Shown here: piece by piece, positions 1-64,000 of the stretch
Layout: the number at the start of each line of letters is the position of its first letter
Numbering within the stretch: the stretch's first letter is position 1
NCBI RefSeq assembly: GCF_014698505.1
Contig: NZ_JACJTD010000002.1
Coordinates: forward strand, 186,001-250,000
DNA from: Nostoc foliaceum FACHB-393
GTDB taxonomy: Bacteria > Cyanobacteriota > Cyanobacteriia > Cyanobacteriales > Nostocaceae
DNA length: 64,000 nt
Reading direction: 5' to 3'
Position numbers and translations under genes: made by a program
The notes under the pieces: model-generated
Told to the model about the DNA's origin: nothing
The model's database searches: none
What the model saw: the letters and a program-made list of their open reading frames with translations, nothing else

Positions 1-53
1 CGGCTCAAACCAAAAGGATTATTCGAGTTCAAGATGGCTTGATTGTAGGCTAA
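1..53 (+). CDS. C-terminal end of a MacB-type ABC transporter ATPase (partial)
   Basis: Only the last 16 codons are inside the window. The frame starts at base 3 and ends at TAA 51-53. The residues read AQTKRIIRVQDGLIVG, which resembles the final strand and tail of LolD/MacB-class ATPases (ADRIIRxxDGxI). A TolC-like gene follows on the same strand 116 bp downstream, as expected for a tripartite efflux operon (adaptor, ABC, outer-membrane channel). The identification rests on a short tail plus context. Confidence 0.55.
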   Translation, partial: AQTKRIIRVQDGLIVG

Positions 54-169
54 TTTGTTAAGATCAACCCTTTGAGGGGGAATTTAAGATTTAAATTTCT
101 GTAGGTTAATCAGGATAAAAACTCTTGACGTATCCTCAAAAAAACCTAATTAATGACTACATTTAGATT

Positions 170-1606
170 ATGAATTTCAGTTTATTATTTGTGCATTCTA
201 CCTGGGTGAGCGTAGCATTGGCGGTAGCTTTGCCGTCAGGCATCGCTATTCTTTTTCCAACTTTAGCAAGTGCAGCAACTCCCCCAAAACCCCAGAATTC
301 CTCAAACTCTGTACAGGTTCCCGATTACCTCAACCCCAATCCCAATCCTCTGCAATTTCCTACCAAACCGGAGGAAGTAAAGATTCAGGGAACTGTGCCA
401 ATCAGTTTGGCACAAGCTTTAGAACTAGCAAAACGCAACAATCGAGACTTACAAGTAGCCATATTAGAGCTAGAACGCAGTCGCTCGTCGCTACGCGAGT
501 CTCAAGCTGCCTTATTTCCTACTCTTGGTATTAACAGTAGTTTGACTAACAGTGGCAATGGTTTTACTAACAGTTCATCTCCAGCCAGCACCTCTTTCAA
601 TGGTTCAGCACAACTGAACTATAACCTCTATAGTTCTGGGAACCAACAAGCTACTATCCAAGCCGCAGAGGAACAGCTAAGGATAGATGAATTAGATGTT
701 GAGAGTACATCTTTGGAAATCGAACTGAATGTCACAACTGAATATTATGATTTGCTAGAAGCAGATGAACAAGCACGAATTAATCAGTCTGCCGTGGATA
801 ATGCCCAGGCTAGTTTGCGGGATACTCAAGCGAGAGAACAGGCTGGAGTGGGTACGCGGTTCGATGTGCTGCAAGCTCAGGTGAATTTAGCAAACGCCCA
901 ACAAGAACTGACTAATGCTATCTCACAGCAAGAAATCGCTCGTCGTCGGTTAGCAACTCGGTTAAGTTTAGCACAGTCGGTTAATATCACTGCGGCAGAT
1001 CCGGTACAATTAGTCGGTCTTTGGCAGCCAACAGTAGAAGAAACTATTGTGCTAGCTCTTCAAAATCGTCCAGAATTGCAACAGCAATTAGCACAACGTA
1101 ACATTGGTGAGCAACAGCGACGACAAGCACTTTCACAGCTAGGGCCACAAATTAGTTTGGTAGGTAATTACAATCTGCTAGATCGGTATGATGATGGTGT
1201 CAGCATTACTGATGGCTATTCAGTGGGAATTCAAGGAAATCTCAGTTTGTTTGATGGGGGAGCAGCAAGAGCAAGGGCGGCTCAGTCGAGAGCTAATATT
1301 GCGATCGCAGAGACTCAATTTGGTAGCCAGCGCGACCTAATTCGCTTTGATGTAGAACAGTACTATTCTCAATTGCAAGCCAATTTAAATAATGTGCAGA
1401 CTTCTAGCGTGGCTTTAAATCAAGCCAGGGAAGCTCTGAATTTAGCAAGGCTGAGGTTCCAAGCTGGTGTGGGTACTCAAACAGAGGTGATCTCTGCTGA
1501 AAATGACCTGACAAGAGCAGAAGGTAATCGAGTTACAGCTATTTTGGATTACAATCGCGCTCTAGCTAATTTGCAAAGATCAGTCACTTCCAGGGCTTCG
1601 CGCTAA
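170..1606 (+). CDS. TolC family outer-membrane efflux protein
   Basis: The 478-residue protein begins with a signal peptide (hydrophobic stretch about residues 12-35 ending LASAA). Two outer-membrane efflux (OEP) repeats follow, one from about residue 75 to 260 and one from about 285 to 470. The long helices are rich in Ala, Gln and Asn, and each repeat carries the TolC-type motif in which a helix ends with QAGVGTxxDVLxAQ or QAGVGTQTEVISAE. It should form the trimeric channel through the outer membrane for an ABC or RND pump. The end of a MacB-like ATPase lies directly upstream, so the two probably form one export operon. The substrate cannot be told. Confidence 0.93.
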   Translation: MNFSLLFVHSTWVSVALAVALPSGIAILFPTLASAATPPKPQNSSNSVQVPDYLNPNPNPLQFPTKPEEVKIQGTVPISLAQALELAKRNNRDLQVAILELERSRSSLRESQAALFPTLGINSSLTNSGNGFTNSSSPASTSFNGSAQLNYNLYSSGNQQATIQAAEEQLRIDELDVESTSLEIELNVTTEYYDLLEADEQARINQSAVDNAQASLRDTQAREQAGVGTRFDVLQAQVNLANAQQELTNAISQQEIARRRLATRLSLAQSVNITAADPVQLVGLWQPTVEETIVLALQNRPELQQQLAQRNIGEQQRRQALSQLGPQISLVGNYNLLDRYDDGVSITDGYSVGIQGNLSLFDGGAARARAAQSRANIAIAETQFGSQRDLIRFDVEQYYSQLQANLNNVQTSSVALNQAREALNLARLRFQAGVGTQTEVISAENDLTRAEGNRVTAILDYNRALANLQRSVTSRASR

Positions 1607-1740
1607 GGTCAAATTAATAAATAAATTCAAGCTACTTGACGTTTTTGGATAGAAACGGGTTGGTATCCCCCGCAATTTGATCCACATCAAGAATTAAGAT
1701 GAATGGGTATAACTGAGATTTTCTTAAAATACAAAAAAAG

Positions 1741-2517
1741 ATGAGTTATAACCACAAGCTTAAAATCCTACCTTTTATAGTAATTTTCCTGTTAATGCTT
1801 GAATGCTTGCTGGTTAAGCCAACTGCCATAGCAAGAGCAGATTCTCCATCCACCACAGTTTACGAACAACGGATAATTCATAGTCCAGATGGTATTGGCA
1901 AATACTACATGGGGCGAGAAATTGCCAAAGTTATGGGATATACAGGCGCAGGCTGGCTAGAACGACAAAGCCGAGAGGTGGAGGAACAGCCAAGTAAAAT
2001 AGTCAGCCTCCTTAACCTTAAATCTAACGATGTAGTAGCAGATATTGGCGCTGGTACAGGTTACTTGAGCTTTCGCATTGCGCCGTTATTAACAAGAGGT
2101 AAAGTCTTGGCTGTAGATGTTCAGCCAGAAATGTTAGAAATCATTGAGTTGTTCAAAAAAGAGAAAAATATCACCAATGTTGAGCCTGTTTTAGCAACCC
2201 TTAGTAACCCCAACTTACCATCTGAAAGTATCGATTTGGCGTTGATGGTAGATGCTTACCATGAACTTGAGTATCCCCAAGAAGTGATGCAAGGAATTGT
2301 GAAAGGACTTAAACCAGGTGGTCGGGTAGTGCTGGTTGAGTACCGGGGTGAAAATCCCTTTATTATGATTAAACGTCTGCACAAGATGACTCAAAAGCAA
2401 GTCAGCAAAGAAATGCAAGCGGTTGGTTTGGTTTGGCGTGAAACCAAAAACTTATTACCCCAACAGCATTTAATGGTATTTGAGAAACCTAATTCTAACG
2501 ATTCTTTGACAAGATGA
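1741..2517 (+). CDS. Class I SAM-dependent methyltransferase with an N-terminal signal/membrane segment
   Basis: The 258-residue protein has a Rossmann methyltransferase core. Motif I reads VVADIGAGTGYLSF (about 98-111), an acidic strand-2 end reads LAVDVQPEML, and a late motif reads LKPGGRVVLVEY. The first 35 residues are a basic start followed by a long hydrophobic run and an ARA-type cleavage site, so the protein is probably exported or anchored in a membrane. The block around GIGKYYMGREIAKVMGYTGAGWLER is, as I recall it, typical of a small family in cyanobacteria and planctomycetes. The substrate is unknown. SAM is not normally available outside the cytoplasm, so an N-terminal anchor with a cytoplasmic domain is the alternative to full export. 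Confidence 0.82.
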   Translation: MSYNHKLKILPFIVIFLLMLECLLVKPTAIARADSPSTTVYEQRIIHSPDGIGKYYMGREIAKVMGYTGAGWLERQSREVEEQPSKIVSLLNLKSNDVVADIGAGTGYLSFRIAPLLTRGKVLAVDVQPEMLEIIELFKKEKNITNVEPVLATLSNPNLPSESIDLALMVDAYHELEYPQEVMQGIVKGLKPGGRVVLVEYRGENPFIMIKRLHKMTQKQVSKEMQAVGLVWRETKNLLPQQHLMVFEKPNSNDSLTR

Positions 2518-2592
2518 GACTTTGGCAGTAGATCACAAAAAAATATGTACCAAGCCATAATAAAGTAAGACTCCTTGCCAGAGCAGAAAATC

Positions 2593-3273
2593 ATGGTCAA
2601 CCTATCACTCAAGCAGCGAATTCCTCCTTTAGAGAATGGCGATCGCCTCACTCGCTACGAATTTGAGCGACGCTATCAAGCAATGCCCCGTCATCAAAAG
2701 GCAGAATTAATTGAAGGAGTTGTATACTTGGCATCCCCTTTACGCTTTGAAAGTCATGCTGAACCACATGGTCATCTAATAGGCTGGTTGTGGACTTACC
2801 AAATTGCCACTCCTGGTGTGAGATTAGGAATTGAGCCAACAGTCCGCTTAGATCGAGACAATGAACCGCAACCTGATGGGGTGCTATTAATAACACCAGC
2901 AGCTAGAGGACAATCTCTTTTTAGTGATGATGATTACATCGAAGGTGCGCCAGAACTAGTAATAGAGATAGCAGCTAGCAGCGTTGCTATTGATTTACAT
3001 GACAAGAAAAAAGTCTATGGTCGTAATGGGGTAAAAGAATACATTATTTGGCAAGTATTTGAAAATAAATTAGATTGGTTTTGCCTGCAACAAGGAGAAT
3101 ATGTGTCCTTAGAAGTGGACGCAGATGGAATTATCAAAAGTCAAGTATTTCCTGGTTTGTGGTTATCAATGTCGGATTTACTTGCTGGCAATATGCAGCA
3201 AGTATTGGCTGTGTTGCAGTTGGGATTAAATTCGCCAGAACATCAAATATTCGTGCAGCAGTTGTCTGATTAA
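2593..3273 (+). CDS. Uma2 family (DUF820) putative endonuclease
   Basis: The protein has 226 residues from ATG 2593; a TTG 18 bp upstream would add six residues without support. It shows the Uma2 PD-(D/E)XK layout: EPQPDGVLLI (the PD acidic motif), ELVIEIAASSVAIDLHDKKKVYGRNGVKEYIIW (glutamate on a strand, then the lysine-rich helix and the GV-x-EY-x-IW end strand). The family is hugely expanded in filamentous cyanobacteria, and its biological role is poorly known. It stands alone here, between the methyltransferase and convergent genes. Confidence 0.9.
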   Translation: MVNLSLKQRIPPLENGDRLTRYEFERRYQAMPRHQKAELIEGVVYLASPLRFESHAEPHGHLIGWLWTYQIATPGVRLGIEPTVRLDRDNEPQPDGVLLITPAARGQSLFSDDDYIEGAPELVIEIAASSVAIDLHDKKKVYGRNGVKEYIIWQVFENKLDWFCLQQGEYVSLEVDADGIIKSQVFPGLWLSMSDLLAGNMQQVLAVLQLGLNSPEHQIFVQQLSD

Positions 3274-3275
3274 TT

Positions 3276-3289
3276 CGTAATTCGTAATT
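3276..3289. repeat. Heptamer tandem repeat (CGTAATT x2)
   Basis: Two exact copies of CGTAATT lie just behind the Uma2 stop codon. They are the reverse complement of the AATTACG heptamer repeated at 18110-18151. This is the short tandemly repeated repetitive (STRR) type known from heterocystous cyanobacteria. Confidence 0.6.
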
Positions 3290-3410
3290 TACTAATAGAA
3301 GATAGGTAGCTACTCTTAAACAAAGAATAATTTTCTATTATCTCCTTGAATGAATTTGGTTACTCTAGACTATTAATTACAAATTATTCGGTTACAGCAA
3401 TTTTTTAGCA

Positions 3411-3707
3411 TCAGTCTATTTTTTGGGGAATGAGACTGGCGTTTTTGGTTGCACTATCCCAAACAATCCAGCTAATAGAATTATCTAAATCATCGGGGCT
3501 ATTGGAAACTTTGAAATATAGCTTTTCTAAGCCTTTAGTTTCAATGGCAAAGTCGGCATTTTGAGCATAAACAACTATAAAACCTTTGTCTCGCAAACAA
3601 TACATCGCCCAGGCTTTCAATGATTGCTTGTATGGTTCGTGTGGAATTGGCGGTTTTGTGATTGTGTCTTCAATTACTTTAAATATTTGCGTGATTTTTG
3701 CGGACAT
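3411..3707 (-). CDS. Conserved-looking hypothetical protein
   Basis: I chose the internal ATG at 3707 (MSAKITQIFK), giving 98 residues; the longer reading would run into the upstream VOC gene. The sequence has an alpha helix (KQSLKAWAMYCLRDKGF) followed by short beta strands (FIVVYAQNADFAIET, KLYFKVS, ISWIVWD). There is no signal peptide or membrane segment. The order helix-strand-strand with an acidic residue (NADF) and a later lysine recalls a small PD-(D/E)XK-like fold, but this is only a resemblance. It follows the VOC gene by 28 bp on the same strand and is probably cotranscribed with it. Confidence 0.55.
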   Translation of the reverse strand: MSAKITQIFKVIEDTITKPPIPHEPYKQSLKAWAMYCLRDKGFIVVYAQNADFAIETKGLEKLYFKVSNSPDDLDNSISWIVWDSATKNASLIPQKID

Positions 3708-3735
3708 AGTAGATACTTTTGTTATTACCCCTAAG

Positions 3736-4203
3736 TTAACTGGCTTCTGGATCGCAACGAATTTCAATCATAAAGCCATCTGGATCGTAAAAATACACTC
3801 CTCTACCAGTAGGACGAGTGACTGGGCCATGTGCGATCGCTATTTTATTTTCTCTGATTACTGTCACCGCTTGCTCGAATAACTGCGGATCTATATCAAA
3901 AGCCAGATGGTATGCTCTGGTGAAAGTCTTCTCTGGATTGGGATCTGGTGGTGATAATTCTGGTTCCCCAAATAAATCCAAGACGGTACCATCCGGGGTG
4001 ATGAAGTTGGCTACTTTTCCTGAAGCAACAAGTTCCACCAGGGTTGCGGGTACTTCATCGCCTGTCAGTTCATGCAAACCCAGGATTGTGCCATAAAAGT
4101 AGCGGGAAGCTTGCATATCCTGGACGTTGAGGGCAATGTGATGCACTTTACGCAGATTTCCCGGCGCAAGGACACTGTTCACAGATTGGGTGCTAGATAG
4201 CAT
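3736..4203 (-). CDS. VOC (glyoxalase/dioxygenase superfamily) protein
   Basis: The 155-residue protein shows the two beta-alpha-beta-beta-beta modules of the vicinal oxygen chelate fold. Likely metal ligands are His in KVHHIALNV, His in AYHLAFDI and Glu in FMIEIRCD. The segment YFYDPDGFMIEIR is the usual C-terminal VOC signature. It could be a lyase, dioxygenase or resistance protein; the sequence does not decide. The gene starts at ATG 4203, directly beside the divergent DUF4385 gene. Confidence 0.85.
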   Translation of the reverse strand: MLSSTQSVNSVLAPGNLRKVHHIALNVQDMQASRYFYGTILGLHELTGDEVPATLVELVASGKVANFITPDGTVLDLFGEPELSPPDPNPEKTFTRAYHLAFDIDPQLFEQAVTVIRENKIAIAHGPVTRPTGRGVYFYDPDGFMIEIRCDPEAS

Positions 4204-4280
4204 AGTAGAACAAAATCTCTTTACTAGGATAGAAGTTGAACTTTTTCTTAAAGTTTACTATTCCTAAATAAAAATCTATC

Positions 4281-4739
4281 ATGCCATTTGATTATTCTTT
4301 AGACTTTAAGAATATTGATTTTCGCCAACATCCCGAACTCTATCGTGTTGGCAAGGGTGAGCAGGGTGTACTTTTGGTAGAACCATACAAATCAGAAATT
4401 CTTCCCTACTGGCGGTTCAAAACTCCTGATATTGCTAGAGAGTCAAGTGAAAAAATCTACGAGATGTTTCTTGTTTATCTAGAACAAGATGATTTTGTCG
4501 GAGCGGATATGGCACGAAAGTTTATCCAAATGGGTTATACTCGCTCTCGTCGTTATGCTAATCATAAAAGCGGCAGAAAATACAAACAGGACTCGCAAAA
4601 AGAGATTTTACCCTATGAAGTAGACCCTGTGAAAGCTGAATCAGCAGCAATATTTAAAGTCAAATGGATGCAAGCAAAGACAAATCAGAAATATCAAGAG
4701 CTTTTAGCCAGACATAAGCAGAGATATGAAGTTGACTAG
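4281..4739 (+). CDS. DUF4385 family protein
   Basis: The 152-residue soluble protein matches DUF4385 as I remember it: FDYSLDFKNIDFRQHPELYRVGKGEQGVLLVEPYK at the start, LPYWRFKTPDIA, and the central FVGADMARKFIQMGYTRSRRYANHKSGRKY block. The family is widespread in bacteria and of unknown function. The charged C-terminal half (KWMQAKTNQKYQELLARHK) is helical. The gene is divergent from the VOC gene, with 77 bp between the two starts. Confidence 0.85.
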   Translation: MPFDYSLDFKNIDFRQHPELYRVGKGEQGVLLVEPYKSEILPYWRFKTPDIARESSEKIYEMFLVYLEQDDFVGADMARKFIQMGYTRSRRYANHKSGRKYKQDSQKEILPYEVDPVKAESAAIFKVKWMQAKTNQKYQELLARHKQRYEVD

Positions 4740-4874
4740 CTGTCTGTCAAGTCTAAAGTTATTTTTGTGATCATCTCCGTTGTAGCTTGATTTTTTCTTA
4801 TGCTTAAAAGCGGGCAATTCTACAGGAGATTGTAATTCTGAATTACCTTGTCCCGCTACCCCCTCACAAATTAG

Positions 4875-5990
4875 TCATGATGCTGACTCCTCTACTAACA
4901 ATTCTGATGCAGCATCACCATCAACAGGTTGATCGAAACCACTAGGTTTAGAAAAACCATCTGCTACATCTTTGATAAAACCAGCTACAGGTACAGCGAT
5001 TAGCAAACCCAAGACTCCACCAACATTGGTTCCTACAAGCAAAGCAACTAACACCCATATTGGTCTAAGTCCAGTAAACTTGCCTAAAAGTCGTGGTGCG
5101 ATCGCCTGATCAATTAACTGGTCAATGACAACAGCTACCGCAAAAACCTTCACTGCTAGCCAAAAGTCATGTGTGGCTATTATTAAAGTTATTACAACAA
5201 GACTGACAACATCGCCAAAGGGAATTAAGCTCAAAAGCCCAACTCCCAAACCGAAGAGTAAAGCAAACTGGACTTGAAAAGCTAAAAACAATAATGTTAG
5301 TGAAACACCCATCAGCAAAGCTAAAGTTCCCTGACCAATCAAGTAATTTTGGAAGTTTTGCTGAATTGACTGGCTTACCTGTTGAGGTAAACTCCCAGGT
5401 AACTTTTTAAATATCGCCTCCCAAATTCTTGGCCCATCTAACAACAGATAAAAAGTTAGAACCACTATGATTAATGCCTCAGAAATACTATCAATCGTAT
5501 CTCTGATAATGCTTAAAAGTTTATCTGAAACAAACTCTATCTCATTGGGTAATTGGTCAGTAATTTGTGTTAATAAATGACTCAGATTCACATTTATTTT
5601 GTGCTTAAAAAACCAATCATTTAAAATTTTAAGTTTTTCTTCGCTAGAATCAATCCATTGGGGGAGAACTTTAGCCATTTCATTAAATTGCTCTAAAACA
5701 ATAGGAACTAAAGTAATACCCAGAGCAACAATAATTAACAATGCTAATATAAAAACTAATGATACTGCATAGCTGCGTTTAACTCCTCGTTGTTGGAGAA
5801 TCGAAACAGGATAGTTTAAAACGAATGCAAGCAAAATAGCCAAGACAAGTATTGTTCCGACAGGTTGAAAAGTTTTAAAAAGTAAAAATGCTAGCCAAGT
5901 ATTGAGAAATAATAGAGGAAATAGCAGCGTAAAAATTAACCATTTAAGTAGTTGATTGAGTGAAAAATTCATAATTAATTTAAAAATCAA
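4875..5990 (-). CDS. AI-2E family (PerM/UPF0118) membrane transporter
   Basis: The 371-residue polytopic protein has hydrophobic segments near residues 12-32, 36-56, 63-88, 160-185, 215-245, 250-275, 280-300 and 308-340. This is the two-plus-one-plus-five arrangement of the PerM/AI-2E exporter family. The family-typical LLSLIPFGDVVSLVV and LRPIWVLVALLVGTNVGGVLGLLIAVPVAG stretches are present in its C-terminal half. Members export signals or exchange ions; the substrate here is unknown. A non-family acidic tail (DGDAASELLVEESAS) ends the protein. Confidence 0.9.
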   Translation of the reverse strand: MIFKLIMNFSLNQLLKWLIFTLLFPLLFLNTWLAFLLFKTFQPVGTILVLAILLAFVLNYPVSILQQRGVKRSYAVSLVFILALLIIVALGITLVPIVLEQFNEMAKVLPQWIDSSEEKLKILNDWFFKHKINVNLSHLLTQITDQLPNEIEFVSDKLLSIIRDTIDSISEALIIVVLTFYLLLDGPRIWEAIFKKLPGSLPQQVSQSIQQNFQNYLIGQGTLALLMGVSLTLLFLAFQVQFALLFGLGVGLLSLIPFGDVVSLVVITLIIATHDFWLAVKVFAVAVVIDQLIDQAIAPRLLGKFTGLRPIWVLVALLVGTNVGGVLGLLIAVPVAGFIKDVADGFSKPSGFDQPVDGDAASELLVEESAS

Positions 5991-6091
5991 AATTATTCTA
6001 GTGACTAAATTGAACCTGGGGATTAAATATGAATAAGGGGACGGAGATGATGAAAATCTTTACCCATTCCCAATTTTCGGTTATTTGAGTA

Positions 6092-7525
6092 CTAACTTTC
6101 ATTAAAAGCTAAAAATTGCTCCTCATTTATTCGTCCAGCTTGATACAGAGTATTCGTAATTTCCGAAAGAGTTAAAACCGCATGACCGCGATAACCATTT
6201 TGCTGTAATTTATCTTTTACCCCTTGTTCATGGTCGATAAATACCACAATATCATTAACTTTTAATCCTGCGGATTCTAACTTTTTTGCCCCTTCCATGA
6301 CACTTTTACCGCTGATGAGAATATCGTCAACCACCACAATCGTTTCGCCGGGATGAAAGTTACCCTCAATTACTCTCCGAGTTCCGTGTGCCTTCACCTC
6401 TTTACGAGGGAAAATCATCGGACAATGAAGGCGCAAAGCTAAACCGGTGGCAGTAGGCAAAGAACCGTAGGGAATACCTGCTAACCTATCAAAATGGAGA
6501 TTCTTCAAAATATCCTCATAGGCAGTGAGAACTTGATTAAAAACTTGAGGATTGGAAATAATTTTGCGTAAGTCAATGTAATAAGGAAATATAGCTCCTG
6601 ATGCTTGGACAAAGCTGCCAAACATAATGCAATCAATATCATAAAGTTGTAAAATCAAATCCTGTTGTGGGTGCTGATTTAGCAAACAAACATCAGGAAA
6701 CCACACAGAACATGTAGAATTTTCGTGAATAATTTCGGTTTTTATTTGATTAATTTCTGCGCGTAAAGACTGGACTTCTTCAGATAGCTGTATGTTTCCC
6801 AACATATCTTGAGGAACAGGAATCAGCAAACCATCACCGTTAGCATTCAAACCTGCTTCTAAAATTGGCTTCAGGTTTCCACTCTTCGCCCAGATGCTAC
6901 GCGCCATAATAATTCTTTCAGGCGCGATCGCTCGAATAAGTGCTAAAACTTCAGGATTTGTAGTTCCCACTTCCAAACCCAATTGTTCTGGAGTTCCCCA
7001 GGTTTTTGATTCTTTTACTACCTGTAAATAAAGGGGCGATTCGTTTGTAGGATATTGCTGTAAAGCTTCTGCACCTGGATTAGAAGTACAGCATAAAATA
7101 AACACCGCTTTATCAGGATAGACCAAAAAAGGTGCTACGTGATCTTGTCCTGTATAAGGACTGAGAGTGATTGCATCCACTTGCCATTCTGTAAACACAG
7201 TTTGAGCAAAAATGGTACTAGTATTTAAGTCACTGTGTTTAGCATCTAAAATAACTGGGATGTGGGATGGAATTGCTGCTAAAGTTTTGTACAGCAGTTC
7301 TAAACCGGGAATACCTAATGCTTCGTAAAAGCCAAGCGTCGGTTTATAGGCACAAACGAAATCAGAAGTTTCAGCAATAATGAATTGTAACCATTTCTCC
7401 AAACCAGTTATGAGTTCTTCAGATTCATAACGCACAGGCATCATCTCTGGATTTGGATCAAGTCCTACAAACAGTAAGCTTTGATTTTGCAAGATATTAC
7501 GATTCAATTTATCAAAAAAGTTCAT
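6092..7525 (-). CDS. pyrF/pyrE: Bifunctional orotidine-5'-phosphate decarboxylase / orotate phosphoribosyltransferase
   Basis: The 477-residue fusion carries out the last two steps of UMP synthesis. The N-terminal half is OMP decarboxylase, with VGLDPNPEMMP near 20-30 and the catalytic DAKHSD (Lys96, Asp99). The C-terminal half is orotate phosphoribosyltransferase, with the PRPP loop TIVVVDDILISGKS near 410-425. The domain order is the reverse of eukaryotic UMP synthase (OPRT-OMPDC). This inverted fusion is known from cyanobacteria and kinetoplastids. The gene lies 25 bp behind the cytochrome b gene on the same strand and may be cotranscribed with it. Confidence 0.95.
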   Translation of the reverse strand: MNFFDKLNRNILQNQSLLFVGLDPNPEMMPVRYESEELITGLEKWLQFIIAETSDFVCAYKPTLGFYEALGIPGLELLYKTLAAIPSHIPVILDAKHSDLNTSTIFAQTVFTEWQVDAITLSPYTGQDHVAPFLVYPDKAVFILCCTSNPGAEALQQYPTNESPLYLQVVKESKTWGTPEQLGLEVGTTNPEVLALIRAIAPERIIMARSIWAKSGNLKPILEAGLNANGDGLLIPVPQDMLGNIQLSEEVQSLRAEINQIKTEIIHENSTCSVWFPDVCLLNQHPQQDLILQLYDIDCIMFGSFVQASGAIFPYYIDLRKIISNPQVFNQVLTAYEDILKNLHFDRLAGIPYGSLPTATGLALRLHCPMIFPRKEVKAHGTRRVIEGNFHPGETIVVVDDILISGKSVMEGAKKLESAGLKVNDIVVFIDHEQGVKDKLQQNGYRGHAVLTLSEITNTLYQAGRINEEQFLAFNES

Positions 7526-7550
7526 ATTTTTGTGAAAAAAAGATTATTTA

Positions 7551-8144
7551 TCAAAACATTGATTCTGTTAATTCAGTACCACCAGCTTTCTGCCCTAATC
7601 GAGAGTGAATCACTGCAAATAAGATAACCATCGGCACTGAGGCAAAGTGAACGATTCGCAATGCTTGCCAACTGCCAAACAGATCCACAATCCAGGGAAA
7701 TTGAGCAGGTTTATACATTCCTATTCCTGTAAATAACGCTAGAAGCAAAATAGGAATAATTGCTGTATAGGCAATCCGATGCCAAGCATAAATTAGACGC
7801 TTGGAATTTTGACTTTTTTGTAATGCTTTCAAGTCATTGGCACCGACAAACCGATGTCGCCAGCGCCGGGTAATTAAAACGTAAATTCCATACCACAGGA
7901 GATTCAGCGAAAATAGCCACATTGCTGCAAAATGCCAGTGTCTACCTCCAGCAAGCCAACCTCCTAAGGTAAATATCGGAGGAATGTGCAAACCTGCACG
8001 CCCACCAAAAACAGGGTTGGCGTTGTAAATTTGTAATCCACTGGTGAGCATGATAAACAGGCTAATAATGTTACACCAGTGAAAAATTTTGGCTGCGATC
8101 GCTTGAGTGGGTCGCTTTCGAGTTTGGGAGGGGGTCAAATTCAT
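7551..8144 (-). CDS. Cytochrome b561-like membrane protein (cytochrome b/b6 domain)
   Basis: The 197-residue protein has four hydrophobic helices (about 22-40, 68-90, 124-142, 164-183). Candidate heme-b histidines are in KIFHWCNIISLF, GGRHWHFAAMW, AWHRIAYTA and VHFASVPMVILFAVIH. It resembles the membrane anchor subunit of thiosulfate reductase or YedZ-like systems, which pass electrons to a periplasmic molybdoenzyme. No molybdoenzyme gene is adjacent here, so the partner is elsewhere or absent. Confidence 0.85.
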   Translation of the reverse strand: MNLTPSQTRKRPTQAIAAKIFHWCNIISLFIMLTSGLQIYNANPVFGGRAGLHIPPIFTLGGWLAGGRHWHFAAMWLFSLNLLWYGIYVLITRRWRHRFVGANDLKALQKSQNSKRLIYAWHRIAYTAIIPILLLALFTGIGMYKPAQFPWIVDLFGSWQALRIVHFASVPMVILFAVIHSRLGQKAGGTELTESMF

Positions 8145-8314
8145 AGATTTTGACTGATAAAATTTGCTGTTTATCTGTCTTGGGTGAATGGCCTAGCAAG
8201 TTTGGAGATGGGCATTAATCACCTTTATTTTCCCATCCTATGACTCAGTATTCTGACATTGATGATCTAACATCTGCTGTTTTAAATGTCAGTTTAGGTA
8301 TGGTTAGAGGTGTT

Positions 8315-8824
8315 CTAAGCTAAATTGTCAAAATTGGGCAGTGTCTTACAGCAGTCTGCTCGTAATAAAATGATAAATTTCATTCCATCATTCTCTCGCT
8401 CAAACGACTGCTGATACTCGAATCCCAATTTCTGCCATACCCTTATCGCACGCTGATTGAATGCCGCGATCGTCACCCGACAAGCTTTTGGGTTAAATAA
8501 ACTGTCTGCAAATTTCAATACGGCATTGGCATACTCAGCACCCTTTCCTCGTCCGGTCAAGTCAGGGCGAATTCCCATGCCAATATCTAGCGCCTGATCG
8601 CGGTAATCACCACCAGTGACCTGTCGATCTTGTCCAAAAGAACAGTAAGCTACCAACTCGCTATTTTTATCCACAATGCTATAGAAGTTATTCTGGGAGT
8701 GCAGAATATGTTGTAGTGAATTAGCTTCTTGCTCTGAGTAATTGTATAGATCATAAGGTGGCTCATATCGCCAACTTAGGATAGCGCGTGCATTACTCTC
8801 ATTGATTAGGTAAAACGTGAACAT
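8315..8824 (-). CDS. GNAT family N-acetyltransferase
   Basis: The 169-residue protein carries the acetyl-CoA binding motif A (DIGMGIRPDLTGRGKGAEYANAVLKFA, Q/RxxGxG/A form) followed by the motif B strand and helix CRVTIAAFNQRAIRVWQKLGFEYQQSFER. This order is typical of Gcn5-related acetyltransferases acting on small molecules or N-termini. The substrate is unknown. It stands alone on the minus strand. Confidence 0.88.
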   Translation of the reverse strand: MFTFYLINESNARAILSWRYEPPYDLYNYSEQEANSLQHILHSQNNFYSIVDKNSELVAYCSFGQDRQVTGGDYRDQALDIGMGIRPDLTGRGKGAEYANAVLKFADSLFNPKACRVTIAAFNQRAIRVWQKLGFEYQQSFERENDGMKFIILLRADCCKTLPNFDNLA

Positions 8825-8941
8825 TACTTACTGTGCTGTTTGTACTACGCTAACCCTAACTTTGAGATCCGCTCAGTATAATGCCGCTTTGTTAATGCAT
8901 CGACTTGCAAAAATTAACACCTCCTACTCAAGGCTAATTAC

Positions 8942-10513
8942 TTAAAAGCTGGCGTGTTTTCTCATAGCGGTATAGTGTCTTGCTGTTGTATTCATCTCAA
9001 TGACCAACTCTGTGCCTTGACCTAATTGAGAATTACACTTCAGTTTTCCTTGATGTTTTTCAACTATAATTTCCCGACTAATTGATAGTCCCAGTCCTTT
9101 CCCTTTTCCTACTGGTTTGGTGGTAAAAAATGGTTCAAATATCTGTCTTTGGATATGGGGAAGTATGCCTTTACCATTGTCAGAAATACGAATTATAACT
9201 TTGTGTTTTTTCCCTGTCCGTTTGTCATTTATCCAAGGTTCATTACTGTTGACCAATGATAAATGACTGCTAATAATTTCTGTCTGAATAAAAATTCTGG
9301 GAGCAAAGGAATAATCATGTTTCATCCTTTCTTCTAAAGCATCAATAGCATTAGTTAAGATGTTCATGAATACCTGATTTAGATCACCAGGGTAACATTC
9401 GATTAAGGGCAATTCCCCATAGTCTTTAATTACTTCAATACCTGATCTATCTGGTTGTTCTTTCAAACGATGCTGCAAAATCCTCAGAACACTATCAAGT
9501 CCTTTATGCAGGTCAACTTTTTTCATTTGACCTTCGTCAGAGGTTGAAAAATTCCGCAACGCGAAAACAATTTCTTTGACGCGCTCAGATCCGGCTCGCA
9601 TTGACCACAGCAATTTGAAAAAGTCTGTCTTCACGAAACCAAGGTCGAGGCGTTGCAGATGTAAGGCAATGACTGGGGCCGGTTTGGGATAGTAATGTTG
9701 GTAAAGTTCAATGATTCTGATTAAGTCTTCAGCATATTGACTCGCAGGATGGAGATTGCCGTAAATGAAGCTAACGGGGTTGTTAATTTCGTTAGCCATA
9801 TCTGCCACCAGTTGGCCGAGGTTAGCCATTTTCTGGTTCTGCAATAACTGCCTTTGGGTATATTTAAGTTCTTCGAGGGTAATTTCTAGCTGCTGTGATT
9901 TTTCCTTAACTTGGTCTTCGGTAGATTGGCGTTGGGTAATTTCTGTTTGGAGTTGTTCAAATAGTCGGTATTGTTGAATAGCGTAGGCGCAGCCCGTCGT
10001 AGACATCGCTTTATCCTGACTAATATCCTTGTGCGTCCCCGCCATCCGCACTGGTTTACCGAATTCATCCCACTGAAATACTTTGCCACAAGCCAGAATC
10101 CACTTCCACTCACCGGATTTAGTCAGCATTCGCAATTCGACTTCAAACACAGGTGTGCATCCCTGGAGATAATCGTGCAATGTCTGGCGAATTCTCGCTA
10201 AATCCCCTGGATGTACAAGTCGCTCAAAGGATGTATAATCATTATCAATTTCGTCTTCTTCATACCCCAGAATGCGCTTCCACTGGGGATCATAATAAGT
10301 TTTATCAGTTACCAGATTCCAATCCCACAACCCCAAGCCACTGGCTAATAATGCCATTTGTAAGGCGGCTTGTGAGCATTGGCAAGGATCTAAATCTTCT
10401 TGAGATAAGTCTTTTTGTCCTTTTTGCAGTGGCTGTGATTCTGGGAAACTCTGAGAATCTTGTACTGAAAGTAGAGCTTCCGATTTATGAGTAGCGGGTT
10501 CTTCGATATGCAT
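8942..10513 (-). CDS. PAS-domain histidine-kinase-like protein with Asn at the phospho-acceptor site
   Basis: The 523-residue soluble protein has a PAS/PAC sensor domain (about 52-165), a coiled coil (about 185-228), a dimerisation box (about 229-260) and an HATPase domain (about 340-510). N-box NQVFMNILTNAIDAL, G1 ISDNGKGI and G2 GKGKGLGLSIS are intact. The H-box reads VADMANEINNPVSFI, where related cyanobacterial kinases have VAGxAHEINNPVNFI. The acceptor His is therefore Asn241 (codon AAC at about 9791-9793 on the minus strand). The enzyme can probably bind ATP but cannot autophosphorylate at the normal site. A 29-bp dispersed repeat encodes residues 168-177. No response regulator is adjacent. 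Confidence 0.9.
   Translation of the reverse strand: MHIEEPATHKSEALLSVQDSQSFPESQPLQKGQKDLSQEDLDPCQCSQAALQMALLASGLGLWDWNLVTDKTYYDPQWKRILGYEEDEIDNDYTSFERLVHPGDLARIRQTLHDYLQGCTPVFEVELRMLTKSGEWKWILACGKVFQWDEFGKPVRMAGTHKDISQDKAMSTTGCAYAIQQYRLFEQLQTEITQRQSTEDQVKEKSQQLEITLEELKYTQRQLLQNQKMANLGQLVADMANEINNPVSFIYGNLHPASQYAEDLIRIIELYQHYYPKPAPVIALHLQRLDLGFVKTDFFKLLWSMRAGSERVKEIVFALRNFSTSDEGQMKKVDLHKGLDSVLRILQHRLKEQPDRSGIEVIKDYGELPLIECYPGDLNQVFMNILTNAIDALEERMKHDYSFAPRIFIQTEIISSHLSLVNSNEPWINDKRTGKKHKVIIRISDNGKGILPHIQRQIFEPFFTTKPVGKGKGLGLSISREIIVEKHQGKLKCNSQLGQGTELVIEMNTTARHYTAMRKHASF
9981..10009 (-). repeat. Small dispersed repeat, copy 1 (inside the PAS kinase gene)
   Basis: This 29-bp unit, read on the minus strand, begins GCGATGTCTACGACGGGC and continues TGCGCCTACGC. 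It matches copies at 12274-12302 and 24620-24648 inside genes and at 23974-24002 between genes. It adds about ten residues (AMSTTGCAYA) between the PAS domain and the coiled coil without breaking the frame. It resembles the SDR class of very small mobile elements described in Nostoc. Confidence 0.75.
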
Positions 10514-11009
10514 AGCTGCTGGTACGATGAGGAAGATGTCCTGTAGCTCTTTCTACGCTGTCTTAGCACCCTGACGATCCAGTTATGGACAGTACTTTTG
10601 TTAACAAATCGTCTACTTGGTTGATTAGGCTGTAACTTAGGTCAGAGATATATCAGCCCATATCATTAATTTGGATGGAATTGAGAAAAAGGTAAACGGA
10701 CGAATGTAACCTCTGTTGCGATCGCCGTGGCCATTTTAAAAAAAAATCGCTACATTGTGTGCATCTATATTCTAAGATATGTCTAAAAAAAGTAGTTCAA
10801 ATCACATATAATCACCTAAAAAGTCGAAAAATTTTGTAAAAAAAATTCTATGATTAATTCATGTCAAATATTTTAGGATACAAATAAATTGTCAATCCTT
10901 GTTTGTAGCTTTTTGGGAAAGGGCTGGCTGCTATCCATAGAAGGCAGGCTACATTGAGTTCCAAAGAATAATGGTGTGAGAAAATTTCATGCTTTAGAGC
11001 CGATGAGTA
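10514..11009. other. Intergenic region between divergent signalling genes
   Basis: These 496 bp hold no open frame I can support. They are AT-rich towards the right and must contain the promoters of the PAS kinase (left) and the AAA protein (right). One HIP1-like GCGATCGC lies near 10718. I see no clear operator or terminator. Confidence 0.5.
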
Positions 11010-12398
11010 ATGACTATAGATGAAGTAGTATTGCTACTAAAAGCCAGTCAAGCAACCGGTTTAACGACACTTCAAGAGATCATATTGCGTTCTTCGTGGG
11101 AAGGAAAAACCTACACGAATATAGTCTGTGAAGCTCACTACGACGAGGAACATGTCAGGAAAATTGCTGCTCATTTATGGCAATTGCTGAGTGATTTTTG
11201 CAAAGAACCTATAAATAAATCAAACTTCCGCCAGACTGTAGAAAATCATCGTCTTAGTAAAACACATCAGCAGTTAGTTAAGGAATTCAACAAAGCAGCC
11301 ACGGCTATATCCTTAGAATTTCCTAGTGGGTCAGTATCCCTTAATTCCAGATTTTACATCCCTCGTCCGCCAATTGAGGAACTCGCCTACGCAGAAATGG
11401 CTGAACCTGGGAGTCTCATCTGCATCAAAGCACCCAAGAAGATGGGGAAAAACTCTCTGATTTTGCGGTTGCTTACACGCGCTAACAATCAAGGTTTTAG
11501 TACTGTAACGTTGGATTTTCAGCAAGTAGATAAAGCAATATTTGCCAGTTTAGATAAATTTTTGCGCTGGTTCTGTATCAACGTGAGTCGGGAATTACAG
11601 CTAGAACCAAAACTCAATGATTATTGGGATGAAGATATGGGTAGCAAGGTGAGTTGTTCTATCTATTTCCAACAGTATTTACTCTCTGCGCTGGAAACTC
11701 CCCTTGTGTTGGTAATGGATGGAGTGGATTGGCTGTATGAGTATGAGGAAATTGTTGGAGAATTGTTACTATTGGTGCGATCGTGGCATGAACGAGCCAA
11801 AGGGGTAGAAATTTGGCAAAAACTGCGCCTAGTTCTGGTTTATTCAATGGAAAATCTTGTTCCTATAAAACTGACTCAATCACCATTTAATATTGGTTTG
11901 CCTATTAAGTTACCTCCCTTTACAAAAGAACAGGTACAGGATTTAGCAGTACGTCACGGCTTGGATTGGACAGATAGTAAAAACGTCGAGAGTTTGATGG
12001 CAATAGTGGGGGGATATCCTTATTTGGTGCGCTTGGCATTATATCACCTTGTGGGTAAAGGAGGACTAGAAGGGGATTTAGAACAGCTATTGCAACAAGC
12101 ACCCACAGAAGCAGGAATTTATCACGAGTATTTAAGGCAGTTTGTATTAGTGCTACGAGATGAGCCAGAATTGCAAGATGCTTTTTATGAGGTAATTAAC
12201 ACTACAAATTATGTGCAATTAGAGCCAGCATTGGCATGTAAATTACAGAGTATGGGGCTAATTAATTTAGAAGGCGATGTCTACGACGGGCTACGCCTAC
12301 GCAGTACTGTTGCTTGTGAATTATATCGGTTATATTTCCGACAATATTTGAATAAAAGTGAGAGTTTAAATGATAATTGTGTTGAACAGTTGTTTTAA
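11010..12398 (+). CDS. vMAP-type HTH plus AAA-like (AAA_35) ATPase-fold protein
   Basis: The 462-residue protein begins with the helical domain common to cyanobacterial vWA-MoxR-associated conflict proteins (TTLQEIILRSSWEGKTYTNI ... LWQLLSDF ... INKSNFRQT, about 18-78). An AAA-like NTPase of the AAA_35 type follows (about 115-400). The P-loop reads IKAPKKMGKNSLIL (about 139-152). The usual GPxxMGKTSL has lost the first Gly and has Asn at the Thr position after the Lys. Walker B is LVLVMDGVDWL. A dispersed repeat encodes part of the C-terminus (GDVYDGLRLRS). It is likely a regulator or sensor in a conflict or signalling system. No vWA or MoxR gene is adjacent. Confidence 0.82.
   Translation: MTIDEVVLLLKASQATGLTTLQEIILRSSWEGKTYTNIVCEAHYDEEHVRKIAAHLWQLLSDFCKEPINKSNFRQTVENHRLSKTHQQLVKEFNKAATAISLEFPSGSVSLNSRFYIPRPPIEELAYAEMAEPGSLICIKAPKKMGKNSLILRLLTRANNQGFSTVTLDFQQVDKAIFASLDKFLRWFCINVSRELQLEPKLNDYWDEDMGSKVSCSIYFQQYLLSALETPLVLVMDGVDWLYEYEEIVGELLLLVRSWHERAKGVEIWQKLRLVLVYSMENLVPIKLTQSPFNIGLPIKLPPFTKEQVQDLAVRHGLDWTDSKNVESLMAIVGGYPYLVRLALYHLVGKGGLEGDLEQLLQQAPTEAGIYHEYLRQFVLVLRDEPELQDAFYEVINTTNYVQLEPALACKLQSMGLINLEGDVYDGLRLRSTVACELYRLYFRQYLNKSESLNDNCVEQLF
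12274..12302 (+). repeat. Small dispersed repeat, copy 2 (inside the AAA gene)
   Basis: This 29-bp copy starts GCGATGTCTACGACGGGC and ends TACGCCTACGC. It sits near the 3' end of the AAA gene in sense orientation but in a different reading frame from copies 1 and 5, giving GDVYDGLRLRS. Confidence 0.75.
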
Positions 12399-12502
12399 CT
12401 CTCAGTTTAGGCGTGGCTAGTGTTATTTCTGTAATATAAATTGAGTTTGCTAGTTTAGTTAATGCTTCTGAGGAAGCACTCTATTAACCAAAAAGAAAAA
12501 GA

Positions 12503-12531
12503 CGCAATGTCTACCACGGGCTACGCGATCG
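12503..12531 (+). repeat. Small dispersed repeat, diverged copy 3 (intergenic)
   Basis: A diverged copy begins GCAATGTCTACCACGGGC and runs into a GCGATCGC octamer. It lies between the AAA gene and the AbrB-type antitoxin gene. Confidence 0.5.
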
Positions 12532-12578
12532 CATCATAGTTTAATATAGAAGTTATCATCAAGTAAGGAACTTGAGTC

Positions 12579-12824
12579 ATGGCTAGTGCGATCATTACAA
12601 GCAAAGGACAAATAACTATTCCTCAAGAAATTAGGGATTATCTTAATCTGGATACTGGTAGCAAGGTTGATTTTTTCATAGATGAAAATGGAATAGTCAA
12701 ACTGATTCCCCTAAATGTTCCTATTCAAAGCTTATCAGGGCTTTTACACCGTCCGGGAATGAAAAGCGCAACTTTAGATGAAATGGAAGTAGCCATCCAA
12801 GAAGGTTCAAGTGATTGGACTTGA
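12579..12824 (+). CDS. AbrB/MazE-type antitoxin (VapB-like)
   Basis: The 81-residue protein starts with the swapped-hairpin DNA-binding fold: SAIITSKGQITIPQEIRDYLNLDTGSKVDFFIDENGIVKLIP (residues 3-45). The C-terminal part (GLLHRPGMKSATLDEMEVAIQEG) is the expected toxin-binding tail. It overlaps by 14 bp the start of a PIN-domain toxin gene that is broken, so this is an antitoxin whose toxin has decayed. Confidence 0.9.
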   Translation: MASAIITSKGQITIPQEIRDYLNLDTGSKVDFFIDENGIVKLIPLNVPIQSLSGLLHRPGMKSATLDEMEVAIQEGSSDWT

Positions 12825-13214
12825 TACAAATATTTTAGTGCGTTACTTGACCAAAGATGATGAAAAGCAGTGGAAGCAAGCTGCTGAAATCATCGAAAGG
12901 GGAGAGTAATGTGTAATGTGTAATGTTTTGTTGCTAATATAGTTCTCTGTGAATTAGTCTGGGTTTTGCGCGGGAACCCTTATCAATTTAGTAGAGAAGA
13001 AATTAGTAATACTATAGACTTGATGCTGCAATGTTCGGTGTTTGAGTTAGAAAATCGCTTTGTAGTTTATCAAGCATTATAGCGATTTAAGCAGGGAAGT
13101 GCAGATTTTTCTGACTATTTAATTGGTGCGATCGCTCAAGATTATGGTTGTAGTTCAACAGCAACTTTTGACAAAAAGCTGAGAAGCGAAAAGGGATTTG
13201 ATTTATTTGAGTAA
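12811..13214 (+). pseudogene. vapC-like PIN toxin pseudogene
   Basis: A GTG start at 12811 gives VIGLDTNILVRYLTKDD (first PIN Asp) and then a TAA at 12907. From about 12930 the gene continues in another frame with VANIVLCELVWVLRGN (PIN Glu), a TAG at 13080-13082 where Gln would be expected, DYLIGAIAQDYG and TFDKKL (last Asp motifs), ending at TAA 13212. Between the halves lies a 7-bp tandem repeat. Removing exactly two heptamers (14 bp) puts both halves in one frame, although the TAA would remain. The gene is clearly dead. Confidence 0.9.
12907..12925. repeat. Heptamer repeat (TAATGTG x2.7) within the vapC pseudogene
   Basis: TAATGTG occurs twice and is followed by TAATG. The repeat lies exactly at the frameshift of the PIN toxin gene, so its expansion explains the loss of frame. 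Confidence 0.8.
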
Positions 13215-13393
13215 GTGATTTCCTCCTTCTCTGAATAAATAAAAGCCATTTTGTTCTAAGTTAATTATTTAATTAGCTCTTTTCGTTTGATTGACACACT
13301 TAAACCTCTATAGAAATTTGTTCCAGCGAAGAACTACCTGCGTAGGCTCAATGATATACCAAAATGAATGCGTGAATTACTCTAATGAGTAAG

Positions 13394-13603
13394 CAAACTG
13401 GGATTTAAGAAAGTAAAACCTGCTTTTGTGTGTGGAAAACACTCAAATGTGAGATTAAAACCTGCTTTTGTGTGTGGAAAACACTAAAATGTTAGATTAA
13501 AACCTGCTTTTGGAGAAGTAAAAGCTGCTTTTGCTTGTGGAAAACACTAAAATGCGAGATTAAAAGCTGCTTTTGAGAAAAGAAAAGCTGCTTTTGCATA
13601 AGT
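13394..13603. repeat. Ten tandem units of strict 21-bp period
   Basis: Ten consecutive 21-mers fit without a single indel. Most start AAAAC or AAAAG, and six share the core AAAA(C/G)CTGCTTTTG. AAAA and TTTT tracts alternate about 10 bp apart, so A-tracts are in phase with the helix and the DNA should be curved. Read on the minus strand the units encode Gln/Leu-rich heptads (QKQLLIS type) from an ATG at 13599, broken by a stop after 35 codons. It lies in a 730-bp gap between the dead vapC and the DUF433 gene. Confidence 0.8.
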
Positions 13604-13687
13604 AATCAGGCATTTTTACTTAATTCAATATGAATTTAAGTCTAGGCGATATCTTTCCTTCGGAACGGTACGCGAATGCTAACGCGC

Positions 13688-13763
13688 TTTTCACTTTTAT
13701 GACTGTACGCTTTGTACAATACCTGTAAATTTGTATCCCCATGTAGTCTATTCTGGATTTGAG
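13688..13763. repeat. Direct repeat A, left copy
   Basis: About 76 bp here match 14655-14730 at roughly 80 percent by eye, including GTAGTCTATTCTGGATTT in both. The right copy covers the last codons (LNPE, stop) of the TIR-NB-ARC-TPR gene, so this copy is likely a remnant of the 3' end of a related gene. The two copies flank the DUF433/DUF5615 pair. Confidence 0.7.
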
Positions 13764-13769
13764 GCGGGG

Positions 13770-13798
13770 TGATGCCTGCGGCGGGCTACACCTACGTG
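13770..13798 (+). repeat. Small dispersed repeat, degenerate copy
   Basis: The stretch GATGCCTGCGGCGGGCTACA followed by CCTACG is a diverged copy of the 29-bp element found at 12274 and 24620. It lies next to direct repeat A in non-coding sequence. Confidence 0.45.
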
Positions 13799-13946
13799 TA
13801 GATTCGCACTCTACACAACGACACTGATGCACTCAGGATTTTAAAAGGCGATCGCTTATGGGTTTACAATCAAAAATAGAGCGCTAGGCTTTACAATATC
13901 ATCATTGCACCTCAGAGCGATGAAAAAGATTTTGGAGCGATCGTTT

Positions 13947-14177
13947 ATGTTAGGTCTGGAGAGAATTACATTTGACCCTAGCATTATGGCTGGACAAGCT
14001 TGCATTCGCGGGATGCGGATTCCAGTTTCTTTAGTGGTAAATTTGGTAGCTCATGGAAAGTCTATAGAAGAAATTTTAGAAGAATATCCTGATTTAGAAG
14101 CAGAAGATATTCGTCAATCTCTTCTTTATGCAGCGTGGTTGACTCAAGAACGGGTTTATACCTTCAAAAGTGCTTAA
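13947..14177 (+). CDS. DUF433 family antitoxin
   Basis: I chose ATG 13947 because GGAG lies nine bases upstream and the resulting 76 residues match the usual DUF433 length; upstream starts at 13920 or 13905 would only add non-family residues. The protein reads LERITFDPSIMAGQACIRGMRIPV and then VVNLVAHGKSIEEILEEYPDLEAEDIRQSLLYAAWL, the typical DUF433 winged-helix sequence. The PIN-like DUF5615 gene follows after 9 bp, forming a type II toxin-antitoxin pair. Confidence 0.92.
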   Translation: MLGLERITFDPSIMAGQACIRGMRIPVSLVVNLVAHGKSIEEILEEYPDLEAEDIRQSLLYAAWLTQERVYTFKSA

Positions 14178-14186
14178 CAAGTAATA

Positions 14187-14549
14187 ATGAAGTTTTTGGC
14201 AGATATGGGAATTTCACTACGCACTGTAACTTGGTTGCGTGGTGCTGGTTATGATGTAGTGCATTTGCGCGATGAAGGTTTGCAAAGACTACCAGATGAT
14301 GAGATTTTAATTAAAGCCCGTGCAGAAGGAAGAATTTTATTAACTATAGATTTAGATTTTGCCCAACTTTTAGCCGTGAGTGGGGAGAGTTTACCCAGTG
14401 TGATTTTGTTTAGGTTGGGGAACGAAAATTATGATGCAATTAATGAACGGTTGACGCAAGTTTTGAGTGAATGTCAGGAAGATTTAGAGTTAGGGGCAAT
14501 TATTTCTGTAAGTAATGAAACTTTCCGAGTGAGGCAATTGCCTATATAA
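14187..14549 (+). CDS. DUF5615 family PIN-like toxin
   Basis: The 120-residue protein has the Mut7-C/PIN-like pattern of DUF5615: FLADMGIS (first Asp), WLRGAGYDVVHLRDEGLQRLPDDEIL, then RILLTIDLDFAQLL (acidic LDxDF motif). It should be a ribonuclease toxin neutralised by the DUF433 protein encoded just upstream. All expected acidic residues appear present, so the pair may be functional. Confidence 0.9.
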   Translation: MKFLADMGISLRTVTWLRGAGYDVVHLRDEGLQRLPDDEILIKARAEGRILLTIDLDFAQLLAVSGESLPSVILFRLGNENYDAINERLTQVLSECQEDLELGAIISVSNETFRVRQLPI

Positions 14550-14654
14550 CAATACGCTTAGGTTAAGGCTAAAAACTAAAACTCGCGTAGATTGGGGAAC
14601 CTCATTCTACCTCAGAGTTCAGAACAGGAAAGGCCGAGTTAAAGCGATCGCCTT

Positions 14655-14730
14655 TTTCAGTTTTATCACAGTATGCTTTGCACAAAACCTTTAAATTTGT
14701 ATGCCTATGTAGTCTATTCTGGATTTAAGG
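14655..14730. repeat. Direct repeat A, right copy
   Basis: This copy overlaps the last five codons and stop of the TIR-NB-ARC-TPR gene and about 60 bp downstream of it. See the left copy at 13688-13763. The segment between the copies is about 0.9 kb and contains the toxin-antitoxin pair. Confidence 0.7.
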
Positions 14731-17557
14731 GGAGGCGATCGCGCAAATCTGCTAAATTTTCACGCACAGTAACAGTATCAGGATGATCCAACCCTAACTG
14801 TTGCTCAAAAATATCTAAAGCTTGGATGCACAAGGGTTCAGCTTCGCTGTATCTACCTTGGGATTTGTAGAGTCCGGCTAGGTTGTCAAGGCTTTGTGCG
14901 ACATCTGGATGTTCTTCGCCCAGCAGCTTGCGCCTGAGTGCCAAAGCTTGGATGAATAGGGGTTCGGCTTCGCTGTATTTTTCTTGCAATAGGTAGAGTC
15001 CCGCAAGGTTGTTGAGGCTAGCAGCGACATATCGATGTTCTTCTCCCAGCACTTTGCGCCATAGTGCCAAAGCTTGGATGTAAAGGGGTTCGGCTTCGCT
15101 GTATCTGCCCTGGGAGTAGTAGAGTAACGCTAGGTTGTTGAGTGTAGCAGCGACAGATGGGTGTTCCTCTCCCAGCAGCTTGCGCCTGAGTGCCAAAGCT
15201 TGGATGCATAGCGGTTCAGCTTCGCTGTATTTTTCTTGCAATAGGTAGAGTCCCGCAAGGTTGTTGAGGCTAGTGGCGACAGATGGGTGTTCCTCTCCCA
15301 GCAGCTTGCGCCTGAGTGCCAAAGCTTGGATGAAAAGGGGTTCGGCTTCGCTGTATCTGCCTTGAGATTGGTAGAGGTACGCAAGGTTGTTGAGGCTAAT
15401 AGTGACAGATGGGTGTTCCTCTCCCAGCAGCTTGCGCTTGAGTGCCAAAGCTTGGATGTACAATGGTTCAGCTTTGCTGTATCTGCCTTGAGATTCGTAG
15501 AGTCCCGCAAGGTTATTGAGGCTCAAGGCAACAAATCGGTGTTCCTCTCCCAACAGCTTGCGCGTGAGTGCCAAAGCTTGGATTAAAAGGGGTTCAGCTT
15601 CGTTGTATCTGCCTTGAGATTCGTAGAGTTCCGCTAGGTTGTTGAGGCTTTGTGCGACATCTGGATGTTCTTCGCCCAGCAACTTACGCCTGATTACCAA
15701 AGTTTGAATGAAAAGGGGTTCAGCTTCGCTGTATCTGCCTTGGGAGTTGTAGAGTTGTGCTAGGTTGTTGAGGCTTTGTGCAACATCTGGGTGTTCCTCT
15801 CCCAAGCGTTTTTTGCTAACCTCTAGACACTGCTCAAACCAAGGTGCTGCTTTTTCATACAATCCCTGACCATTGTAAAACCTAGCGTTACCTATAAATG
15901 CCCAAATTAAATCATCATCGCTGACGTATTCAATCAGCTTTCTCGATACTTCAGCTATATGAGGTATGGCGAGGGAAATAGCGTTGATTTGCTCAAAGAT
16001 GGGGGTTTCAGGGATCTCTTTGGCAATTGCTACCATTACTTTGCAAAAACTTTGCTTTAATTCTTCTGCTTGCTCTAAACCTGTAAGCTTATATTGAAAA
16101 AACTCTCTTAGCAGTGGATGTAGTTGATAAACTCCCTCACTTTTACGCTGTAGCAAATGCAGTTTCCGCAAGATATCATCTCTAATTTCCTCTAACTCTC
16201 CCTCGTCTGACTCTGGTAAACACTGTTCCACAAACTTCCAAGGTATAGGTGAGGCGGCAAATAAACTCAGCAAACAGCCAAGCTGCTTATCGCTGTCTTC
16301 TAATTCCTGCCAACTCAACTCAAAGGCTGCTAACACACCTCGTTGTGCTGTCATATCGGCTTCTGGTTTCACAAGGGCGCGTTGTTCGAGCCGCTTTTTC
16401 TCTAACCGCCGCAACATTTCTGTTAGAGATAAGTCTTGTTTCCGCGCCAAATATCGCCCGACTAATTCCAAACCCAAAGGCAAATATCCCAACCACTCAC
16501 ACAACTGATTTGCAACAGCCAATTCTTGCTCAATTCGCTGTGGTGTTTCTTTAAAAAATGACCTTAATAACTCTAGCGCTGCTTCTGGTTGCAATACATC
16601 TAGAGATAATTCCTTTATAGATGCTCCTAAGTGTTGGCGCGTGGTAATCAACACTTTAAACCGGGAAGATAACGAGGGTAAGTAAGGCTTAACTTGTTGA
16701 TATTCTCCAACATCGTCTAAGACTAGCAGCACATCGCCTTCGCGCCAAAGCCGAAAGCAGTATTGCACTTGGGCGAATATATCAAAATCTTCTGGCGGCT
16801 TTAAATCAAGCTGCGTTCTAGCAAACTGCACAATTTGAATGCCCACATCTCCAGCCTTTGCCAGCAACCAGCAAATTCCACCCTTGTAAATTTCACGGTG
16901 AGCCATTGCATATTGTAAGGCCAGTTCTGTTTTACCCAGTCCACCCATGCCAGCGATCGCAGTAATGGCAACTTGTTTATTATCCTGCAAAAGTTGGTGA
17001 AGATTTTTCAATTCATCTTCACGCCCGAAAAATTTCACCACCCCACTCAAGGGTAGATTTTGCGGTATTTCAGTTGATGTCTCAATTACACCTATTCCTT
17101 CCTTGATGTTGTCAACGAGCCACCTCATATCCTTGTCAAAGTCAGGATCATTCAGCCTAATTTCAGTTTTATTACGGTACGCCAATTCATTAATGCTCTC
17201 TGGCAATTCACTTTCAGTCGGTAGTTTCGCTCCCTTCATCAGCAGAGGAATTACCGGAATGTTCTTCTTCAAGGCAGTTTCAATTTCAAGTCGTACCCAG
17301 TCTTCGGATTGATCCAACCGTCGATTGCCTGCATCATCTGTTACCGTTAACCAGCTAGGCCCAATCACCACCAGCATTACCCGGCAACTACTCAGAGCAT
17401 CATTGATCTCCTTTCGATAGTCCAATCCCATCGGGATCTTTTGGACATCCTTAAAAACATGATCCTTCCCAAAGTAATGCACCAGGTAGTCATAGATGCG
17501 CCCAGTTGAATCACCCGTGTCACTAATCCGATACGATATAAAAATAGAATTTTTCAC
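14714..17557 (-). CDS. TIR-NB-ARC-TPR protein (bacterial NLR-like)
   Basis: The 947-residue protein has three parts. The TIR domain (1-155) begins NSIFISYRISDTGDSTGRI. Its DWVRLEIETALKKNIPVIPL places Glu91 at the position of the catalytic NADase glutamate of SARM1-type TIRs (DWVxxEI). The NB-ARC STAND ATPase (about 170-500) has Walker A GMGGLGKT (203-210), Walker B VLLVLDDV (276-283) and the sensor KVLITTR (301-307). The C-terminus (about 560-945) has nine 42-residue TPRs of the kinesin-light-chain type, each with L(G/L)EEHPxVAxSLNNLAxLY. This is the plant-NLR layout. Sensing by TPRs, oligomerisation and NAD cleavage in phage defence is the family-based inference. Confidence 0.93.
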   Translation of the reverse strand: MKNSIFISYRISDTGDSTGRIYDYLVHYFGKDHVFKDVQKIPMGLDYRKEINDALSSCRVMLVVIGPSWLTVTDDAGNRRLDQSEDWVRLEIETALKKNIPVIPLLMKGAKLPTESELPESINELAYRNKTEIRLNDPDFDKDMRWLVDNIKEGIGVIETSTEIPQNLPLSGVVKFFGREDELKNLHQLLQDNKQVAITAIAGMGGLGKTELALQYAMAHREIYKGGICWLLAKAGDVGIQIVQFARTQLDLKPPEDFDIFAQVQYCFRLWREGDVLLVLDDVGEYQQVKPYLPSLSSRFKVLITTRQHLGASIKELSLDVLQPEAALELLRSFFKETPQRIEQELAVANQLCEWLGYLPLGLELVGRYLARKQDLSLTEMLRRLEKKRLEQRALVKPEADMTAQRGVLAAFELSWQELEDSDKQLGCLLSLFAASPIPWKFVEQCLPESDEGELEEIRDDILRKLHLLQRKSEGVYQLHPLLREFFQYKLTGLEQAEELKQSFCKVMVAIAKEIPETPIFEQINAISLAIPHIAEVSRKLIEYVSDDDLIWAFIGNARFYNGQGLYEKAAPWFEQCLEVSKKRLGEEHPDVAQSLNNLAQLYNSQGRYSEAEPLFIQTLVIRRKLLGEEHPDVAQSLNNLAELYESQGRYNEAEPLLIQALALTRKLLGEEHRFVALSLNNLAGLYESQGRYSKAEPLYIQALALKRKLLGEEHPSVTISLNNLAYLYQSQGRYSEAEPLFIQALALRRKLLGEEHPSVATSLNNLAGLYLLQEKYSEAEPLCIQALALRRKLLGEEHPSVAATLNNLALLYYSQGRYSEAEPLYIQALALWRKVLGEEHRYVAASLNNLAGLYLLQEKYSEAEPLFIQALALRRKLLGEEHPDVAQSLDNLAGLYKSQGRYSEAEPLCIQALDIFEQQLGLDHPDTVTVRENLADLRDRLPLNPE

Positions 17558-17872
17558 TTAATTTATCCTAAGTTTTTTTCTAATAGTATGTATAGCTTGT
17601 ATTGATTGCATCATGAGGCTTCTAGCGATCGCCCTCCCGGAGAGTGACAGAAAAGGGGTATTTTACCCATTAATTACGAAGTTACACTGTGAAGTAATTG
17701 TAATTTAGTGCATCTCATTGGGAATAAATAATACAAGTTTATTAAGATTTCTCTAGAAAAGCGGGTTTTATCGCGTTTTCTCTTAAGTAAAATCTCACAA
17801 CTACATTTGTTAAAGCCATACTATATGTATTAACGCTAAAGTCATAGTACGACTACTAAAATCACAACCCAA
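17558..17872. other. Intergenic region upstream of the TIR-NB-ARC-TPR gene
   Basis: This 315-bp gap separates two divergent genes. It contains one HIP1-like octamer (about 17623) and AT-rich stretches that could be promoters. I see no RNA gene or strong palindrome. Confidence 0.45.
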
Positions 17873-18077
17873 ATGCAAGCTGATAAATACCCTTTTGCTC
17901 AAGAAGTGACTACTGACATGGAAGGTAATATCCGCAAAGTATTCATAGCTTTTGATGACTATCTACGCTTGCTAGAAACTATTGAGGATTGAGGATGAAG
18001 GACTTATCTTAGCAATGAAGGCAGTAGAATATGAAACACCTCTAAATATTGATGAAGCATTAGCACAATTAGAATAA
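17873..18077 (+). pseudogene. Phd/YefM-like antitoxin gene broken by a 7-bp duplication
   Basis: ATG 17873 starts MQADKYPFAQEVTTDMEGNI and continues RKVFIAFDDYLRLLETIED before TGA. The 7-mer TGAGGAT occurs twice in tandem (17983-17996). Removing one copy restores one frame through EGLILAMKAVEYETPLNIDE to the TAA at 18075-18077, giving a 65-residue antitoxin with the usual IRKVxxxFDDYLxLLExxED layout. No toxin gene follows. A programmed frameshift is conceivable but the duplication makes decay more likely. Confidence 0.82.
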
Positions 18078-18109
18078 GAGTAATTGCAATTTATAATCCC
18101 CACTTTCTT

Positions 18110-18151
18110 AATTACGAATTACGAATTACGAACTACGAACTACGAATTAAT
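18110..18151. repeat. Heptamer STRR (AATTACG x3, AACTACG x2, AATTAAT)
   Basis: Six 7-bp units lie in perfect register immediately ahead of the ATG of the nuclease gene at 18153. They occupy the place of its ribosome binding site, so translation may be weak or depend on the repeat sequence. Confidence 0.85.
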
Positions 18152-18152
18152 A

Positions 18153-18845
18153 ATGCAATTTGATACCCAACTGCTACCTCGAATTAATGCCACAGCCAAG
18201 CGAGAAAATGGTAAACAATATTATGTAGATGCCAACGGAAATCGTTTTCCCAGCGTGACGACAATACTTAATGCCACCAAATCACAAGCAGACAGAGACA
18301 GATTATTAAACTGGAAAACGCGTGTTGGTACAGAAGAAGCTACCCGCATTACTACAACTGCTAGCCGGCGGGGAACCCAAACACACAAACAAATTGAGCG
18401 CTACCTTCTTGGACAAAACCCAGTTTGTCCCGAAGCGAGTCGCCCTTATTGGGAGAGTATCAAGCCAGTTTTAGAAGAAATCGACACAGTTAGACTTGTA
18501 GAAGGCTCTGTTTTTCATCATAATTTGAGTTATTCTGGCAAAGTTGATTGTATTGCCAGCTATCAAGGTATTCCCTGTATTTGCGAGTGGAAAACAGCAG
18601 ACAAACCCAAAGGTTCAGTTGAGCATTTATATGAACATCCACTGCAACTTACTGCGTACATAGGAGCAGCTAACGAATATTATCGAGATTATGGGATTCA
18701 GCTAAAGCACGCTCTCTTGGTAGTAGCGATTCCAGAAATGCCAGCAGAGGTATTTTGGTTTGAATCAGCAGTTATTAAAGATTACTGGGAGCAGTGGGAA
18801 AAAAGAGTTGCTGAATATTGGGAACGCAGAAGCGTTTGGAGTTAA
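18153..18845 (+). CDS. PD-(D/E)XK exonuclease, MGME1/Cas4-like
   Basis: From ATG 18153 the protein has 230 residues; an upstream start at 18084 would translate the heptamer repeat (TNYELRTTNYEL) and is rejected. The motifs are those of the MGME1/RecB-like nuclease branch: RRGTQTHKQIERYL (His), LSYSGKVDCIAS (Asp), ICEWKTADKP (Glu-x-Lys) and HPLQLTAYIGA (Gln motif). The N-terminus has FPSVTTILNATKS, seen in similar phage and bacterial nucleases. Expected activity is single-strand DNA trimming, in repair or phage biology. It lies between a dead antitoxin gene and two orphan antitoxin-like genes. Confidence 0.82.
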   Translation: MQFDTQLLPRINATAKRENGKQYYVDANGNRFPSVTTILNATKSQADRDRLLNWKTRVGTEEATRITTTASRRGTQTHKQIERYLLGQNPVCPEASRPYWESIKPVLEEIDTVRLVEGSVFHHNLSYSGKVDCIASYQGIPCICEWKTADKPKGSVEHLYEHPLQLTAYIGAANEYYRDYGIQLKHALLVVAIPEMPAEVFWFESAVIKDYWEQWEKRVAEYWERRSVWS

Positions 18846-18860
18846 TCAGCCCCTTTGGGG

Positions 18861-18881
18861 AAGTCAAAAGTCAAAAGTCAA
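18861..18881. repeat. Heptamer STRR (AAGTCAA x3)
   Basis: Three exact copies of AAGTCAA lie behind the nuclease gene, between convergent genes. Confidence 0.8.
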
Positions 18882-18917
18882 ACATTTAAAATATTCGTAT
18901 CGATTAAGACAGAGTTA

Positions 18918-19154
18918 TTAGTCGTTTGCATAAAGGTTTTCTCTGCGGAAAGTGAGGCTTTCCGAGACTAATCCTACAGGATAGGCGGAAAATTTGAGAG
19001 GCGCTTTCTTTTTTTCCGTCTCTACTTCCTCAGCCACAGGCTTCTCATCAATTACTATTACCACCTTATGCTCACCTTCTGGAATATCCAATGGTAACTG
19101 CGCTGTAATCTTACCATCTTTGGTAACTGTAGCAATTGTTTCTATACTTTTCAT
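18918..19154 (-). CDS. Orphan antitoxin-like protein, paralogue 1
   Basis: The 78-residue protein begins MKSIETIATVTKDGKITAQL and continues with a strand pair (PEGEHKVVIVIDEKP), a charged linker and a tail ending LTFRRENLYAND. The N-terminal beta hairpin with a short RRExLY tail is the layout of many small cyanobacterial antitoxins of PIN toxins. No toxin lies on either side. A close paralogue sits at 19394-19636, separated by a palindromic element. The function is inferred only from this pattern. Confidence 0.65.
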   Translation of the reverse strand: MKSIETIATVTKDGKITAQLPLDIPEGEHKVVIVIDEKPVAEEVETEKKKAPLKFSAYPVGLVSESLTFRRENLYAND

Positions 19155-19248
19155 ACTATTTCTATTAGATTAATACATCACTGTTTCGTGAAGGGAAAAT
19201 TCGGAAACATTTACATACACCAAGATATTTGTGGACACAAACATAGAG

Positions 19249-19383
19249 CAATACGGTTCAGTTAAGAAAATTTGTAGGTTGGGTTAAGCAAAGCGCAACC
19301 CAACAAAGCCTCGGAAATGTTGGGTTTCGTTCCTCAACCCAACCTACGCAAATTTATTTTTCTGGCTTAACTGAACCGTATTG
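19249..19383. mobile_element. MITE-like palindromic element, 135 bp
   Basis: The element has perfect 18-bp terminal inverted repeats (CAATACGGTTCAGTTAAG at the left and its reverse complement at 19366-19383). Inside, a second inverted pair (TTTGTAGGTTGGGTT and AACCCAACCTACGCAAA) lets nearly the whole element fold into a hairpin. It has no coding capacity. It lies between two antitoxin-like paralogues, 10 bp behind the stop of the upstream one. I could not define a target-site duplication. Confidence 0.85.
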
Positions 19384-19393
19384 AAATATAGAG

Positions 19394-19636
19394 TTAGCGT
19401 CCCCAATCACCATAGATATCCTCACGTCTTAGAGAAAGGTTTTCAGGCCAAGGGCCATAATTATGCACAGGAAAGTTTAGAGGAGGACGCTTTTCCTTGC
19501 TCTCTGCTTTCTCTGCCAAAGGTTTTTCATCAATTACTATTACTATCTGATGTTCACCCTCTGGAATATCCAATGGTAATTGCGCTGTAATCTTACCATC
19601 TTTGCTAACCGTGGCAATTGTTTCTATACTTTTCAT
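19394..19636 (-). CDS. Orphan antitoxin-like protein, paralogue 2
   Basis: The 80-residue protein shares the first 30 or so residues nearly identically with the protein at 18918-19154 (MKSIETIATVSKDGKITAQL, PEGEHQIVIVIDEKP). It diverges in the middle and ends LSLRREDIYGDWGR, a tail common in antitoxin-like small proteins of cyanobacteria. The place where a toxin gene would follow is taken by the MITE. The Bax1-like gene lies upstream, with the start of this gene only 15 bp beyond its stop, so both may be on one transcript. Confidence 0.65.
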   Translation of the reverse strand: MKSIETIATVSKDGKITAQLPLDIPEGEHQIVIVIDEKPLAEKAESKEKRPPLNFPVHNYGPWPENLSLRREDIYGDWGR

Positions 19637-19651
19637 CTCATTTATCCTTAA

Positions 19652-20866
19652 TCAATCCATTACAGCTAATACAGCTTTCGGCAACAACTTATCTTTAAAC
19701 CAAACAATTCTGGCGGGGACATCATTTAATTTTACTCCCGCCTTTTCTAAATTAAGTCGCTCGGAAATTGCCAAAATCAAATCATCACGTCCAGCCCGTC
19801 GCACTTGAGAAAACTTCTTTTGTAAATATTCTGGTCGCCAATAACCAACAATTTCTAATAAAAAGGTGCGTCCATCAGCATGAACTAAGCGAAAATCGGG
19901 AATCATCACACTACCAGGAATTGGTATCAAATCAACTTCTCGCTCTAATGCCCAACCACTTTTCAAAGCATCCCACTTATCAGCAAAGGATGCTTCTAGC
20001 ATACTATCGTAGGGCTTTCCTGGTGGATAGTGGGATACCAAACCACATTCGGAATTGAGAGTAAAACGTCCAGTTTTCCAACTATTTGTATAAGCATCGC
20101 GGGTTTGGAGAATCGACGAGAGACTCCATTTAGTAACGTGAAGTAAAGCTGGAATAAGTTTAGCGATCGCTAACCCATATCGTGTACTAGGATTAAATAA
20201 ACTCGTTGGACCATCTATCGTAATTGTAAACCCGTGGTCAGCATCACCCTCAATATAAGCCATTAATTGAAACAACTTCAGATAGCGAAATAACAGCTTA
20301 TATTCTCCCGGAACATTCCGATGAGCATTTAATACAAGTTGGCTGGCTTTATAAAATACACCCTGCACCTGAGATAAGTTATATCTATTTATCAAATCTG
20401 GCGCTGTTGGTGCATCAAAAACAGTCAAAATCTTATTTTCAGATAAATCAGCATAGAGTCCATTACGAACCTGTTCTAATAAAACTTCCCGTTCAAGTTC
20501 TTGAGTTAATTCATCAGCAATTTTACTCAGAGTAACTTGTGTTGATTCTCGACTAGAAACAGACTTTGCAGCCAACGAAAACACCCGTTCTCTTAACATT
20601 TGTGGTTCCAAAGGACTTACCACCTCAAAAGTACAAAAACTACTTTTGAGAATATAAGCTAATCCCCGCTTCACCCGATAATCTGTAGAATCTCCTTCAA
20701 AATCAGTCAATTGTCGCTCAAGCACACCTTGAGTCTTCCCCACTGCTGATTGAAAATAATTAATTAACTCAATCGCCAACTCTGAAGTTTTTTGATCAAT
20801 CTTCAGTCTCTTCGGAATGATCTCCTCCCCGGTTTGGCGATGCATCAGTAAGTCTGTCGGTAACAT
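19652..20866 (-). CDS. Bax1-like nuclease (DUF790)
   Basis: The 404-residue protein opens with MLPTDLLMHRQTGEEIIPKR, the usual DUF790 start, so this ATG is kept although it overlaps the helicase gene by 71 bp. The C-terminal third carries a PD-(D/E)XK-like nuclease pattern: SMLEASFADKW (Glu), VMIPDFRLVH (Asp) and FLLEIVGYWRPEYLQKK (Glu and Lys). Bax1 proteins of archaea bind XPB helicase and cut bubble DNA, acting together in excision-type repair. Here the XPB-like helicase gene is immediately upstream and translationally coupled, which supports the same helicase-nuclease complex. Confidence 0.9.
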   Translation of the reverse strand: MLPTDLLMHRQTGEEIIPKRLKIDQKTSELAIELINYFQSAVGKTQGVLERQLTDFEGDSTDYRVKRGLAYILKSSFCTFEVVSPLEPQMLRERVFSLAAKSVSSRESTQVTLSKIADELTQELEREVLLEQVRNGLYADLSENKILTVFDAPTAPDLINRYNLSQVQGVFYKASQLVLNAHRNVPGEYKLLFRYLKLFQLMAYIEGDADHGFTITIDGPTSLFNPSTRYGLAIAKLIPALLHVTKWSLSSILQTRDAYTNSWKTGRFTLNSECGLVSHYPPGKPYDSMLEASFADKWDALKSGWALEREVDLIPIPGSVMIPDFRLVHADGRTFLLEIVGYWRPEYLQKKFSQVRRAGRDDLILAISERLNLEKAGVKLNDVPARIVWFKDKLLPKAVLAVMD

Positions 20867-22397
20867 CTGCTGAATTCTGGATTTTAGATTTTGGACTTCC
20901 GGTTGAATAATTAATCTCTAACTGCTCCGCAGCCTTCAAACTCCGTTCCTTCCCACTCCCATACACAACCTGCAAATTCCCTTTCTTCTCCCCTTGTCCC
21001 CTTGTCTCCTTGTCCCCTTGTCCTCTTATCCTCTCCCCTCTCCGCCTAGCCGAAGTCCCTTCCTCACTCGTATCTTCCGCCACCACCTCATACAAAATCG
21101 CCTGCTTATTCTCAATATTTCCCTTCCGTAAAATCCTACCCAATCGCTGAGTATACTCCCTAGCCGAACCCGTCCCCGATAAAATAATTGCAACAGTTGC
21201 CGCCGGCACATCAACCCCTTCATTCAACACATGAGAAGCAACCAAAGTATTATATTTACCCTCTCGAAATTTTGTTAATATCTCATGCCGTTCTTTCACT
21301 GGAGTTTGATGAGTAATTGCCGGAATTAGTAACTCTTGAGAAATGCGATAAACTGTTGCATTATCCGCAGTAAAAATCAAAATTCTTGCCGGATAATGTT
21401 CTGCCAATAAATTAATCAGAATTCGCAACTTTCCATCAGTACCTAAAGCGATATCTTTCGCTTCTCGATGCGCTAACATAGCTCTACGTCCAGATTGCGA
21501 TCGCGCACTCATTTGCACGAACATTTGCCAACCTTGAAGACTCCCCAAAGAAATCTTGGATTGTTTCAAAAAGTCGTTCCGAGTTTGAATTAGTTGATTG
21601 TATCTTTCCCGCTCAAGTTGCGATAACTTTACCTTAATTTGGACAATTTCATGTTCTGCTAACGCCTTCCCCGCCAAATCTTCAGCGCGTTTGCGATATA
21701 CTTCTTGACCAATGAGAATATTTAAGTCAGCGTGTTTACCATCGGTGCGTTCTGGCGTAGCGGAGAGTCCAAGACGATAAGGTGCGATCGCATATTCAGC
21801 AATCACCCGATTAAAATCTGTCGGTAAATGATGACATTCATCAAAAACAATCAACGCATATTGGTTCCCCAACGTCTCAGCATGAATTGCTGCACTGTCG
21901 TAAGTTGCCACTAGAATTGCCGTTCTATCCCGCGAACCACCCCCCAGCAATCCCACTTCAGCATCAGGGAAAGCCGCTACCAAGTGTGCATACCATTGAT
22001 GCATTAAATCCAAAGTTGGTACAACAATTAGCGTTGTGCGCGGCGTTGACTGCATCGCCATTTGCGCCAAATAAGTCTTACCCGCCGCCGTGGGCAGCAC
22101 AACAACCCCTTGTCTACCCGCTAGTTTCCAAGCTGCTAGCGCCTCAGTCTGGTGAGGATAGGGTTCCATTTCCAGAGTGGGAACCAAATCTACAGGATAA
22201 AATTCCTTCGCCTCATCGATAAAATTCACATCTTCCGCTTGTAGTGCTTCCACTAGCGATCGGTATCTAATTGCTGGAATGCGGAATTTTTCAACTCTAT
22301 CATCCCACGTAGCATAGTCCATCCAACCTTTGCCGCGTGGTGGTGGATGCAAAATTAATGTGCCACGATCAAAATTTAGTGTAGGGGTACGGGCCAT
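20796..22397 (-). CDS. XPB/Ssl2-like DNA helicase (SF2)
   Basis: From ATG 22397 (MARTPTLNFDRGTLILHPPP) the protein has 533 residues; 21 upstream codons look non-conserved. SF2 motifs in order are VVLPTAAGKTYLAQ (I), IVFDECHHLPT (II, DECH), GLSATPERTDGKH (III), LVASHVLNEGVDVPAA (V) and YTQRLGRILRKG (VI). The N-terminal DRGTLILHPP block is typical of bacterial and archaeal XPB. The C-terminal tail (about 450-533) is low-complexity, with RGQGDKETRGQGEKK and SPKSKIQNS encoded by 8-bp and AT-rich repeats, and looks like repeat sequence absorbed into the gene. The partner Bax1 gene overlaps the end. Confidence 0.93.
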   Translation of the reverse strand: MARTPTLNFDRGTLILHPPPRGKGWMDYATWDDRVEKFRIPAIRYRSLVEALQAEDVNFIDEAKEFYPVDLVPTLEMEPYPHQTEALAAWKLAGRQGVVVLPTAAGKTYLAQMAMQSTPRTTLIVVPTLDLMHQWYAHLVAAFPDAEVGLLGGGSRDRTAILVATYDSAAIHAETLGNQYALIVFDECHHLPTDFNRVIAEYAIAPYRLGLSATPERTDGKHADLNILIGQEVYRKRAEDLAGKALAEHEIVQIKVKLSQLERERYNQLIQTRNDFLKQSKISLGSLQGWQMFVQMSARSQSGRRAMLAHREAKDIALGTDGKLRILINLLAEHYPARILIFTADNATVYRISQELLIPAITHQTPVKERHEILTKFREGKYNTLVASHVLNEGVDVPAATVAIILSGTGSAREYTQRLGRILRKGNIENKQAILYEVVAEDTSEEGTSARRRGERIRGQGDKETRGQGEKKGNLQVVYGSGKERSLKAAEQLEINYSTGSPKSKIQNSADVTDRLTDASPNRGGDHSEETED

Positions 22398-22453
22398 GAG
22401 TATTGGGCATTGGGCAGGGTAGCAAGAGAGTGGAGGGGCGAATAATAACTCCT

Positions 22454-22474
22454 CAGTCAACAGTCAACAGTCAA
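22454..22474. repeat. Heptamer STRR (CAGTCAA x3)
   Basis: Three exact copies lie in the 110-bp gap between the divergent XPB and adenylate cyclase genes. Confidence 0.8.
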
Positions 22475-22507
22475 CACTCCCTTGATTACTAATAACGCAA
22501 AAAGTGC

Positions 22508-23803
22508 ATGATTCATCCAAGTAACTCTGACAAAACCCAACTAGATACGCTCATTAGTCATGGAATGTCTGATCGACAAACCAACAATAACCTTGTCGAA
22601 TCTTATAAAGAACAGCGACAGAACTTTCTGCTAAAACGGCTGCAATTACAGGCGCAGATTATGCTGGTAGCTGGCTTGACTTTAATCGCTTTTTTTCTTT
22701 GGGCAAATTCACATCTAGAAGGCAAGATATACGCTTTTAAAATTGGTATTGTAGTAGAATTATTCACTCTTATTTGTTGGGGTTTATGTAAAACTCCTAT
22801 CGGCCGCCGTCATTCTGACTTAATTTTTTTGAGTTTATGCTGGTCTGTAACTTGTGCTGTCCAAATTGATATAGCTTTGCTGTTTAATGATTTGGAACCT
22901 AGAAGCAATATTTGGACTCTGATGTTTCTCACTCAGGCTATGATTGTTCCAGTCCAATGGTGGATGCATTTAATATCTCAACTTGGAACAATAATTTGCT
23001 ATTTAACTTTATATATTTTATCCAAACCTATCTTGAAAAATCCATTAGCTTTTTATGCTGAACAAGGATTATACTTCTTTTGGACTTGCATAATTTGTGT
23101 ATTTTCTGTCTATTTATACGAACGCTTGCGAAAAAAAGAATTTTACGCCCGTAAGGCAATGGAGCTAGCCCAGCAAAAATCAGAAAGGCTGCTACTAAAT
23201 ATCCTGCCAGAGATGATTGCAGAACAATTAAAACAACAGCCTACAACTATTGCCGATAGTTTTCTGGAAGTTACGGTACTATTTGCCGATATTGTCGGTT
23301 TTACAGAGCTTTCAACTCGTACATCTCCTGCGGAATTAGTCGAGTTATTAAATACAATATTCTGTTTGTTTGACCAATTAGCAGAACTTCATGGGGTAGA
23401 AAAAATCAAGACCATTGGCGATGCATATATGGCTGTTGCTGGATTGCCAAATCAGTCTAAAAACCATGCTCCAGCTATAGCTAATATGGCATTGGATATG
23501 CAAAATGCTATAGCTATCTTCAATGCAGAAAATAACCAAGTATTTCGCATCCGTATTGGCATTAGTACTGGGCCAGTAGTGGCAGGGGTAATTGGGCTAA
23601 AAAAGTTTGCCTACGATCTTTGGGGAGATACAGTAAATACTGCAAGTAGAATGGAATCACATGGTATAGCAGGTAGTATCCAGGTTTGTGAAGCAAGTTA
23701 TCAGCTTTTAAAGGATAAATACTTATTGGAGAAACGAGGTTTAATTCAGGTTAAAGGCAAAGGAGAAATGATGACTTATATACTAAAAGCAATTAATTCA
23801 TAA
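22508..23803 (+). CDS. Membrane-bound class III adenylate cyclase
   Basis: The 431-residue protein has about six membrane helices (residues 50-200), a signalling helix (about 205-245: KKEFYARKAMELAQQKSERLLLNILP) and a class III catalytic domain (about 250-430). Metal-binding aspartates are in VTVLFADIVGFTEL and IKTIGDAYMAVAG. The purine-selecting pair is Lys (VEKIKT) and Asp (FAYDLWGDTVNTASRME), which indicates ATP, and the transition-state Asn and Arg are in NTASRM. It should make cAMP in response to a membrane signal. It is followed by a hybrid kinase gene on the same strand after 258 bp. Confidence 0.93.
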   Translation: MIHPSNSDKTQLDTLISHGMSDRQTNNNLVESYKEQRQNFLLKRLQLQAQIMLVAGLTLIAFFLWANSHLEGKIYAFKIGIVVELFTLICWGLCKTPIGRRHSDLIFLSLCWSVTCAVQIDIALLFNDLEPRSNIWTLMFLTQAMIVPVQWWMHLISQLGTIICYLTLYILSKPILKNPLAFYAEQGLYFFWTCIICVFSVYLYERLRKKEFYARKAMELAQQKSERLLLNILPEMIAEQLKQQPTTIADSFLEVTVLFADIVGFTELSTRTSPAELVELLNTIFCLFDQLAELHGVEKIKTIGDAYMAVAGLPNQSKNHAPAIANMALDMQNAIAIFNAENNQVFRIRIGISTGPVVAGVIGLKKFAYDLWGDTVNTASRMESHGIAGSIQVCEASYQLLKDKYLLEKRGLIQVKGKGEMMTYILKAINS

Positions 23804-23973
23804 ACTTAATACATCTATGCTTTTTAATGGAGAATCAAAACTAAATGTATATAATTAGAGCGACAACTATCAGGTTATTGAACATTTGCTAAAGCTGAGT
23901 TTTACTACTTTAGATAGATTCGCAGCAACTAACTGCTTAGGGGTGTATTTTTCCGATGCATAATAGGTGTTGA

Positions 23974-24002
23974 GCGATGTCTACGACAGGCTACGCCAAC
24001 GC
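23974..24002 (+). repeat. Small dispersed repeat, copy 4 (intergenic)
   Basis: This 29-bp copy (GCGATGTCTACGACAGGC, then TACGCCAACGC) lies 60 bp ahead of the hybrid kinase start. Another copy of the same family lies inside that gene. Confidence 0.75.
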
Positions 24003-24061
24003 ATTGTCTAGCTGATTTTGGGAATAATCCTTTAGCTAGCTGCATAAAAGGAGAAGCCACA

Positions 24062-27000
24062 TTGAAAGGAATACGTTCCCTTCTAACACCCTATGCTGTG
24101 GCACTATTGGCTGTTGGTAGCGCATTGCTACTAACACTATTGCTACAGCCACTACTGAAACCAACTATTTTCCTGCTGTTTTTTGCTGCCGTGGCGGTTA
24201 GTGCCTGGTATGCCGGCATGGAAGCAGGATTGCTGACTACCGCTTTGTCTACTTTAGCCGTCAGCTACTTTTTCTTAGAGCCAGTATTTTCGCCCTTTGT
24301 TGATAACCTAGACAGCATAGTGCAGTTAGGCAGGTTTATGCTGGTGACAACACTCATCACTTTGCTGAACTCAAAGTTACGCACTGCCAAACAACATCTT
24401 CAAATGAGTTTGCAGAAGCTACAGGTGAGCGAAGCTAGGTTGAGAAGGTTGGTAGATTCCAACATCATTGGGGTAATTGTAGCCAATATGGACGGGGCGA
24501 TCGCAGAGGCTAATGATGCTTTTTTACAAATGGTAGGTTATTCGCAGGAGGATTTGCTAGCAGGGCGAATTCGATGGCGTGACATGATACCACCAGAATA
24601 TATTGAAGCAAATAACAGCGCGATGCCTACGACGGGCTACGCCTACGCAGAACTCACAACCAAAGGCGTGTGTCAGCCCTTTGAGAACGAATACATCCGC
24701 AAAGATGACAGCCGTGTTCCCATCCTATTAGGTTGCGCTTTATTAGAAAATAATCCAGAGGATGTTATCTGTTTTGTACTTGATTTAAGTGAACGTAAAC
24801 AAGTAGAGCTTGCCCTTGGCAAAAGCGAAGAACGCTACCGCGCTTTTTTAGAGCAGAGTTCAGAAGGTATTTGGTGCATTGAACTAGAGGTACCAATTTC
24901 GCTAGATTGCCCAGAAGATGAACAAATTCAACATTTTTACCAATATGCTTACTTAGCGGAATGCAACAATGTTATGGCACAGATGTATGGCTTTTCTCGT
25001 GCCGAAGAAATCATCAGCGCCAGACTAGGAGACTTGCTCATTCCCTCTGATCCAGATAATATTGCATACCTGCGTCGTTTTATTCGTTCTAACTACCGAC
25101 TCATTGATGCAGAGTCTCATGAAATAGATAAGCAAGGTAATTCCAAATATTTTTTGAATAATCTGGTAGGAATTGTTGAAAATGGCTTTTTAGTCAGAGC
25201 GTGGGGAACTCAACGCGACATTACAGAACGCAAACGAGCAGAAGCAGCACTGCGTCAACGAGAAGATCAACTCCGCCTGATTACAAATGCTGTGCCCGTT
25301 CAGATTTCCTATGTTGATGGGGAGCAGCGTTATCGCTTTAATAATAAAGGATATGAAGATTGGTTTGGAATTCCTACTTCGGAAATTTATGGTAAACACA
25401 TTAGAGAAATTGTTGGAGAATCAGTTTATCAGTCAATTCTGCCTTATATAGAAAAGGTACTTTCAGGAGAGCAAGTAACTTACGAAACCCAATTACCCGA
25501 TAAAGATGGCACAAATCATTACGTGAATGTCACTTACGTTCCCCAGTTTAGTCAGCAAGGAAAAGTTGAAGGATTTGTTGCCCTAATCACAGATATTACA
25601 CTTCACAAGTTAGCAGAAGCAGCTCTCAAACAGAGCGAGAAACGGTTAAAGACACTCACAGAAAAAGCCCGCTTGATTCCTTGGGAGGTAAATGCTACTA
25701 CGGGGAATTTTACCTATGTAGGGCCACAAACTGTTGAGATTCTTGGCTATCCATTGTCAGACTGGTACACCGATAATTTTTGGGCAAAATGTATACATCC
25801 AGAAGATCGGGAGTGGGCTATGCAGTATTACCAAGAATCTTCGCTCTCACTAAATAATTACGAACTTGAATACAGGGTGTTGGCTGCTGATGGCAGAGTC
25901 GTGTGGTTATATGACATTGTTAATGTCGTGCGGGATGAGGATGGAGCGCAGCTACTACATGGGTTCATGATTGACATTACCGATCGCAAGCAAGCAGAGC
26001 AAGAACGCGAACAACTGCTTGAGCGCGAACAAGCAGCACGCGCCGATGCAGAAGCTGCAAACCGGATGAAAGATGAATTTCTCGCCACACTCTCCCACGA
26101 ACTCCGCACACCCCTAAACGCCATATTGGGCTGGACACAACTACTTAGGAATCGCAAGTTTGATGAAACTACTACTGCGCGGGCACTAGAGACAATTGAG
26201 CGTAACACCAGATCCCTAACTCAACTGATTGAAGATGTCTTAGATGTCTCGCGGATTATTAGAGGCACACTCCATTTAAGTATTCATCGGGTAAAACTTG
26301 TACCACTTATAGAGGCAGCAATCGATACTGTGTATCCAGCAGCCCAGGCCAAAGAGATTAGCATCAAGTGTAAATTTGACCCGGAAGTAGGGGTAGTTGT
26401 GGGTGATGCCAACCGCTTGCAACAGATTGTGTGGAATTTGCTCTCCAACGCCGTTAAGTTTACACCCAAGGGGGGAAGAGTTGATGTGGAATTGGAGCGA
26501 ATTGAATCATGCGTGCAAATTCGAGTGAGTGATACAGGAGTGGGAATTGCTGCCGAATTCCTAGCCCATGTATTTGAACGCTTCCGTCAAGAAGACAGTT
26601 CCAGCACGCGATCGCATGGTGGATTAGGATTAGGGTTAGCGATCGTCCGCCACTTGGTAGAATTACACGGCGGCACAGTCTCTGCCGAAAGTCCAGGAAT
26701 TGGACAGGGGGCAACATTCATTGTCAATCTGCCAATGAAAGCCGTTTATGTAGAGACTAATACGGCGGAGCAGCTTTCATCTGTTGGAGATACCCAAGAG
26801 GCTAACTATTACTTGCCAAAGCTAGATGGCTTGCGGGTGCTGGTTGTTGATGATGAGGCAGACGCGCGTCATTTGCTGACTACGATTCTGGGACAGTATG
26901 GTGCCCAAGTCATGGCTGCTCGATCTGCAAGTGATGCACTGCTTGCCCTGCAACAGTTTCACCCCCATATACTGGTGAGCGATATTGGTATGCCACAAGA

Positions 27001-27202
27001 AGACGGCTACACACTAATTCGTCAAGTCAGGGCGCTACCAACAGATCAAGGTGGACGGATTCCAGCAGTGGCGCTGACAGCCTATGCTAGGGCAGAAGAT
27101 CGCACGCAAGCCCTGTTAGCAGGCTTTCAGCTTCATGTCCCCAAGCCAGTCAATCCGGGCGAATTAGCAGCCGTAATTGCTAACCTCACCGGACGGACTT
27201 GA
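24062..27202 (+). CDS. Hybrid sensor histidine kinase (DUF4118, PAS repeats, HisKA, HATPase, receiver)
   Basis: TTG 24062 is the start, with a strong AAGGAG eight bases upstream and no better codon nearby. The 1046-residue protein has a KdpD-like four-helix DUF4118 membrane region (about 8-105), four PAS/PAC domains (about 130-645), HisKA with MKDEFLATLSHELRTPLNAI (about 677-696), HATPase (VWNLLSNAVKFT, VSDTGVGI, GLGLGLAI) and a receiver domain (about 920-1042: LVVDDEADA, VSDIGMPQ, KPVN). All catalytic motifs are intact. A dispersed repeat encodes AMPTTGYAYAE in the first PAS. It is likely a phosphorelay input protein, with output partners encoded elsewhere. Confidence 0.94.
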   Translation: MKGIRSLLTPYAVALLAVGSALLLTLLLQPLLKPTIFLLFFAAVAVSAWYAGMEAGLLTTALSTLAVSYFFLEPVFSPFVDNLDSIVQLGRFMLVTTLITLLNSKLRTAKQHLQMSLQKLQVSEARLRRLVDSNIIGVIVANMDGAIAEANDAFLQMVGYSQEDLLAGRIRWRDMIPPEYIEANNSAMPTTGYAYAELTTKGVCQPFENEYIRKDDSRVPILLGCALLENNPEDVICFVLDLSERKQVELALGKSEERYRAFLEQSSEGIWCIELEVPISLDCPEDEQIQHFYQYAYLAECNNVMAQMYGFSRAEEIISARLGDLLIPSDPDNIAYLRRFIRSNYRLIDAESHEIDKQGNSKYFLNNLVGIVENGFLVRAWGTQRDITERKRAEAALRQREDQLRLITNAVPVQISYVDGEQRYRFNNKGYEDWFGIPTSEIYGKHIREIVGESVYQSILPYIEKVLSGEQVTYETQLPDKDGTNHYVNVTYVPQFSQQGKVEGFVALITDITLHKLAEAALKQSEKRLKTLTEKARLIPWEVNATTGNFTYVGPQTVEILGYPLSDWYTDNFWAKCIHPEDREWAMQYYQESSLSLNNYELEYRVLAADGRVVWLYDIVNVVRDEDGAQLLHGFMIDITDRKQAEQEREQLLEREQAARADAEAANRMKDEFLATLSHELRTPLNAILGWTQLLRNRKFDETTTARALETIERNTRSLTQLIEDVLDVSRIIRGTLHLSIHRVKLVPLIEAAIDTVYPAAQAKEISIKCKFDPEVGVVVGDANRLQQIVWNLLSNAVKFTPKGGRVDVELERIESCVQIRVSDTGVGIAAEFLAHVFERFRQEDSSSTRSHGGLGLGLAIVRHLVELHGGTVSAESPGIGQGATFIVNLPMKAVYVETNTAEQLSSVGDTQEANYYLPKLDGLRVLVVDDEADARHLLTTILGQYGAQVMAARSASDALLALQQFHPHILVSDIGMPQEDGYTLIRQVRALPTDQGGRIPAVALTAYARAEDRTQALLAGFQLHVPKPVNPGELAAVIANLTGRT
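24620..24648 (+). repeat. Small dispersed repeat, copy 5 (inside the hybrid kinase gene)
   Basis: This 29-bp copy (GCGATGCCTACGACGGGC, then TACGCCTACGC) lies in sense orientation in the first PAS domain and encodes MPTTGYAYA. The same frame is used as in copy 1. Confidence 0.75.
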
Positions 27203-27275
27203 ATAATTCAAAATTTCCCCACCTCTGCTGCTAAGACTAGAATTAGAATTGACGTGATGTTTCCTAGTAGCTAAA

Positions 27276-29120
27276 GTGTCAGATTCTCTGCCATTGCGCG
27301 ATCGCTATCTTGCCTTAATCGATGAAATTGTCGAAACCACCCTCAAGGGCAAAATTAGCTCTGTTGAGATGGTGTATCAAATGCTGCTTAAAGGGATCAC
27401 TTCCGGTACAGGGGAAGTCTTTGAGCTAGCTTTGAGCGATCGCCTGAATGCTCTCCAAAGCCAAGTTGATAATGAAAAAGATGAACTCAAAAAAGCTAAG
27501 GCGACTCGGAGTTTGAGAGCGATTAAGACTATTCAAAGTCAATGGCAACGCTCTTCAGAGCAAAATAAAGCCACAGAAGCGATCGCCTCCGCAGTTACAG
27601 AAATTACCACAGCCTCTGCTGACGAACGTCTGGCGGCATTTATACGGGTTACTGACCCCAATCAGAAGTATCCGCTAAATTTACAACAGCTACAGCAATT
27701 GTCAAAAGCATTGCTGCAATTTGCTCAGGCAGATGCTGATTTAGAACAATTTTCCGAAGGGATTACCCGTGGTTTAGCTTCTTGGCAGCGATTGCAAGAC
27801 AACTTGCTCAGTTGGATGTATGAGCAAAAAGAATCTTTGGGATTTGGCGGCGTACCGGGAGAACGTGGCCCTTGGGCAAGTTGGGCTAAACAACTCAATA
27901 GTGAGTTACCCAAAACGCTGCTTCGCACCTTGGCTATGGAAGAATCGGCAATTGAGTTTGCCGAGCGACAACGGGGAATCACCCTCAGAGATTGGGTGGA
28001 AATGGCATTGATTTTACAGTTCTTGCAACGGGGACTAATTAACTGGTTTGACCAACAAGCTTACGATGTTAAAGCGGGGCCAAAGTTGTCCATTTCCACT
28101 TTTTTAACCTTTGCAGTGATTTGGAGTCAGTTAGCAAGTGGTTTTGGCAGCATTGGGAAAATATACGGCGATGCCTGTTCTCAAATCATGCTCCAGATTT
28201 TGCGAACCTTTGCCCAGCGTCCGTATTTTCCCTTTTACGGCGGGATTTTTGCCTCTTTTACTGGCACTTACTTGCGAGATGCCCTTGATTATTTGGATGA
28301 GCCATTGCGTCGAGGCGAGGGAACCCAGGAAAAGGCGCGAATTTTGACACTTTTAGGCTATTCACAACGTGCTTTGGGACAATACCAGCGCTCTATTGAT
28401 TTTCATCAGCAGGCGCTAGAGATAGCCAGAAATGCAGGCGATCGCGCCTGTGAAATTGCCAATCTCAACCACCTCAGCCGCACCTACGTGCAACAGCAAA
28501 ATTATGCTGAGGCAATTAACTACAGTCAACGAGCATTAATACTAAGTCGCCAAGCAGGCGATCGCACAGGAGAAGCAAACGCGCTGGTAAATTTAGGTTA
28601 CAGCGAAGTTATGCAGGCTCAGGAATTGGAAAACCTAGAACCGGAAACTTATGAAGCCGCAATTAACTATTTAGAACAAGGTTTAAAATTATCAGAGAAA
28701 TTAGGCGATATTCAAAGTAAAGCCTTATGTGTCAGCAGCTTAGGAATTGCCTATTTAGTAATTGGAGAACACCAAACGGCAATTAAATATCTTGAAGATG
28801 GCTTTAAAACAGCGCAAGTTTCTGGCGATTTGTATCTCCAAGGGCGGAACTTAGCTTATTTGGCAGAAGCTTACTACCATCTACAAAATTCAGACAAAAC
28901 TATTTACACAGGCTGCTTGGGAATGTATCTTTTGGAGCAAATTGCTTCTCGTGAGTGGCGACAACCGGCAGGGTTACTGACAATTTTACAAGGACAAATA
29001 GGGGCAGAAGCTTTCCAAAAGTTTTTACAGCAACATCGCCCTAAAATTATCGCGGTTATCGGTGTAGATGGGTATGATCACATTCCGCAGTTGTTAGAAG
29101 AATATAAGCAAGATATGTAA
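27276..29120 (+). CDS. TPR-repeat protein with a conserved helical N-terminal region
   Basis: The GTG at 27276 gives 614 residues (MSDSLPLRDRYLALIDEIVE). Residues 1-345 are helical and unassigned; they include a conserved-looking FGGVPGERGPWASWAKQLN and a hydrophobic stretch near 285-330. Residues 350-560 hold about five tetratricopeptide repeats (GQYQRSIDFHQQALEIARNA, NYAEAINYSQRALILSRQAG and others), some of them coded through HIP1 octamers. There is no catalytic motif. It is probably a scaffold. It follows the hybrid kinase by 73 bp and may be part of the same pathway. Confidence 0.8.
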   Translation: MSDSLPLRDRYLALIDEIVETTLKGKISSVEMVYQMLLKGITSGTGEVFELALSDRLNALQSQVDNEKDELKKAKATRSLRAIKTIQSQWQRSSEQNKATEAIASAVTEITTASADERLAAFIRVTDPNQKYPLNLQQLQQLSKALLQFAQADADLEQFSEGITRGLASWQRLQDNLLSWMYEQKESLGFGGVPGERGPWASWAKQLNSELPKTLLRTLAMEESAIEFAERQRGITLRDWVEMALILQFLQRGLINWFDQQAYDVKAGPKLSISTFLTFAVIWSQLASGFGSIGKIYGDACSQIMLQILRTFAQRPYFPFYGGIFASFTGTYLRDALDYLDEPLRRGEGTQEKARILTLLGYSQRALGQYQRSIDFHQQALEIARNAGDRACEIANLNHLSRTYVQQQNYAEAINYSQRALILSRQAGDRTGEANALVNLGYSEVMQAQELENLEPETYEAAINYLEQGLKLSEKLGDIQSKALCVSSLGIAYLVIGEHQTAIKYLEDGFKTAQVSGDLYLQGRNLAYLAEAYYHLQNSDKTIYTGCLGMYLLEQIASREWRQPAGLLTILQGQIGAEAFQKFLQQHRPKIIAVIGVDGYDHIPQLLEEYKQDM

Positions 29121-29242
29121 GAAAGTATTGACAAAGAGTTAAGCCTTAACGCAAGCAAATTGTGCTATAAATGTTACATAGACACCTGAATTATGCTGTA
29201 TATTCAGGAAGTTTACTTCTTTTCTATTTGGTAAGCCTGCAA

Positions 29243-31786
29243 TCAATATTCACCATTGAAATGAATCAAGTGAGTAGAATCTTCAGCAACCCAAACATCT
29301 GTTTCCCAAGCAATCTCTGCCAGATATGCCACCATTGCCTTACGGCTGAGAAATGTTGTTACCATCACTAGAGGTATTTCGGCACTTCTGAATAAAACTT
29401 CAAGTTCCTTCTTCCGTTTAGGATTAATTGGTCCATGTGAGGTTACAGCTTCAATCAGCACCAACCAGTTATTTCTTGTGAAATGAATGATCACATCTGG
29501 CATTTTGCCGTGGGAATCAATGTTAACCCCCAAATCTGCCAATGCTACTTGATCGAAGTGGGTGAACTTTTCATCTGTATCGCCAACATAAATAAGCTTT
29601 CCACTAGGAGTAAAACGGGGGGCAAAATCATTAATAATTTTTTCAATTAAAATATTCTGGCCACCTGGTGATAAAGTTTTAATTTCCCCTGCAATCACTA
29701 TCGGAATACGGGACATTTCGCGCTCTTGAGCATACTGCTTTTTTAGAGTATAAACCGAAGCAAGGTAGGTACGGATGCTCTTTTCCCATTCGTTAGTGGC
29801 GTAAGTTCTTAATAGTTCTAGCGCACTGTTTTCAATTTGATATACAGTTTTTGGGCTGTTGATGGGGCGGCTTAAATCATCTGGATTAGCAACTATCAAA
29901 GCTGCATCTAGAAATTGATGCACTGTCTGACGGCGAACTGTTTCCCGTGTGTTGGGCTTATAGGTTTTGCCATAATGTTGAGCCATAAAGTCCATCATTG
30001 GCGTAATTCCCATCAAAGGGGAAGTTGCTAATTGCCAAGAGTCTGTCGGTTTTAAGTCAAGTAACGCCAGGAGAGTTAAAGCTGACCGTTCGTTAAGCTG
30101 TGCTCGTGGAAAGCCCAATTGTGTCAATATTTGTAGCGCTTCATCAATTCTAGACTTAGTTGTAATTGGATTATTCTCTGACAGATTTGACATACTCAGT
30201 AGCTTATTTTCTATAAGTTCATCAATTTCTCGCAAAGAAGGAAACTGCTCTTTAATCCCTGTCCCTAATGACAATAGCTGTTCCAAATTAGGGTACTTTA
30301 ATTTTCGCAAATCTGTTGCATTAACCTGAGTATGCCCATTGAACAACCGAAAAAAAGCATCAACTAGGGTTGAATTGAGATAAACAGCAAGCCCACGAGC
30401 TAAGGTAAGGCTAAGTCCACGCCCATCTTTGTGAAAGTAATTCAAGTGATTTTCAAAGCCGACATAGGCATAATTAAATTGGTTGGCATCATAAACCACC
30501 GCAACAACACGCCTTTTCTCTTCTTTCGATGAAAATCTTTTGCATAGGACGTAATGCTCATTTGGTATGAGAAGGTTCGCTGTTTCTTTTATATGAACTA
30601 TTGCTTGAGGCTTTTTAGTTATTTTTGGGTGCTCTACATATCCATTCGATAAATTCACTGGATAAATTAAAGGAACGGTATTGTTTTCTCGATTTGCTCT
30701 TAGATAATCTTTTGCTCGAAAATCTACTACCCGTCCGGTTGAAACTGTTAGCCCTAAGTCTTTTAATGTACAGTTGAAAAGTGCTATTCGCTGAACTATT
30801 TGCTGGCTAATCTTATCTGGAATAATATGAATAAACTGCTCTAGATCATCGGGCTGAACTAAGGCTGTATATGGTACAGAGTGTGACAACATCAAGTCAT
30901 CATTAGCACCAGAACTGGTATTGATGATGACGCTGCTAGACTTCTGCTTTTGTTTTCTAGCTTGGATGATGATAGTTTCCTGCAAAATATCATCGTCACT
31001 AAATGCTTCTTGCCGCGACTCAAAAAGATGTACTTGCTCTAAAGCCATCATCTCTAAAAACATCTTGCGGAAGTCACGGAAATATGGGCCATTGCAAAAA
31101 CTGCGTGGGGTAATCGCTACAAACTCCCCACTTGGTTTTAAGAGTTGCGCTGTAGCTGCCATAAAACCAGTATAAAGATTGCTAGTTTCCAAACCGATGG
31201 AACACAGCAATTCGCGCACCTTGGAATTAGCATTGATTTTCAAATAAGGCGGGTTGAGAATAGCATGGGTAAATTCTGTTGCGTTTGCACTATTCAATAA
31301 ACCAATCTGAAGCAGCCTGACTGCATCTTCGATAAAATCAGTCTCACGAATTTCGTAATTAAAGGAAATACCCACACGTTGACATTCCTTCTCACATAGC
31401 TCTAGAGTCTGATGCAAATATCCAATTAGAAAAGGGTCAATTTCATAAGCTATAACCCGCAAACTTGACGTATGTTGTTGATGCTGACATACTTTTGTTA
31501 CAAAAGCGGCTAGTAATGAACCGATTCCTGCTCCAGCATCAAGCAAAGATATTTCAGGCAAATCTAGTCTATTAAACATTCCAGCCATCAATTGGGCTAC
31601 TGAGGCGGGAGTGAGAAATTGACCCATCGATGCTTTTTTGTCTTGCCTTAGCTTTAAACTTACTACAGTCCGGCGAAGATCCACTTCTGCAAGCAAGTTT
31701 CCATTTGATAGTTTTGCGAGGCTGGTAAACTCTAAACTACTGTTATGACTTGCTACGAACGTTCTACTGCTTGATGGGACGATCAC
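29243..31786 (-). CDS. Fused N6-adenine DNA methyltransferase and BsuBI/PstI-type restriction endonuclease
   Basis: The 847-residue protein combines both halves of a type II system. The N-terminal part (about 50-520) is a gamma-class adenine methyltransferase with MGQFLTPASVAQLM, SAM motif LLDAGAGIGSLL (81-92) and catalytic NPPY (178-181), then the target-recognition region. The C-terminal third (about 540-847) matches BsuBI/PstI endonucleases, with the active-site region KMPDVIIHF, VLIEAVTSHGPINPKRKKEL. The length is close to the sum of the two separate PstI-family proteins (about 500 plus 330). By family, the site would be CTGCAG, but the recognition region could have changed. No separate endonuclease gene is adjacent. 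Confidence 0.9.
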   Translation of the reverse strand: MIVPSSSRTFVASHNSSLEFTSLAKLSNGNLLAEVDLRRTVVSLKLRQDKKASMGQFLTPASVAQLMAGMFNRLDLPEISLLDAGAGIGSLLAAFVTKVCQHQQHTSSLRVIAYEIDPFLIGYLHQTLELCEKECQRVGISFNYEIRETDFIEDAVRLLQIGLLNSANATEFTHAILNPPYLKINANSKVRELLCSIGLETSNLYTGFMAATAQLLKPSGEFVAITPRSFCNGPYFRDFRKMFLEMMALEQVHLFESRQEAFSDDDILQETIIIQARKQKQKSSSVIINTSSGANDDLMLSHSVPYTALVQPDDLEQFIHIIPDKISQQIVQRIALFNCTLKDLGLTVSTGRVVDFRAKDYLRANRENNTVPLIYPVNLSNGYVEHPKITKKPQAIVHIKETANLLIPNEHYVLCKRFSSKEEKRRVVAVVYDANQFNYAYVGFENHLNYFHKDGRGLSLTLARGLAVYLNSTLVDAFFRLFNGHTQVNATDLRKLKYPNLEQLLSLGTGIKEQFPSLREIDELIENKLLSMSNLSENNPITTKSRIDEALQILTQLGFPRAQLNERSALTLLALLDLKPTDSWQLATSPLMGITPMMDFMAQHYGKTYKPNTRETVRRQTVHQFLDAALIVANPDDLSRPINSPKTVYQIENSALELLRTYATNEWEKSIRTYLASVYTLKKQYAQEREMSRIPIVIAGEIKTLSPGGQNILIEKIINDFAPRFTPSGKLIYVGDTDEKFTHFDQVALADLGVNIDSHGKMPDVIIHFTRNNWLVLIEAVTSHGPINPKRKKELEVLFRSAEIPLVMVTTFLSRKAMVAYLAEIAWETDVWVAEDSTHLIHFNGEY

Positions 31787-31927
31787 GGTCTGTTTTTTTA
31801 ATTGCTATCAAGTCTACAATAACTTTACGGCATCCTCATGCCTGAAGAAGACCACGTTTGCGATGGCGTTCCGCCCACCGTAGGCGATCGCGTTATACAG
31901 AACCTTAGTAATGTTGAGACTCTTCAC

Positions 31928-33280
31928 TCAAAGAAGTCCTGCTGACTCATACAATCGTTTAAGCATCGCTGAAATCCTTGCACCATAATCCAAATCTGCT
32001 GACCACCGCCCTGATAGCTGATCAATTAATGGCGCAATTCCCCGCGTTACAAAGCGAAATCTTGGATCTACGACTTCCTGTACCAAAGGTTCTAAACTGG
32101 CGTAAGCTTTCAAATGTTGGACGTGCGCCCTCACTCCAATTCTGGCACTTTGAAACGATGCAGCCTCCGAACCTCCACCGATCGCACCTAAGCCTGCAAA
32201 GTTATTTTGCTCAGGTCTAATATCACCACCGAACCGTAAAAATCCAGTTTCTACACACATTTGGCAAAAGGCAATATCATAGTTAACTCCCTCTATACCT
32301 GCTTCTTCTCGATAAAGTTTTGGGATATCAGGAAACTTTACTAAAGCATTTTCATTATTGTTTCTCAGGAATAATTGTAACTGTACTTCTGAAGTATTAC
32401 CGTTCGACATTACCCGCTCAAATTGACCAGAGCAAACCATCAAATTTGATCGCAAGCTAACAGTACGCGTTGTAGCATCCCAATTGACTGCAACATTAAA
32501 ATCTCGCAGTTCGATCGCTTTGACATAAACTACTTTGCGATAGGTAATTCGATTAACATTAGCGGCTTTTGCAAGGTCAATCCGTAGACGGTCTACTAAA
32601 TCAATGGGGATGTAAGCATTCCCATTAACCAACACTCCTTGCTCTGAGTAATTTTGCCCATTAATATTGATATTAATTGGCGGATAATTTGGTTCCGCCG
32701 GAGTTCCAGGATTGGGGTCAATCACGCGACTCCAAGTTACTAGTCCATCGACAATTCCTAAGGCAAAATCGCGGCGACGAGTTTGTAGCAAAGCCCGATC
32801 CTCTGGATTACTAAGAAACCCCACTTGCATCACCAAAGCTGGAAGCGTTGTCTGGCGACAGAATGCTAAACTACCTAATCCACTATTTGTATCTGGCTTA
32901 ACTCCGCGATTTGGTAATTGGGGTACGCGGCGCAATAACGCCACTAACAATTGTTCAGCATTACTTCTGCGATCGCTATTATTAACAATGTAGAAGACGC
33001 TAGCCCCACGCACAGAAGGGCTGCTAGCTGCATCAGATTCAATTTCTAGGGCGACATCACCCCGACGGGCGCGGGAATTTATCCAGGTGATAGTTTGGGC
33101 GGCACTCAAGTCATCAGGGACTGCCAAAATTTCCAGATTCCGCGCTCTCAGTTCCGTGACAATCAAATCCCGCAGCAGAATCATTTCTTTAGCTTCAGTT
33201 GTACCACCTGCGATCGCACCTGGATCTATCCCTCTGGCTTCTCTGCCTCCGTGAGCCGCTGAAATAAAAATACGCCCCAT
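31928..33280 (-). CDS. tftA: TftA-like amidase-fold morphoprotein (hormogonium tapered terminus)
   Basis: The 450-residue protein starts with an Amidase_3-like domain (1-190): FISAAHGG (His10), TTEAKEM (Glu29), LEIESDAAS and LVMQVGFLSNPED. A copper-amine-oxidase-N-like domain follows (about 205-285: VLVNGNAYIPIDLVDRL), then a glucosaminidase-like domain (about 310-450: FCQMCVETGFLRFGG, NNFAGLGAIGGG). From memory this is the layout of the Nostoc protein TftA, needed for tapered hormogonium ends. In the amidase part the third zinc ligand is Glu81 instead of His and the catalytic Glu position is Gln152, so amidase activity is doubtful. There is no signal peptide. Confidence 0.75.
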   Translation of the reverse strand: MGRIFISAAHGGREARGIDPGAIAGGTTEAKEMILLRDLIVTELRARNLEILAVPDDLSAAQTITWINSRARRGDVALEIESDAASSPSVRGASVFYIVNNSDRRSNAEQLLVALLRRVPQLPNRGVKPDTNSGLGSLAFCRQTTLPALVMQVGFLSNPEDRALLQTRRRDFALGIVDGLVTWSRVIDPNPGTPAEPNYPPINININGQNYSEQGVLVNGNAYIPIDLVDRLRIDLAKAANVNRITYRKVVYVKAIELRDFNVAVNWDATTRTVSLRSNLMVCSGQFERVMSNGNTSEVQLQLFLRNNNENALVKFPDIPKLYREEAGIEGVNYDIAFCQMCVETGFLRFGGDIRPEQNNFAGLGAIGGGSEAASFQSARIGVRAHVQHLKAYASLEPLVQEVVDPRFRFVTRGIAPLIDQLSGRWSADLDYGARISAMLKRLYESAGLL

Positions 33281-33421
33281 TTTAAGTATTTCCTCTGATA
33301 AAACTAAGTGTAAGCAATTCTATATATCATTCTTGGTCTAGCAACAAGAATATAATAGCTATCAGTTGGGAAATACACCGCAGTGTTAACTACCAACCCA
33401 TGAATTAATAGATAAACTAGA

Positions 33422-35386
33422 ATGCAAATCCCCCGCTTGCACCCAGACACAATTGAGGAAGTTAAACTACGGGCTGATATTGTAGATGTCGTCTCGGAAT
33501 ACGTAGTTTTACGCAAACGTGGGAAAGATTTCGTCGGTTTGTGCCCTTTCCACGACGAGAAATCTCCCAGTTTCACTGTCAGCCAAACCAAGCAAATGTA
33601 CTATTGCTTCGGCTGTCAAGCTGGAGGAAATGCCATTAAGTTTGTCATGGAGTTGGGGAAGCGTTCTTTTGCGGATGTGGTGCTGGATTTAGCACGGCGT
33701 TACCAAGTTCCTGTGCAAACCTTAGAACCCGAACAACGCCAAGAATTACAGCGTCAGCTATCTTTGCGTGAGCAGTTGTATGAAGTTCTGGCTTCCTCGG
33801 CACAGTTTTATCAACATGCCCTGAGACAATCCCAAGGGCAAAAGGCACTTCAATATTTGCAATCTAACCGCCAACTCAAAGAAGAAACTATACAGCAATT
33901 TGGTTTAGGTTATGCCCCCGCAGGTTGGGAAACTCTCTATCGTTATCTAGTGGAAGATAAACATTACCCAGTGCAGATACTGGAAAAAGCGGGATTGATT
34001 AAGCCACGCCGGGAAGGGGGCGGTTATTATGATGTATTCCGCGATCGCTTGATGATTCCCATCCGTGATGTTCAAGGGCGCGTCATTGCCTTTGGTGGTA
34101 GAACTCTGACTGATGAGCAACCTAAATATCTCAATTCACCAGAAACCGAGCTTTTTAGTAAAGGTAAAACATTATTTGCCCTCGATCAAGCTAAAGCTGG
34201 GATTTCCCAACTCGATCAAGCCGTGGTGGTAGAGGGATATTTTGATGCGATCGCTCTCCACGCCGCTGGTATTAATAACGCCGTCGCCTCCCTCGGTACA
34301 GCTTTAAGCTTAGAACAAGTCCGGTTAATATTACGCTACACCGAATCGAAACAATTAGTACTCAACTTTGATGCTGATAAAGCCGGAACCAATGCCGCCG
34401 AACGGGCGATCGGTGAAATTGCCGAACTGGCATACAAAGGCGAAGTTCAGCTAAAAATTCTCAATTTACCCGATGGTAAAGATGCTGATGAATACTTGCA
34501 TACCCACACTCCAGAAGATTATGGAGAACTGCTGAAAAATGCGCCACTTTGGCTAGACTGGCAGATTCAGCAAATTATTCAAGATCGTGACTTGAGACAA
34601 GCTACTGATTTTCAGCAAGTAACTCAGCAATTAGTCAAATTACTTAAAAATATAGCTAACAGCGATACACGCAACTATTATGTTTCCTACTGTGCAGAAA
34701 TACTCAGCTTAGGAGATACCAGACTTATACCGCTACGAGTCGAAAATCTATTAACTCAAATTGCTCCGGTTGCGACTGCATATACTAAGCCTGTATCAGC
34801 GAAGAAAGCATGGGGAGGTAGCAAATCCCCTAGTAGAGACGCGATTAATCGCGTCTCTCCACTCCCTACAGAACGCAGCCTTTTAGAACATGCGGAAGCG
34901 TTATTACTGAGAATTTACTTGCATTGTCCTGAACAGCGTCGAGCAATTATTGACGAACTAGAAGAGCGAGATTTGCAATTTAGCCTTTCCCATCACCGAT
35001 TTTTATGGCAGCAGATTTTAGAAATTTCATCCGGTGATGGACAAACAGAAAATTTTGCATCTCCACCAGATTTAATTTCCCGCCTGCAAGATCAGTTCTT
35101 AGAATTTGGCAGCGAGATGGGGTTAGTTTCCCACTTATTTCATGTGGATGAAAAAAACCAGAAAGAAATACTTCGGACTCCACAAGTAGTTCAAGCTGCG
35201 ATCGCTTGCATGGATTTAGTGATGCTTGAAAAACGCTATCGCCACTTTTTGGAACTATGGCAGCAAACCGATCCCGAAGCTGAACCAGAGCGATATCAAT
35301 CGTATTATCAGGCTTTCTACGCTGAAAAAATCAAGCTGCAACAAATAGACCGACAACGGTTATTTTCTATCACAGAGTTATTGTAG
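33422..35386 (+). CDS. dnaG: DNA primase
   Basis: The 654-residue enzyme makes RNA primers for replication. The zinc finger is complete (Cys41, His44, Cys62, Cys65 in CPFHDEKSPSF and YYCFGCQAGG). The TOPRIM core has VVVEGYFDAIAL and NFDADKAGTNA. The C-terminal DnaB-interaction domain begins about residue 490. Between core and C-terminal domain the linker contains SRDAINRVS, encoded by a perfect 22-bp palindrome of a dispersed repeat family. The gene stands alone, divergent from the tftA-like gene. Confidence 0.97.
   Translation: MQIPRLHPDTIEEVKLRADIVDVVSEYVVLRKRGKDFVGLCPFHDEKSPSFTVSQTKQMYYCFGCQAGGNAIKFVMELGKRSFADVVLDLARRYQVPVQTLEPEQRQELQRQLSLREQLYEVLASSAQFYQHALRQSQGQKALQYLQSNRQLKEETIQQFGLGYAPAGWETLYRYLVEDKHYPVQILEKAGLIKPRREGGGYYDVFRDRLMIPIRDVQGRVIAFGGRTLTDEQPKYLNSPETELFSKGKTLFALDQAKAGISQLDQAVVVEGYFDAIALHAAGINNAVASLGTALSLEQVRLILRYTESKQLVLNFDADKAGTNAAERAIGEIAELAYKGEVQLKILNLPDGKDADEYLHTHTPEDYGELLKNAPLWLDWQIQQIIQDRDLRQATDFQQVTQQLVKLLKNIANSDTRNYYVSYCAEILSLGDTRLIPLRVENLLTQIAPVATAYTKPVSAKKAWGGSKSPSRDAINRVSPLPTERSLLEHAEALLLRIYLHCPEQRRAIIDELEERDLQFSLSHHRFLWQQILEISSGDGQTENFASPPDLISRLQDQFLEFGSEMGLVSHLFHVDEKNQKEILRTPQVVQAAIACMDLVMLEKRYRHFLELWQQTDPEAEPERYQSYYQAFYAEKIKLQQIDRQRLFSITELL
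34836..34857. repeat. Palindromic dispersed repeat inside dnaG
   Basis: GAGACGCGATTA and ATCGCGTCTC form a perfect 22-bp palindrome in the dnaG linker. Related sequences lie between genes at 35480-35502 and, inverted, at 46988-47013. In dnaG it is in frame and without stops. Confidence 0.8.
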
Positions 35387-35479
35387 TTTCGGTTTACGCA
35401 GTCAAAATAGCGGAAAATATTTATGTGCTGCACGCTTTTTATAATGCAATGCAGTTCAGATAAGACCAAAACACTTGTA

Positions 35480-35502
35480 GAGACGGCGATTTATCGCGTC
35501 TC
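35480..35502. repeat. Palindromic dispersed repeat, intergenic copy
   Basis: GAGACGGCGATT and TATCGCGTCTC form an imperfect palindrome 94 bp behind dnaG. It belongs to the family found inside dnaG. Confidence 0.75.
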
Positions 35503-35536
35503 GAAAACCCACAATTTTGTACAATTGAACCTACAG

Positions 35537-36142
35537 CTAGATTTTAAACACTAAGTAGACTAAGTAAAAATAAGTTTCTCGGCTTAAAAACTCTATCTGA
35601 CTCTGAAAACTGCGATAGCGGGTAGTAGGTGTGGGAGACGAATGTGCATCCATTCCTAAGCCTCGTGCCATTAACACGGCTCGCTTCATATGCAATGGAT
35701 CGCTAACAATAAGAAACTTGGTTAATTGGTGAGCATTCGCTACCTTCAAAGCATTTTTGAGGTTCTGGTGAGTTGTGCGAGATTCAGTTTCAGTGAAAAT
35801 GTCAGCAGCTTTTACCTGTTGCGCGATCGCATAATTTTTTCCAACTATAGCTTCAGCTGGTTCATCACTTTCGCCAACTCCGCCAGTAAAAATGATCGTC
35901 TTAACAGATCCATTTTTATATAAGTTAATGGCGTGGTTGATTCGCTCTCTGAAAACAGGAGATGGTTCTTCTCCCCAAACTGCCGCTCCTAAAACAATTG
36001 CTGCATCTGCCTTGATATTATTAGTTCTGCTGCCATATAAGTAAATACTTGAGGCTGTAGATGCGATCGCCAGCAACAAGGCAGATATCAAAGCCACTGC
36101 AACCCAAATTAACCATTTTTTGGGAATTTTGTAATTGAGCAT
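35537..36142 (-). CDS. YdcF/DUF218 family membrane-anchored protein
   Basis: The 201-residue protein has an N-terminal membrane anchor (about 10-33) and a DUF218 fold: DAAIVLGAAVWGEEPSPVFRER, KTIIFTGGVGESDEPAEA, ESRTTHQNLKNALKVA, FLIVSDPLHMKRAVLMARGLGMDA. Relatives (YdcF, SanA, ElyC) act in envelope maintenance, and ElyC influences peptidoglycan or lipid carrier metabolism. The DUF218 core most likely faces the periplasm. Confidence 0.9.
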   Translation of the reverse strand: MLNYKIPKKWLIWVAVALISALLLAIASTASSIYLYGSRTNNIKADAAIVLGAAVWGEEPSPVFRERINHAINLYKNGSVKTIIFTGGVGESDEPAEAIVGKNYAIAQQVKAADIFTETESRTTHQNLKNALKVANAHQLTKFLIVSDPLHMKRAVLMARGLGMDAHSSPTPTTRYRSFQSQIEFLSRETYFYLVYLVFKI

Positions 36143-36326
36143 GGGGCGTTGTTAAACCAATTCGCAATGACGCTCGAAGACTCGCTAACGCTGCGCTAAC
36201 GCAATTCGCAGTTACGTTTTGTAACGTGGATTTAGATTTAGGCATCAAAACGCGCTGCTTAATAGAAAGAAGCAGGGGACTGAAACCCCTGAACTAGGTT
36301 CAAAGAGTAATCCTTAAGAACGAAGA

Positions 36327-37670
36327 TTAGCGATCGCGTTTAGCAGAACGGCGCGATGCAGACGAACGAGCACTAGGCTTATCTCCATTCGTAGCAGGTG
36401 GCGCTGCCTTACGTTTAGCTGATGTCGGTGGTGACGGTTTAGAAGTACGAGCCGGACGTTTATCACGTTCGGGTTTGGCTCTGTGTTGCCGTCCATTTGG
36501 GGTTGGTTCAGGGTTGATATCGGGGTTGAGCGCAAAACCAGCAACTACTTCCCTTGGCAAGCGCTGCTCGATCAGTTTTTCAATATCTTTCAATAGAGGG
36601 TATTCATCAACGGACACCAGCGATACGGCTTCACCTGACGCGCCAGCACGACCAGTTCGCCCAATGCGATGAACATAATCCTCCGGTACATTGGGTAGAT
36701 CGAAGTTGACTACATGGGGCAGTTCGCTAATATCAAGACCCCTAGCAGCAATATCCGTCGCCACCAGTACTTGTAAGCTGCCATTCTTGAACTTTGCCAA
36801 GGCATTGGTACGCACCGGCTGGCTCTTATTACCGTGGATTGCCAGTGCTTGAATGCGGTCTTCGCCCAACTGCTTAACCAAACGATCAGCACCATATTTA
36901 GTGCGAGTGAAAACTAGCACTTGATACCAATTATCTCGGCGAATCAGGTGAGCAAGTAATTGGCGTTTCTTGTCACGGTCTACGTGGTAAATTTTTTGTG
37001 CGATCGTCTCGGCGGTAACGTTGCGGCGTGCCACCTCAATCATCGTCGGGTTATTAAGCAGCCCGGCAGCGAGTGCCTTAATTTTGTCCGAGAAAGTAGC
37101 GAAGAATAGCAGATTTTGTCGCTTTTTTGGTAATAGCGAGAGGATGCGGCGAATATCATGAATAAAACCCATGTCCAGCATCCGATCTGCTTCATCTAGC
37201 ACCAAAACCTCAATATACGACAGGTTCAGCGTTCCTTGCTGTACATGGTCTAGCAGTCGCCCTGGAGTAGCGACTAGAATATCCACTCGATTCCGCAAAC
37301 GCTGTTTTTGCAGATTAATACCGACTCCGCCGAACATCACCATCGAGTTTAGCTGCAAGTACTTGCCGTACTCGCGCACGCTTTCTTCTACTTGTGCGGC
37401 AAGTTCACGAGTCGGGGTGAGAATCAGCGCCCGGATCGGCGGGTATCCTTTATATGTACCTTTGATGCTCTTGTCAGACGACAACCGATGCAGAAGCGGT
37501 AGGGTAAAACTAGCGGTCTTTCCAGTGCCAGTTTGGGCCCCAGCTAGCAAATCGCTACCCGACAAGACGGCAGGAATCGCCTGTATTTGAATTGGCGTGG
37601 GTTCGGTGTACCCGCGTTCTGTAACCGCACGGATAATTTCATTGGACAAGCCGAGAGTAGAAAAAGACAT
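36327..37670 (-). CDS. DEAD-box RNA helicase, RhlE-like
   Basis: From ATG 37670 ([16 protein letters not shown]) the protein has 447 residues; 11 upstream codons are not family-like. Motifs are [32 protein letters not shown] in place of SAT (motif III), [12 protein letters not shown] and [10 protein letters not shown]. The last 75 residues are basic and rich in Ser, Pro and Ala and probably bind RNA. It unwinds RNA in ribosome assembly or cold adaptation. It is divergent from infC, with 236 bp between them. Confidence 0.95.
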
Positions 37671-37892
37671 AAAACTCCAAAAATAACATCGGCCTGTCGC
37701 CAATGGCGGCGTCAGTCTTAGGCGGACGGATTAAAAAGCGTTAAAAGGCTGATGGGCAATAGCGCAAAGACTGAAGAGCGAGTGCCGCAATTCCACATCT
37801 TAACAGATTGTAGTCGATTGTGTGGTTAAAGTTGCTCTGATTCAGCGTTGTGTTAAATTAGCATTACTTGGAATGTAAAATGTTGAACAATT

Positions 37893-37909
37893 AGGAGAAA
37901 TTCGTTATC
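37893..37909 (+). promoter_or_regulatory. infC ribosome binding site and AUC start codon
   Basis: AGGAG (37893-37897) is followed nine bases later by ATC at 37907, in frame with IF-3. A TAG at 37892 closes the frame upstream. No ATG, GTG or TTG exists in the frame before the conserved N-terminal domain. IF-3 discriminates against AUU/AUC starts, and E. coli infC uses AUU for feedback control, so the same autoregulation is likely here. Confidence 0.7.
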
Positions 37910-38395
37910 GCAATCCAAAAGCAACTGATTAATTCCCAAATCAAGTCACCTAGCGTCTTCTTGATTGACCATGAGAATAACAATCGTGGTCTGATCGACA
38001 CCAATGAGGCGTTACAGCTAGCCGAAAGCTTAGAGCTTGACTTAGTTGTAGTCTCTCAAGGCAAAGACGCTCCAATCGCCAAGATTCTCAACTATGGCAA
38101 GCTTCAGTATCAAAAGAAAAAACGTCAGAGCCAGAGTGCTAGACCCACGGTAAAGGAAGTGCGATTTGGTCTAAACGTGGGCGTGGCTGATTACAATTTA
38201 CGCATCCAACAAGCAGGTGAGTGGTTGAGTAAAGGCGATTCTGTCAAGTTTGCCATTCGTTTACGAGGCCGAGAACATCAATATCGTGACAAAGCAGGAG
38301 AACTGCTAGACCGAATTGCAAATGATCTCAGTCAAGTAGGTAAAATCCAATCGTTGGATAAACGCGCATTAGTTGTTCAAGTCATTCCTGCCTAG
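37907..38395 (+). CDS. infC: Translation initiation factor IF-3
   Basis: The 162-residue factor reads from ATC 37907: IAIQKQLINSQIKSPSVFLI, then DHENNNRGLIDTNEAL of the IF3-N domain. The KKKRQSQSARPTVKEVRF linker and the IF3-C domain (DYNLRIQQAGEWLSKGDSVKFAIRLRGRE) follow. A TTG at 37961 would cut off part of the IF3-N domain and is rejected. IF-3 binds the 30S subunit and proofreads start codons. No rpmI-rplT genes follow, unlike many bacteria. Confidence 0.93.
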   Translation: MAIQKQLINSQIKSPSVFLIDHENNNRGLIDTNEALQLAESLELDLVVVSQGKDAPIAKILNYGKLQYQKKKRQSQSARPTVKEVRFGLNVGVADYNLRIQQAGEWLSKGDSVKFAIRLRGREHQYRDKAGELLDRIANDLSQVGKIQSLDKRALVVQVIPA

Positions 38396-38494
38396 TTATC
38401 TTGCGATCGCTAGAGCATATATTTGTAACAACTTGTAAAGAACCAAAAAAGCCGGAGGCAACGCTGTAGCTTCTATGGAAAAAAATTTAAATTC

Positions 38495-38523
38495 TCCCCA
38501 TTGAAGACAGCAAGGGGATTTTT
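38495..38523 (+). terminator. Possible terminator behind infC
   Basis: TCCCC and GGGGA flank a 14-base loop and are followed by TTTTTT. The stem is short, so the call is weak. Confidence 0.4.
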
Positions 38524-38529
38524 TCGCTG

Positions 38530-38715
38530 TGCATCCTGTTGCGCTTGCACAGAGTTACACTGGAGATGAGGATGGAACCTTAAACCCGTGGGGGATGCCA
38601 TAACCCCAAGTACTGGGACATAGAAACATCCCAGATACTTTTTACAAATATTAATAGAGCCAACCCCATTCCTGTGGAACTCAAAGCCGCACTGACACTT
38701 ATAAGTGCGGTTTTT
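38530..38715 (+). ncRNA. Candidate structured non-coding RNA
   Basis: This stretch has no open frame but contains three stable hairpins: TGGGG/CCCCA (about 38590-38610), CTGGGA with loop CATAGAAACA closed by TCCCAG, and a GC-rich terminator at 38687-38715. The loop motif recalls cyanobacterial Yfr-type RNAs, but I cannot match it to a family. It could also be the leader of the broken transposase gene downstream. Confidence 0.35.
38687..38715 (+). terminator. Intrinsic terminator
   Basis: CCGCACT pairs with AGTGCGG across a ten-base loop and runs directly into TTTTT. It would end a transcript arriving from the left. Confidence 0.75.
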
Positions 38716-38857
38716 GATTTTATGTCCTATACCGCACGATAGACTAATAGCTTTTAAGTTGACAGCAAGAAAGTTTGACCCCGCATTCCGCAGATATTAA
38801 GTAGGTGGTTACAATTAAATATAAGATAGAGAAAGTCCAAAAAACAGGTTATACGAC

Positions 38858-39014
38858 ATGTCTGCTCCATTGCGAGTTAAATTAACAGATTTGACGCTTT
38901 TGGAGTTGCGGTCAGCGACAACAGTGCCTCAACGGACACGAGAGCGTGCCCACATAATTAGATTAAATGCCCAAGGATGGAATGTACCAGCGATCGCTAA
39001 AATTTTTGTTGGGT
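38858..39014 (+). pseudogene. Truncated IS630-type transposase (N-terminal HTH only)
   Basis: The frame MSAPLRVKLTDLTLLELRSA, then TTVPQRTRERAHIIRL and NAQGWNVPAIAKIF, is the N-terminal helix-turn-helix of IS630-family transposases. After about 50 codons it runs straight into CRISPR repeat sequence. The DDE catalytic domain is missing, so the gene is dead. Confidence 0.8.
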
Positions 39015-39102
39015 TATTAGGGATTGAAACAAGAATCGGGCACCCCACACAACTAGGAAAATATTATTGCAATTCATCAAAATCCCTATTAGGGATTGAA
39101 AC
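39015..39102 (+). CRISPR. Two-repeat CRISPR remnant (one partial, one full repeat, one spacer)
   Basis: A full 37-bp repeat lies at 39066-39102, starting ATTGCAATTCATCAAAATCC and ending TTAGGGATTGAAAC. The last 16 bp of the same repeat (TATTAGGGATTGAAAC) lie at 39015-39030. The spacer between them is 35 bp (39031-39065), a normal length. The repeat end GATTGAAAC is typical of Nostoc type I-D/III arrays and sets transcription to the plus strand. No cas gene is in the window. The partial repeat is fused to the broken transposase. Confidence 0.85.
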
Positions 39103-39211
39103 CACACTGATTAAAGGTTGTAGTACACTGAAGTTGACTTACGCTATTAGCCAAGAAATTTATTTCTTGGCTGAATGTTGGTAGGTGCAAGATATAACTA
39201 AAGCCTATCCT

Positions 39212-39835
39212 TCACTTTATTGCCTGTATCACTTGCAAACTACCACCAGCATATAAAGTTGGCTCACTCACTTCAAACCCAATCTCAGCCAATAATCCAA
39301 CCAAATCAGTTTTCAACAATTCCCATGCTGTCTCTGTTTCAAACAACAGCAAAAACAGTGATACCCCAGGCCAAAATATCGGATTCGTAGGAGCATGAAA
39401 ATCCACCAGCGTAAACACCCCTCCTGGCTTCAGCACCCGATAAACTTCATTAATAATTTTTCGTAATTGCTGAGGCTGCATCTCGTGTAATGCAACGCTG
39501 GTATGCACCACATCAAATAGATTATCTGCAAATGGCATTTCCTCAGCAAAAGCTTCGACATAGGAAGCTAATGGTACATTTTGCCGTGCCCTTAGCAAAG
39601 ACTTAGGTGAGGCATCCAATCCTGTTACATTTTGTGAAATTTTTACCAATAGTTGGGTCGTTTGACCACTGCCGCAACATAAATCTAAGACCTGAGTATC
39701 TGAGTGAATTGTTAAGCCTTGCAAAGCAAGTTGCCGAAAACGGGCTTCACCACCTACACTTAAGGCTGCTAAACGGGAAATACCATCATATAACCACTGA
39801 TAGCGGTAACTCCAATCCCTTAAAATTGTTGCCAT
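39212..39835 (-). CDS. UbiE/MenG-like class I methyltransferase
   Basis: The 207-residue protein has motif I VLDLCCGSGQTTQLL, motif II VTGLDASPKSLL, an MPFADNLFDVVHTSVALHEM block and VLKPGGVFTLVDFHAP. This is the quinone-biosynthesis-like methyltransferase pattern, but UbiE signature residues are not complete enough to assign a substrate. It is divergent from hemH. Confidence 0.88.
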   Translation of the reverse strand: MATILRDWSYRYQWLYDGISRLAALSVGGEARFRQLALQGLTIHSDTQVLDLCCGSGQTTQLLVKISQNVTGLDASPKSLLRARQNVPLASYVEAFAEEMPFADNLFDVVHTSVALHEMQPQQLRKIINEVYRVLKPGGVFTLVDFHAPTNPIFWPGVSLFLLLFETETAWELLKTDLVGLLAEIGFEVSEPTLYAGGSLQVIQAIK

Positions 39836-39929
39836 TATATATTTCCTTGCTATTAAGCTTTATTATTTAATAAAGATATATTGTTAACATTAGTAAAAAA
39901 CCTGAAAAGATTGGGGGAAAGTAACTGCT

Positions 39930-41096
39930 ATGGGTCGTGTAGGCGTCTTATTACTCAATCTCGGTGGCCCCGATAAGCTAGAGGATGTCGGGCCGTTTTT
40001 GTACAACCTATTTTCCGATCCGGAAATTATTCGCCTACCATTTCGCTGGTTGCAAAAGCCCCTAGCCTGGTTTATTGCCACGCGACGAACCAGAACATCT
40101 CAAGAGAATTATAAGCAAATCGGTGGCGGTTCCCCACTGCGGCGGATCACAGAAGCGCAAGGGGAAGCTTTAAAAGAACAGTTGGGTTATTTAGGGCAAG
40201 AAGCCGATATATACGTGGGAATGCGTTATTGGCATCCCTATACAGAAGAGGCGATCGCACAGATCACTCAAGATAACATAGAACACCTAGTGATATTACC
40301 ACTATATCCCCAGTTTTCTATCAGTACCAGTGGTTCCAGCTTCCGGCTGTTAGAAAAGCTTTGGCAAGAAGATCCAAAGCTTCAACCCATTGATTACACC
40401 GTCATTCCTTCTTGGTACAAAGAACCGGGCTACCTCCAAGCAATGGCGGCACTCATAGCCCAAGAACTTGAGCAGTTTCCTAACCCAGACGAAGTTCATG
40501 TATTCTTCAGTGCTCACGGCGTTCCTAAAAGCTACGTTGAAGAGGCTGGCGACCCTTACCAGCAAGAAATTGAAGAATGTACTGCCTTGATTATGCAGAC
40601 CCTCAATCGACCTAATGCCCACACCTTAGCTTACCAAAGTCGGGTTGGTCCAGTAGAATGGCTTCAACCTTATACTGAAGATGCCCTCAAAGAACTAGGG
40701 GCACAAGGTGTGAAAGATTTGGTTGTCGTGCCTATCAGTTTTGTCTCAGAACATATTGAGACACTGCAAGAAATTGATATTGAGTATCGGGAAGTAGCAG
40801 AAGAAGCAGGAATTCATAACTTCCGTCGCGTTCCTGCTCCCAATACCCATCCGGTATTTATTAATGCACTTGCAGACTTGGTGATTGATGCACTGAAAAA
40901 CCCCAGTTTCAAGCTTTCGCAAGCTGCCCAAATGAAAAAAAGGGTGAAAATGTACCCCCAAGAGCGTTGGGAATGGGGGCTGACAACTAGTGCTGAAGTA
41001 TGGAATGGTCGAATTGCCATGCTGGGCTTCATCGCCTTAATCATCGAGCTGATTACCGGTCACGGCTTTTTGCATATGATTGGGCTTTTGCAGTAA
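39930..41096 (+). CDS. hemH: Ferrochelatase with C-terminal CAB/HLIP domain
   Basis: The 388-residue enzyme inserts iron into protoporphyrin IX. The chelatase domain (1-320) has [40 protein letters not shown] (active-site His) and [22 protein letters not shown] (conserved Glu). After a linker the tail has [24 protein letters not shown], a single chlorophyll-binding helix (ExxNxR), as in other cyanobacterial and plastid type II enzymes. The tail links heme synthesis to chlorophyll or pigment status in the thylakoid. Confidence 0.97.
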
Positions 41097-41301
41097 ATGA
41101 AAGGTGTTAGGAGTTAGGAGTTCTACCATTTCATACAAACTTTGATACATATAGATTTCTAGTAGGGGTACAGCAATGTTTCCTACTAACAACGTATTTG
41201 TATCATTATTAAAATGAAATGATATTAGGAGTTTGAAGTTTTAAATTTTTCTCGCTAACTCTTAACTCCTATCTTGATTCATAACTTCTCACTTTTAACT
41301 C

Positions 41302-41841
41302 CTAATTTTTCTGCCAATACCAGTCATACCACTGCTTCGCGCTACGAACTGCAAACCAGAGCAGTATTAAAGCAATTAAACCTCCTTGCCAGGGAGCATC
41401 AAAGGCAAAAAGTACTAAAGCAATGCATAAGGTATCTTGAAGAAAGACTGCCCATAAGGGTAAGCCACGTAACCGATAAAACCAACCAACTTGAACTAGC
41501 TGGAGTACCAAAGCTAACAAACCCCCAATAGATGCAATCAGCCAGTGTGGTGCTGCTGTTGCGGTAGCTACTGCTAACCCCATAATTGCCCCCACGAGGG
41601 GAGACATGAATAACTGAACCATTTGTAGCAATCTTTGCCCCCAAAGCTTTTTTGAGGCAAATAATTCAACTAAAGACCAACAGCTGAGGCAGCCTAATAA
41701 GATTGGTGAAGAAATGTGAGATAAAATCGGGACTTGTGACCACAAGTTATTACCCTGCAACAATCCAATAATTAGCAGAGGTGTACCTATTCTCATTCCT
41801 GCTGCCGCAGAGGCAGAAAGTGTGGCTAGGATTTCAATCAT
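41302..41841 (-). CDS. DUF4126 family membrane protein
   Basis: The 179-residue protein has about five hydrophobic helices with small-residue motifs (ATLSASAAAGMRIGTPLL, SPLVGAIMGLAVATATAAP). This corresponds to DUF4126, a cyanobacterial and bacterial family of unknown function. Heptamer-like GTTAGGAG repeats lie in the gap behind it (about 41104-41121). Confidence 0.8.
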   Translation of the reverse strand: MIEILATLSASAAAGMRIGTPLLIIGLLQGNNLWSQVPILSHISSPILLGCLSCWSLVELFASKKLWGQRLLQMVQLFMSPLVGAIMGLAVATATAAPHWLIASIGGLLALVLQLVQVGWFYRLRGLPLWAVFLQDTLCIALVLFAFDAPWQGGLIALILLWFAVRSAKQWYDWYWQKN

Positions 41842-41978
41842 TAAGGCACTCGAAGCACTAATAAAGAAGTAAATATCTGTTATTTATACTACCCAGTGCT
41901 TGCAAAAATTCCAGCACTAAACTGACTGTCTTCAGCAATGCAATACTAAATGTTGTTGGTATTTTTATATTCTTTTTT

Positions 41979-42059
41979 AACGTGAGTTCAACGGGTTATA
42001 TAGTATCCGTCTAATCAGTTTCATAAAAAGACCTCTAAAAGCTTTGCCGAACTCACGTT
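41979..42059. repeat. Short inverted-repeat element (11-bp arms)
   Basis: AACGTGAGTTC (41979-41989) and GAACTCACGTT (42049-42059) are perfect inverted arms 59 bp apart, each next to a T-rich run. It may be a small non-autonomous element. It lies in the 295-bp gap between DUF4126 and purB. Confidence 0.5.
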
Positions 42060-42095
42060 TTTTAACAATATTTGTGTATTTATTGAATAATAAGT

Positions 42096-42125
42096 TTGTA
42101 GTGAGCGTTTATACGCTCACTACAA
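42096..42125. terminator. Perfect hairpin behind purB
   Basis: TTGTAGTGAGCGT and ACGCTCACTACAA pair over 13 bp with a four-base loop, 12 bp behind the purB stop. The T-run is poor, so it may stabilise the 3' end rather than terminate alone. Confidence 0.55.
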
Positions 42126-42136
42126 GCAAATTAATC

Positions 42137-43432
42137 CTAAATTCCCAACCGTTGATAAACCTCTTCTAAATGCGTTAGATGCTGCTGGGGGTCGAAACAG
42201 ACCTTTAGTTCTGCTGGGGACAACTTTTCGGTAACACGAGGATCTTTGCTAATTAAGTCCTGGAAATTACCTTCCGGCTTGTTCCAAGCGGCGTGAGCGC
42301 TTTCTTGAACGATCGCATAAGCTTCCTCTCGGCTGCTTCCCTTGTCTATCAAGGCAAGTAGGACTTTTTGGCTGAATACAACGCCGCCGTAGCAGTTGAG
42401 ATTTCGTTCCATGTTTTCTGGATAAACCAACAGGTTTTTCACCAAGTCGGTTATTTCTGACAACATAAAGTGCGTCAAAGTACAAGCATCTGGCAAAATC
42501 ACCCGTTCTACAGAACTATGAGAAATATCCCTCTCATGCCAGAGAGCAACGTTTTCCAAAGCTGCACCTGCATGGCTTCTGACCAGTCGCGCCATTCCCG
42601 TCAGCCGTTCCGAACGAATGGGATTGCGCTTGTGTGGCATGGCTGAGGAGCCTTTTTGACCTTTGGAGAAGAATTCTTCGACTTCCAGAACGTCTGTTTT
42701 TTGTAGATTGCGAATTTCTACAGCAAAACGTTCGATGGATGCTGCTACCAAAGCTAATTGTTGCACATAGTCGGCGTGGCGATCGCGGGAAATAACTTGT
42801 GTTGAGGCCGTATCGGGTTTGAGTCCGAGTTTTTGGCAAGCGATCGCTTCTACACGCGGTTCAACGTTAGCATAGGTTCCCACCGCGCCAGAAATCTTAC
42901 CCACAGCGATCGTTTGGCGGAGAATTCTCAGGCGTTCTTGATGTCGCAACACTTCAGCTAACCAGCCAGCTAGCTTGAAACCAAAAGTAATCGGTTCAGC
43001 GTGAATACCATGTGATCGGCCAGCCATCACTGTATGGCGATGTTCCCGTGCTTTTTGGCGAATTACCTCAATCAAGCCTTCCAAACGTTGCAACAATATA
43101 TCCAGACTGGCAACCAATTGCAGGGCTAAAGCTGTATCCAAAACATCCGAACTAGTTAAACCCAGGTGAATGTAGCGTCCTGCATCACCGACATATTCAT
43201 TGACATTTGTCAAGAAAGCGATGACATCGTGGCGGACTACAGCCTCAATTTCCAACACCCGCTTTGGATCAAAATCTGCCTTGGCTTTAATTTCCTCAAC
43301 CGCCTGAGATGGAATGTAACCCAGTTCAGCTTGAGCTTCGCAAACAGCAATTTCGACTTGCAGCCAAGTTTTTAGTTTATAGGCTTCACTCCACAGATTA
43401 GCCATTTCGGGCAAAGTATAACGCTCAATCAC
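42137..43432 (-). CDS. purB: Adenylosuccinate lyase
   Basis: The 431-residue enzyme of purine synthesis splits SAICAR and adenylosuccinate. It shows the fumarase/aspartase superfamily blocks: TSSDVLDTALALQL, GRSHGIHAEPITFGFKLAGW (catalytic His) and the signature KGSSAMPHKRNPIRSERLTG. Start MIERYTLPEM is the family norm. It stands alone. Confidence 0.97.
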   Translation of the reverse strand: MIERYTLPEMANLWSEAYKLKTWLQVEIAVCEAQAELGYIPSQAVEEIKAKADFDPKRVLEIEAVVRHDVIAFLTNVNEYVGDAGRYIHLGLTSSDVLDTALALQLVASLDILLQRLEGLIEVIRQKAREHRHTVMAGRSHGIHAEPITFGFKLAGWLAEVLRHQERLRILRQTIAVGKISGAVGTYANVEPRVEAIACQKLGLKPDTASTQVISRDRHADYVQQLALVAASIERFAVEIRNLQKTDVLEVEEFFSKGQKGSSAMPHKRNPIRSERLTGMARLVRSHAGAALENVALWHERDISHSSVERVILPDACTLTHFMLSEITDLVKNLLVYPENMERNLNCYGGVVFSQKVLLALIDKGSSREEAYAIVQESAHAAWNKPEGNFQDLISKDPRVTEKLSPAELKVCFDPQQHLTHLEEVYQRLGI

Positions 43433-43489
43433 AGTTCGGCACAGAATACAACCGTCATATTTTACAGTTTAATTAATGTCGATCGCTTT

Positions 43490-44029
43490 TTAGTCCTGCT
43501 TTTTGCTCAGGACGGAACTCGTTTTGGAGTCGAAGGTGATGATACTAATCCTGCCGTCAGCCTCCATGTATGCAAACTTCACATCTGCTAAAAATTCCAC
43601 ACCTTGCTGACGTAACTTGCTCATCAACTCATCGTCTGTAATTAACTCTCGTTGCAAATGACGCTGAATCATCCGACCATTTTTTACTAGTAGCAGTGGC
43701 GGCTGATTCATAAAACGTTGGAACTGGGGTATTTTGTAACCTAACCAGTTCAGTAAATAGCTCCAAAAAATCACAGTTCCTACCAGAATAGCGCCTTCAG
43801 TAATAGATGTATAATTACTCGCCATAGCGTTTTGGGCAGCTTCAGCAAATAGCACAACTACGAGTAAATCAGTGATTCCTAGTGTTCCTAGTTGTCGGCT
43901 AGGAAGAAAACGTAGCACTGAGAACAGCGCTAAATAGACTAGCGAACCACGGATAATTAACTCAAAGATGCTGATGCTAGGAATAAAGATTGCCTGCCAA
44001 TCGATAAAAAACCATTTTTCCATTAGCAC
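43490..44029 (-). CDS. DUF421 (YetF-like) membrane protein
   Basis: The 179-residue protein has three N-terminal membrane helices (about 20-105), including LRFLPSRQLGTLGITDLLVVVLFAEAAQNAM, a typical DUF421 block. A soluble C-terminal part follows (PPLLLVKNGRMIQRHLQRELITDDELMSKLRQQGV). Relatives such as YetF act on phosphatidylserine or spore envelope in Bacillus; the role here is unknown. Confidence 0.88.
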   Translation of the reverse strand: MLMEKWFFIDWQAIFIPSISIFELIIRGSLVYLALFSVLRFLPSRQLGTLGITDLLVVVLFAEAAQNAMASNYTSITEGAILVGTVIFWSYLLNWLGYKIPQFQRFMNQPPLLLVKNGRMIQRHLQRELITDDELMSKLRQQGVEFLADVKFAYMEADGRISIITFDSKTSSVLSKKQD

Positions 44030-44178
44030 TGATTTTCTTCCTTTCTCAATAGACTTCTGGAAAAAATCCAGTATCAGGTTATTTATCTGTGGTCTTATTT
44101 CATAAGACTAACTTTTATTAGAGGTTAAATATTTCAACATCTATCAGATTTACAAACCTAAATTCTAACAATCAGGAA

Positions 44179-45195
44179 TTAAAATCGCTGATTTTTTCTT
44201 CTCTGTTTTAAACGCTTTGGCTTCTTGAAAGACTGGAACAAGCGATTAATAAAATTAGAAGGGGGCTTTTTATTAGTCGATGCTTGTCTTGTTGGAGCCT
44301 TGCCATTATATTCTGTATTATCAGATAAAGGTATGGCATGTTTCGATGGGGTTATGCCGCTACCGTACCTTCTGGCATAAACTTGGGTAAATTCCGCACC
44401 GAAGAAAAGAATCTGCGCGGCATAGTTAACCCAAGCTAAGATTACCACCAGTGAACCAGCTGCACCATAGGCTGAACCAAAACTGCCATTACCTAAATAT
44501 TGTCCTAACAAAAATCTACCGATAGAAAACAAAAAGGAGGTGAGCATAGCTCCAATTAAAACATCGCTCCAACCAATTTTGACATCTGGTAGAACTTTAA
44601 AAATGAGTCCGAATAGGAATGTAGTGATGGTAAAAGAGAGGATGAAATTGATAATCTGCCAGAGGAAATCGACACCTGGCAGCAAGTTACTAAAGTATGT
44701 TACTAATGCTGTTAATGCGGTACTAATTACCAGAGAAACTAAAAGTAAAAAGCCAATACCTATCACCATTGCAAAGGACAAAACGCGTAGGCGAATCATG
44801 TTCGTTACGCTGCGTCCGGGCTTTGGTTTCACTTCCCAAATCGTGTTGAGGGAATCTTGCAACTCGGTAAATAAACCAGTAGCACCCAATAACAAAACTA
44901 CAATACTAATAATGGAAGCGATCGCTCCTGTTTGTGGTTTGTTGGCATTCTGAATGGCTGTTTGGATAAATTCTGCACCATCTGGGCCCACTAAACCTTG
45001 AATTTGTCCAACGATTTGCCCTCTTGCCGCCTCTTCTCCAAATACTGCTCCTGCGATCGCAATTACAATAATTAACAACGGTGCAATGGAAAAAATCGTG
45101 TAATAAGCTAGCGCCGCCGCTAACCGTGAGGCTTTATCCTCACTCCATTCTTTGAATGTCTCTTGTAACAACTTCCAAATCGCCTGCACATTCAT
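44179..45195 (-). CDS. YihY/BrkB family inner-membrane protein
   Basis: The 338-residue protein has six membrane helices (about 28-55, 90-115, 135-165, 180-205, 210-235, 245-270). The family motifs KASRLAAALAYYTIFSIAPLL and YGAAGSLVVILAWVNYAAQILFFGAEFTQVYA are present. The C-terminal 60 residues are basic and disordered. Formerly called ribonuclease BN; transport or membrane organisation is more likely. Confidence 0.93.
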   Translation of the reverse strand: MNVQAIWKLLQETFKEWSEDKASRLAAALAYYTIFSIAPLLIIVIAIAGAVFGEEAARGQIVGQIQGLVGPDGAEFIQTAIQNANKPQTGAIASIISIVVLLLGATGLFTELQDSLNTIWEVKPKPGRSVTNMIRLRVLSFAMVIGIGFLLLVSLVISTALTALVTYFSNLLPGVDFLWQIINFILSFTITTFLFGLIFKVLPDVKIGWSDVLIGAMLTSFLFSIGRFLLGQYLGNGSFGSAYGAAGSLVVILAWVNYAAQILFFGAEFTQVYARRYGSGITPSKHAIPLSDNTEYNGKAPTRQASTNKKPPSNFINRLFQSFKKPKRLKQRRKNQRF

Positions 45196-45316
45196 CCAAT
45201 CAGTCTCCTTCTAAGAGGATATCGTTTCCTTCCTGATATATTGGATACTGATTTACTGAGTAGCGACATCCTCCCAAGGGACTTTTTTAAGCATCCTTGA
45301 GGAGGAATTTCATAGT

Positions 45317-46846
45317 TTACTGCATTCTATCAATTGTGCGATACTGAATCGCTTCCGCCACATAATTGGTTTGTAGCTCTTCTTCTCCAGCTAAATCTGC
45401 AATAGTTCGTGCTACTTTGAGAATGCGATCGCTTGCTCTTGCCGATAAACCTAATTTTCTAATTGCTACTTCTAATAAACTGCGGCTAGCATCATCTAGC
45501 TTGCACCATTTTTGAAGATGACGACTTTGCATGTGAGCATTGCAACGCAGACTTGGTTCTCCTTGGAAGCGGGTAATTGCGCGATCGCTTGCTTGTTGCA
45601 CTCTTTCTCGTACAGATATTGATGTTTCTCCAGTAGGTTGTTGGGTAATCTCCTCTGGTTTCAAGCGATTCACCGCAACTTGTAAATCAATTCGATCCAT
45701 CAACGGCCCAGAAAGTTTTGCCCAATATTGTTCGCGTTGACGGGGAGAGCAAGTACATTGTTGGATGGTATCGCCATAGTAACCGCAAGGACAGGGATTG
45801 GTACTCGCCACCAAAGTAAACTGCGCGGGAAACATTACTGATAGTTTGGTGCGGGAAATCGTCACATAACCATCTTCCAAAGGCTGGCGTAGGAATTCCA
45901 GCACATCACGTTTAAACTCTGTTAATTCGTCAAGGAACAGCACGCCTCTATGAGATAACGAAATTTCCCCAGGACGAGGAAAGCTACCACCGCCCACAAG
46001 AGAAGGCCCGGATGCTGAGTGGTGGGGACTGCGAAAAGGGCGATCGCGTACCAACGAACCGCGATTTTTCAATAAACCAGCCACCGAATGGATGCGAGTC
46101 ACTTCTAAAGATTCGGCAAAACTCAGGGGCGGTAAAATTCCTGGTAAGCGCCGTGCTAACATGGTTTTCCCACTACCAGGCGGCCCGACAAAAATTAAAT
46201 TATGCCCACCAGCCGCCGCAATTTCTAAAGCCCGCCGCGCATGAGCTTGTCCTTTCACCTCATGCAAATCTGCGCCAGGGTAAGATAGTGTTGCTATTTC
46301 CGTTGTGCTATCCATTTGCACAGGTTTGTAACGTCCCGGATTATTTAAAAAATCCACCACATCAGACAGATGTTTGCAGCCGTAAACAGCCAAGCCTTGA
46401 ACCACTGCGGCTTCTTGGGCATTATCAGCAGGGAGAACTAAACCTGCAATTCCCATTTTTTGGGCTGCTGCTGCGATCGGCAAAACACCAGCCACCGGAC
46501 GCAAACTGCCATCTAAAGAGACTTCGCCCAAAAATAGATAATCCCCCAACAAATCAGCGCTAACTTGCTCAGAAGCTGCCAAAATTCCCACACTAATAGG
46601 CAAATCGAAACAGGGGCCTTCTTTCCGTAAATCTGCCGGAGTTAAATTGATCACAATTTTCCGCATAGGAAAAGCAAAACCTGCATTTTTCAGCGTTGCT
46701 TTGACTCTTTCTCGTGATTCTTGAATCGCTGAATCTGGCAGTCCCAAGACAACAATTCCCGGTAATCCCCCTGAAACATCGACTTCCACGCCGACTTTGA
46801 CGGCATCGATGCCGATAATTGATGCACTCCAGACTCTGGCAAGCAT
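45317..46846 (-). CDS. YifB/ComM family Mg-chelatase-like AAA ATPase
   Basis: The 509-residue protein has an N-terminal Lon-like fold (LARVWSASIIGIDAVKVGVEVDVSGGLPGIVVLGLPD) and an Mg-chelatase-type AAA module with FVGPPGSGKTMLARRLPG (Walker A) and GVLFLDELTEF (Walker B). A C-terminal chelatase domain follows with a CPCGYYGD-type zinc motif. ComM homologues drive branch migration during natural transformation, so a role in DNA uptake or recombination is plausible. Confidence 0.95.
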   Translation of the reverse strand: MLARVWSASIIGIDAVKVGVEVDVSGGLPGIVVLGLPDSAIQESRERVKATLKNAGFAFPMRKIVINLTPADLRKEGPCFDLPISVGILAASEQVSADLLGDYLFLGEVSLDGSLRPVAGVLPIAAAAQKMGIAGLVLPADNAQEAAVVQGLAVYGCKHLSDVVDFLNNPGRYKPVQMDSTTEIATLSYPGADLHEVKGQAHARRALEIAAAGGHNLIFVGPPGSGKTMLARRLPGILPPLSFAESLEVTRIHSVAGLLKNRGSLVRDRPFRSPHHSASGPSLVGGGSFPRPGEISLSHRGVLFLDELTEFKRDVLEFLRQPLEDGYVTISRTKLSVMFPAQFTLVASTNPCPCGYYGDTIQQCTCSPRQREQYWAKLSGPLMDRIDLQVAVNRLKPEEITQQPTGETSISVRERVQQASDRAITRFQGEPSLRCNAHMQSRHLQKWCKLDDASRSLLEVAIRKLGLSARASDRILKVARTIADLAGEEELQTNYVAEAIQYRTIDRMQ

Positions 46847-46987
46847 TGCTTATATAAGAGTAAACCTTTCAAATCTCTAGCAAATGAGTCGGTTGATTGG
46901 CATTAGTGAAATCACAGAGACGATTTTTTGAGCAAAAGAGGTAAGGGGAATGGGGAATTAGGAATGGGGAGTCGTGTAGCGGTTAGA

Positions 46988-47013
46988 AAGACGCGATAAA
47001 TCGCCGTCTCTAC
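46988..47013. repeat. Palindromic dispersed repeat, third copy (inverted)
   Basis: AAAGACGCGATAAATCGCCG followed by TCTCTA is the reverse orientation of the repeat at 35480-35502 and is related to the one inside dnaG. It lies between yifB and devA. Confidence 0.7.
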
Positions 47014-47054
47014 AGGAAATTTATCCGTCAATTAGTTCTTGACAGACTACTAGG

Positions 47055-47753
47055 TTAACTGGCTGCAACAACAGCACGGTCATTTACTAACTTGCCATCT
47101 TCCATGTAGACGATGCGATCGGCAATATCTAGAATGCGGTTGTCATGAGTCACTAAGAGAATGGTACAATCCTGTTCTTTAGCTAGTTTTTGCATCAGGT
47201 TGACCACATCTCGTCCCGATTTACTGTCAAGGGCGGCGGTGGGTTCATCCGCTAAGACAATTTTAGGACGACCCACCAGAGCACGAGCGATCGCAACTCT
47301 TTGTTTTTGTCCCCCAGATAAATCATCAGGATAATAATTGAGGCGCTCTCCTAATCCTACCTCCTCTAACATTTGGGCTGACCGGGTTTTCATTTCTGGT
47401 TGCGAAATATTTTTGTGCAATTCCAAGCCCATTCTGACGTTTTGCAGCGCACTCAGGCTACCATGCAGATTGTGCGCCTGGAAAATATAACCATTACTGC
47501 GTCGCGCCTGGGTAAGTCGGGCTGCGTTAGCGCCACAAAGTTCTTGTTCCAAAACCTGCAAACTGCCGGATTGAGCAGAACGCAAGCCGCCTACTAAGGT
47601 GAGAAGTGTAGTTTTACCAGAACCAGAAGGCCCAGTCATAATAATAATTTCGCCGGCGTTAATATCCAGGTTGATATCAAAGAGAACTTGCTTGCGAAGT
47701 TGACCATGACCGAAGTAGTGGTCGAGATTTTTAACAGAGATGACAGGAGGCAT
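47055..47753 (-). CDS. devA: DevA family ABC transporter ATPase
   Basis: The 232-residue ATPase has Walker A GPSGSGKTT (41-49), Q-loop GYIFQAHNLHGSLSA, signature DLSGGQKQR and Walker B IVLADEPTAALD. The YFGHGQLRKQVLFDINLDI start is typical of DevA. It is the third gene of devB-devC-devA and powers the periplasm-spanning exporter. DevBCA exports heterocyst envelope glycolipids in Anabaena; several paralogues exist per genome, so this copy may carry another substrate. Confidence 0.93.
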   Translation of the reverse strand: MPPVISVKNLDHYFGHGQLRKQVLFDINLDINAGEIIIMTGPSGSGKTTLLTLVGGLRSAQSGSLQVLEQELCGANAARLTQARRSNGYIFQAHNLHGSLSALQNVRMGLELHKNISQPEMKTRSAQMLEEVGLGERLNYYPDDLSGGQKQRVAIARALVGRPKIVLADEPTAALDSKSGRDVVNLMQKLAKEQDCTILLVTHDNRILDIADRIVYMEDGKLVNDRAVVAAS

Positions 47754-47820
47754 AGCAACTTTAGATTTTAAATTTCAGATTTTGGATTGGGTAATTATCC
47801 CCATGCCCAATGCCCATTTA

Positions 47821-48996
47821 CTAAAACATATCTGCGGGGTCAGCAGACTGTAATTTACGGGTGGCGATCGCACCAGAAATTATGCACATAATCATAGTCA
47901 GTGTTAATACCGTCAAGGCTCGTGCTACGGTCATGTAAAGTGGTAAATTGGTAGCATTACGAGTTAAATGATAAAGTCCTAAAGGTGCGATCGCTCCTGG
48001 GATAAAGCCCAAAATTGCCAAAATTATCGCCTCTTCAAACACCACACCTAATAAGTAGAGATTGTTATATCCCATTGCTTTAAAAGTGGCGTATTCTTTC
48101 ATGTGGGAATTTACATCTGTAGAAAGAACTTGATAGACGATAATCACGCCTACCATAAACCCCATTGCTACACCCAAGCTGAAGATAAATCCGATAGCAG
48201 TATTTGTTTTCCAGTAATTTATTTCAAATTCGATAAATTCTGCTTGGGTTAAAACTTGGACATCATCATCTAAATGAGATTCTAAAGCTGCTTTCATCTG
48301 TTTTGGATCATAACCTGGTTGCAGCTGCACCAAGCCGAGACTGACACCGCTGGCTTCTTGTCTGGGAAATAGTCGCAGAAAGTTCTGGTCGCTGGTGATT
48401 AAAGTACCATCTGCTATGAAGGAAGCCCCGACTGAAAATAAGCCGCTAATGGTAATTGTCCGCCGTTCTATTTCGGTTGTGACAGTTTTACCTTGTTCAA
48501 TGTTGGCGATCGCTTGGTTGTAATCTCCTCTGGAGGCGCGATCGAAGAGAACGGTATCTGGTAACTTAATAGCATCTATCTGGCGATTCACATCCGCTAA
48601 GTTAAATACTTGCTGATCGGGATTAAACCCCATAACTAATATTGTCGTCTTCTGTTGTGTTTGGGGATTTTTCCAATCAACAATGTTGATATACATTCCT
48701 TCTGCTGACTTTACACCTGGTATATCCATTGCTTGATACAGCCGCCGCCGCGTAAAGTTAGACATATTTGCTAAGTTACGTGCTTGAGGGCTGATGACAA
48801 ACATATCAGCCTGCATACTGCGATGCAGGATTGTGTTACTTTCAAACAAAGCAGTTTGAAATCCTAGCTGCATGAACATCAGAACATCGGCAAAGGCAAT
48901 GCCTGACAATGCCACCAAAAGACGACCCTTTTCATGACTCAGTTGCAACCATCCTAAAGGTGTTCGTCGCCGCAGTTGCTGTATAAATCCAATCAC
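47821..48996 (-). CDS. devC: DevC family ABC transporter permease
   Basis: The 391-residue permease has an N-terminal helix (about 25-48), a large periplasmic domain and three C-terminal helices (about 265-385), the MacB/FtsX layout. It starts MIGFIQQLRRRTPLGWLQLS and contains LSTDVNSHMKEYATFKAMGY, typical of DevC. Its ATG overlaps the devB stop by 4 bp (48993-48996), so translation is coupled. Confidence 0.93.
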   Translation of the reverse strand: MIGFIQQLRRRTPLGWLQLSHEKGRLLVALSGIAFADVLMFMQLGFQTALFESNTILHRSMQADMFVISPQARNLANMSNFTRRRLYQAMDIPGVKSAEGMYINIVDWKNPQTQQKTTILVMGFNPDQQVFNLADVNRQIDAIKLPDTVLFDRASRGDYNQAIANIEQGKTVTTEIERRTITISGLFSVGASFIADGTLITSDQNFLRLFPRQEASGVSLGLVQLQPGYDPKQMKAALESHLDDDVQVLTQAEFIEFEINYWKTNTAIGFIFSLGVAMGFMVGVIIVYQVLSTDVNSHMKEYATFKAMGYNNLYLLGVVFEEAIILAILGFIPGAIAPLGLYHLTRNATNLPLYMTVARALTVLTLTMIMCIISGAIATRKLQSADPADMF

Positions 48997-50300
48997 AGTT
49001 CAATTACCGCCTTGACTTGCAAATTAGTTAAGCTAGAAGCATTTTGGCTAGATAGTTTATCCAGTTGCACATGGACTTCCACTACTCTGGCATCAATATT
49101 GCTAGAGGGATCAGTGTTGATCAGATTTTGCCGCTTTACTTGCATACCAATCCTATCCACTCTTCCCTCTAATTCATTGCGTAGGGAATCACTGCTTACC
49201 CGCACCTCCTGTCCCGGACGTACTTTCTTGATATCACTTTGATAGACTTCTACTACTGCATACATCTGGTCGGTTTGACCTAAAGCCACAATTCCTTCAT
49301 CGCCAACAGTTTCTCCGGCTCGTGTATTAATCTCCAAAATCCGACCGGGTTTAGGAGCCAAAACGTATGCCTGCGCCAGTTCTGCTTTAATTTTCTCCAC
49401 GGTAGCTTGAGCACTCTCTATCTCTGCTTGGGCATTTGCTATATCTGTGGGACGAACTTCAGCAGTTTGATTCAGGTTAGCTTTTGCTTCATTAATCTGC
49501 TGTTGCAAGCTGGCGAGGGTTTGATCCTGGTTAGCTTTTGCTTCGTTAAGTTGCTGTTGTAGGGTAGCCACAGTTCTTGTCTGAGTAGCTTGGCTTTCAA
49601 TTAACGCTTGAGTAGATGTTTCTGCGCTTAAACGTCTGCTATCAACTTCCTGGCTAGAAATCGCTCCTGCTTTATATAAAGTCTCGTAGCGCTGCACCTC
49701 AGCTTGGGCATTACGTCTCTCGGCTGCGACGCGAGCCACTGTTGCTTGCAAGCTCCGTTGTTGTCCAAGGAGTTCTGCTTCTATACGATCAATTGTGGCT
49801 TGCTGAGTTTTAATGTTTCCTTGTAGTTCCACTTGCAGACGATTCACGTTAGCTTGGCGTGCTCCAAGTTCTCCCTGTTTGGCTCCAGCTTTTACCTGAT
49901 TAAGGCGGGATTTGGCAACTTGAACTTGTTTTTGTGCTTCACCCAAACTAGCTTGTAGGCGATCGCGGTTGTCCATAATCGCAATTACCTGCCCAGCTTT
50001 GATGGGATCGCCTTCTTTCACTAATAATTGCTCTACCCGATTTCCTTCACCAGAAGAAGGCGCTGACAGTTTTATTACCTCTCCCTCTGGTTCCAACCGC
50101 CCTAATGCTGTTACTGTTTTGACCACAGGCTGAATTGCTACTGGTGTTTTTTGTTTCTCATTAGCTGTAGCCTGAAGCCTCATCACAGCATAAACGCTGA
50201 TTCCGCCTATTGCTAGAGATGTAATTATTGCAAGTAGAACAGGCGATCGCACAAGATTCTGAGAAGACCTTAGACCCTCTGAATTCCTGTTTTGCTCCAT
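48993..50300 (-). CDS. devB: DevB family periplasmic adaptor (HlyD-like membrane fusion protein)
   Basis: The 435-residue protein has one N-terminal membrane helix (about 20-42), a beta-barrel and lipoyl start (TALGRLEPEGEVIKLSAPSS, LLVKEGDPIKAGQVIAIMD), a long coiled-coil hairpin rich in Gln and Ala (about 110-320) and the closing lipoyl/barrel region. It links DevC to an outer-membrane TolC protein, which is not encoded next to it. It is the first gene of the operon. Confidence 0.94.
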   Translation of the reverse strand: MEQNRNSEGLRSSQNLVRSPVLLAIITSLAIGGISVYAVMRLQATANEKQKTPVAIQPVVKTVTALGRLEPEGEVIKLSAPSSGEGNRVEQLLVKEGDPIKAGQVIAIMDNRDRLQASLGEAQKQVQVAKSRLNQVKAGAKQGELGARQANVNRLQVELQGNIKTQQATIDRIEAELLGQQRSLQATVARVAAERRNAQAEVQRYETLYKAGAISSQEVDSRRLSAETSTQALIESQATQTRTVATLQQQLNEAKANQDQTLASLQQQINEAKANLNQTAEVRPTDIANAQAEIESAQATVEKIKAELAQAYVLAPKPGRILEINTRAGETVGDEGIVALGQTDQMYAVVEVYQSDIKKVRPGQEVRVSSDSLRNELEGRVDRIGMQVKRQNLINTDPSSNIDARVVEVHVQLDKLSSQNASSLTNLQVKAVIEL

Positions 50301-50337
50301 ACTATTTTCCCCTTACCACCAGTAGCAACTTGTACTA

Positions 50338-50349
50338 AACTGTACAGTT
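50338..50349. promoter_or_regulatory. Palindromic operator candidate 1
   Basis: AACTGTACAGTT is a perfect 12-bp palindrome 38 bp ahead of the devB start, in the gap shared with the divergent TetR gene. A TetR dimer site is the obvious reading. Confidence 0.6.
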
Positions 50350-50363
50350 CAATTTATGCTAAA

Positions 50364-50381
50364 CTAAACTGACTAGTTTAG
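50364..50381. promoter_or_regulatory. Palindromic operator candidate 2
   Basis: CTAAACT and AGTTTAG form inverted half-sites with a four-base spacer. The AAACT half resembles that of candidate 1 (AAACTGTACAGTT), so both may bind the same regulator. Confidence 0.6.
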
Positions 50382-50604
50382 TCAAGTTGATACAACAAAA
50401 CTTGTCAATCAATTTGCTTTGCATTATGCAGCGGAATGCTATTCCTTATTAGGATTAATTGTCTACGACAAGAAAGTAGAAGAGAGGAAAGCTGATAATA
50501 GAGGCTTTTGGGCTTTATTGCAGGGTATATTTATTTTCGCCATTGTGTACTGGGGCATTTTGCAGCATCTATTAATATTGTTTATAAGAAAGGATGATTA
50601 ATAA

Positions 50605-51219
50605 ATGGTACGCATCAAAACTGACCAAGTGGATCGAGATAATTCTGTTGATAAAGTGGAGCAAATTCTGCAAGGGGCAATGCAAGAGTTCCTCCAAAAT
50701 GGTTATGCTGGTACCAGCATGGATCGCGTAGCGGTAGCAGCAGGTGTTTCTAAAGCGACAGTCTATAGCCACTTTCAAGATAAAGAAGGACTTTTTAAAG
50801 TACTGTTAGAGCAACTGACAAGCAAAAAGAACAGCTCCATTTTTGGCACAGAACCTATTGAGGGAGAACCAGCCGCCATACTGCGCCAAATAGCAACCAA
50901 AGCATTAGAGCACATGATTAACGACAAAGAACATAGTGCATTTATGCGAGTCCTAATCGGGGAATCTGGGCGTTTTCCTGAGTTAGCTCAAATTTGTGTT
51001 CGGGTGATGATTAAGCCAGTAGCGGAAACTCTCACTCACTACTTGGCGGCTCCAGAATTAAAGATACCTGACCCAGAGGCAACAGCGAGAATTCTTTTAG
51101 GAGCATTGGTGCATTTTCATATTACTCAAAATGTGATGCATGGAGAAGACATTGTACCAATGGAAAGCGATCGCCTGATTGATGCTTTGACACACCTAAT
51201 CACTAAATGCGCCGATTGA
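50605..51219 (+). CDS. TetR/AcrR family transcriptional regulator
   Basis: The 204-residue protein has the TetR DNA-binding helix-turn-helix (about 16-65: AMQEFLQNGYAGTSMDRVAV, AAGVSKATVYSHFQDKEGLF) and a helical ligand domain of the AefR-like type. It is divergent from devBCA with two palindromes between them, so it probably represses the exporter and itself until a ligand binds. The ligand is unknown. Confidence 0.93.
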   Translation: MVRIKTDQVDRDNSVDKVEQILQGAMQEFLQNGYAGTSMDRVAVAAGVSKATVYSHFQDKEGLFKVLLEQLTSKKNSSIFGTEPIEGEPAAILRQIATKALEHMINDKEHSAFMRVLIGESGRFPELAQICVRVMIKPVAETLTHYLAAPELKIPDPEATARILLGALVHFHITQNVMHGEDIVPMESDRLIDALTHLITKCAD

Positions 51220-51256
51220 TGCTTAACAATAGTAAGAAAAAAGCTGTAAGAAAAAT

Positions 51257-51964
51257 ATGGCTACTGAAAATCTTCTCCTTACCGCCTTGCCCCGCGAGGT
51301 GTACAAACGGATAGAAAACAAGATGGAGCAGGTAGACCTTTCATCGGGCAAGATACTCAACCGACCCGGCGAAACCATCGAAGAAGTTTACTTCCCTCTC
51401 ACCTGCCTAATCTCAGTCACCATCACGATGATGGACGGCAACACGGTTGAAGCCGGAGTGGTCGGAAGCCGCGAGATGGTGGGAATCAACGCCTTCATGG
51501 GCGGTCGGGAGACGACCCAGACCCAGTACATCGTTCAAGTTCCTGGCAATGCGGTGAGAATGAAGGCACATCTGCTGCTTTACGAGTTTGACACCAATAA
51601 GCCGCTGCGGGATGTGATGCTTAAATACACACAGGCTTATATCGCGCAAATCTCACAGAATGTTGCCTGCAACCGCCTTCATACTCTAGAAAAACGCATG
51701 GCCCGTTGGTTGCTTGAGTCCAGTGACCGTCTCTACACGGATGAACTGTTCCTATCACATGAGTTCCTCTCCCACATGCTGGGCGTGCGCCGTTCTGGCA
51801 TTACCGAAACCGTCCAATATCTGGAAAAGAAAGGTCTCATCCAATGCGGCCGAAAGAAGATCCAAACCATTGATCGGCAGGGGCTAGAAGAGGCTTCCTG
51901 TGAGTGTTATGGGGTAATCAAAGAGGAATATGATCGCCTGCTAAAGTTTAAGCTAGAGAGATAA
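51257..51964 (+). CDS. Crp/Fnr family transcriptional regulator
   Basis: The 235-residue protein has a cNMP-type beta-barrel (about 15-120: GKILNRPGETIEEVYFPLTC) and a Crp-type winged helix (about 145-220: SHEFLSHMLGVRRSGITETV). The phosphate-binding cassette of true cAMP receptors is not evident (VVGSREMVGINAFMGG instead), so it may sense something else. Codon use and GC content are visibly higher than in the neighbours, which suggests transfer from another bacterium. It overlaps the convergent PAS gene by 12 bp. Confidence 0.9.
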   Translation: MATENLLLTALPREVYKRIENKMEQVDLSSGKILNRPGETIEEVYFPLTCLISVTITMMDGNTVEAGVVGSREMVGINAFMGGRETTQTQYIVQVPGNAVRMKAHLLLYEFDTNKPLRDVMLKYTQAYIAQISQNVACNRLHTLEKRMARWLLESSDRLYTDELFLSHEFLSHMLGVRRSGITETVQYLEKKGLIQCGRKKIQTIDRQGLEEASCECYGVIKEEYDRLLKFKLER

Positions 51965-52603
51965 CGCATAAAGCCCTTTTGACCCTTCTAGCGCTAATAG
52001 AGGCTGTTGCCACACGTGATGGATGTCGCGCACTATCCAGCGCAAGCCTGTTAACTTGCCTTTAACGTCGCGGATAGGAGCTACAGTCATAGCAGCCTCA
52101 AAAGGCTCACAGTCACGGGGCTGTATGCGTGATAACCACTCTTGCACATAGTCACACTCACACTCGTGCATCTGGTTTAGTTGGCAACGAAACGCTTGAC
52201 GTTCTTCTACTGCAATGAAACAGACTAACGGTTTGTTTACCAAAAATCGCTGCTGAAGATTGAACAGTGTGGCAGTGGCACAATTAGCTGACAGAATTTT
52301 TCCTTGTGTGTCACTCACCAAGTAAGCATTTGGTATGAACTCGAACAGGTCTTGGTAGCGCTTGTATTCCTCTCTAAGCCGTGCTTGTACATTTCCCAAT
52401 TTTTCAGTTTGCTCGAACAACTTCTCTGTAGCTATCTCTAGTGTTTTTGAAGCAGCATCAAGTTCTTTCAAGGCTGCTAGCAGCAAATCGGCTTCTGGCT
52501 GTACTCCGGTGTTCGCATCTTGGTACAAGTTAACCAAACGCCCTTGCACTGACTGTAACTGCTGGGCAAACATATCTACATTCATGATCAATTCAAGTGA
52601 CAT
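51953..52603 (-). CDS. PAS-domain protein without output domain
   Basis: The 216-residue protein has an N-terminal coiled coil (about 10-90, QLQSVQGRLVNLYQDAN ... LREEYKRYQDLFEFIPNA) and a PAS/PAC domain (about 85-205). No kinase, cyclase or DNA-binding part is present. It is a likely signal input subunit for a partner protein. The convergent Crp-like gene overlaps its end. Confidence 0.85.
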   Translation of the reverse strand: MSLELIMNVDMFAQQLQSVQGRLVNLYQDANTGVQPEADLLLAALKELDAASKTLEIATEKLFEQTEKLGNVQARLREEYKRYQDLFEFIPNAYLVSDTQGKILSANCATATLFNLQQRFLVNKPLVCFIAVEERQAFRCQLNQMHECECDYVQEWLSRIQPRDCEPFEAAMTVAPIRDVKGKLTGLRWIVRDIHHVWQQPLLALEGSKGLYALSL

Positions 52604-53399
52604 TCAAGTTTCAATCCCTGAATAGAAAGAGATTGTTAAGCAATTCCTAATGGGTTTTATCCCACCAACCATTTGTTACTGAGCTTTAGTCAGTAACGAG
52701 TAGTTAAGGGATATTGCCATCCATGAATTTGCTCCCAAATTTCTTAGATGTTCGGGATTGCCTATATTTAAGTATTATTTAAAGACTAAAATACTTAGTT
52801 GCCCCCAGTCAGTACGATTTCGTACAATATTATGAAAATCTTGGTAATTTTGCTTTGTATCCCTTATTGCTAGTGAACTTAATATTAAACTATACTTTAT
52901 CTGCCTTTAGTTATTCACCAGATGGAAGAATAAATTTGGAAAAAAGAGTATTTTTTTTAGACATTAAGCACGAGCTATTCTTTAGTTTATTTCCACACTA
53001 GAGGCTTTTTAATAACTCAAAGGAATTACGGTCAATGACTGTAAAAGCTTGCTTCGTAATAATTGTTCCATCTAAATTAAAATTGGGCATTAGTGGGGTA
53101 AAATGCTTGCTTGGGTTGAGATAGAAGCACTTTTTTTCGGCTGTGGAATTTCTACACCTAGCCTACCACGCATTTGACCATACTATAAAATAACTTAGCA
53201 CAGAAAATTGTTTCGTCCTGTGGTTTTTCTTTGCCAATACGTCTGACTTTTCCCTGACAACAGCCACATAGAAAGAACGCTTGGATGGCAAACAAAGCTA
53301 ATATTACGGTAAACTAATTCATAAATTGTAGTATTTGTTGTCGTAGTACTGTACGTATAACAAAGAATAAATAAAAGTTTTCGCCAATTCAAAGTAGAG
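52604..53399. other. Long AT-rich intergenic region
   Basis: These 796 bp contain no frame I can support. Palindromes seen are GTTACTGA/TCAGTAAC with a seven-base loop (52675-52697), 72 bp ahead of the PAS gene start, and GTACGATTTCGTAC (52812-52825). Either could be an operator. The rest shows nothing. Confidence 0.5.
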
Positions 53400-54233
53400 A
53401 TGATGAAAGAAATAACACGCCGAAAATTTATCGCAACTGCCACTTTGGCGACAGGTTTTGCCTTGGCTGTGCAACCCATTTCTGCCCAAGTCATCAGCAC
53501 CGAGGCTAAGGGTTTAGTAGCTGGTGCAGTGAAAATTCCGGTCAAAGATGGGGAAATTCCTGCCTATAGAGCAGTACCTGCAACTGGTGAAAATTTCCCA
53601 ATTGTTCTGGTACTCCAGGAAATATTTGGTGTACATGAGCATATTCAGGATGTCACTCGTCGCTTTGCTCAATTGGGGTATTTGGCGATCGCACCAGAAC
53701 TATTCATTCGTCAAGGCGATGTCACTAAGTTAAGCAGTATAGACGAAATTCGCCCAATTGTCGCCAAAGTACCAGATGCCCAAGTGTTATCCGATCTTGA
53801 TGCTACGGTAAACTGGGCTGTGAAATCAGCTAAGGGTAATGCCGATAAATTGGCTGTTACAGGCTTCTGCTGGGGCGGTCGCATAACGTGGCTATATGCG
53901 GCGCACAATCCTAAGGTGAAGGCAGGTGTGGCGTGGTACGGGCGACTCGTAGGCGATGCTACCGAACTTCAACCCCAGTATCCCGTCGATATTGCATCAA
54001 AACTGACAGTCCCCGTTCTCGGACTCTATGGTGGTAAGGATACAGGTATTCCGCTTGATACAGTAGAGCAGATGCGCGATCGCTTAAAGAAAAGCAGCAG
54101 CAAATCTGAAATCATCGTTTATCCCGATGCACCCCACGCTTTTTTTGCCGATTATCGCCCCTCCTACCGCGAGAAAGAAGCTAAGGACGGTTGGAAACGT
54201 CTTTTGGCATGGTTTAAGGACAATGGCGTGTAA
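53400..54233 (+). CDS. Dienelactone hydrolase family protein with Tat signal
   Basis: The 277-residue protein begins with a twin-arginine signal ([20 protein letters not shown] ending AQ). The alpha/beta hydrolase follows, with nucleophile Cys in VTGFCWGGR, Asp in [10 protein letters not shown] and His in [11 protein letters not shown], the DLH triad. It should be an exported esterase-like hydrolase; the substrate is unknown. ATG 53403 is an equal alternative start. Confidence 0.93.
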
Positions 54234-54250
54234 GTCTGCAAAACATAGAA

Positions 54251-54273
54251 AAGCCTCCTATAACGGGAGGCTT
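54251..54273. terminator. Hairpin between the hydrolase gene and the TPR remnant
   Basis: AAGCCTCC and GGAGGCTT pair over eight bases. A T-rich run follows on the minus strand, so it best serves the TPR remnant, while it also lies right behind the hydrolase stop. A near copy is at 55005-55030. Confidence 0.6.
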
Positions 54274-54469
54274 AAAGGTTAGCGGCGATCGCCTCATCTA
54301 GTTTCTTCTGGTCACGCAGCGCATTGCCCAGACCGTTGTAAGCATTAGCATATTTGGGGTCGAGTTCGATGGCTTTACGATATTGGGCGATCGCCTCATC
54401 CAGTTTCTTTTGGTCACTCAGCGCATTCCCCAGATTGTAGTAAGCTGTAGCAGAGTTGGGAATGAGCGT
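54272..54469 (-). pseudogene. TPR protein remnant
   Basis: The minus strand reads 65 codons of two TPRs ([40 protein letters not shown] and [20 protein letters not shown]), ending at TAA. A stop (54470-54472) closes the frame upstream and no start codon or further repeats are present. It is a decayed 3' end of a TPR gene. Confidence 0.75.
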
Positions 54470-54678
54470 CTAACGCATCATTAGATAGCACGATGCGTTA
54501 GGTTAAAGCCGTAATGAACTCTATTTTATTTGTCAAAATTTAACTGATTTTTCACGTTATGTGGAAAAGCGCACGAAAAATCTAACCCCCTCTTCCCGAT
54601 GCGGGAAGGGGGAAAATTCAAAGTCTCTCTCCTTTTAGGAGAGAGATTTAGAGAGAGGTTTTCCAGATCCCGTGAAAA

Positions 54679-54909
54679 GTCAGCAAAATTTAAACGCTTG
54701 CAACAAATGCTCTTTCATATATAAGAAAGGCTTAAGTATTTCTTGCAAATGTATAATCAGTTGCAGCAAAGGCTTAATACTTTGCAACAAATGCTCTTCC
54801 ATATATAAGAAAGGCTTAAGTATTTCTTGCAAATGTATAATCAATTGCAGCAAATGTTTAATGCTTTGCAACAAATACTCTTCCATGTATAAGAAACGTT
54901 TAATTCATT
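54679..54909. repeat. Eleven tandem units of 21-bp period
   Basis: The array consists of 21-mers grouped into nearly identical 84-bp blocks (54700-54783 and 54784-54867). Units start GCAACAAATGCTCTT, ATAAGAAAGGCTTAAG, CTTGCAAATGTATAATC and GCAGCAAAGGCTTAATA. No indel disturbs the register. The minus strand stays open for 68 codons across it (MEEYLLQSIKHLLQ, LIIHLQEILKPFLY heptads), and the plus strand is open too (Cys/Lys-rich heptads). See also the array at 13394-13603. Confidence 0.8.
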
Positions 54910-55004
54910 GCAACAATTGTTGTAATGAACTTATGAGGGCACAGCAATGCTGTGCCCCTACGAGTGACCTGTATTCCATGCAATTACGAATTCAAGTATC
55001 TACA

Positions 55005-55030
55005 AAAAAGCCTCCCATACAGGGAGGCTT
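55005..55030 (-). terminator. Intrinsic terminator of the large repeat-protein gene
   Basis: On the minus strand AAGCCTCCC and GGGAGGCTT pair over nine bases and are followed by TTTTTT. It lies 28 bp behind the stop of the 1039-residue protein gene. Confidence 0.8.
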
Positions 55031-55057
55031 AAAAGTTAGCGGAGAAAAGTTGTTAAC

Positions 55058-58000
55058 CTACTGCGTAGCTACAGCAATCACTCCTCCTAATGCAGAGAAA
55101 ATCGCAGATACGGTTGCTGTGGCAAACAGCCACCAAGATGCTGAAGCTGCGGCTTTGCGGGTTTCTTCCGCTTGCCGCTGTGCTTGATGCTTCACCTGTT
55201 CTAGGCGGCGTTGGGCTTCATGCTGTATGCGTTCTGCACGTTGCAATACTGTGTTGCGTGCCCGTTCAATTTGGTCAATAATCCGGTTGGCATCTTCCTC
55301 AGAGATGTCCTCACGAGAACTCATAATTGCCACTAGGGTATCACGGTCAAAAGAAGACAGGCGATCGCGCAGAGCATCAAACCCTGCCTGGGGATCGTCA
55401 AAAAATGTGCGAACATCGCGCTTGATATTATCATAGTTAAGTTCCGGGCGATCCAAGGAGTTGAGATAGTTACGAATGCGGGCAAAAACCCCGTCAATCG
55501 CATCTTGAATGCCTCGTTGGATATTCCGCACTTGTTCTACAAATTGATCCCTTACGGACACAATATTATCGGCAATCCGCGCTGCTTCTTCATCGGAAAT
55601 ATCTTCCCGAATTTTCAGCAGGGCGATGATGGTAGAACGGTCAAAATGGGAAAGGCGATCGCTAAAAGTTTCTACTCCAACTCGTGGATCGTGTAACAGT
55701 AGTTGCAAGTCGCGTTTGATACCTTCAGGATTAAGTTCTTCCTTCCCGGTTTGGCGCAGATACTCTTCTAGATAAGCTTTGAATGTTTCTGCTCTTTGCT
55801 GTGTCCGGGTAGCTAGGCGACGAGGCGCACGGACAAAATTACGAATCGAAGTTTGGGTGGAATCAATGATTTCATTGACTTGTTCTTCACTCAAGTCTTT
55901 GCGTTGACTGAGCAATTTCACCAGTGTATCGCGGTCTATCTGCGACAACCGACGGCGCAGTGCTACGGCTCCCTCTTTGGGATTTTCAAACAATCTGGTC
56001 AAATCTCGCCCAATTCCTTCTGGATTGAGTTCTTGTTTACCAGTATTCCGTAGGTAATCTGCGATCGTAGTAGTAACAGAGTCGTATTGCTCTTTGGCTT
56101 TATCCACAACAGCTTGGGGTGTGTGGCGAATATTATGCCAAGACTCCTCGGCAGCATTGATGATTTGATTAACTTGATCTTCACTCAAATCTTGGCGTTG
56201 ACTCAACAATTGCACCAAGGTATCGCGGTCAAAGCGAGACAACCGCGCCCGAATTGAGCTAATTCCAGCTTGGGGATCTTCCAGTAACCTTTTGAACTCT
56301 GCGCGGATGGCATCAGGATTTAGTTCTGATTTCCCTGTATTACGCAGATATGATTCTACATTCAGCCACAGGGTTTCTGCTTGATATTGTGCCTGTTCAG
56401 CCAGCCCTTTGGATTCTACCAAGACGCGATCGCGTTGTTTTTCCAACTCGTCCAGAATGCTGTCTACTTCATATAGCTGAATATCATTCCGTTCCAGCAA
56501 TATCTCCCGAATTTCCTGACGTTCCAGGTGGGCTAGTCGCAATGTCAGGGTTTCATAATCTGCCTCTGAGTCTTGCAACAGTGGTTTGAAATTCTGCTCA
56601 ATACCAACGGGAGTCAAATCTGCTTTCGGGGTAACGAGCAGATAACTTTCGACTGCGCGTTGTAAGTCTTGGACTATCTCTCTTTCTTCGATACCTGTAA
56701 CTGTCACTAGCACTTCTTTGCGGACAGCTTCTAGCTGATCTGCAATGCGCTGAATTTGGACTTGGGTAAGCAGTCCCCGTTGTTGCAAGATATTGACGAA
56801 ATCGTTGCGAGATAGTCGTTCTAATTCCCTGCGGACGATTCCAGGATCAGCTGCTGGGTCGTAAATGACATCACGAAATTCCTGGGCGATTTTTTCCTGA
56901 CTCAGTTGCCAAGCATAAGTGTTGTGCAGGTAGTTTTCGACATCAGCCCGAATTGGGCTATAGGGTTCTGATGGTGTTGGCAAACCTAGCTTATCTGCTT
57001 GTTGGGTGACTTTTTCTTTGGCGGTGGTGAGGCTACGCAAGATTTTTTCCACATCCAAATCAGACAAATCTGTGCGTCCCAACACAATGCCGGTTAAGGC
57101 AGATAGTCCTTGCTGGAGTGTACTTTGAATGGGCCCAACGGCTGCCTTTTGGTCAGCTTCTTTAGAGCCACGCATTTCTGCTACTAATCGATCCAGTTTG
57201 GCGTTGAGTTCATCTGTCTTGCTTTGTCCTGGTGGAAGTGATTTCAGATAATCCATTAACTCACCCATGCGGTCTTGGGTGGGTGGTTGCTGGCTCACTA
57301 CCTGTTGCCAAACTTTGTACAACGTATCAGCAATCCGGTTAACGTCTTTTTTAGAAAGGTCGGTGCGACTGCTGACTAACTCGATAAACTTTTGGCGGTC
57401 GATGTTGCGGATATCTGGAGTCCCTGCGATCGCTTTTAGTTGCGGATCGTTGAGTAAATTTTCAAAATCACTCCGAATCTTTGACACATCTAGTTCTGGA
57501 GGACGTAGCTTGTCTAAGTAATCCTCTATGTTCTCTCGGATACTCACAGGGTCGATGGCGCTGCCTAATTCCCGGCGGACAGCGGCGGCGGCGGCTTCAG
57601 CTGTCGCTACCACTTGGCTATTCACAGCCTTTGCGCCCAGTGCGGCGGTCGCTGTCCCCATAATCGCTTGAAAACCGGAAGTTGCCGTATTGACGACTGA
57701 GCCAATTAAGGAACCCACGGTGGTGGAACTTACCCAGACAAGGAGCAAAAAGTAAGCGCCCCAAATCACCAAACCGAGAATCGCCCCCAATGCTGGGTCT
57801 AAGATTACAAGGCTTAATTTAACCGCGAGAAAAGAAGCGATTAATAAAGCGATCGTCACAGTGACTAATGTCCAAATCCCCACTGCGGTGCCAATTTTGC
57901 GAATGTTACCGCCCAAACTTCCGGCTTCCCCAGTATCTGAATCCGAGTCAGATGAGTGCCCCAGGTAGGAAATACCGGCTGCAAGGGAGAGATTAGTTAG

Positions 58001-58177
58001 AACTAATTGGAAAGCAAAGGCTAGGATCACGCCGGAGATTAAAGCCACGAAAAAGCGCGGCCCGGAAGTGAGAACCGATGCCTGTGCTGGCGTGACATTT
58101 GAGGGATCTACTGGAATCTGTGCCACCCACAATAGTGGTTTGTAGAGTCCCAGCATGATTTCCGTACTTTGGAACAT
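55058..58177 (-). CDS. Large membrane protein with seven repeats of about 100 residues (uncharacterised)
   Basis: The 1039-residue protein has three membrane helices near the N-terminus (about 40-66, 95-120, 124-150) and one near the C-terminus (about 1008-1035). Between them are about seven repeats of the form YLRNTGKxELNPEGIxxD, LLxDPxxGxxxLRxRLSxFD, RDTLVxLLSQRxDLSEExVN, IIDxxE. Each repeat is followed by a variable helical linker, the last rich in Gln, Glu and Arg. I do not recognise a known domain or catalytic site. The charged helical repeats suggest a long rod or scaffold held at both ends by membrane segments. The gene has its own terminator. Confidence 0.85.
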   Translation of the reverse strand: MFQSTEIMLGLYKPLLWVAQIPVDPSNVTPAQASVLTSGPRFFVALISGVILAFAFQLVLTNLSLAAGISYLGHSSDSDSDTGEAGSLGGNIRKIGTAVGIWTLVTVTIALLIASFLAVKLSLVILDPALGAILGLVIWGAYFLLLVWVSSTTVGSLIGSVVNTATSGFQAIMGTATAALGAKAVNSQVVATAEAAAAAVRRELGSAIDPVSIRENIEDYLDKLRPPELDVSKIRSDFENLLNDPQLKAIAGTPDIRNIDRQKFIELVSSRTDLSKKDVNRIADTLYKVWQQVVSQQPPTQDRMGELMDYLKSLPPGQSKTDELNAKLDRLVAEMRGSKEADQKAAVGPIQSTLQQGLSALTGIVLGRTDLSDLDVEKILRSLTTAKEKVTQQADKLGLPTPSEPYSPIRADVENYLHNTYAWQLSQEKIAQEFRDVIYDPAADPGIVRRELERLSRNDFVNILQQRGLLTQVQIQRIADQLEAVRKEVLVTVTGIEEREIVQDLQRAVESYLLVTPKADLTPVGIEQNFKPLLQDSEADYETLTLRLAHLERQEIREILLERNDIQLYEVDSILDELEKQRDRVLVESKGLAEQAQYQAETLWLNVESYLRNTGKSELNPDAIRAEFKRLLEDPQAGISSIRARLSRFDRDTLVQLLSQRQDLSEDQVNQIINAAEESWHNIRHTPQAVVDKAKEQYDSVTTTIADYLRNTGKQELNPEGIGRDLTRLFENPKEGAVALRRRLSQIDRDTLVKLLSQRKDLSEEQVNEIIDSTQTSIRNFVRAPRRLATRTQQRAETFKAYLEEYLRQTGKEELNPEGIKRDLQLLLHDPRVGVETFSDRLSHFDRSTIIALLKIREDISDEEAARIADNIVSVRDQFVEQVRNIQRGIQDAIDGVFARIRNYLNSLDRPELNYDNIKRDVRTFFDDPQAGFDALRDRLSSFDRDTLVAIMSSREDISEEDANRIIDQIERARNTVLQRAERIQHEAQRRLEQVKHQAQRQAEETRKAAASASWWLFATATVSAIFSALGGVIAVATQ

Positions 58178-58710
58178 TGTATTTCCTTCTACTTAAGTTT
58201 AAATTTGGGGAATTAAGAATTTCTTGAGAAGCAACTCTTAGTATTTATGTTTGTACCTATGGCATTACCTAACTCTTTAGCTCAGAATCCTGGAATTTAG
58301 CTGTCTAAAGCATCTCTCCAAAGATTGAAAAGTGTATCCAGCGGAAGATATAACTTTTATTATCTCTCGGTGGAAATCTTAATCAAATTGCCACCTACTA
58401 TTAATTATGTATGGGTAGTTTTTAATTTTTAATTGCTTATTTATAGCGATTGATTCTGTTTAAATTACAGTTTATCACGAAACCTTTACATTTTTTTACA
58501 TATCATTTTTTGCTCACCCTCCCAAGGTGGATTTGTCTACAACAATATGTTTCTATTAATCGTCCATAAGAAGTGCCTGTGGTTTGTGCCTACAGGCAGA
58601 AAGAAGTCTAGTTATAAACAGGTACATTAAAGTTAACAAACAAATTGTTGAGAACAAAACAAATAGCAAATCGATATTGCAGAGATTTGCCCCGGTTTGT
58701 AACAGAATAA
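58178..58710. other. Intergenic region upstream of the large membrane protein
   Basis: These 533 bp are AT-rich and hold no supported gene. They should contain the promoter of the large protein gene on the minus strand. Non-coding sequence continues into the HLIP pseudogene at 58711. Confidence 0.45.
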
Positions 58711-58866
58711 AATGGCAAAGATCGCAAAGGATTTCTATTTGTTTGGACTCCCAAAGCCGAGATTTTGAATGTAAGTTTTGCAGCAATCGGCTTTCTAGCC
58801 TATTTGGTTTAATAATTAGCAGGCTATAGTATCCTGCGTAACGTTTTACACCTAATTGGCTACTAG
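58711..58866 (+). pseudogene. Decayed high-light-inducible protein gene (first of three tandem copies)
   Basis: The frame NGKDRKGFLFVWTPKAEILN, then VSFAAIGFLAYLV, two stops (58810-58815), LAGYSILRNVLHLIGY and TAG aligns codon by codon with the intact HLIP genes downstream without any indel. The chlorophyll-binding motif EIWNGR has become EILNVS. A stop also replaces the Tyr codon before NG (58708-58710). The start region is lost. Confidence 0.88.
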
Positions 58867-58913
58867 AAACTAAACATCTAAAAAGCTACTAAGCTACTAA
58901 GTTTGGAGGAAAA

Positions 58914-59126
58914 ATGGCAACTCAAGAAACTCGTTCTTCTACTGATTTACCACCTGTTGCACCAGAATACAACGGCATAGATCGCAATGCTTTTCTTTTT
59001 GGTTGGACACCTCAAGCCGAAATTTGGAATGGTCGCTTGGCAGCAATTGGCTTTCTTGCCTATTTGCTTTGGGATTTAGCCGGTTATAGCGTCCTGCGCG
59101 ATGTTTTACATCTGATTAGCTACTAG
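58914..59126 (+). CDS. High-light-inducible protein (HLIP/SCP), copy 1
   Basis: The 70-residue protein has a soluble N-terminus and one membrane helix with the chlorophyll-binding motif AEIWNGRLAAIGFLAYLLWDLAG. HLIPs protect photosystem II assembly by binding chlorophyll and carotenoid. GGAGG lies five bases ahead of the ATG. The next copy follows after 40 bp, nearly identical in sequence. Confidence 0.95.
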   Translation: MATQETRSSTDLPPVAPEYNGIDRNAFLFGWTPQAEIWNGRLAAIGFLAYLLWDLAGYSVLRDVLHLISY

Positions 59127-59166
59127 AAATTATCACCTAAAAAGCTACTAGATTTTGGAGAAAAAA

Positions 59167-59379
59167 ATGGCAACTCAAGAAACTCGCCCCTCCACTGATT
59201 TACCAACTGTTGCTAAAGCTTACAACGGCATAGATCGTAATGCATTTCTATTTGGTTGGACACCTCAAGCCGAACTTTGGAATGGTCGCTTGGCAGCAAT
59301 TGGTTTTCTAGCCTATTTACTTTGGGATTTAGCTGGTTATAGCGTCTTAAGGGACGTACTACACCTAATTGGATATTAG
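59167..59379 (+). CDS. High-light-inducible protein (HLIP/SCP), copy 2
   Basis: From ATG 59167 (MATQETRPSTDLPTVAKAYN) the protein has 70 residues; GGAG lies six bases upstream, and a TTG at 59155 would use up that ribosome site. The motif AELWNGRLAAIGFLAYLLWD is intact. It differs from copy 1 at a few residues and arose by tandem duplication, as did the decayed copy upstream. Confidence 0.95.
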   Translation: MATQETRPSTDLPTVAKAYNGIDRNAFLFGWTPQAELWNGRLAAIGFLAYLLWDLAGYSVLRDVLHLIGY

Positions 59380-59433
59380 CAATAGCTCAGGATTGATAAG
59401 TAAGCGAGTATAAATAAATACTCTAGCCATAAA

Positions 59434-59458
59434 CCCGGCTTCTCACTAAAAGTCGGGG
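59434..59458 (+). terminator. Probable terminator of the HLIP cluster
   Basis: CCCGGCTT pairs with AAGTCGGG (one G-U pair) across a short loop and is followed by a short T-containing run. Confidence 0.55.
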
Positions 59459-59539
59459 ATTTATCTCTTGAGCATTTTATCTTTAATTAGGAGTACAAGC
59501 CGTTACATAATCTTTGATTTGGTTGTTTGCACGGCCTTT

Positions 59540-59614
59540 GCGGACTGGCTAGCGTTACGCTATGAGTGATAAATCCAGAAGCTAACACTGATAGCGTAGC
59601 GTTAGGAAGTCCGC
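59540..59614. repeat. Imperfect inverted repeat, 23-bp arms
   Basis: GCGGACTGGCTAGCGTTACG followed by CTA (59540-59562) and its near reverse complement at 59592-59614 form a 75-bp palindrome. More short GC-rich dispersed repeats follow to about 59700. They fill the 375-bp gap between the HLIP cluster and the transporter gene. Confidence 0.7.
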
Positions 59615-59754
59615 GAACGCATTTGTACGAATTACGTTCGCGCAACCGTAGCGAGTCTGCGTACCCCTGTGGGGAAGCAAGCTACGCGCAACGTGTTGTA
59701 GAGAGCGTAATTATCAATAATATGAATTACTGAATTACTTTGACCCTTTCCTAT

Positions 59755-61092
59755 CTAGAGCAAAAAGCGAACTAACACGTACAAAGCCGAAGCTACAAGT
59801 TGCAATACCATCACTGGGATACCGTAGTGTAGAAAAGTTTTAAATGATATACGGCGTCCATGCTGCTCAGAAATCCCGGCGGCTACAATGTTAGATGATG
59901 CTCCTACTAGTGTGCCATTACCTCCCAAAGTTGCACCAAACATCATTGCATAAAATAGTGGTAATACTTCTGGCGGAAACTGTCCTTGAAAGTCTTGTGC
60001 TAAAACTTCTGCGGGTGCTAATCCGACAGTAACAATATATTGTTTGAGTAAGGGCACCATCCCCACCACTAAAGGAATATTGGGCACTACGCTTGATAAT
60101 ATTCCCACAAAAAATAATAAAACTAGGGAACCCAGGACAATATTTTTTCCTAAAATTACTGCCAATACCCCTGATAAGCCATTAATTACACCTGTTTTTT
60201 CTAGTCCTCCAATTAATACAAAAATACTCATAAAAAAGATTAATGTACTCCAGTCTACATCCCGCAAAATGTTGTTGACTGAATCAATTTTGCTATGGTG
60301 AGATAAAAGCAAAGCTAAAGCTGCTCCTAACAAAGCTACCGCAGCAGGCGAGATCGGAACTGGTAAAGATTCTCCAATGACAAAAAACAGCAAGACAAAA
60401 AATACAATAACTGCACCTAAGCTTAAAGCTCGTGGATGATTGATTTTTGGGTGTGGCAGTTCTTCAAGATTATCTAACTGAGTATTCCAAATTTTACGGA
60501 ATAAAAATGGTAGTGTTGCAATTACTACGGCAACGGCAATTACTCCCCCTAAACTTAATTTAAACAAATAATCTATAAAGCTGATATTCACAGCATCACC
60601 AACAATAAATGTAGCTGGATCTCCAACTAAAGTCAGCAGTCCGGCACTATTAGCAACAAACACCATTAAAATCAACAAGGGTACGAAATTTATCCCAACT
60701 TCCTGTGCCATTGGTGGAATTAAAGGAGCTAATAGCATTACTGTTGTGGCATTTGGTAAAACTGCACAGATGGGTGTAACAATAGCCACGATGCCAAGTA
60801 ATAGACGCTTGCCTTGTCCTTTAGCTATGAGTACTATTTGAGTAGCTAAATAATCAAATATTTTTGTAGGCTCAAAAGCCCGCACTAAGACCATAACTCC
60901 AAAGAATAAACCGAGTGTTCCATGACTGTTGCCGATATAACCAACAGCTTCTTCTAAAGTCATGACGTTGGTAAAAACTAATAACAATGCTCCCAACAAT
61001 GCCGCAATGGTTAGATGTACCCATTCCGTCATTACTAAAACAATGACGCTTATAAATGTAATTACGCTGAGGATTGCTTGCCAGTTTTCCAC
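59755..61092 (-). CDS. ArsB/NhaD (SLC13-type) ion transporter
   Basis: The 445-residue protein has about eleven membrane helices and the ion-transporter superfamily motifs: VTPICAVLPNATTVMLLAPLIPPM, NSAGLLTLVGDPATFIVGD, GVLSSVVPNIPLVVGMVPLL-type and MMFGATLGGNGTLVGASSNIVAAG. These fit Na+/H+ antiporters (NhaD), arsenite pumps (ArsB) and dicarboxylate transporters. No ars genes are adjacent. It lies 113 bp behind the Usp gene, below a c-di-AMP riboswitch, which favours ion or osmotic homeostasis. Confidence 0.9.
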   Translation of the reverse strand: MENWQAILSVITFISVIVLVMTEWVHLTIAALLGALLLVFTNVMTLEEAVGYIGNSHGTLGLFFGVMVLVRAFEPTKIFDYLATQIVLIAKGQGKRLLLGIVAIVTPICAVLPNATTVMLLAPLIPPMAQEVGINFVPLLILMVFVANSAGLLTLVGDPATFIVGDAVNISFIDYLFKLSLGGVIAVAVVIATLPFLFRKIWNTQLDNLEELPHPKINHPRALSLGAVIVFFVLLFFVIGESLPVPISPAAVALLGAALALLLSHHSKIDSVNNILRDVDWSTLIFFMSIFVLIGGLEKTGVINGLSGVLAVILGKNIVLGSLVLLFFVGILSSVVPNIPLVVGMVPLLKQYIVTVGLAPAEVLAQDFQGQFPPEVLPLFYAMMFGATLGGNGTLVGASSNIVAAGISEQHGRRISFKTFLHYGIPVMVLQLVASALYVLVRFLL

Positions 61093-61205
61093 ACCTTACC
61101 TCTCGAAGTTTAATTGGTTGCATAGTAGCGAAAAAAGTCACCTACAACTAGGTGACTTATCTATCATTACAATTGGATAAAAATTACTGAAATTCTGAAC
61201 AGTGA

Positions 61206-61826
61206 TTATTCATCAATACAACTGGGAATACCCAAAACGGCGCAGGGAAAATTAGAGCCTAGTGCCTCAATCATCGGATGATTAACAGAGTTGCAACCTA
61301 AAAACAGAATATCGGCAGTTTCTGATTCAACAACTTTGGTAAGTTCTGTGTAAATGCAGCCAAACCGCAAATGAGATTTGAAGCAACCCTGCCATTCTTC
61401 AGCCAGACTTCGGGCTTGCCAGAGAATTATATCTGCTTGTTGTAGGGGAGTTACTACTGTCTGCAATTGGGGTTGACTTAATACCAGTGTGGCAGATTTT
61501 GATACTTCATTAACTTGGCATTCCAATGAAGGCTGTTGTTGTGGAAAGCTCAAGATATTTGGATACTGGCTGCTTTGATTGTCTTCTAGTACATAAACGG
61601 CTTGAACTGTGACTTCTGCATTGGTGGCTAAACGCGTTTGATGGGCAATCCAGAAAGCAATATCTAGCGCCGTATGACTGTTAGGAGATGCGTCATAGGC
61701 AACAATTAAATTAACTGCTTTTGCTTTTTGAGGTTTTTTAGAAAAAGGTTTTTTTGGTTCTGGCAACAGTACCATTTGTTCAATTAAGTCATCTCGGCCT
61801 GTGGCACTTTGCAGACGTGCTAACAT
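61206..61826 (-). CDS. Universal stress protein-like protein
   Basis: I chose ATG 61826 (MLARLQSATGRDDLIEQMVL), giving 206 residues; upstream codons are not family-like. The UspA fold is seen in VNLIVAYDASPNSHTALDIA, EVTVQAVYVLED, ADILFLGCNSVNHP and CAVLGIPSC. The classical G-x2-G-x9-G-(S/T) ATP loop is not present in canonical form. A long insertion with Gln-rich sequence sits in the middle. It is the first gene behind the riboswitch at 62012-62142 and shares the strand with the ion transporter gene. Confidence 0.8.
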   Translation of the reverse strand: MLARLQSATGRDDLIEQMVLLPEPKKPFSKKPQKAKAVNLIVAYDASPNSHTALDIAFWIAHQTRLATNAEVTVQAVYVLEDNQSSQYPNILSFPQQQPSLECQVNEVSKSATLVLSQPQLQTVVTPLQQADIILWQARSLAEEWQGCFKSHLRFGCIYTELTKVVESETADILFLGCNSVNHPMIEALGSNFPCAVLGIPSCIDE

Positions 61827-62011
61827 TGGCTTAATTTGCACAGCTTTACTTCTCCCAATGAAATGAATTAGCAATGAGAAGCAGGGTGACAAATTTTAGA
61901 ATTTGGACTTTCCTGCGGAACGCTACGCGAACGGCTACACTCAGTCAAACGATTTTGGATTTTAGATTGAGTGATGATAACCAAAAGTTCAAATCTTAAA
62001 TCAGTCAAGGA

Positions 62012-62142
62012 AACCCCAATAATAACTGTATTACAGCCAAAGTCTTGGGGGTTCCTTCCATTGCCTACGGAGTTAGCTGACGGGCTAAGACTGGAAGGTG
62101 TCTCTCGTAAGATTAGCCCCAAACATTGGTTCCTCCGTTCCA
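62012..62142 (-). promoter_or_regulatory. c-di-AMP riboswitch (ydaO-yuaA type) with expression platform
   Basis: On the minus strand the aptamer (62142-62050) reads GGAACGGAGGAACCAAUG, UUUGGGGCUAAUCUUACGAG and UUAGCCCGUCAGCUAACUCC, then GUAGGC and GGAAGGAACC. These match the conserved blocks of B. subtilis ydaO: GGGGGACCCA, GUGGGGUGAAUC, UUAGCCCG and CCGUCAGCUAACCUCGUAAGC. A hairpin (AACCCC(C)AA ... TTGGGGTT, 62012-62053) overlaps the aptamer 3' end and can act as the switch. The Usp gene starts 186 bp downstream and an ion transporter gene follows. Confidence 0.85.
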
Positions 62143-62199
62143 AATTCAGCTTTCATGAATTTGAATTAGGCTACCCACTAAAAAAAATGATAATCTAAT

Positions 62200-63039
62200 T
62201 TACTCGTCTTGGGCAAAATATCGATCAAGGAAATTTAGGGCGTGGTTGCGGAGTTCAAAATATTCTTTTGAGTTTCGCATAGCGGCGCGATCGCGTGGAT
62301 GCTCAAAAGGAACTTTTAAAATCTCTCCTATACTAGCAGATGGGCCATTGGTCATCAAGACGATGCGATCGGACATATAAATTGCTTCATCTACATCGTG
62401 GGTAATCATCATCACTGCTTGACGATTATTTTCCCAAATATCCAATACCTGCCGCTGTAATTTGCCACGAGTTAGCGCATCTAGTGCCCCAAAAGGTTCA
62501 TCCATCAGCAACATTTTAGGACGAATTGCTAAAGCTCTAGCAATACCTACTCGTTGTTTCATACCTCCAGAAATTTCATCAGGATATTTGTCAGCCGCCG
62601 CCGTCAAGTTTACCATTGCCAAGTGTTGATTTACAATGCTGATTTTTTCAGCCCGATTAGCATTTTTTAGCACTTCATCCACAGCTAACCGGATATTTTC
62701 TCGCACTGTCAACCAAGGCAACAGCGAATAGTTCTGAAATACCATCATCCGCTCGGCTCCTGGCTGACGAATTTCTTTCCCATCTAGCCTGACTGAGCCG
62801 GAAGTTGCTTTTTCTAAACCAGCTACTATCTTTAGTAGAGTTGATTTACCACAACCAGAGTGACCAATTACAGAAATATATTCATCTTCACCAATCGTCA
62901 GATTAACTCCATCTAAAACGACAAAGTTATCTTTATCAGGTGTCGGATAAGACTTAACTAAATTTTCAATTTCTAAAAACCCAGTGCGGGGTAGAACTCC
63001 GGTCTGGGTATTAATAGGTAATGAGGTATATTCCATCAT
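62200..63039 (-). CDS. nrtD: Nitrate-type ABC transporter ATPase (NrtD/CmpD family)
   Basis: From ATG 63039, with GGGAG six bases upstream, the protein has 279 residues; a TTG at 63066 has less support. Walker A is GHSGCGKST, the signature EISGGMKQR and Walker B LLMDEPFGALD. The LEIENLVKSYPTP start and the QNYSLLPWLTV Q-loop are typical of NrtD-like ATPases for nitrate, bicarbonate or related anions. The gene follows a substrate-binding-domain gene after 262 bp, which is a wide gap for an nrt operon. Confidence 0.88.
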   Translation of the reverse strand: MMEYTSLPINTQTGVLPRTGFLEIENLVKSYPTPDKDNFVVLDGVNLTIGEDEYISVIGHSGCGKSTLLKIVAGLEKATSGSVRLDGKEIRQPGAERMMVFQNYSLLPWLTVRENIRLAVDEVLKNANRAEKISIVNQHLAMVNLTAAADKYPDEISGGMKQRVGIARALAIRPKMLLMDEPFGALDALTRGKLQRQVLDIWENNRQAVMMITHDVDEAIYMSDRIVLMTNGPSASIGEILKVPFEHPRDRAAMRNSKEYFELRNHALNFLDRYFAQDE

Positions 63040-63301
63040 CAAAGGCTCCCGAAATAATTTAGTCAATCAATTTTGGATTGTTTCCGATCAAAAGGATGCT
63101 GCCTGTTGACGCTTTGTAAGACCAGACGCTCGATGACTCGCTACCGCTACGCTATCATCGGATTTAGTTCCGAATTTCTAGTAATAGGAATGCCTAACGT
63201 GGCAAGAACGGATGAAACGGGAAACCCAAAAGACGAATAAGACCGTCGTTGCTGTAGTTGAAATTGGAAGCTCCTTTTTCAGTGAAGCAAAAAGGGGTAC
63301 T

Positions 63302-64000
63302 TCACGACATGAAAAAGTTAGTGGGAGCGTTAGCCCTGATAGCAAAACTATTCAGATAGCCCACAGGATCGCTGGGGTCGAAGCCTTTCTTATCTATAAA
63401 TACTTCTGGTGGTTCGACCTTGTAATCATCCTTGGGGCACTCGATGCCCATTTCAGATGCTATCTCCCGATATAAATCCGTTCTCCAGCCAAGTTCTGCT
63501 AGTTTCTCGGCATTTTTGGGAAATTCCTTAATTTGTCCCCACCGTGCTGCTTGTGTCATCATCCAGATACTTCTCGATCTCCATAAGAATGTGGAGTGTT
63601 CTGCTGGCTGTTTGGGAAGGTTGTCAGGAATATCAAAAAAAATTGTGGTGTCAGCGGCTTGGATGGTGCGGTCTTTGCCGTCAAAGCCGCCATAGTTGTA
63701 GTTGCCGAGAATTCCCGGACTTGTAAACTTCGCAATTGGGGCATCTTTCTTTTTAGGTCTTGCACCTGTAAAGGAACGGTCTGTAATCAGTTCGGCTACT
63801 TCTTGGCGGTTTTCTATTTTGCTGCAATACTGACAGGCTTCAATCATCGCCTTGACTAAAGAACGATAGGTTTTGGGATATTTGTCGATGAAAGATTCCA
63901 TCACCCCCAAAAGTCGATCTGGGTGTCCCAACCAGACTTCTTTACCTTGTGCGAAAGTAAAGCCGATGTTTTCGTTACCTGTTATTGCCCTTGTGTTCCA
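63302..64000 (-). CDS. NrtA/NrtC-type substrate-binding domain, C-terminal part (partial)
   Basis: The frame is open from the window edge and starts inside the gene with WNTRAITGNENIGFTFAQGK, then EVWLGHPDRLLGVM. It continues through AMIEACQYCSK, GNYNYGGFDGKDRTIQAADT, TTIFFDIPDN, MTQAARWGQIKEFP and VGYLNSFAIRANAPTNFFMS. This is the nitrate/bicarbonate binding domain found in NrtA/CmpA and fused to the ATPase in NrtC/CmpC. Its place before an NrtD-like gene suggests NrtC. The missing N-terminal part would decide. Confidence 0.85.
   Translation of the reverse strand, partial: WNTRAITGNENIGFTFAQGKEVWLGHPDRLLGVMESFIDKYPKTYRSLVKAMIEACQYCSKIENRQEVAELITDRSFTGARPKKKDAPIAKFTSPGILGNYNYGGFDGKDRTIQAADTTIFFDIPDNLPKQPAEHSTFLWRSRSIWMMTQAARWGQIKEFPKNAEKLAELGWRTDLYREIASEMGIECPKDDYKVEPPEVFIDKKGFDPSDPVGYLNSFAIRANAPTNFFMS

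Follow-up and report, generated by a model that had tools for sequence, protein, structure and literature searches.

A putative c-di-AMP riboswitch unit for a universal stress protein, second of a tandem pair, in Nostoc foliaceum FACHB-393

We propose that positions 62161-61206 on the minus strand of the window, i.e., the whole 64,000-nucleotide stretch of Nostoc foliaceum FACHB-393 DNA that was analysed, form a c-di-AMP riboswitch unit that controls a dedicated universal stress protein (Usp) and directly follows one other unit of the same kind. We consider this explanation, taken as a whole, to be probable. The leader of the Usp gene would consist of three parts: a pseudoknotted aptamer, a hairpin (H1) sharing bases with a strand of the pseudoknot, and a hairpin (H3) that would hide the ribosome-binding site. 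The binding of c-di-AMP most likely sets the translation of Usp, the mRNA of which would mostly stop at a terminator at 61158-61135, and the transporter gene behind Usp would be expressed by read-through or from a start of its own. The upstream sister aptamer would control an NrtABC-like importer, and the two units together would represent, at this locus, a cyanobacterial c-di-AMP regulon of ion and osmolyte functions, in which this one signal probably sets the whole salt-and-osmosis gene kit.

The aptamer and its association with the Usp gene

The RF00379 covariance model (c-di-AMP riboswitch, ydaO/yuaA type) matched positions 62047-62161 of the minus strand in a cmscan of 59000-64000, over its full length (model positions 1-134) and with 61.8 bits (E 5e-13) against a gathering cut-off of 38 bits. 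The same aptamer was also recovered when the whole genome was searched with RF00379, and the only other model listed for 59000-64000 was a snoRNA model with an E value of 0.97, far under its cut-off. The ydaO-type aptamer that an earlier note had proposed on this strand is thus confirmed as a model match. A pseudoknot that joins the internal loop to the 3' tail is a feature of RF00379 riboswitches. Its strands were located here in an alignment of 41 diverse leaders (from 44 thinned leaders, with L163, L168 and L173 excluded, as their platforms differ): the 5' strand, CCTTCCA, lies at 62092-62098 and the 3' strand, TGGAAGG, also identified by reading the sequence, at 62054-62060, both on the minus strand. 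In this alignment, 99.3% of the cells of the two strands were paired, four of the seven pairs were invariant, and the other three varied on one side only. Because the strands are mostly invariant, the pseudoknot carries no covariation evidence.

Directly behind the aptamer, hairpin H1 (62009-62055, minus strand; GGAAC CCCCAA / TTGGGG T TTCC) was delimited by folding and by the leader alignment. When the leader is folded, H1 is part of the predicted minimum-energy structure (z -2.4; among 100 shuffles, one folded equally well), and 95.6% of its cells pair in the 41 diverse leaders, against at most 75.1% when it is slid. Both sides had changed in two of its ten pairs, a result matched by 200 of 500 shuffles, and when covariation was counted by cells the four cells obtained were matched by 21 of 500. 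The pairing is thus conserved, but with such weak covariation controls we did not accept H1 as a switch element proven by covariation. The competing hairpin of the earlier note stands as a hairpin. Because the 5' arm of H1 shares two bases with the strand that closes the pseudoknot (the last two G of TGGAAGG), the term competing is justified for the base of H1 alone.

A promoter-like site, TTGCCC-18-TATCAT (62187-62216, minus strand; 9 of 12 matches), is found just upstream of the aptamer. In our promoter scan, such sites were no commoner than in shuffles; the block containing this site varies among relatives, and only a T-rich block directly 5' of the aptamer is kept, so that a conserved promoter in front of this second aptamer was rejected. 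Between the aptamer and Usp, where the leaders of relatives differ in length and sequence, no conserved promoter block was seen by eye, and a separate Usp promoter downstream of the aptamer was thus not encountered.

The Usp gene (61206-61841, minus strand) encodes a protein of 211 amino acids that matches PF00582 (E 1.7e-7; 32.3 bits against a cut-off of 24) and belongs to a riboswitch-associated subfamily; its start is most likely the GTG at 61841 rather than that of the longer listed open reading frame. How general is the tie between this gene and the aptamer? First, an aptamer core lies 127-307 bases 5' of Usp in 73 of 73 close-relative loci, all of which are close indeed (60-92% identity in Usp). 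Second, of 386 cyanobacterial genomes drawn from the phylum, 52 carried Usp, and 43 of these 52 genes stand directly behind an aptamer (41 within 900 bases, plus G340 and G042). Four others stand behind an aptamer-abcPSA arrangement. Two more are preceded by ABC genes where the contig ends, and an aptamer with the permease is located elsewhere in the genome concerned, on a different contig; these two probably also follow an aptamer-ABC arrangement. Three have no riboswitch context (G336, with an ABC remnant, G027 and G060). The corrections made for G340, G042, G008 and G039 rest on a core-sequence pattern and not on the covariance model. Third, as a control, of the 18 Usp matches that the genome itself contains only one, this gene, adjoins an aptamer, and among 64 Usp matches from five relatives an aptamer is near just four, each of them this same gene (the copy of G051 was not among the matches listed). 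As far as sequence conservation can tell, a c-di-AMP riboswitch heads this Usp both among close relatives and in most of the phylum draw, as the earlier note had supposed for the window.

We also considered that the aptamer might be vestigial and exert no control over Usp. The three genes lacking riboswitch context would be compatible with such decay, but the Usp-leading aptamer scores practically as high as the ABC-leading one (61.8 and 62.3 bits), and the element is kept in every close relative; we regard this explanation as highly improbable.

The Usp leader, the terminator and the transporter gene

At the end of the leader, the predicted hairpin H3 (61849-61881, minus strand) would pair CTTCTC (61881-61876) with the Usp Shine-Dalgarno sequence GAGAAG (61854-61849), which has a predicted unpaired probability of 0.01 in the leader of the window. 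Across 92 distinct aptamer-led Usp leaders, the median of this predicted probability was 0.014, against 0.09-0.57 in eight Usp leaders without a nearby aptamer, seven of which were at 0.26 or above (Mann-Whitney p 1e-5). The two genome sets overlap (L048 and L211 sit on equally long contigs); hence, distinct leaders were counted, and a set of aptamer-led leaders thinned to less than 80% identity was also compared (n = 28, median 0.018, p 7e-5). These figures come from a recount in which starts were recognised more widely and each distinct leader was entered once; in it, L163 was unrecognised and L229 fell outside the eight aptamer-less rows; an earlier count, which omitted 15 loci whose start went unrecognised, had given a median of 0.01 for 103 aptamer-led leaders against 0.28-0.57 for six without an aptamer. 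There are exceptions in both directions: 13 of the 92 aptamer-led leaders exceed 0.25, and the aptamer-less L232 is closed at 0.09. The pairing shifts in step between lineages, from GAGAAG/CTTCTC in Nostocaceae to GAGAGG/CCTCTC in L161, L171 and L175. With these exceptions, H3, predicted to hide the ribosome site of Usp, is associated with a directly preceding aptamer.

This arrangement suggests that ligand binding would act on translation. As to the sign of the response, by analogy with the members known from B. subtilis we lean slightly toward OFF over ON. A thermodynamic prediction of ON or OFF was rejected: in 74 leaders, blocking the pseudoknot strand gave a mean Shine-Dalgarno unpaired probability of 0.064, against 0.072 with a free tail, and this difference in means is not useful; the largest single difference was 0.43. 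The leader might instead act by transcription attenuation and not by hiding the ribosome site, as hairpins that resemble terminators and carry T runs stand between H1 and H3 in some compact relatives (L060, L076 and L161, inspected by eye). We rate this as a serious possibility, if the less probable one, in that the terminator scan lists no minus-strand site within the window's own leader, and H3 accompanies the aptamer.

Behind Usp, an intrinsic terminator (61135-61158, minus strand), consisting of a stem of 10 pairs and then TTTT, separates this gene from the transporter gene; an independent terminator scan listed the window's copy first, likewise with 10 pairs. The hairpin belongs to a conserved type, AAGTCACCTA-NNNN-TAGGTGRCTT followed by a T run, which our scan placed between the two genes in 36 of 38 loci containing the pair, the window included, and not in L036 and L063. 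Because the same type also trails Usp in 21 of 36 loci that have no transporter there, the terminator appears to end the Usp mRNA independently of the transporter. Among the remaining transporter-less loci, five have another hairpin and ten have none within 150 bases; in 5 of the 36, less than 1.5 kb of sequence remains after Usp.

The transporter gene itself (59755-61092, minus strand) encodes a protein of the CitMHS/ArsB type (PF03600, E 1.8e-64; PF02040, E 2.9e-16), perhaps of the Slr0753 type; Slr0753 of Synechocystis may belong to the same protein family. The next genes on the minus strand are a Usp-like protein and a CitMHS/ArsB-type transporter, in line with the earlier note. The earlier label of ArsB/NhaD-type is sound with respect to the broad CitMHS/ArsB family, in which the protein lies above the broader Pfam ArsB model (60.3 against 22.2 bits), but it is not sound for NhaD or ArsB proper: the score against the NhaD Na+/H+ antiporter model TIGR00775 was 49.2 bits (cut-off 577.1), and those against the NCBIfam ArsB models were 100.9, 93.4 and 92.3 bits (cut-offs 457, 760 and 415, respectively). 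NhaD and ArsB were thus rejected as its exact function.

Are Usp and the transporter one operon, with a single mRNA from approximately 62150 to 59755 and both genes under the aptamer at 62047-62161? Several observations speak for it. The transporter comes next after Usp in 37 of 73 loci. The window transporter's family, f1, has 17 genes (one is broken), and each of them has a same-strand aptamer upstream at a distance of no more than 8 kb. In L209, behind an aptamer, the gap between Usp and the transporter frame is 11 bases (38 to the conserved start), and a single mRNA is likely there. Against it stands the single type of terminator between the genes, which also trails Usp where no transporter follows. 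Because so strong and conserved a terminator lies between the genes, a shared transcript, which had been put forward from the window, is unsupported in this genome, and we consider the one-operon explanation unlikely. We prefer an Usp mRNA that would mostly end at the terminator.

The tandem pair and aptamer targets across cyanobacteria

The genome, of 8.87 Mb, carries three RF00379 matches. One of them lies 3.7 kb upstream of the Usp-leading aptamer on the same strand, just beyond the window (equivalent to 65781-66021, minus strand), and heads the permease, binding protein and ATPase genes of a transporter related to NrtABCD/CmpABCD. The permease gene is also outside the window (equivalent to 64832-65683, minus strand); the gene for the substrate-binding protein occupies 63302-64000 and continues to 64744 outside the window (minus strand), and its product had no NCBIfam match at 1e-10; the ATP-binding subunit is encoded at 62200-63066 (minus strand) and matches TIGR01184 (ntrCD) with 364 bits against a cut-off of 291.8. 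Because this operon and its aptamer lie mostly beyond the window, they were absent from the earlier note. The upstream aptamer has the other, commoner platform, and the locus is thus a natural tandem of two aptamers that differ in platform. The upstream aptamer and permease are also present in 64 of the 73 close-relative loci; in two of the nine without them (L022 and L067), the locus begins upstream of the ATPase gene, no more than 300 bases from the contig end. The third match, on a different contig, heads a glycosyltransferase gene, for which all 24 matches listed were under their cut-offs and came from several families, sucrose-phosphate synthase included. A candidate diadenylate cyclase and a candidate 7TM-HD phosphodiesterase, one of each, are also encoded in the genome.

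The stop of the ABC ATPase gene lies just 38 bases before the second aptamer, and in four loci (L123, L129, L142 and L191) Usp stands behind the ABC genes without an aptamer of its own. A single long mRNA, begun ahead of the ABC genes, could therefore carry both aptamers and place Usp under two serial c-di-AMP switches. Against this, the second aptamer and Usp occur without the ABC genes in Dolichospermum and Anabaena loci (L068, L069 and L071-L073), and because the ABC genes are absent there, the aptamer and Usp require a start of their own in these loci. We find serial control of Usp doubtful and favour two adjacent units.

In the 386 cyanobacterial genomes, searched with stricter filters, RF00379 gave 142 matches in 93 genomes, 140 of them above the cut-off (G233 and G129 were below it), and at least two aptamers were missed (G042 and G340). 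Nineteen pairs of aptamers share a strand at a spacing below 6 kb, and one of these pairs depends on the sub-cut-off match G129. The first gene behind 142 aptamer cores (122 loci) was abcP for 51, usp for 42 and the transporter for 29, i.e., one of these three for 122 of the 142; the remainder comprised a glycosyltransferase (5), abcS (1), abcA (1), other genes (10) and no gene (3). Among the other first genes, we observed two CPA2-type antiporters that themselves bear a Usp domain (L131 and L134) and a P-type cation ATPase (L126). ExoD proteins were the first gene products in L116 and L124, and in L124 a P-type ATPase gene follows.

Viewed from the transporter, an aptamer lies within 900 bases for 31 of 67 genes and within 8 kb for 18; the genes without one comprise 8 in aptamer-bearing genomes and 10 in genomes in which none was found. 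The 31 include G191, with Usp in between, and G070, with a small frame in between, and the other 29 are the first genes counted above; a CitMHS transporter thus heads directly behind an aptamer in 29 survey loci, although not in this genome. Together with the distribution of family f1, these counts support, at the level of gene order, a single regulon of riboswitch, Usp and CitMHS transporter family across cyanobacteria, and the earlier idea of a regulon joining Usp to an ion transporter has been strengthened to this extent. The survey names three recurrent target modules, namely, the NrtABC-like importer, the CitMHS transporter and the distinct Usp, and the finding gives an otherwise undefined Usp a testable place.

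The Usp protein and comparison with known systems

What might this Usp do? In 34 Usp sequences hand-picked for diversity, the subfamily has an invariant GCx[S/T]xxH motif (G182, C183 and H188 in 34 of 34), which among the 18 Usp matches of the own genome is found in this Usp alone. We looked for two motifs given in PMC8214093: the ATP motif of the UspFG type, G-X2-G-X9-G-(S/T), and the c-di-AMP motif of KdpD, (A/G/C)XSXSX2N(Y/F). The former occurred in none of 74 close relatives, the window included, and in none of the 34 diverse sequences; the latter occurred in none of the 34 and in none of 73 close relatives. With both motifs missing, an ATP-binding protein of the UspFG type and a KdpD-like c-di-AMP binder were rejected, and the suggestion that such a Usp may bind c-di-AMP has gained no motif support. 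The predicted structure (pLDDT 76.8; residues 98-127, a loop of approximately 30 residues, are unreliable) had Usp structures as its top Foldseek matches. The best was TeaD (3hgm, E 2.2e-6), for which we know of no riboswitch; this match is not exclusive, in that 41 PDB chains were at E <= 0.001. A PDB profile search with the Usp alignment gave nothing at E 0.1.

Gene order and the parallel with TeaD suggest that this Usp may be a partner of a transporter and probably tunes one, in the way that TeaD is described as tuning TeaABC. We speculate further, and with considerable reserve, that the subfamily is the protein arm of the regulon: the riboswitch would set the amount of Usp, and Usp, reading a nucleotide at a site built around GCx[S/T]xxH, would gate the co-regulated ABC importer or the chloride-type exporter. 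If this were true, the same messenger would set both the supply and the activity of transporters.

In the portions of the literature that we consulted, c-di-AMP is reported to be important for the salt, osmotic and night-time survival of cyanobacteria, and slr0753 is the only RNA target of c-di-AMP that is named, apart from osmoprotectant synthesis and transport, which are mentioned in general terms. The riboswitch class is already known. Usp appears to be a well-conserved target of it that these portions of the open-licence literature do not name; the lists of Nelson 2013 and Mantovani 2022 may contain one. In Synechocystis, a c-di-AMP riboswitch has been reported for slr0753, which encodes a putative chloride efflux transporter (PMC10117731); suppressors of a psbV mutant have been mapped to this gene (PMC9896922), and Ncr1680 is tabulated with it (PMC5386190); we infer that Ncr1680 holds the slr0753 riboswitch. 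Both slr0753 and the present locus thus have a cyanobacterial c-di-AMP riboswitch 5' of a transporter, whereas here Usp intervenes between aptamer and transporter, and a terminator lies behind Usp.

TeaD of Halomonas elongata is a Usp encoded beside the transporter of the osmolyte ectoine, TeaABC (PMC9453808). It resembles our protein in structure, as the best Foldseek match, and in that its gene adjoins an osmolyte transporter, but that transporter is of the TRAP type, in contrast to the ABC and CitMHS types found here. Like the Usp domain of KdpD as described in PMC8214093, our Usp has no Walker A motif, and by our reading of the alignment it retains the first Gly; unlike that domain, it does not have the KdpD c-di-AMP motif. 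The ABC operon resembles NrtABCD/CmpABCD in that its permease passes the ntrB cut-off and its ATPase that of ntrCD, and in that its binding protein matches NrtC, CmpC, NrtA and CmpA structures; it differs in its order of permease, binding protein and ATPase under a c-di-AMP aptamer. Finally, with known RF00379 riboswitches the Usp-leading element shares a full-length match above the curated cut-off, a position 5' of a stress-type gene and an ion-transport neighbourhood, and it differs from them in its Usp target, in the predicted ribosome-site hairpin that ends the leader, and in its tandem arrangement with an ABC-leading aptamer.

Genes behind the aptamer in other cyanobacteria

In two of the cyanobacterial loci compared (all L-numbered loci carry locus-internal coordinates), the first gene behind the c-di-AMP aptamer encodes a CPA2-type cation:proton antiporter with a built-in Usp domain, at 2600-4753 (-) in L131 and at 669-3164 (+) in L134. 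These Usp-domain antiporters constitute a second link between Usp and the c-di-AMP riboswitch. An ExoD-like gene lies directly 3′ of the aptamer in two further loci, at 607-1215 (+) in L116, where the CitMHS transporter follows, and at 4045-4650 (-) in L124, where a P-type cation ATPase follows. In genome G385, stop codons interrupt the transporter gene that lies downstream of the aptamer and Usp (L242, from about 3114).

Clustered aptamers in LEGE 11386

In Nostocales cyanobacterium LEGE 11386 (L054), the glycosyltransferase aptamer, at 3404 (-), and the ABC aptamer, at 4267 (+), are in head-to-head orientation, so that three c-di-AMP aptamers fall within about 4.5 kb.

The Usp leader and other genes of the window

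Within the Usp leader, between H1 (the hairpin directly behind the aptamer) and H3 (the hairpin pairing the Usp Shine-Dalgarno), we noted a repeat-like insert, GTTCGCGTAGCGTTCCGCAGGA, at 61911-61932 (-). When leaders were compared by eye, most relatives had no such insert between H1 and H3, and a few, e.g., L020, L029 and L030, had one resembling it.

Elsewhere in the window, a 1039-aa protein (55058-58177, -) contains several repeated segments of the type DRDTLVKLLSQRxDLSEEQVN, and its sole Pfam match is a weak DNA-binding one (HU-type, E 2.2e-5). Two small tandem genes (58914-59126 and 59155-59379, both +) closely resemble each other and gave weak chlorophyll a/b-binding (HLIP-like) matches just under the Pfam cut-off (E 0.002-0.003).
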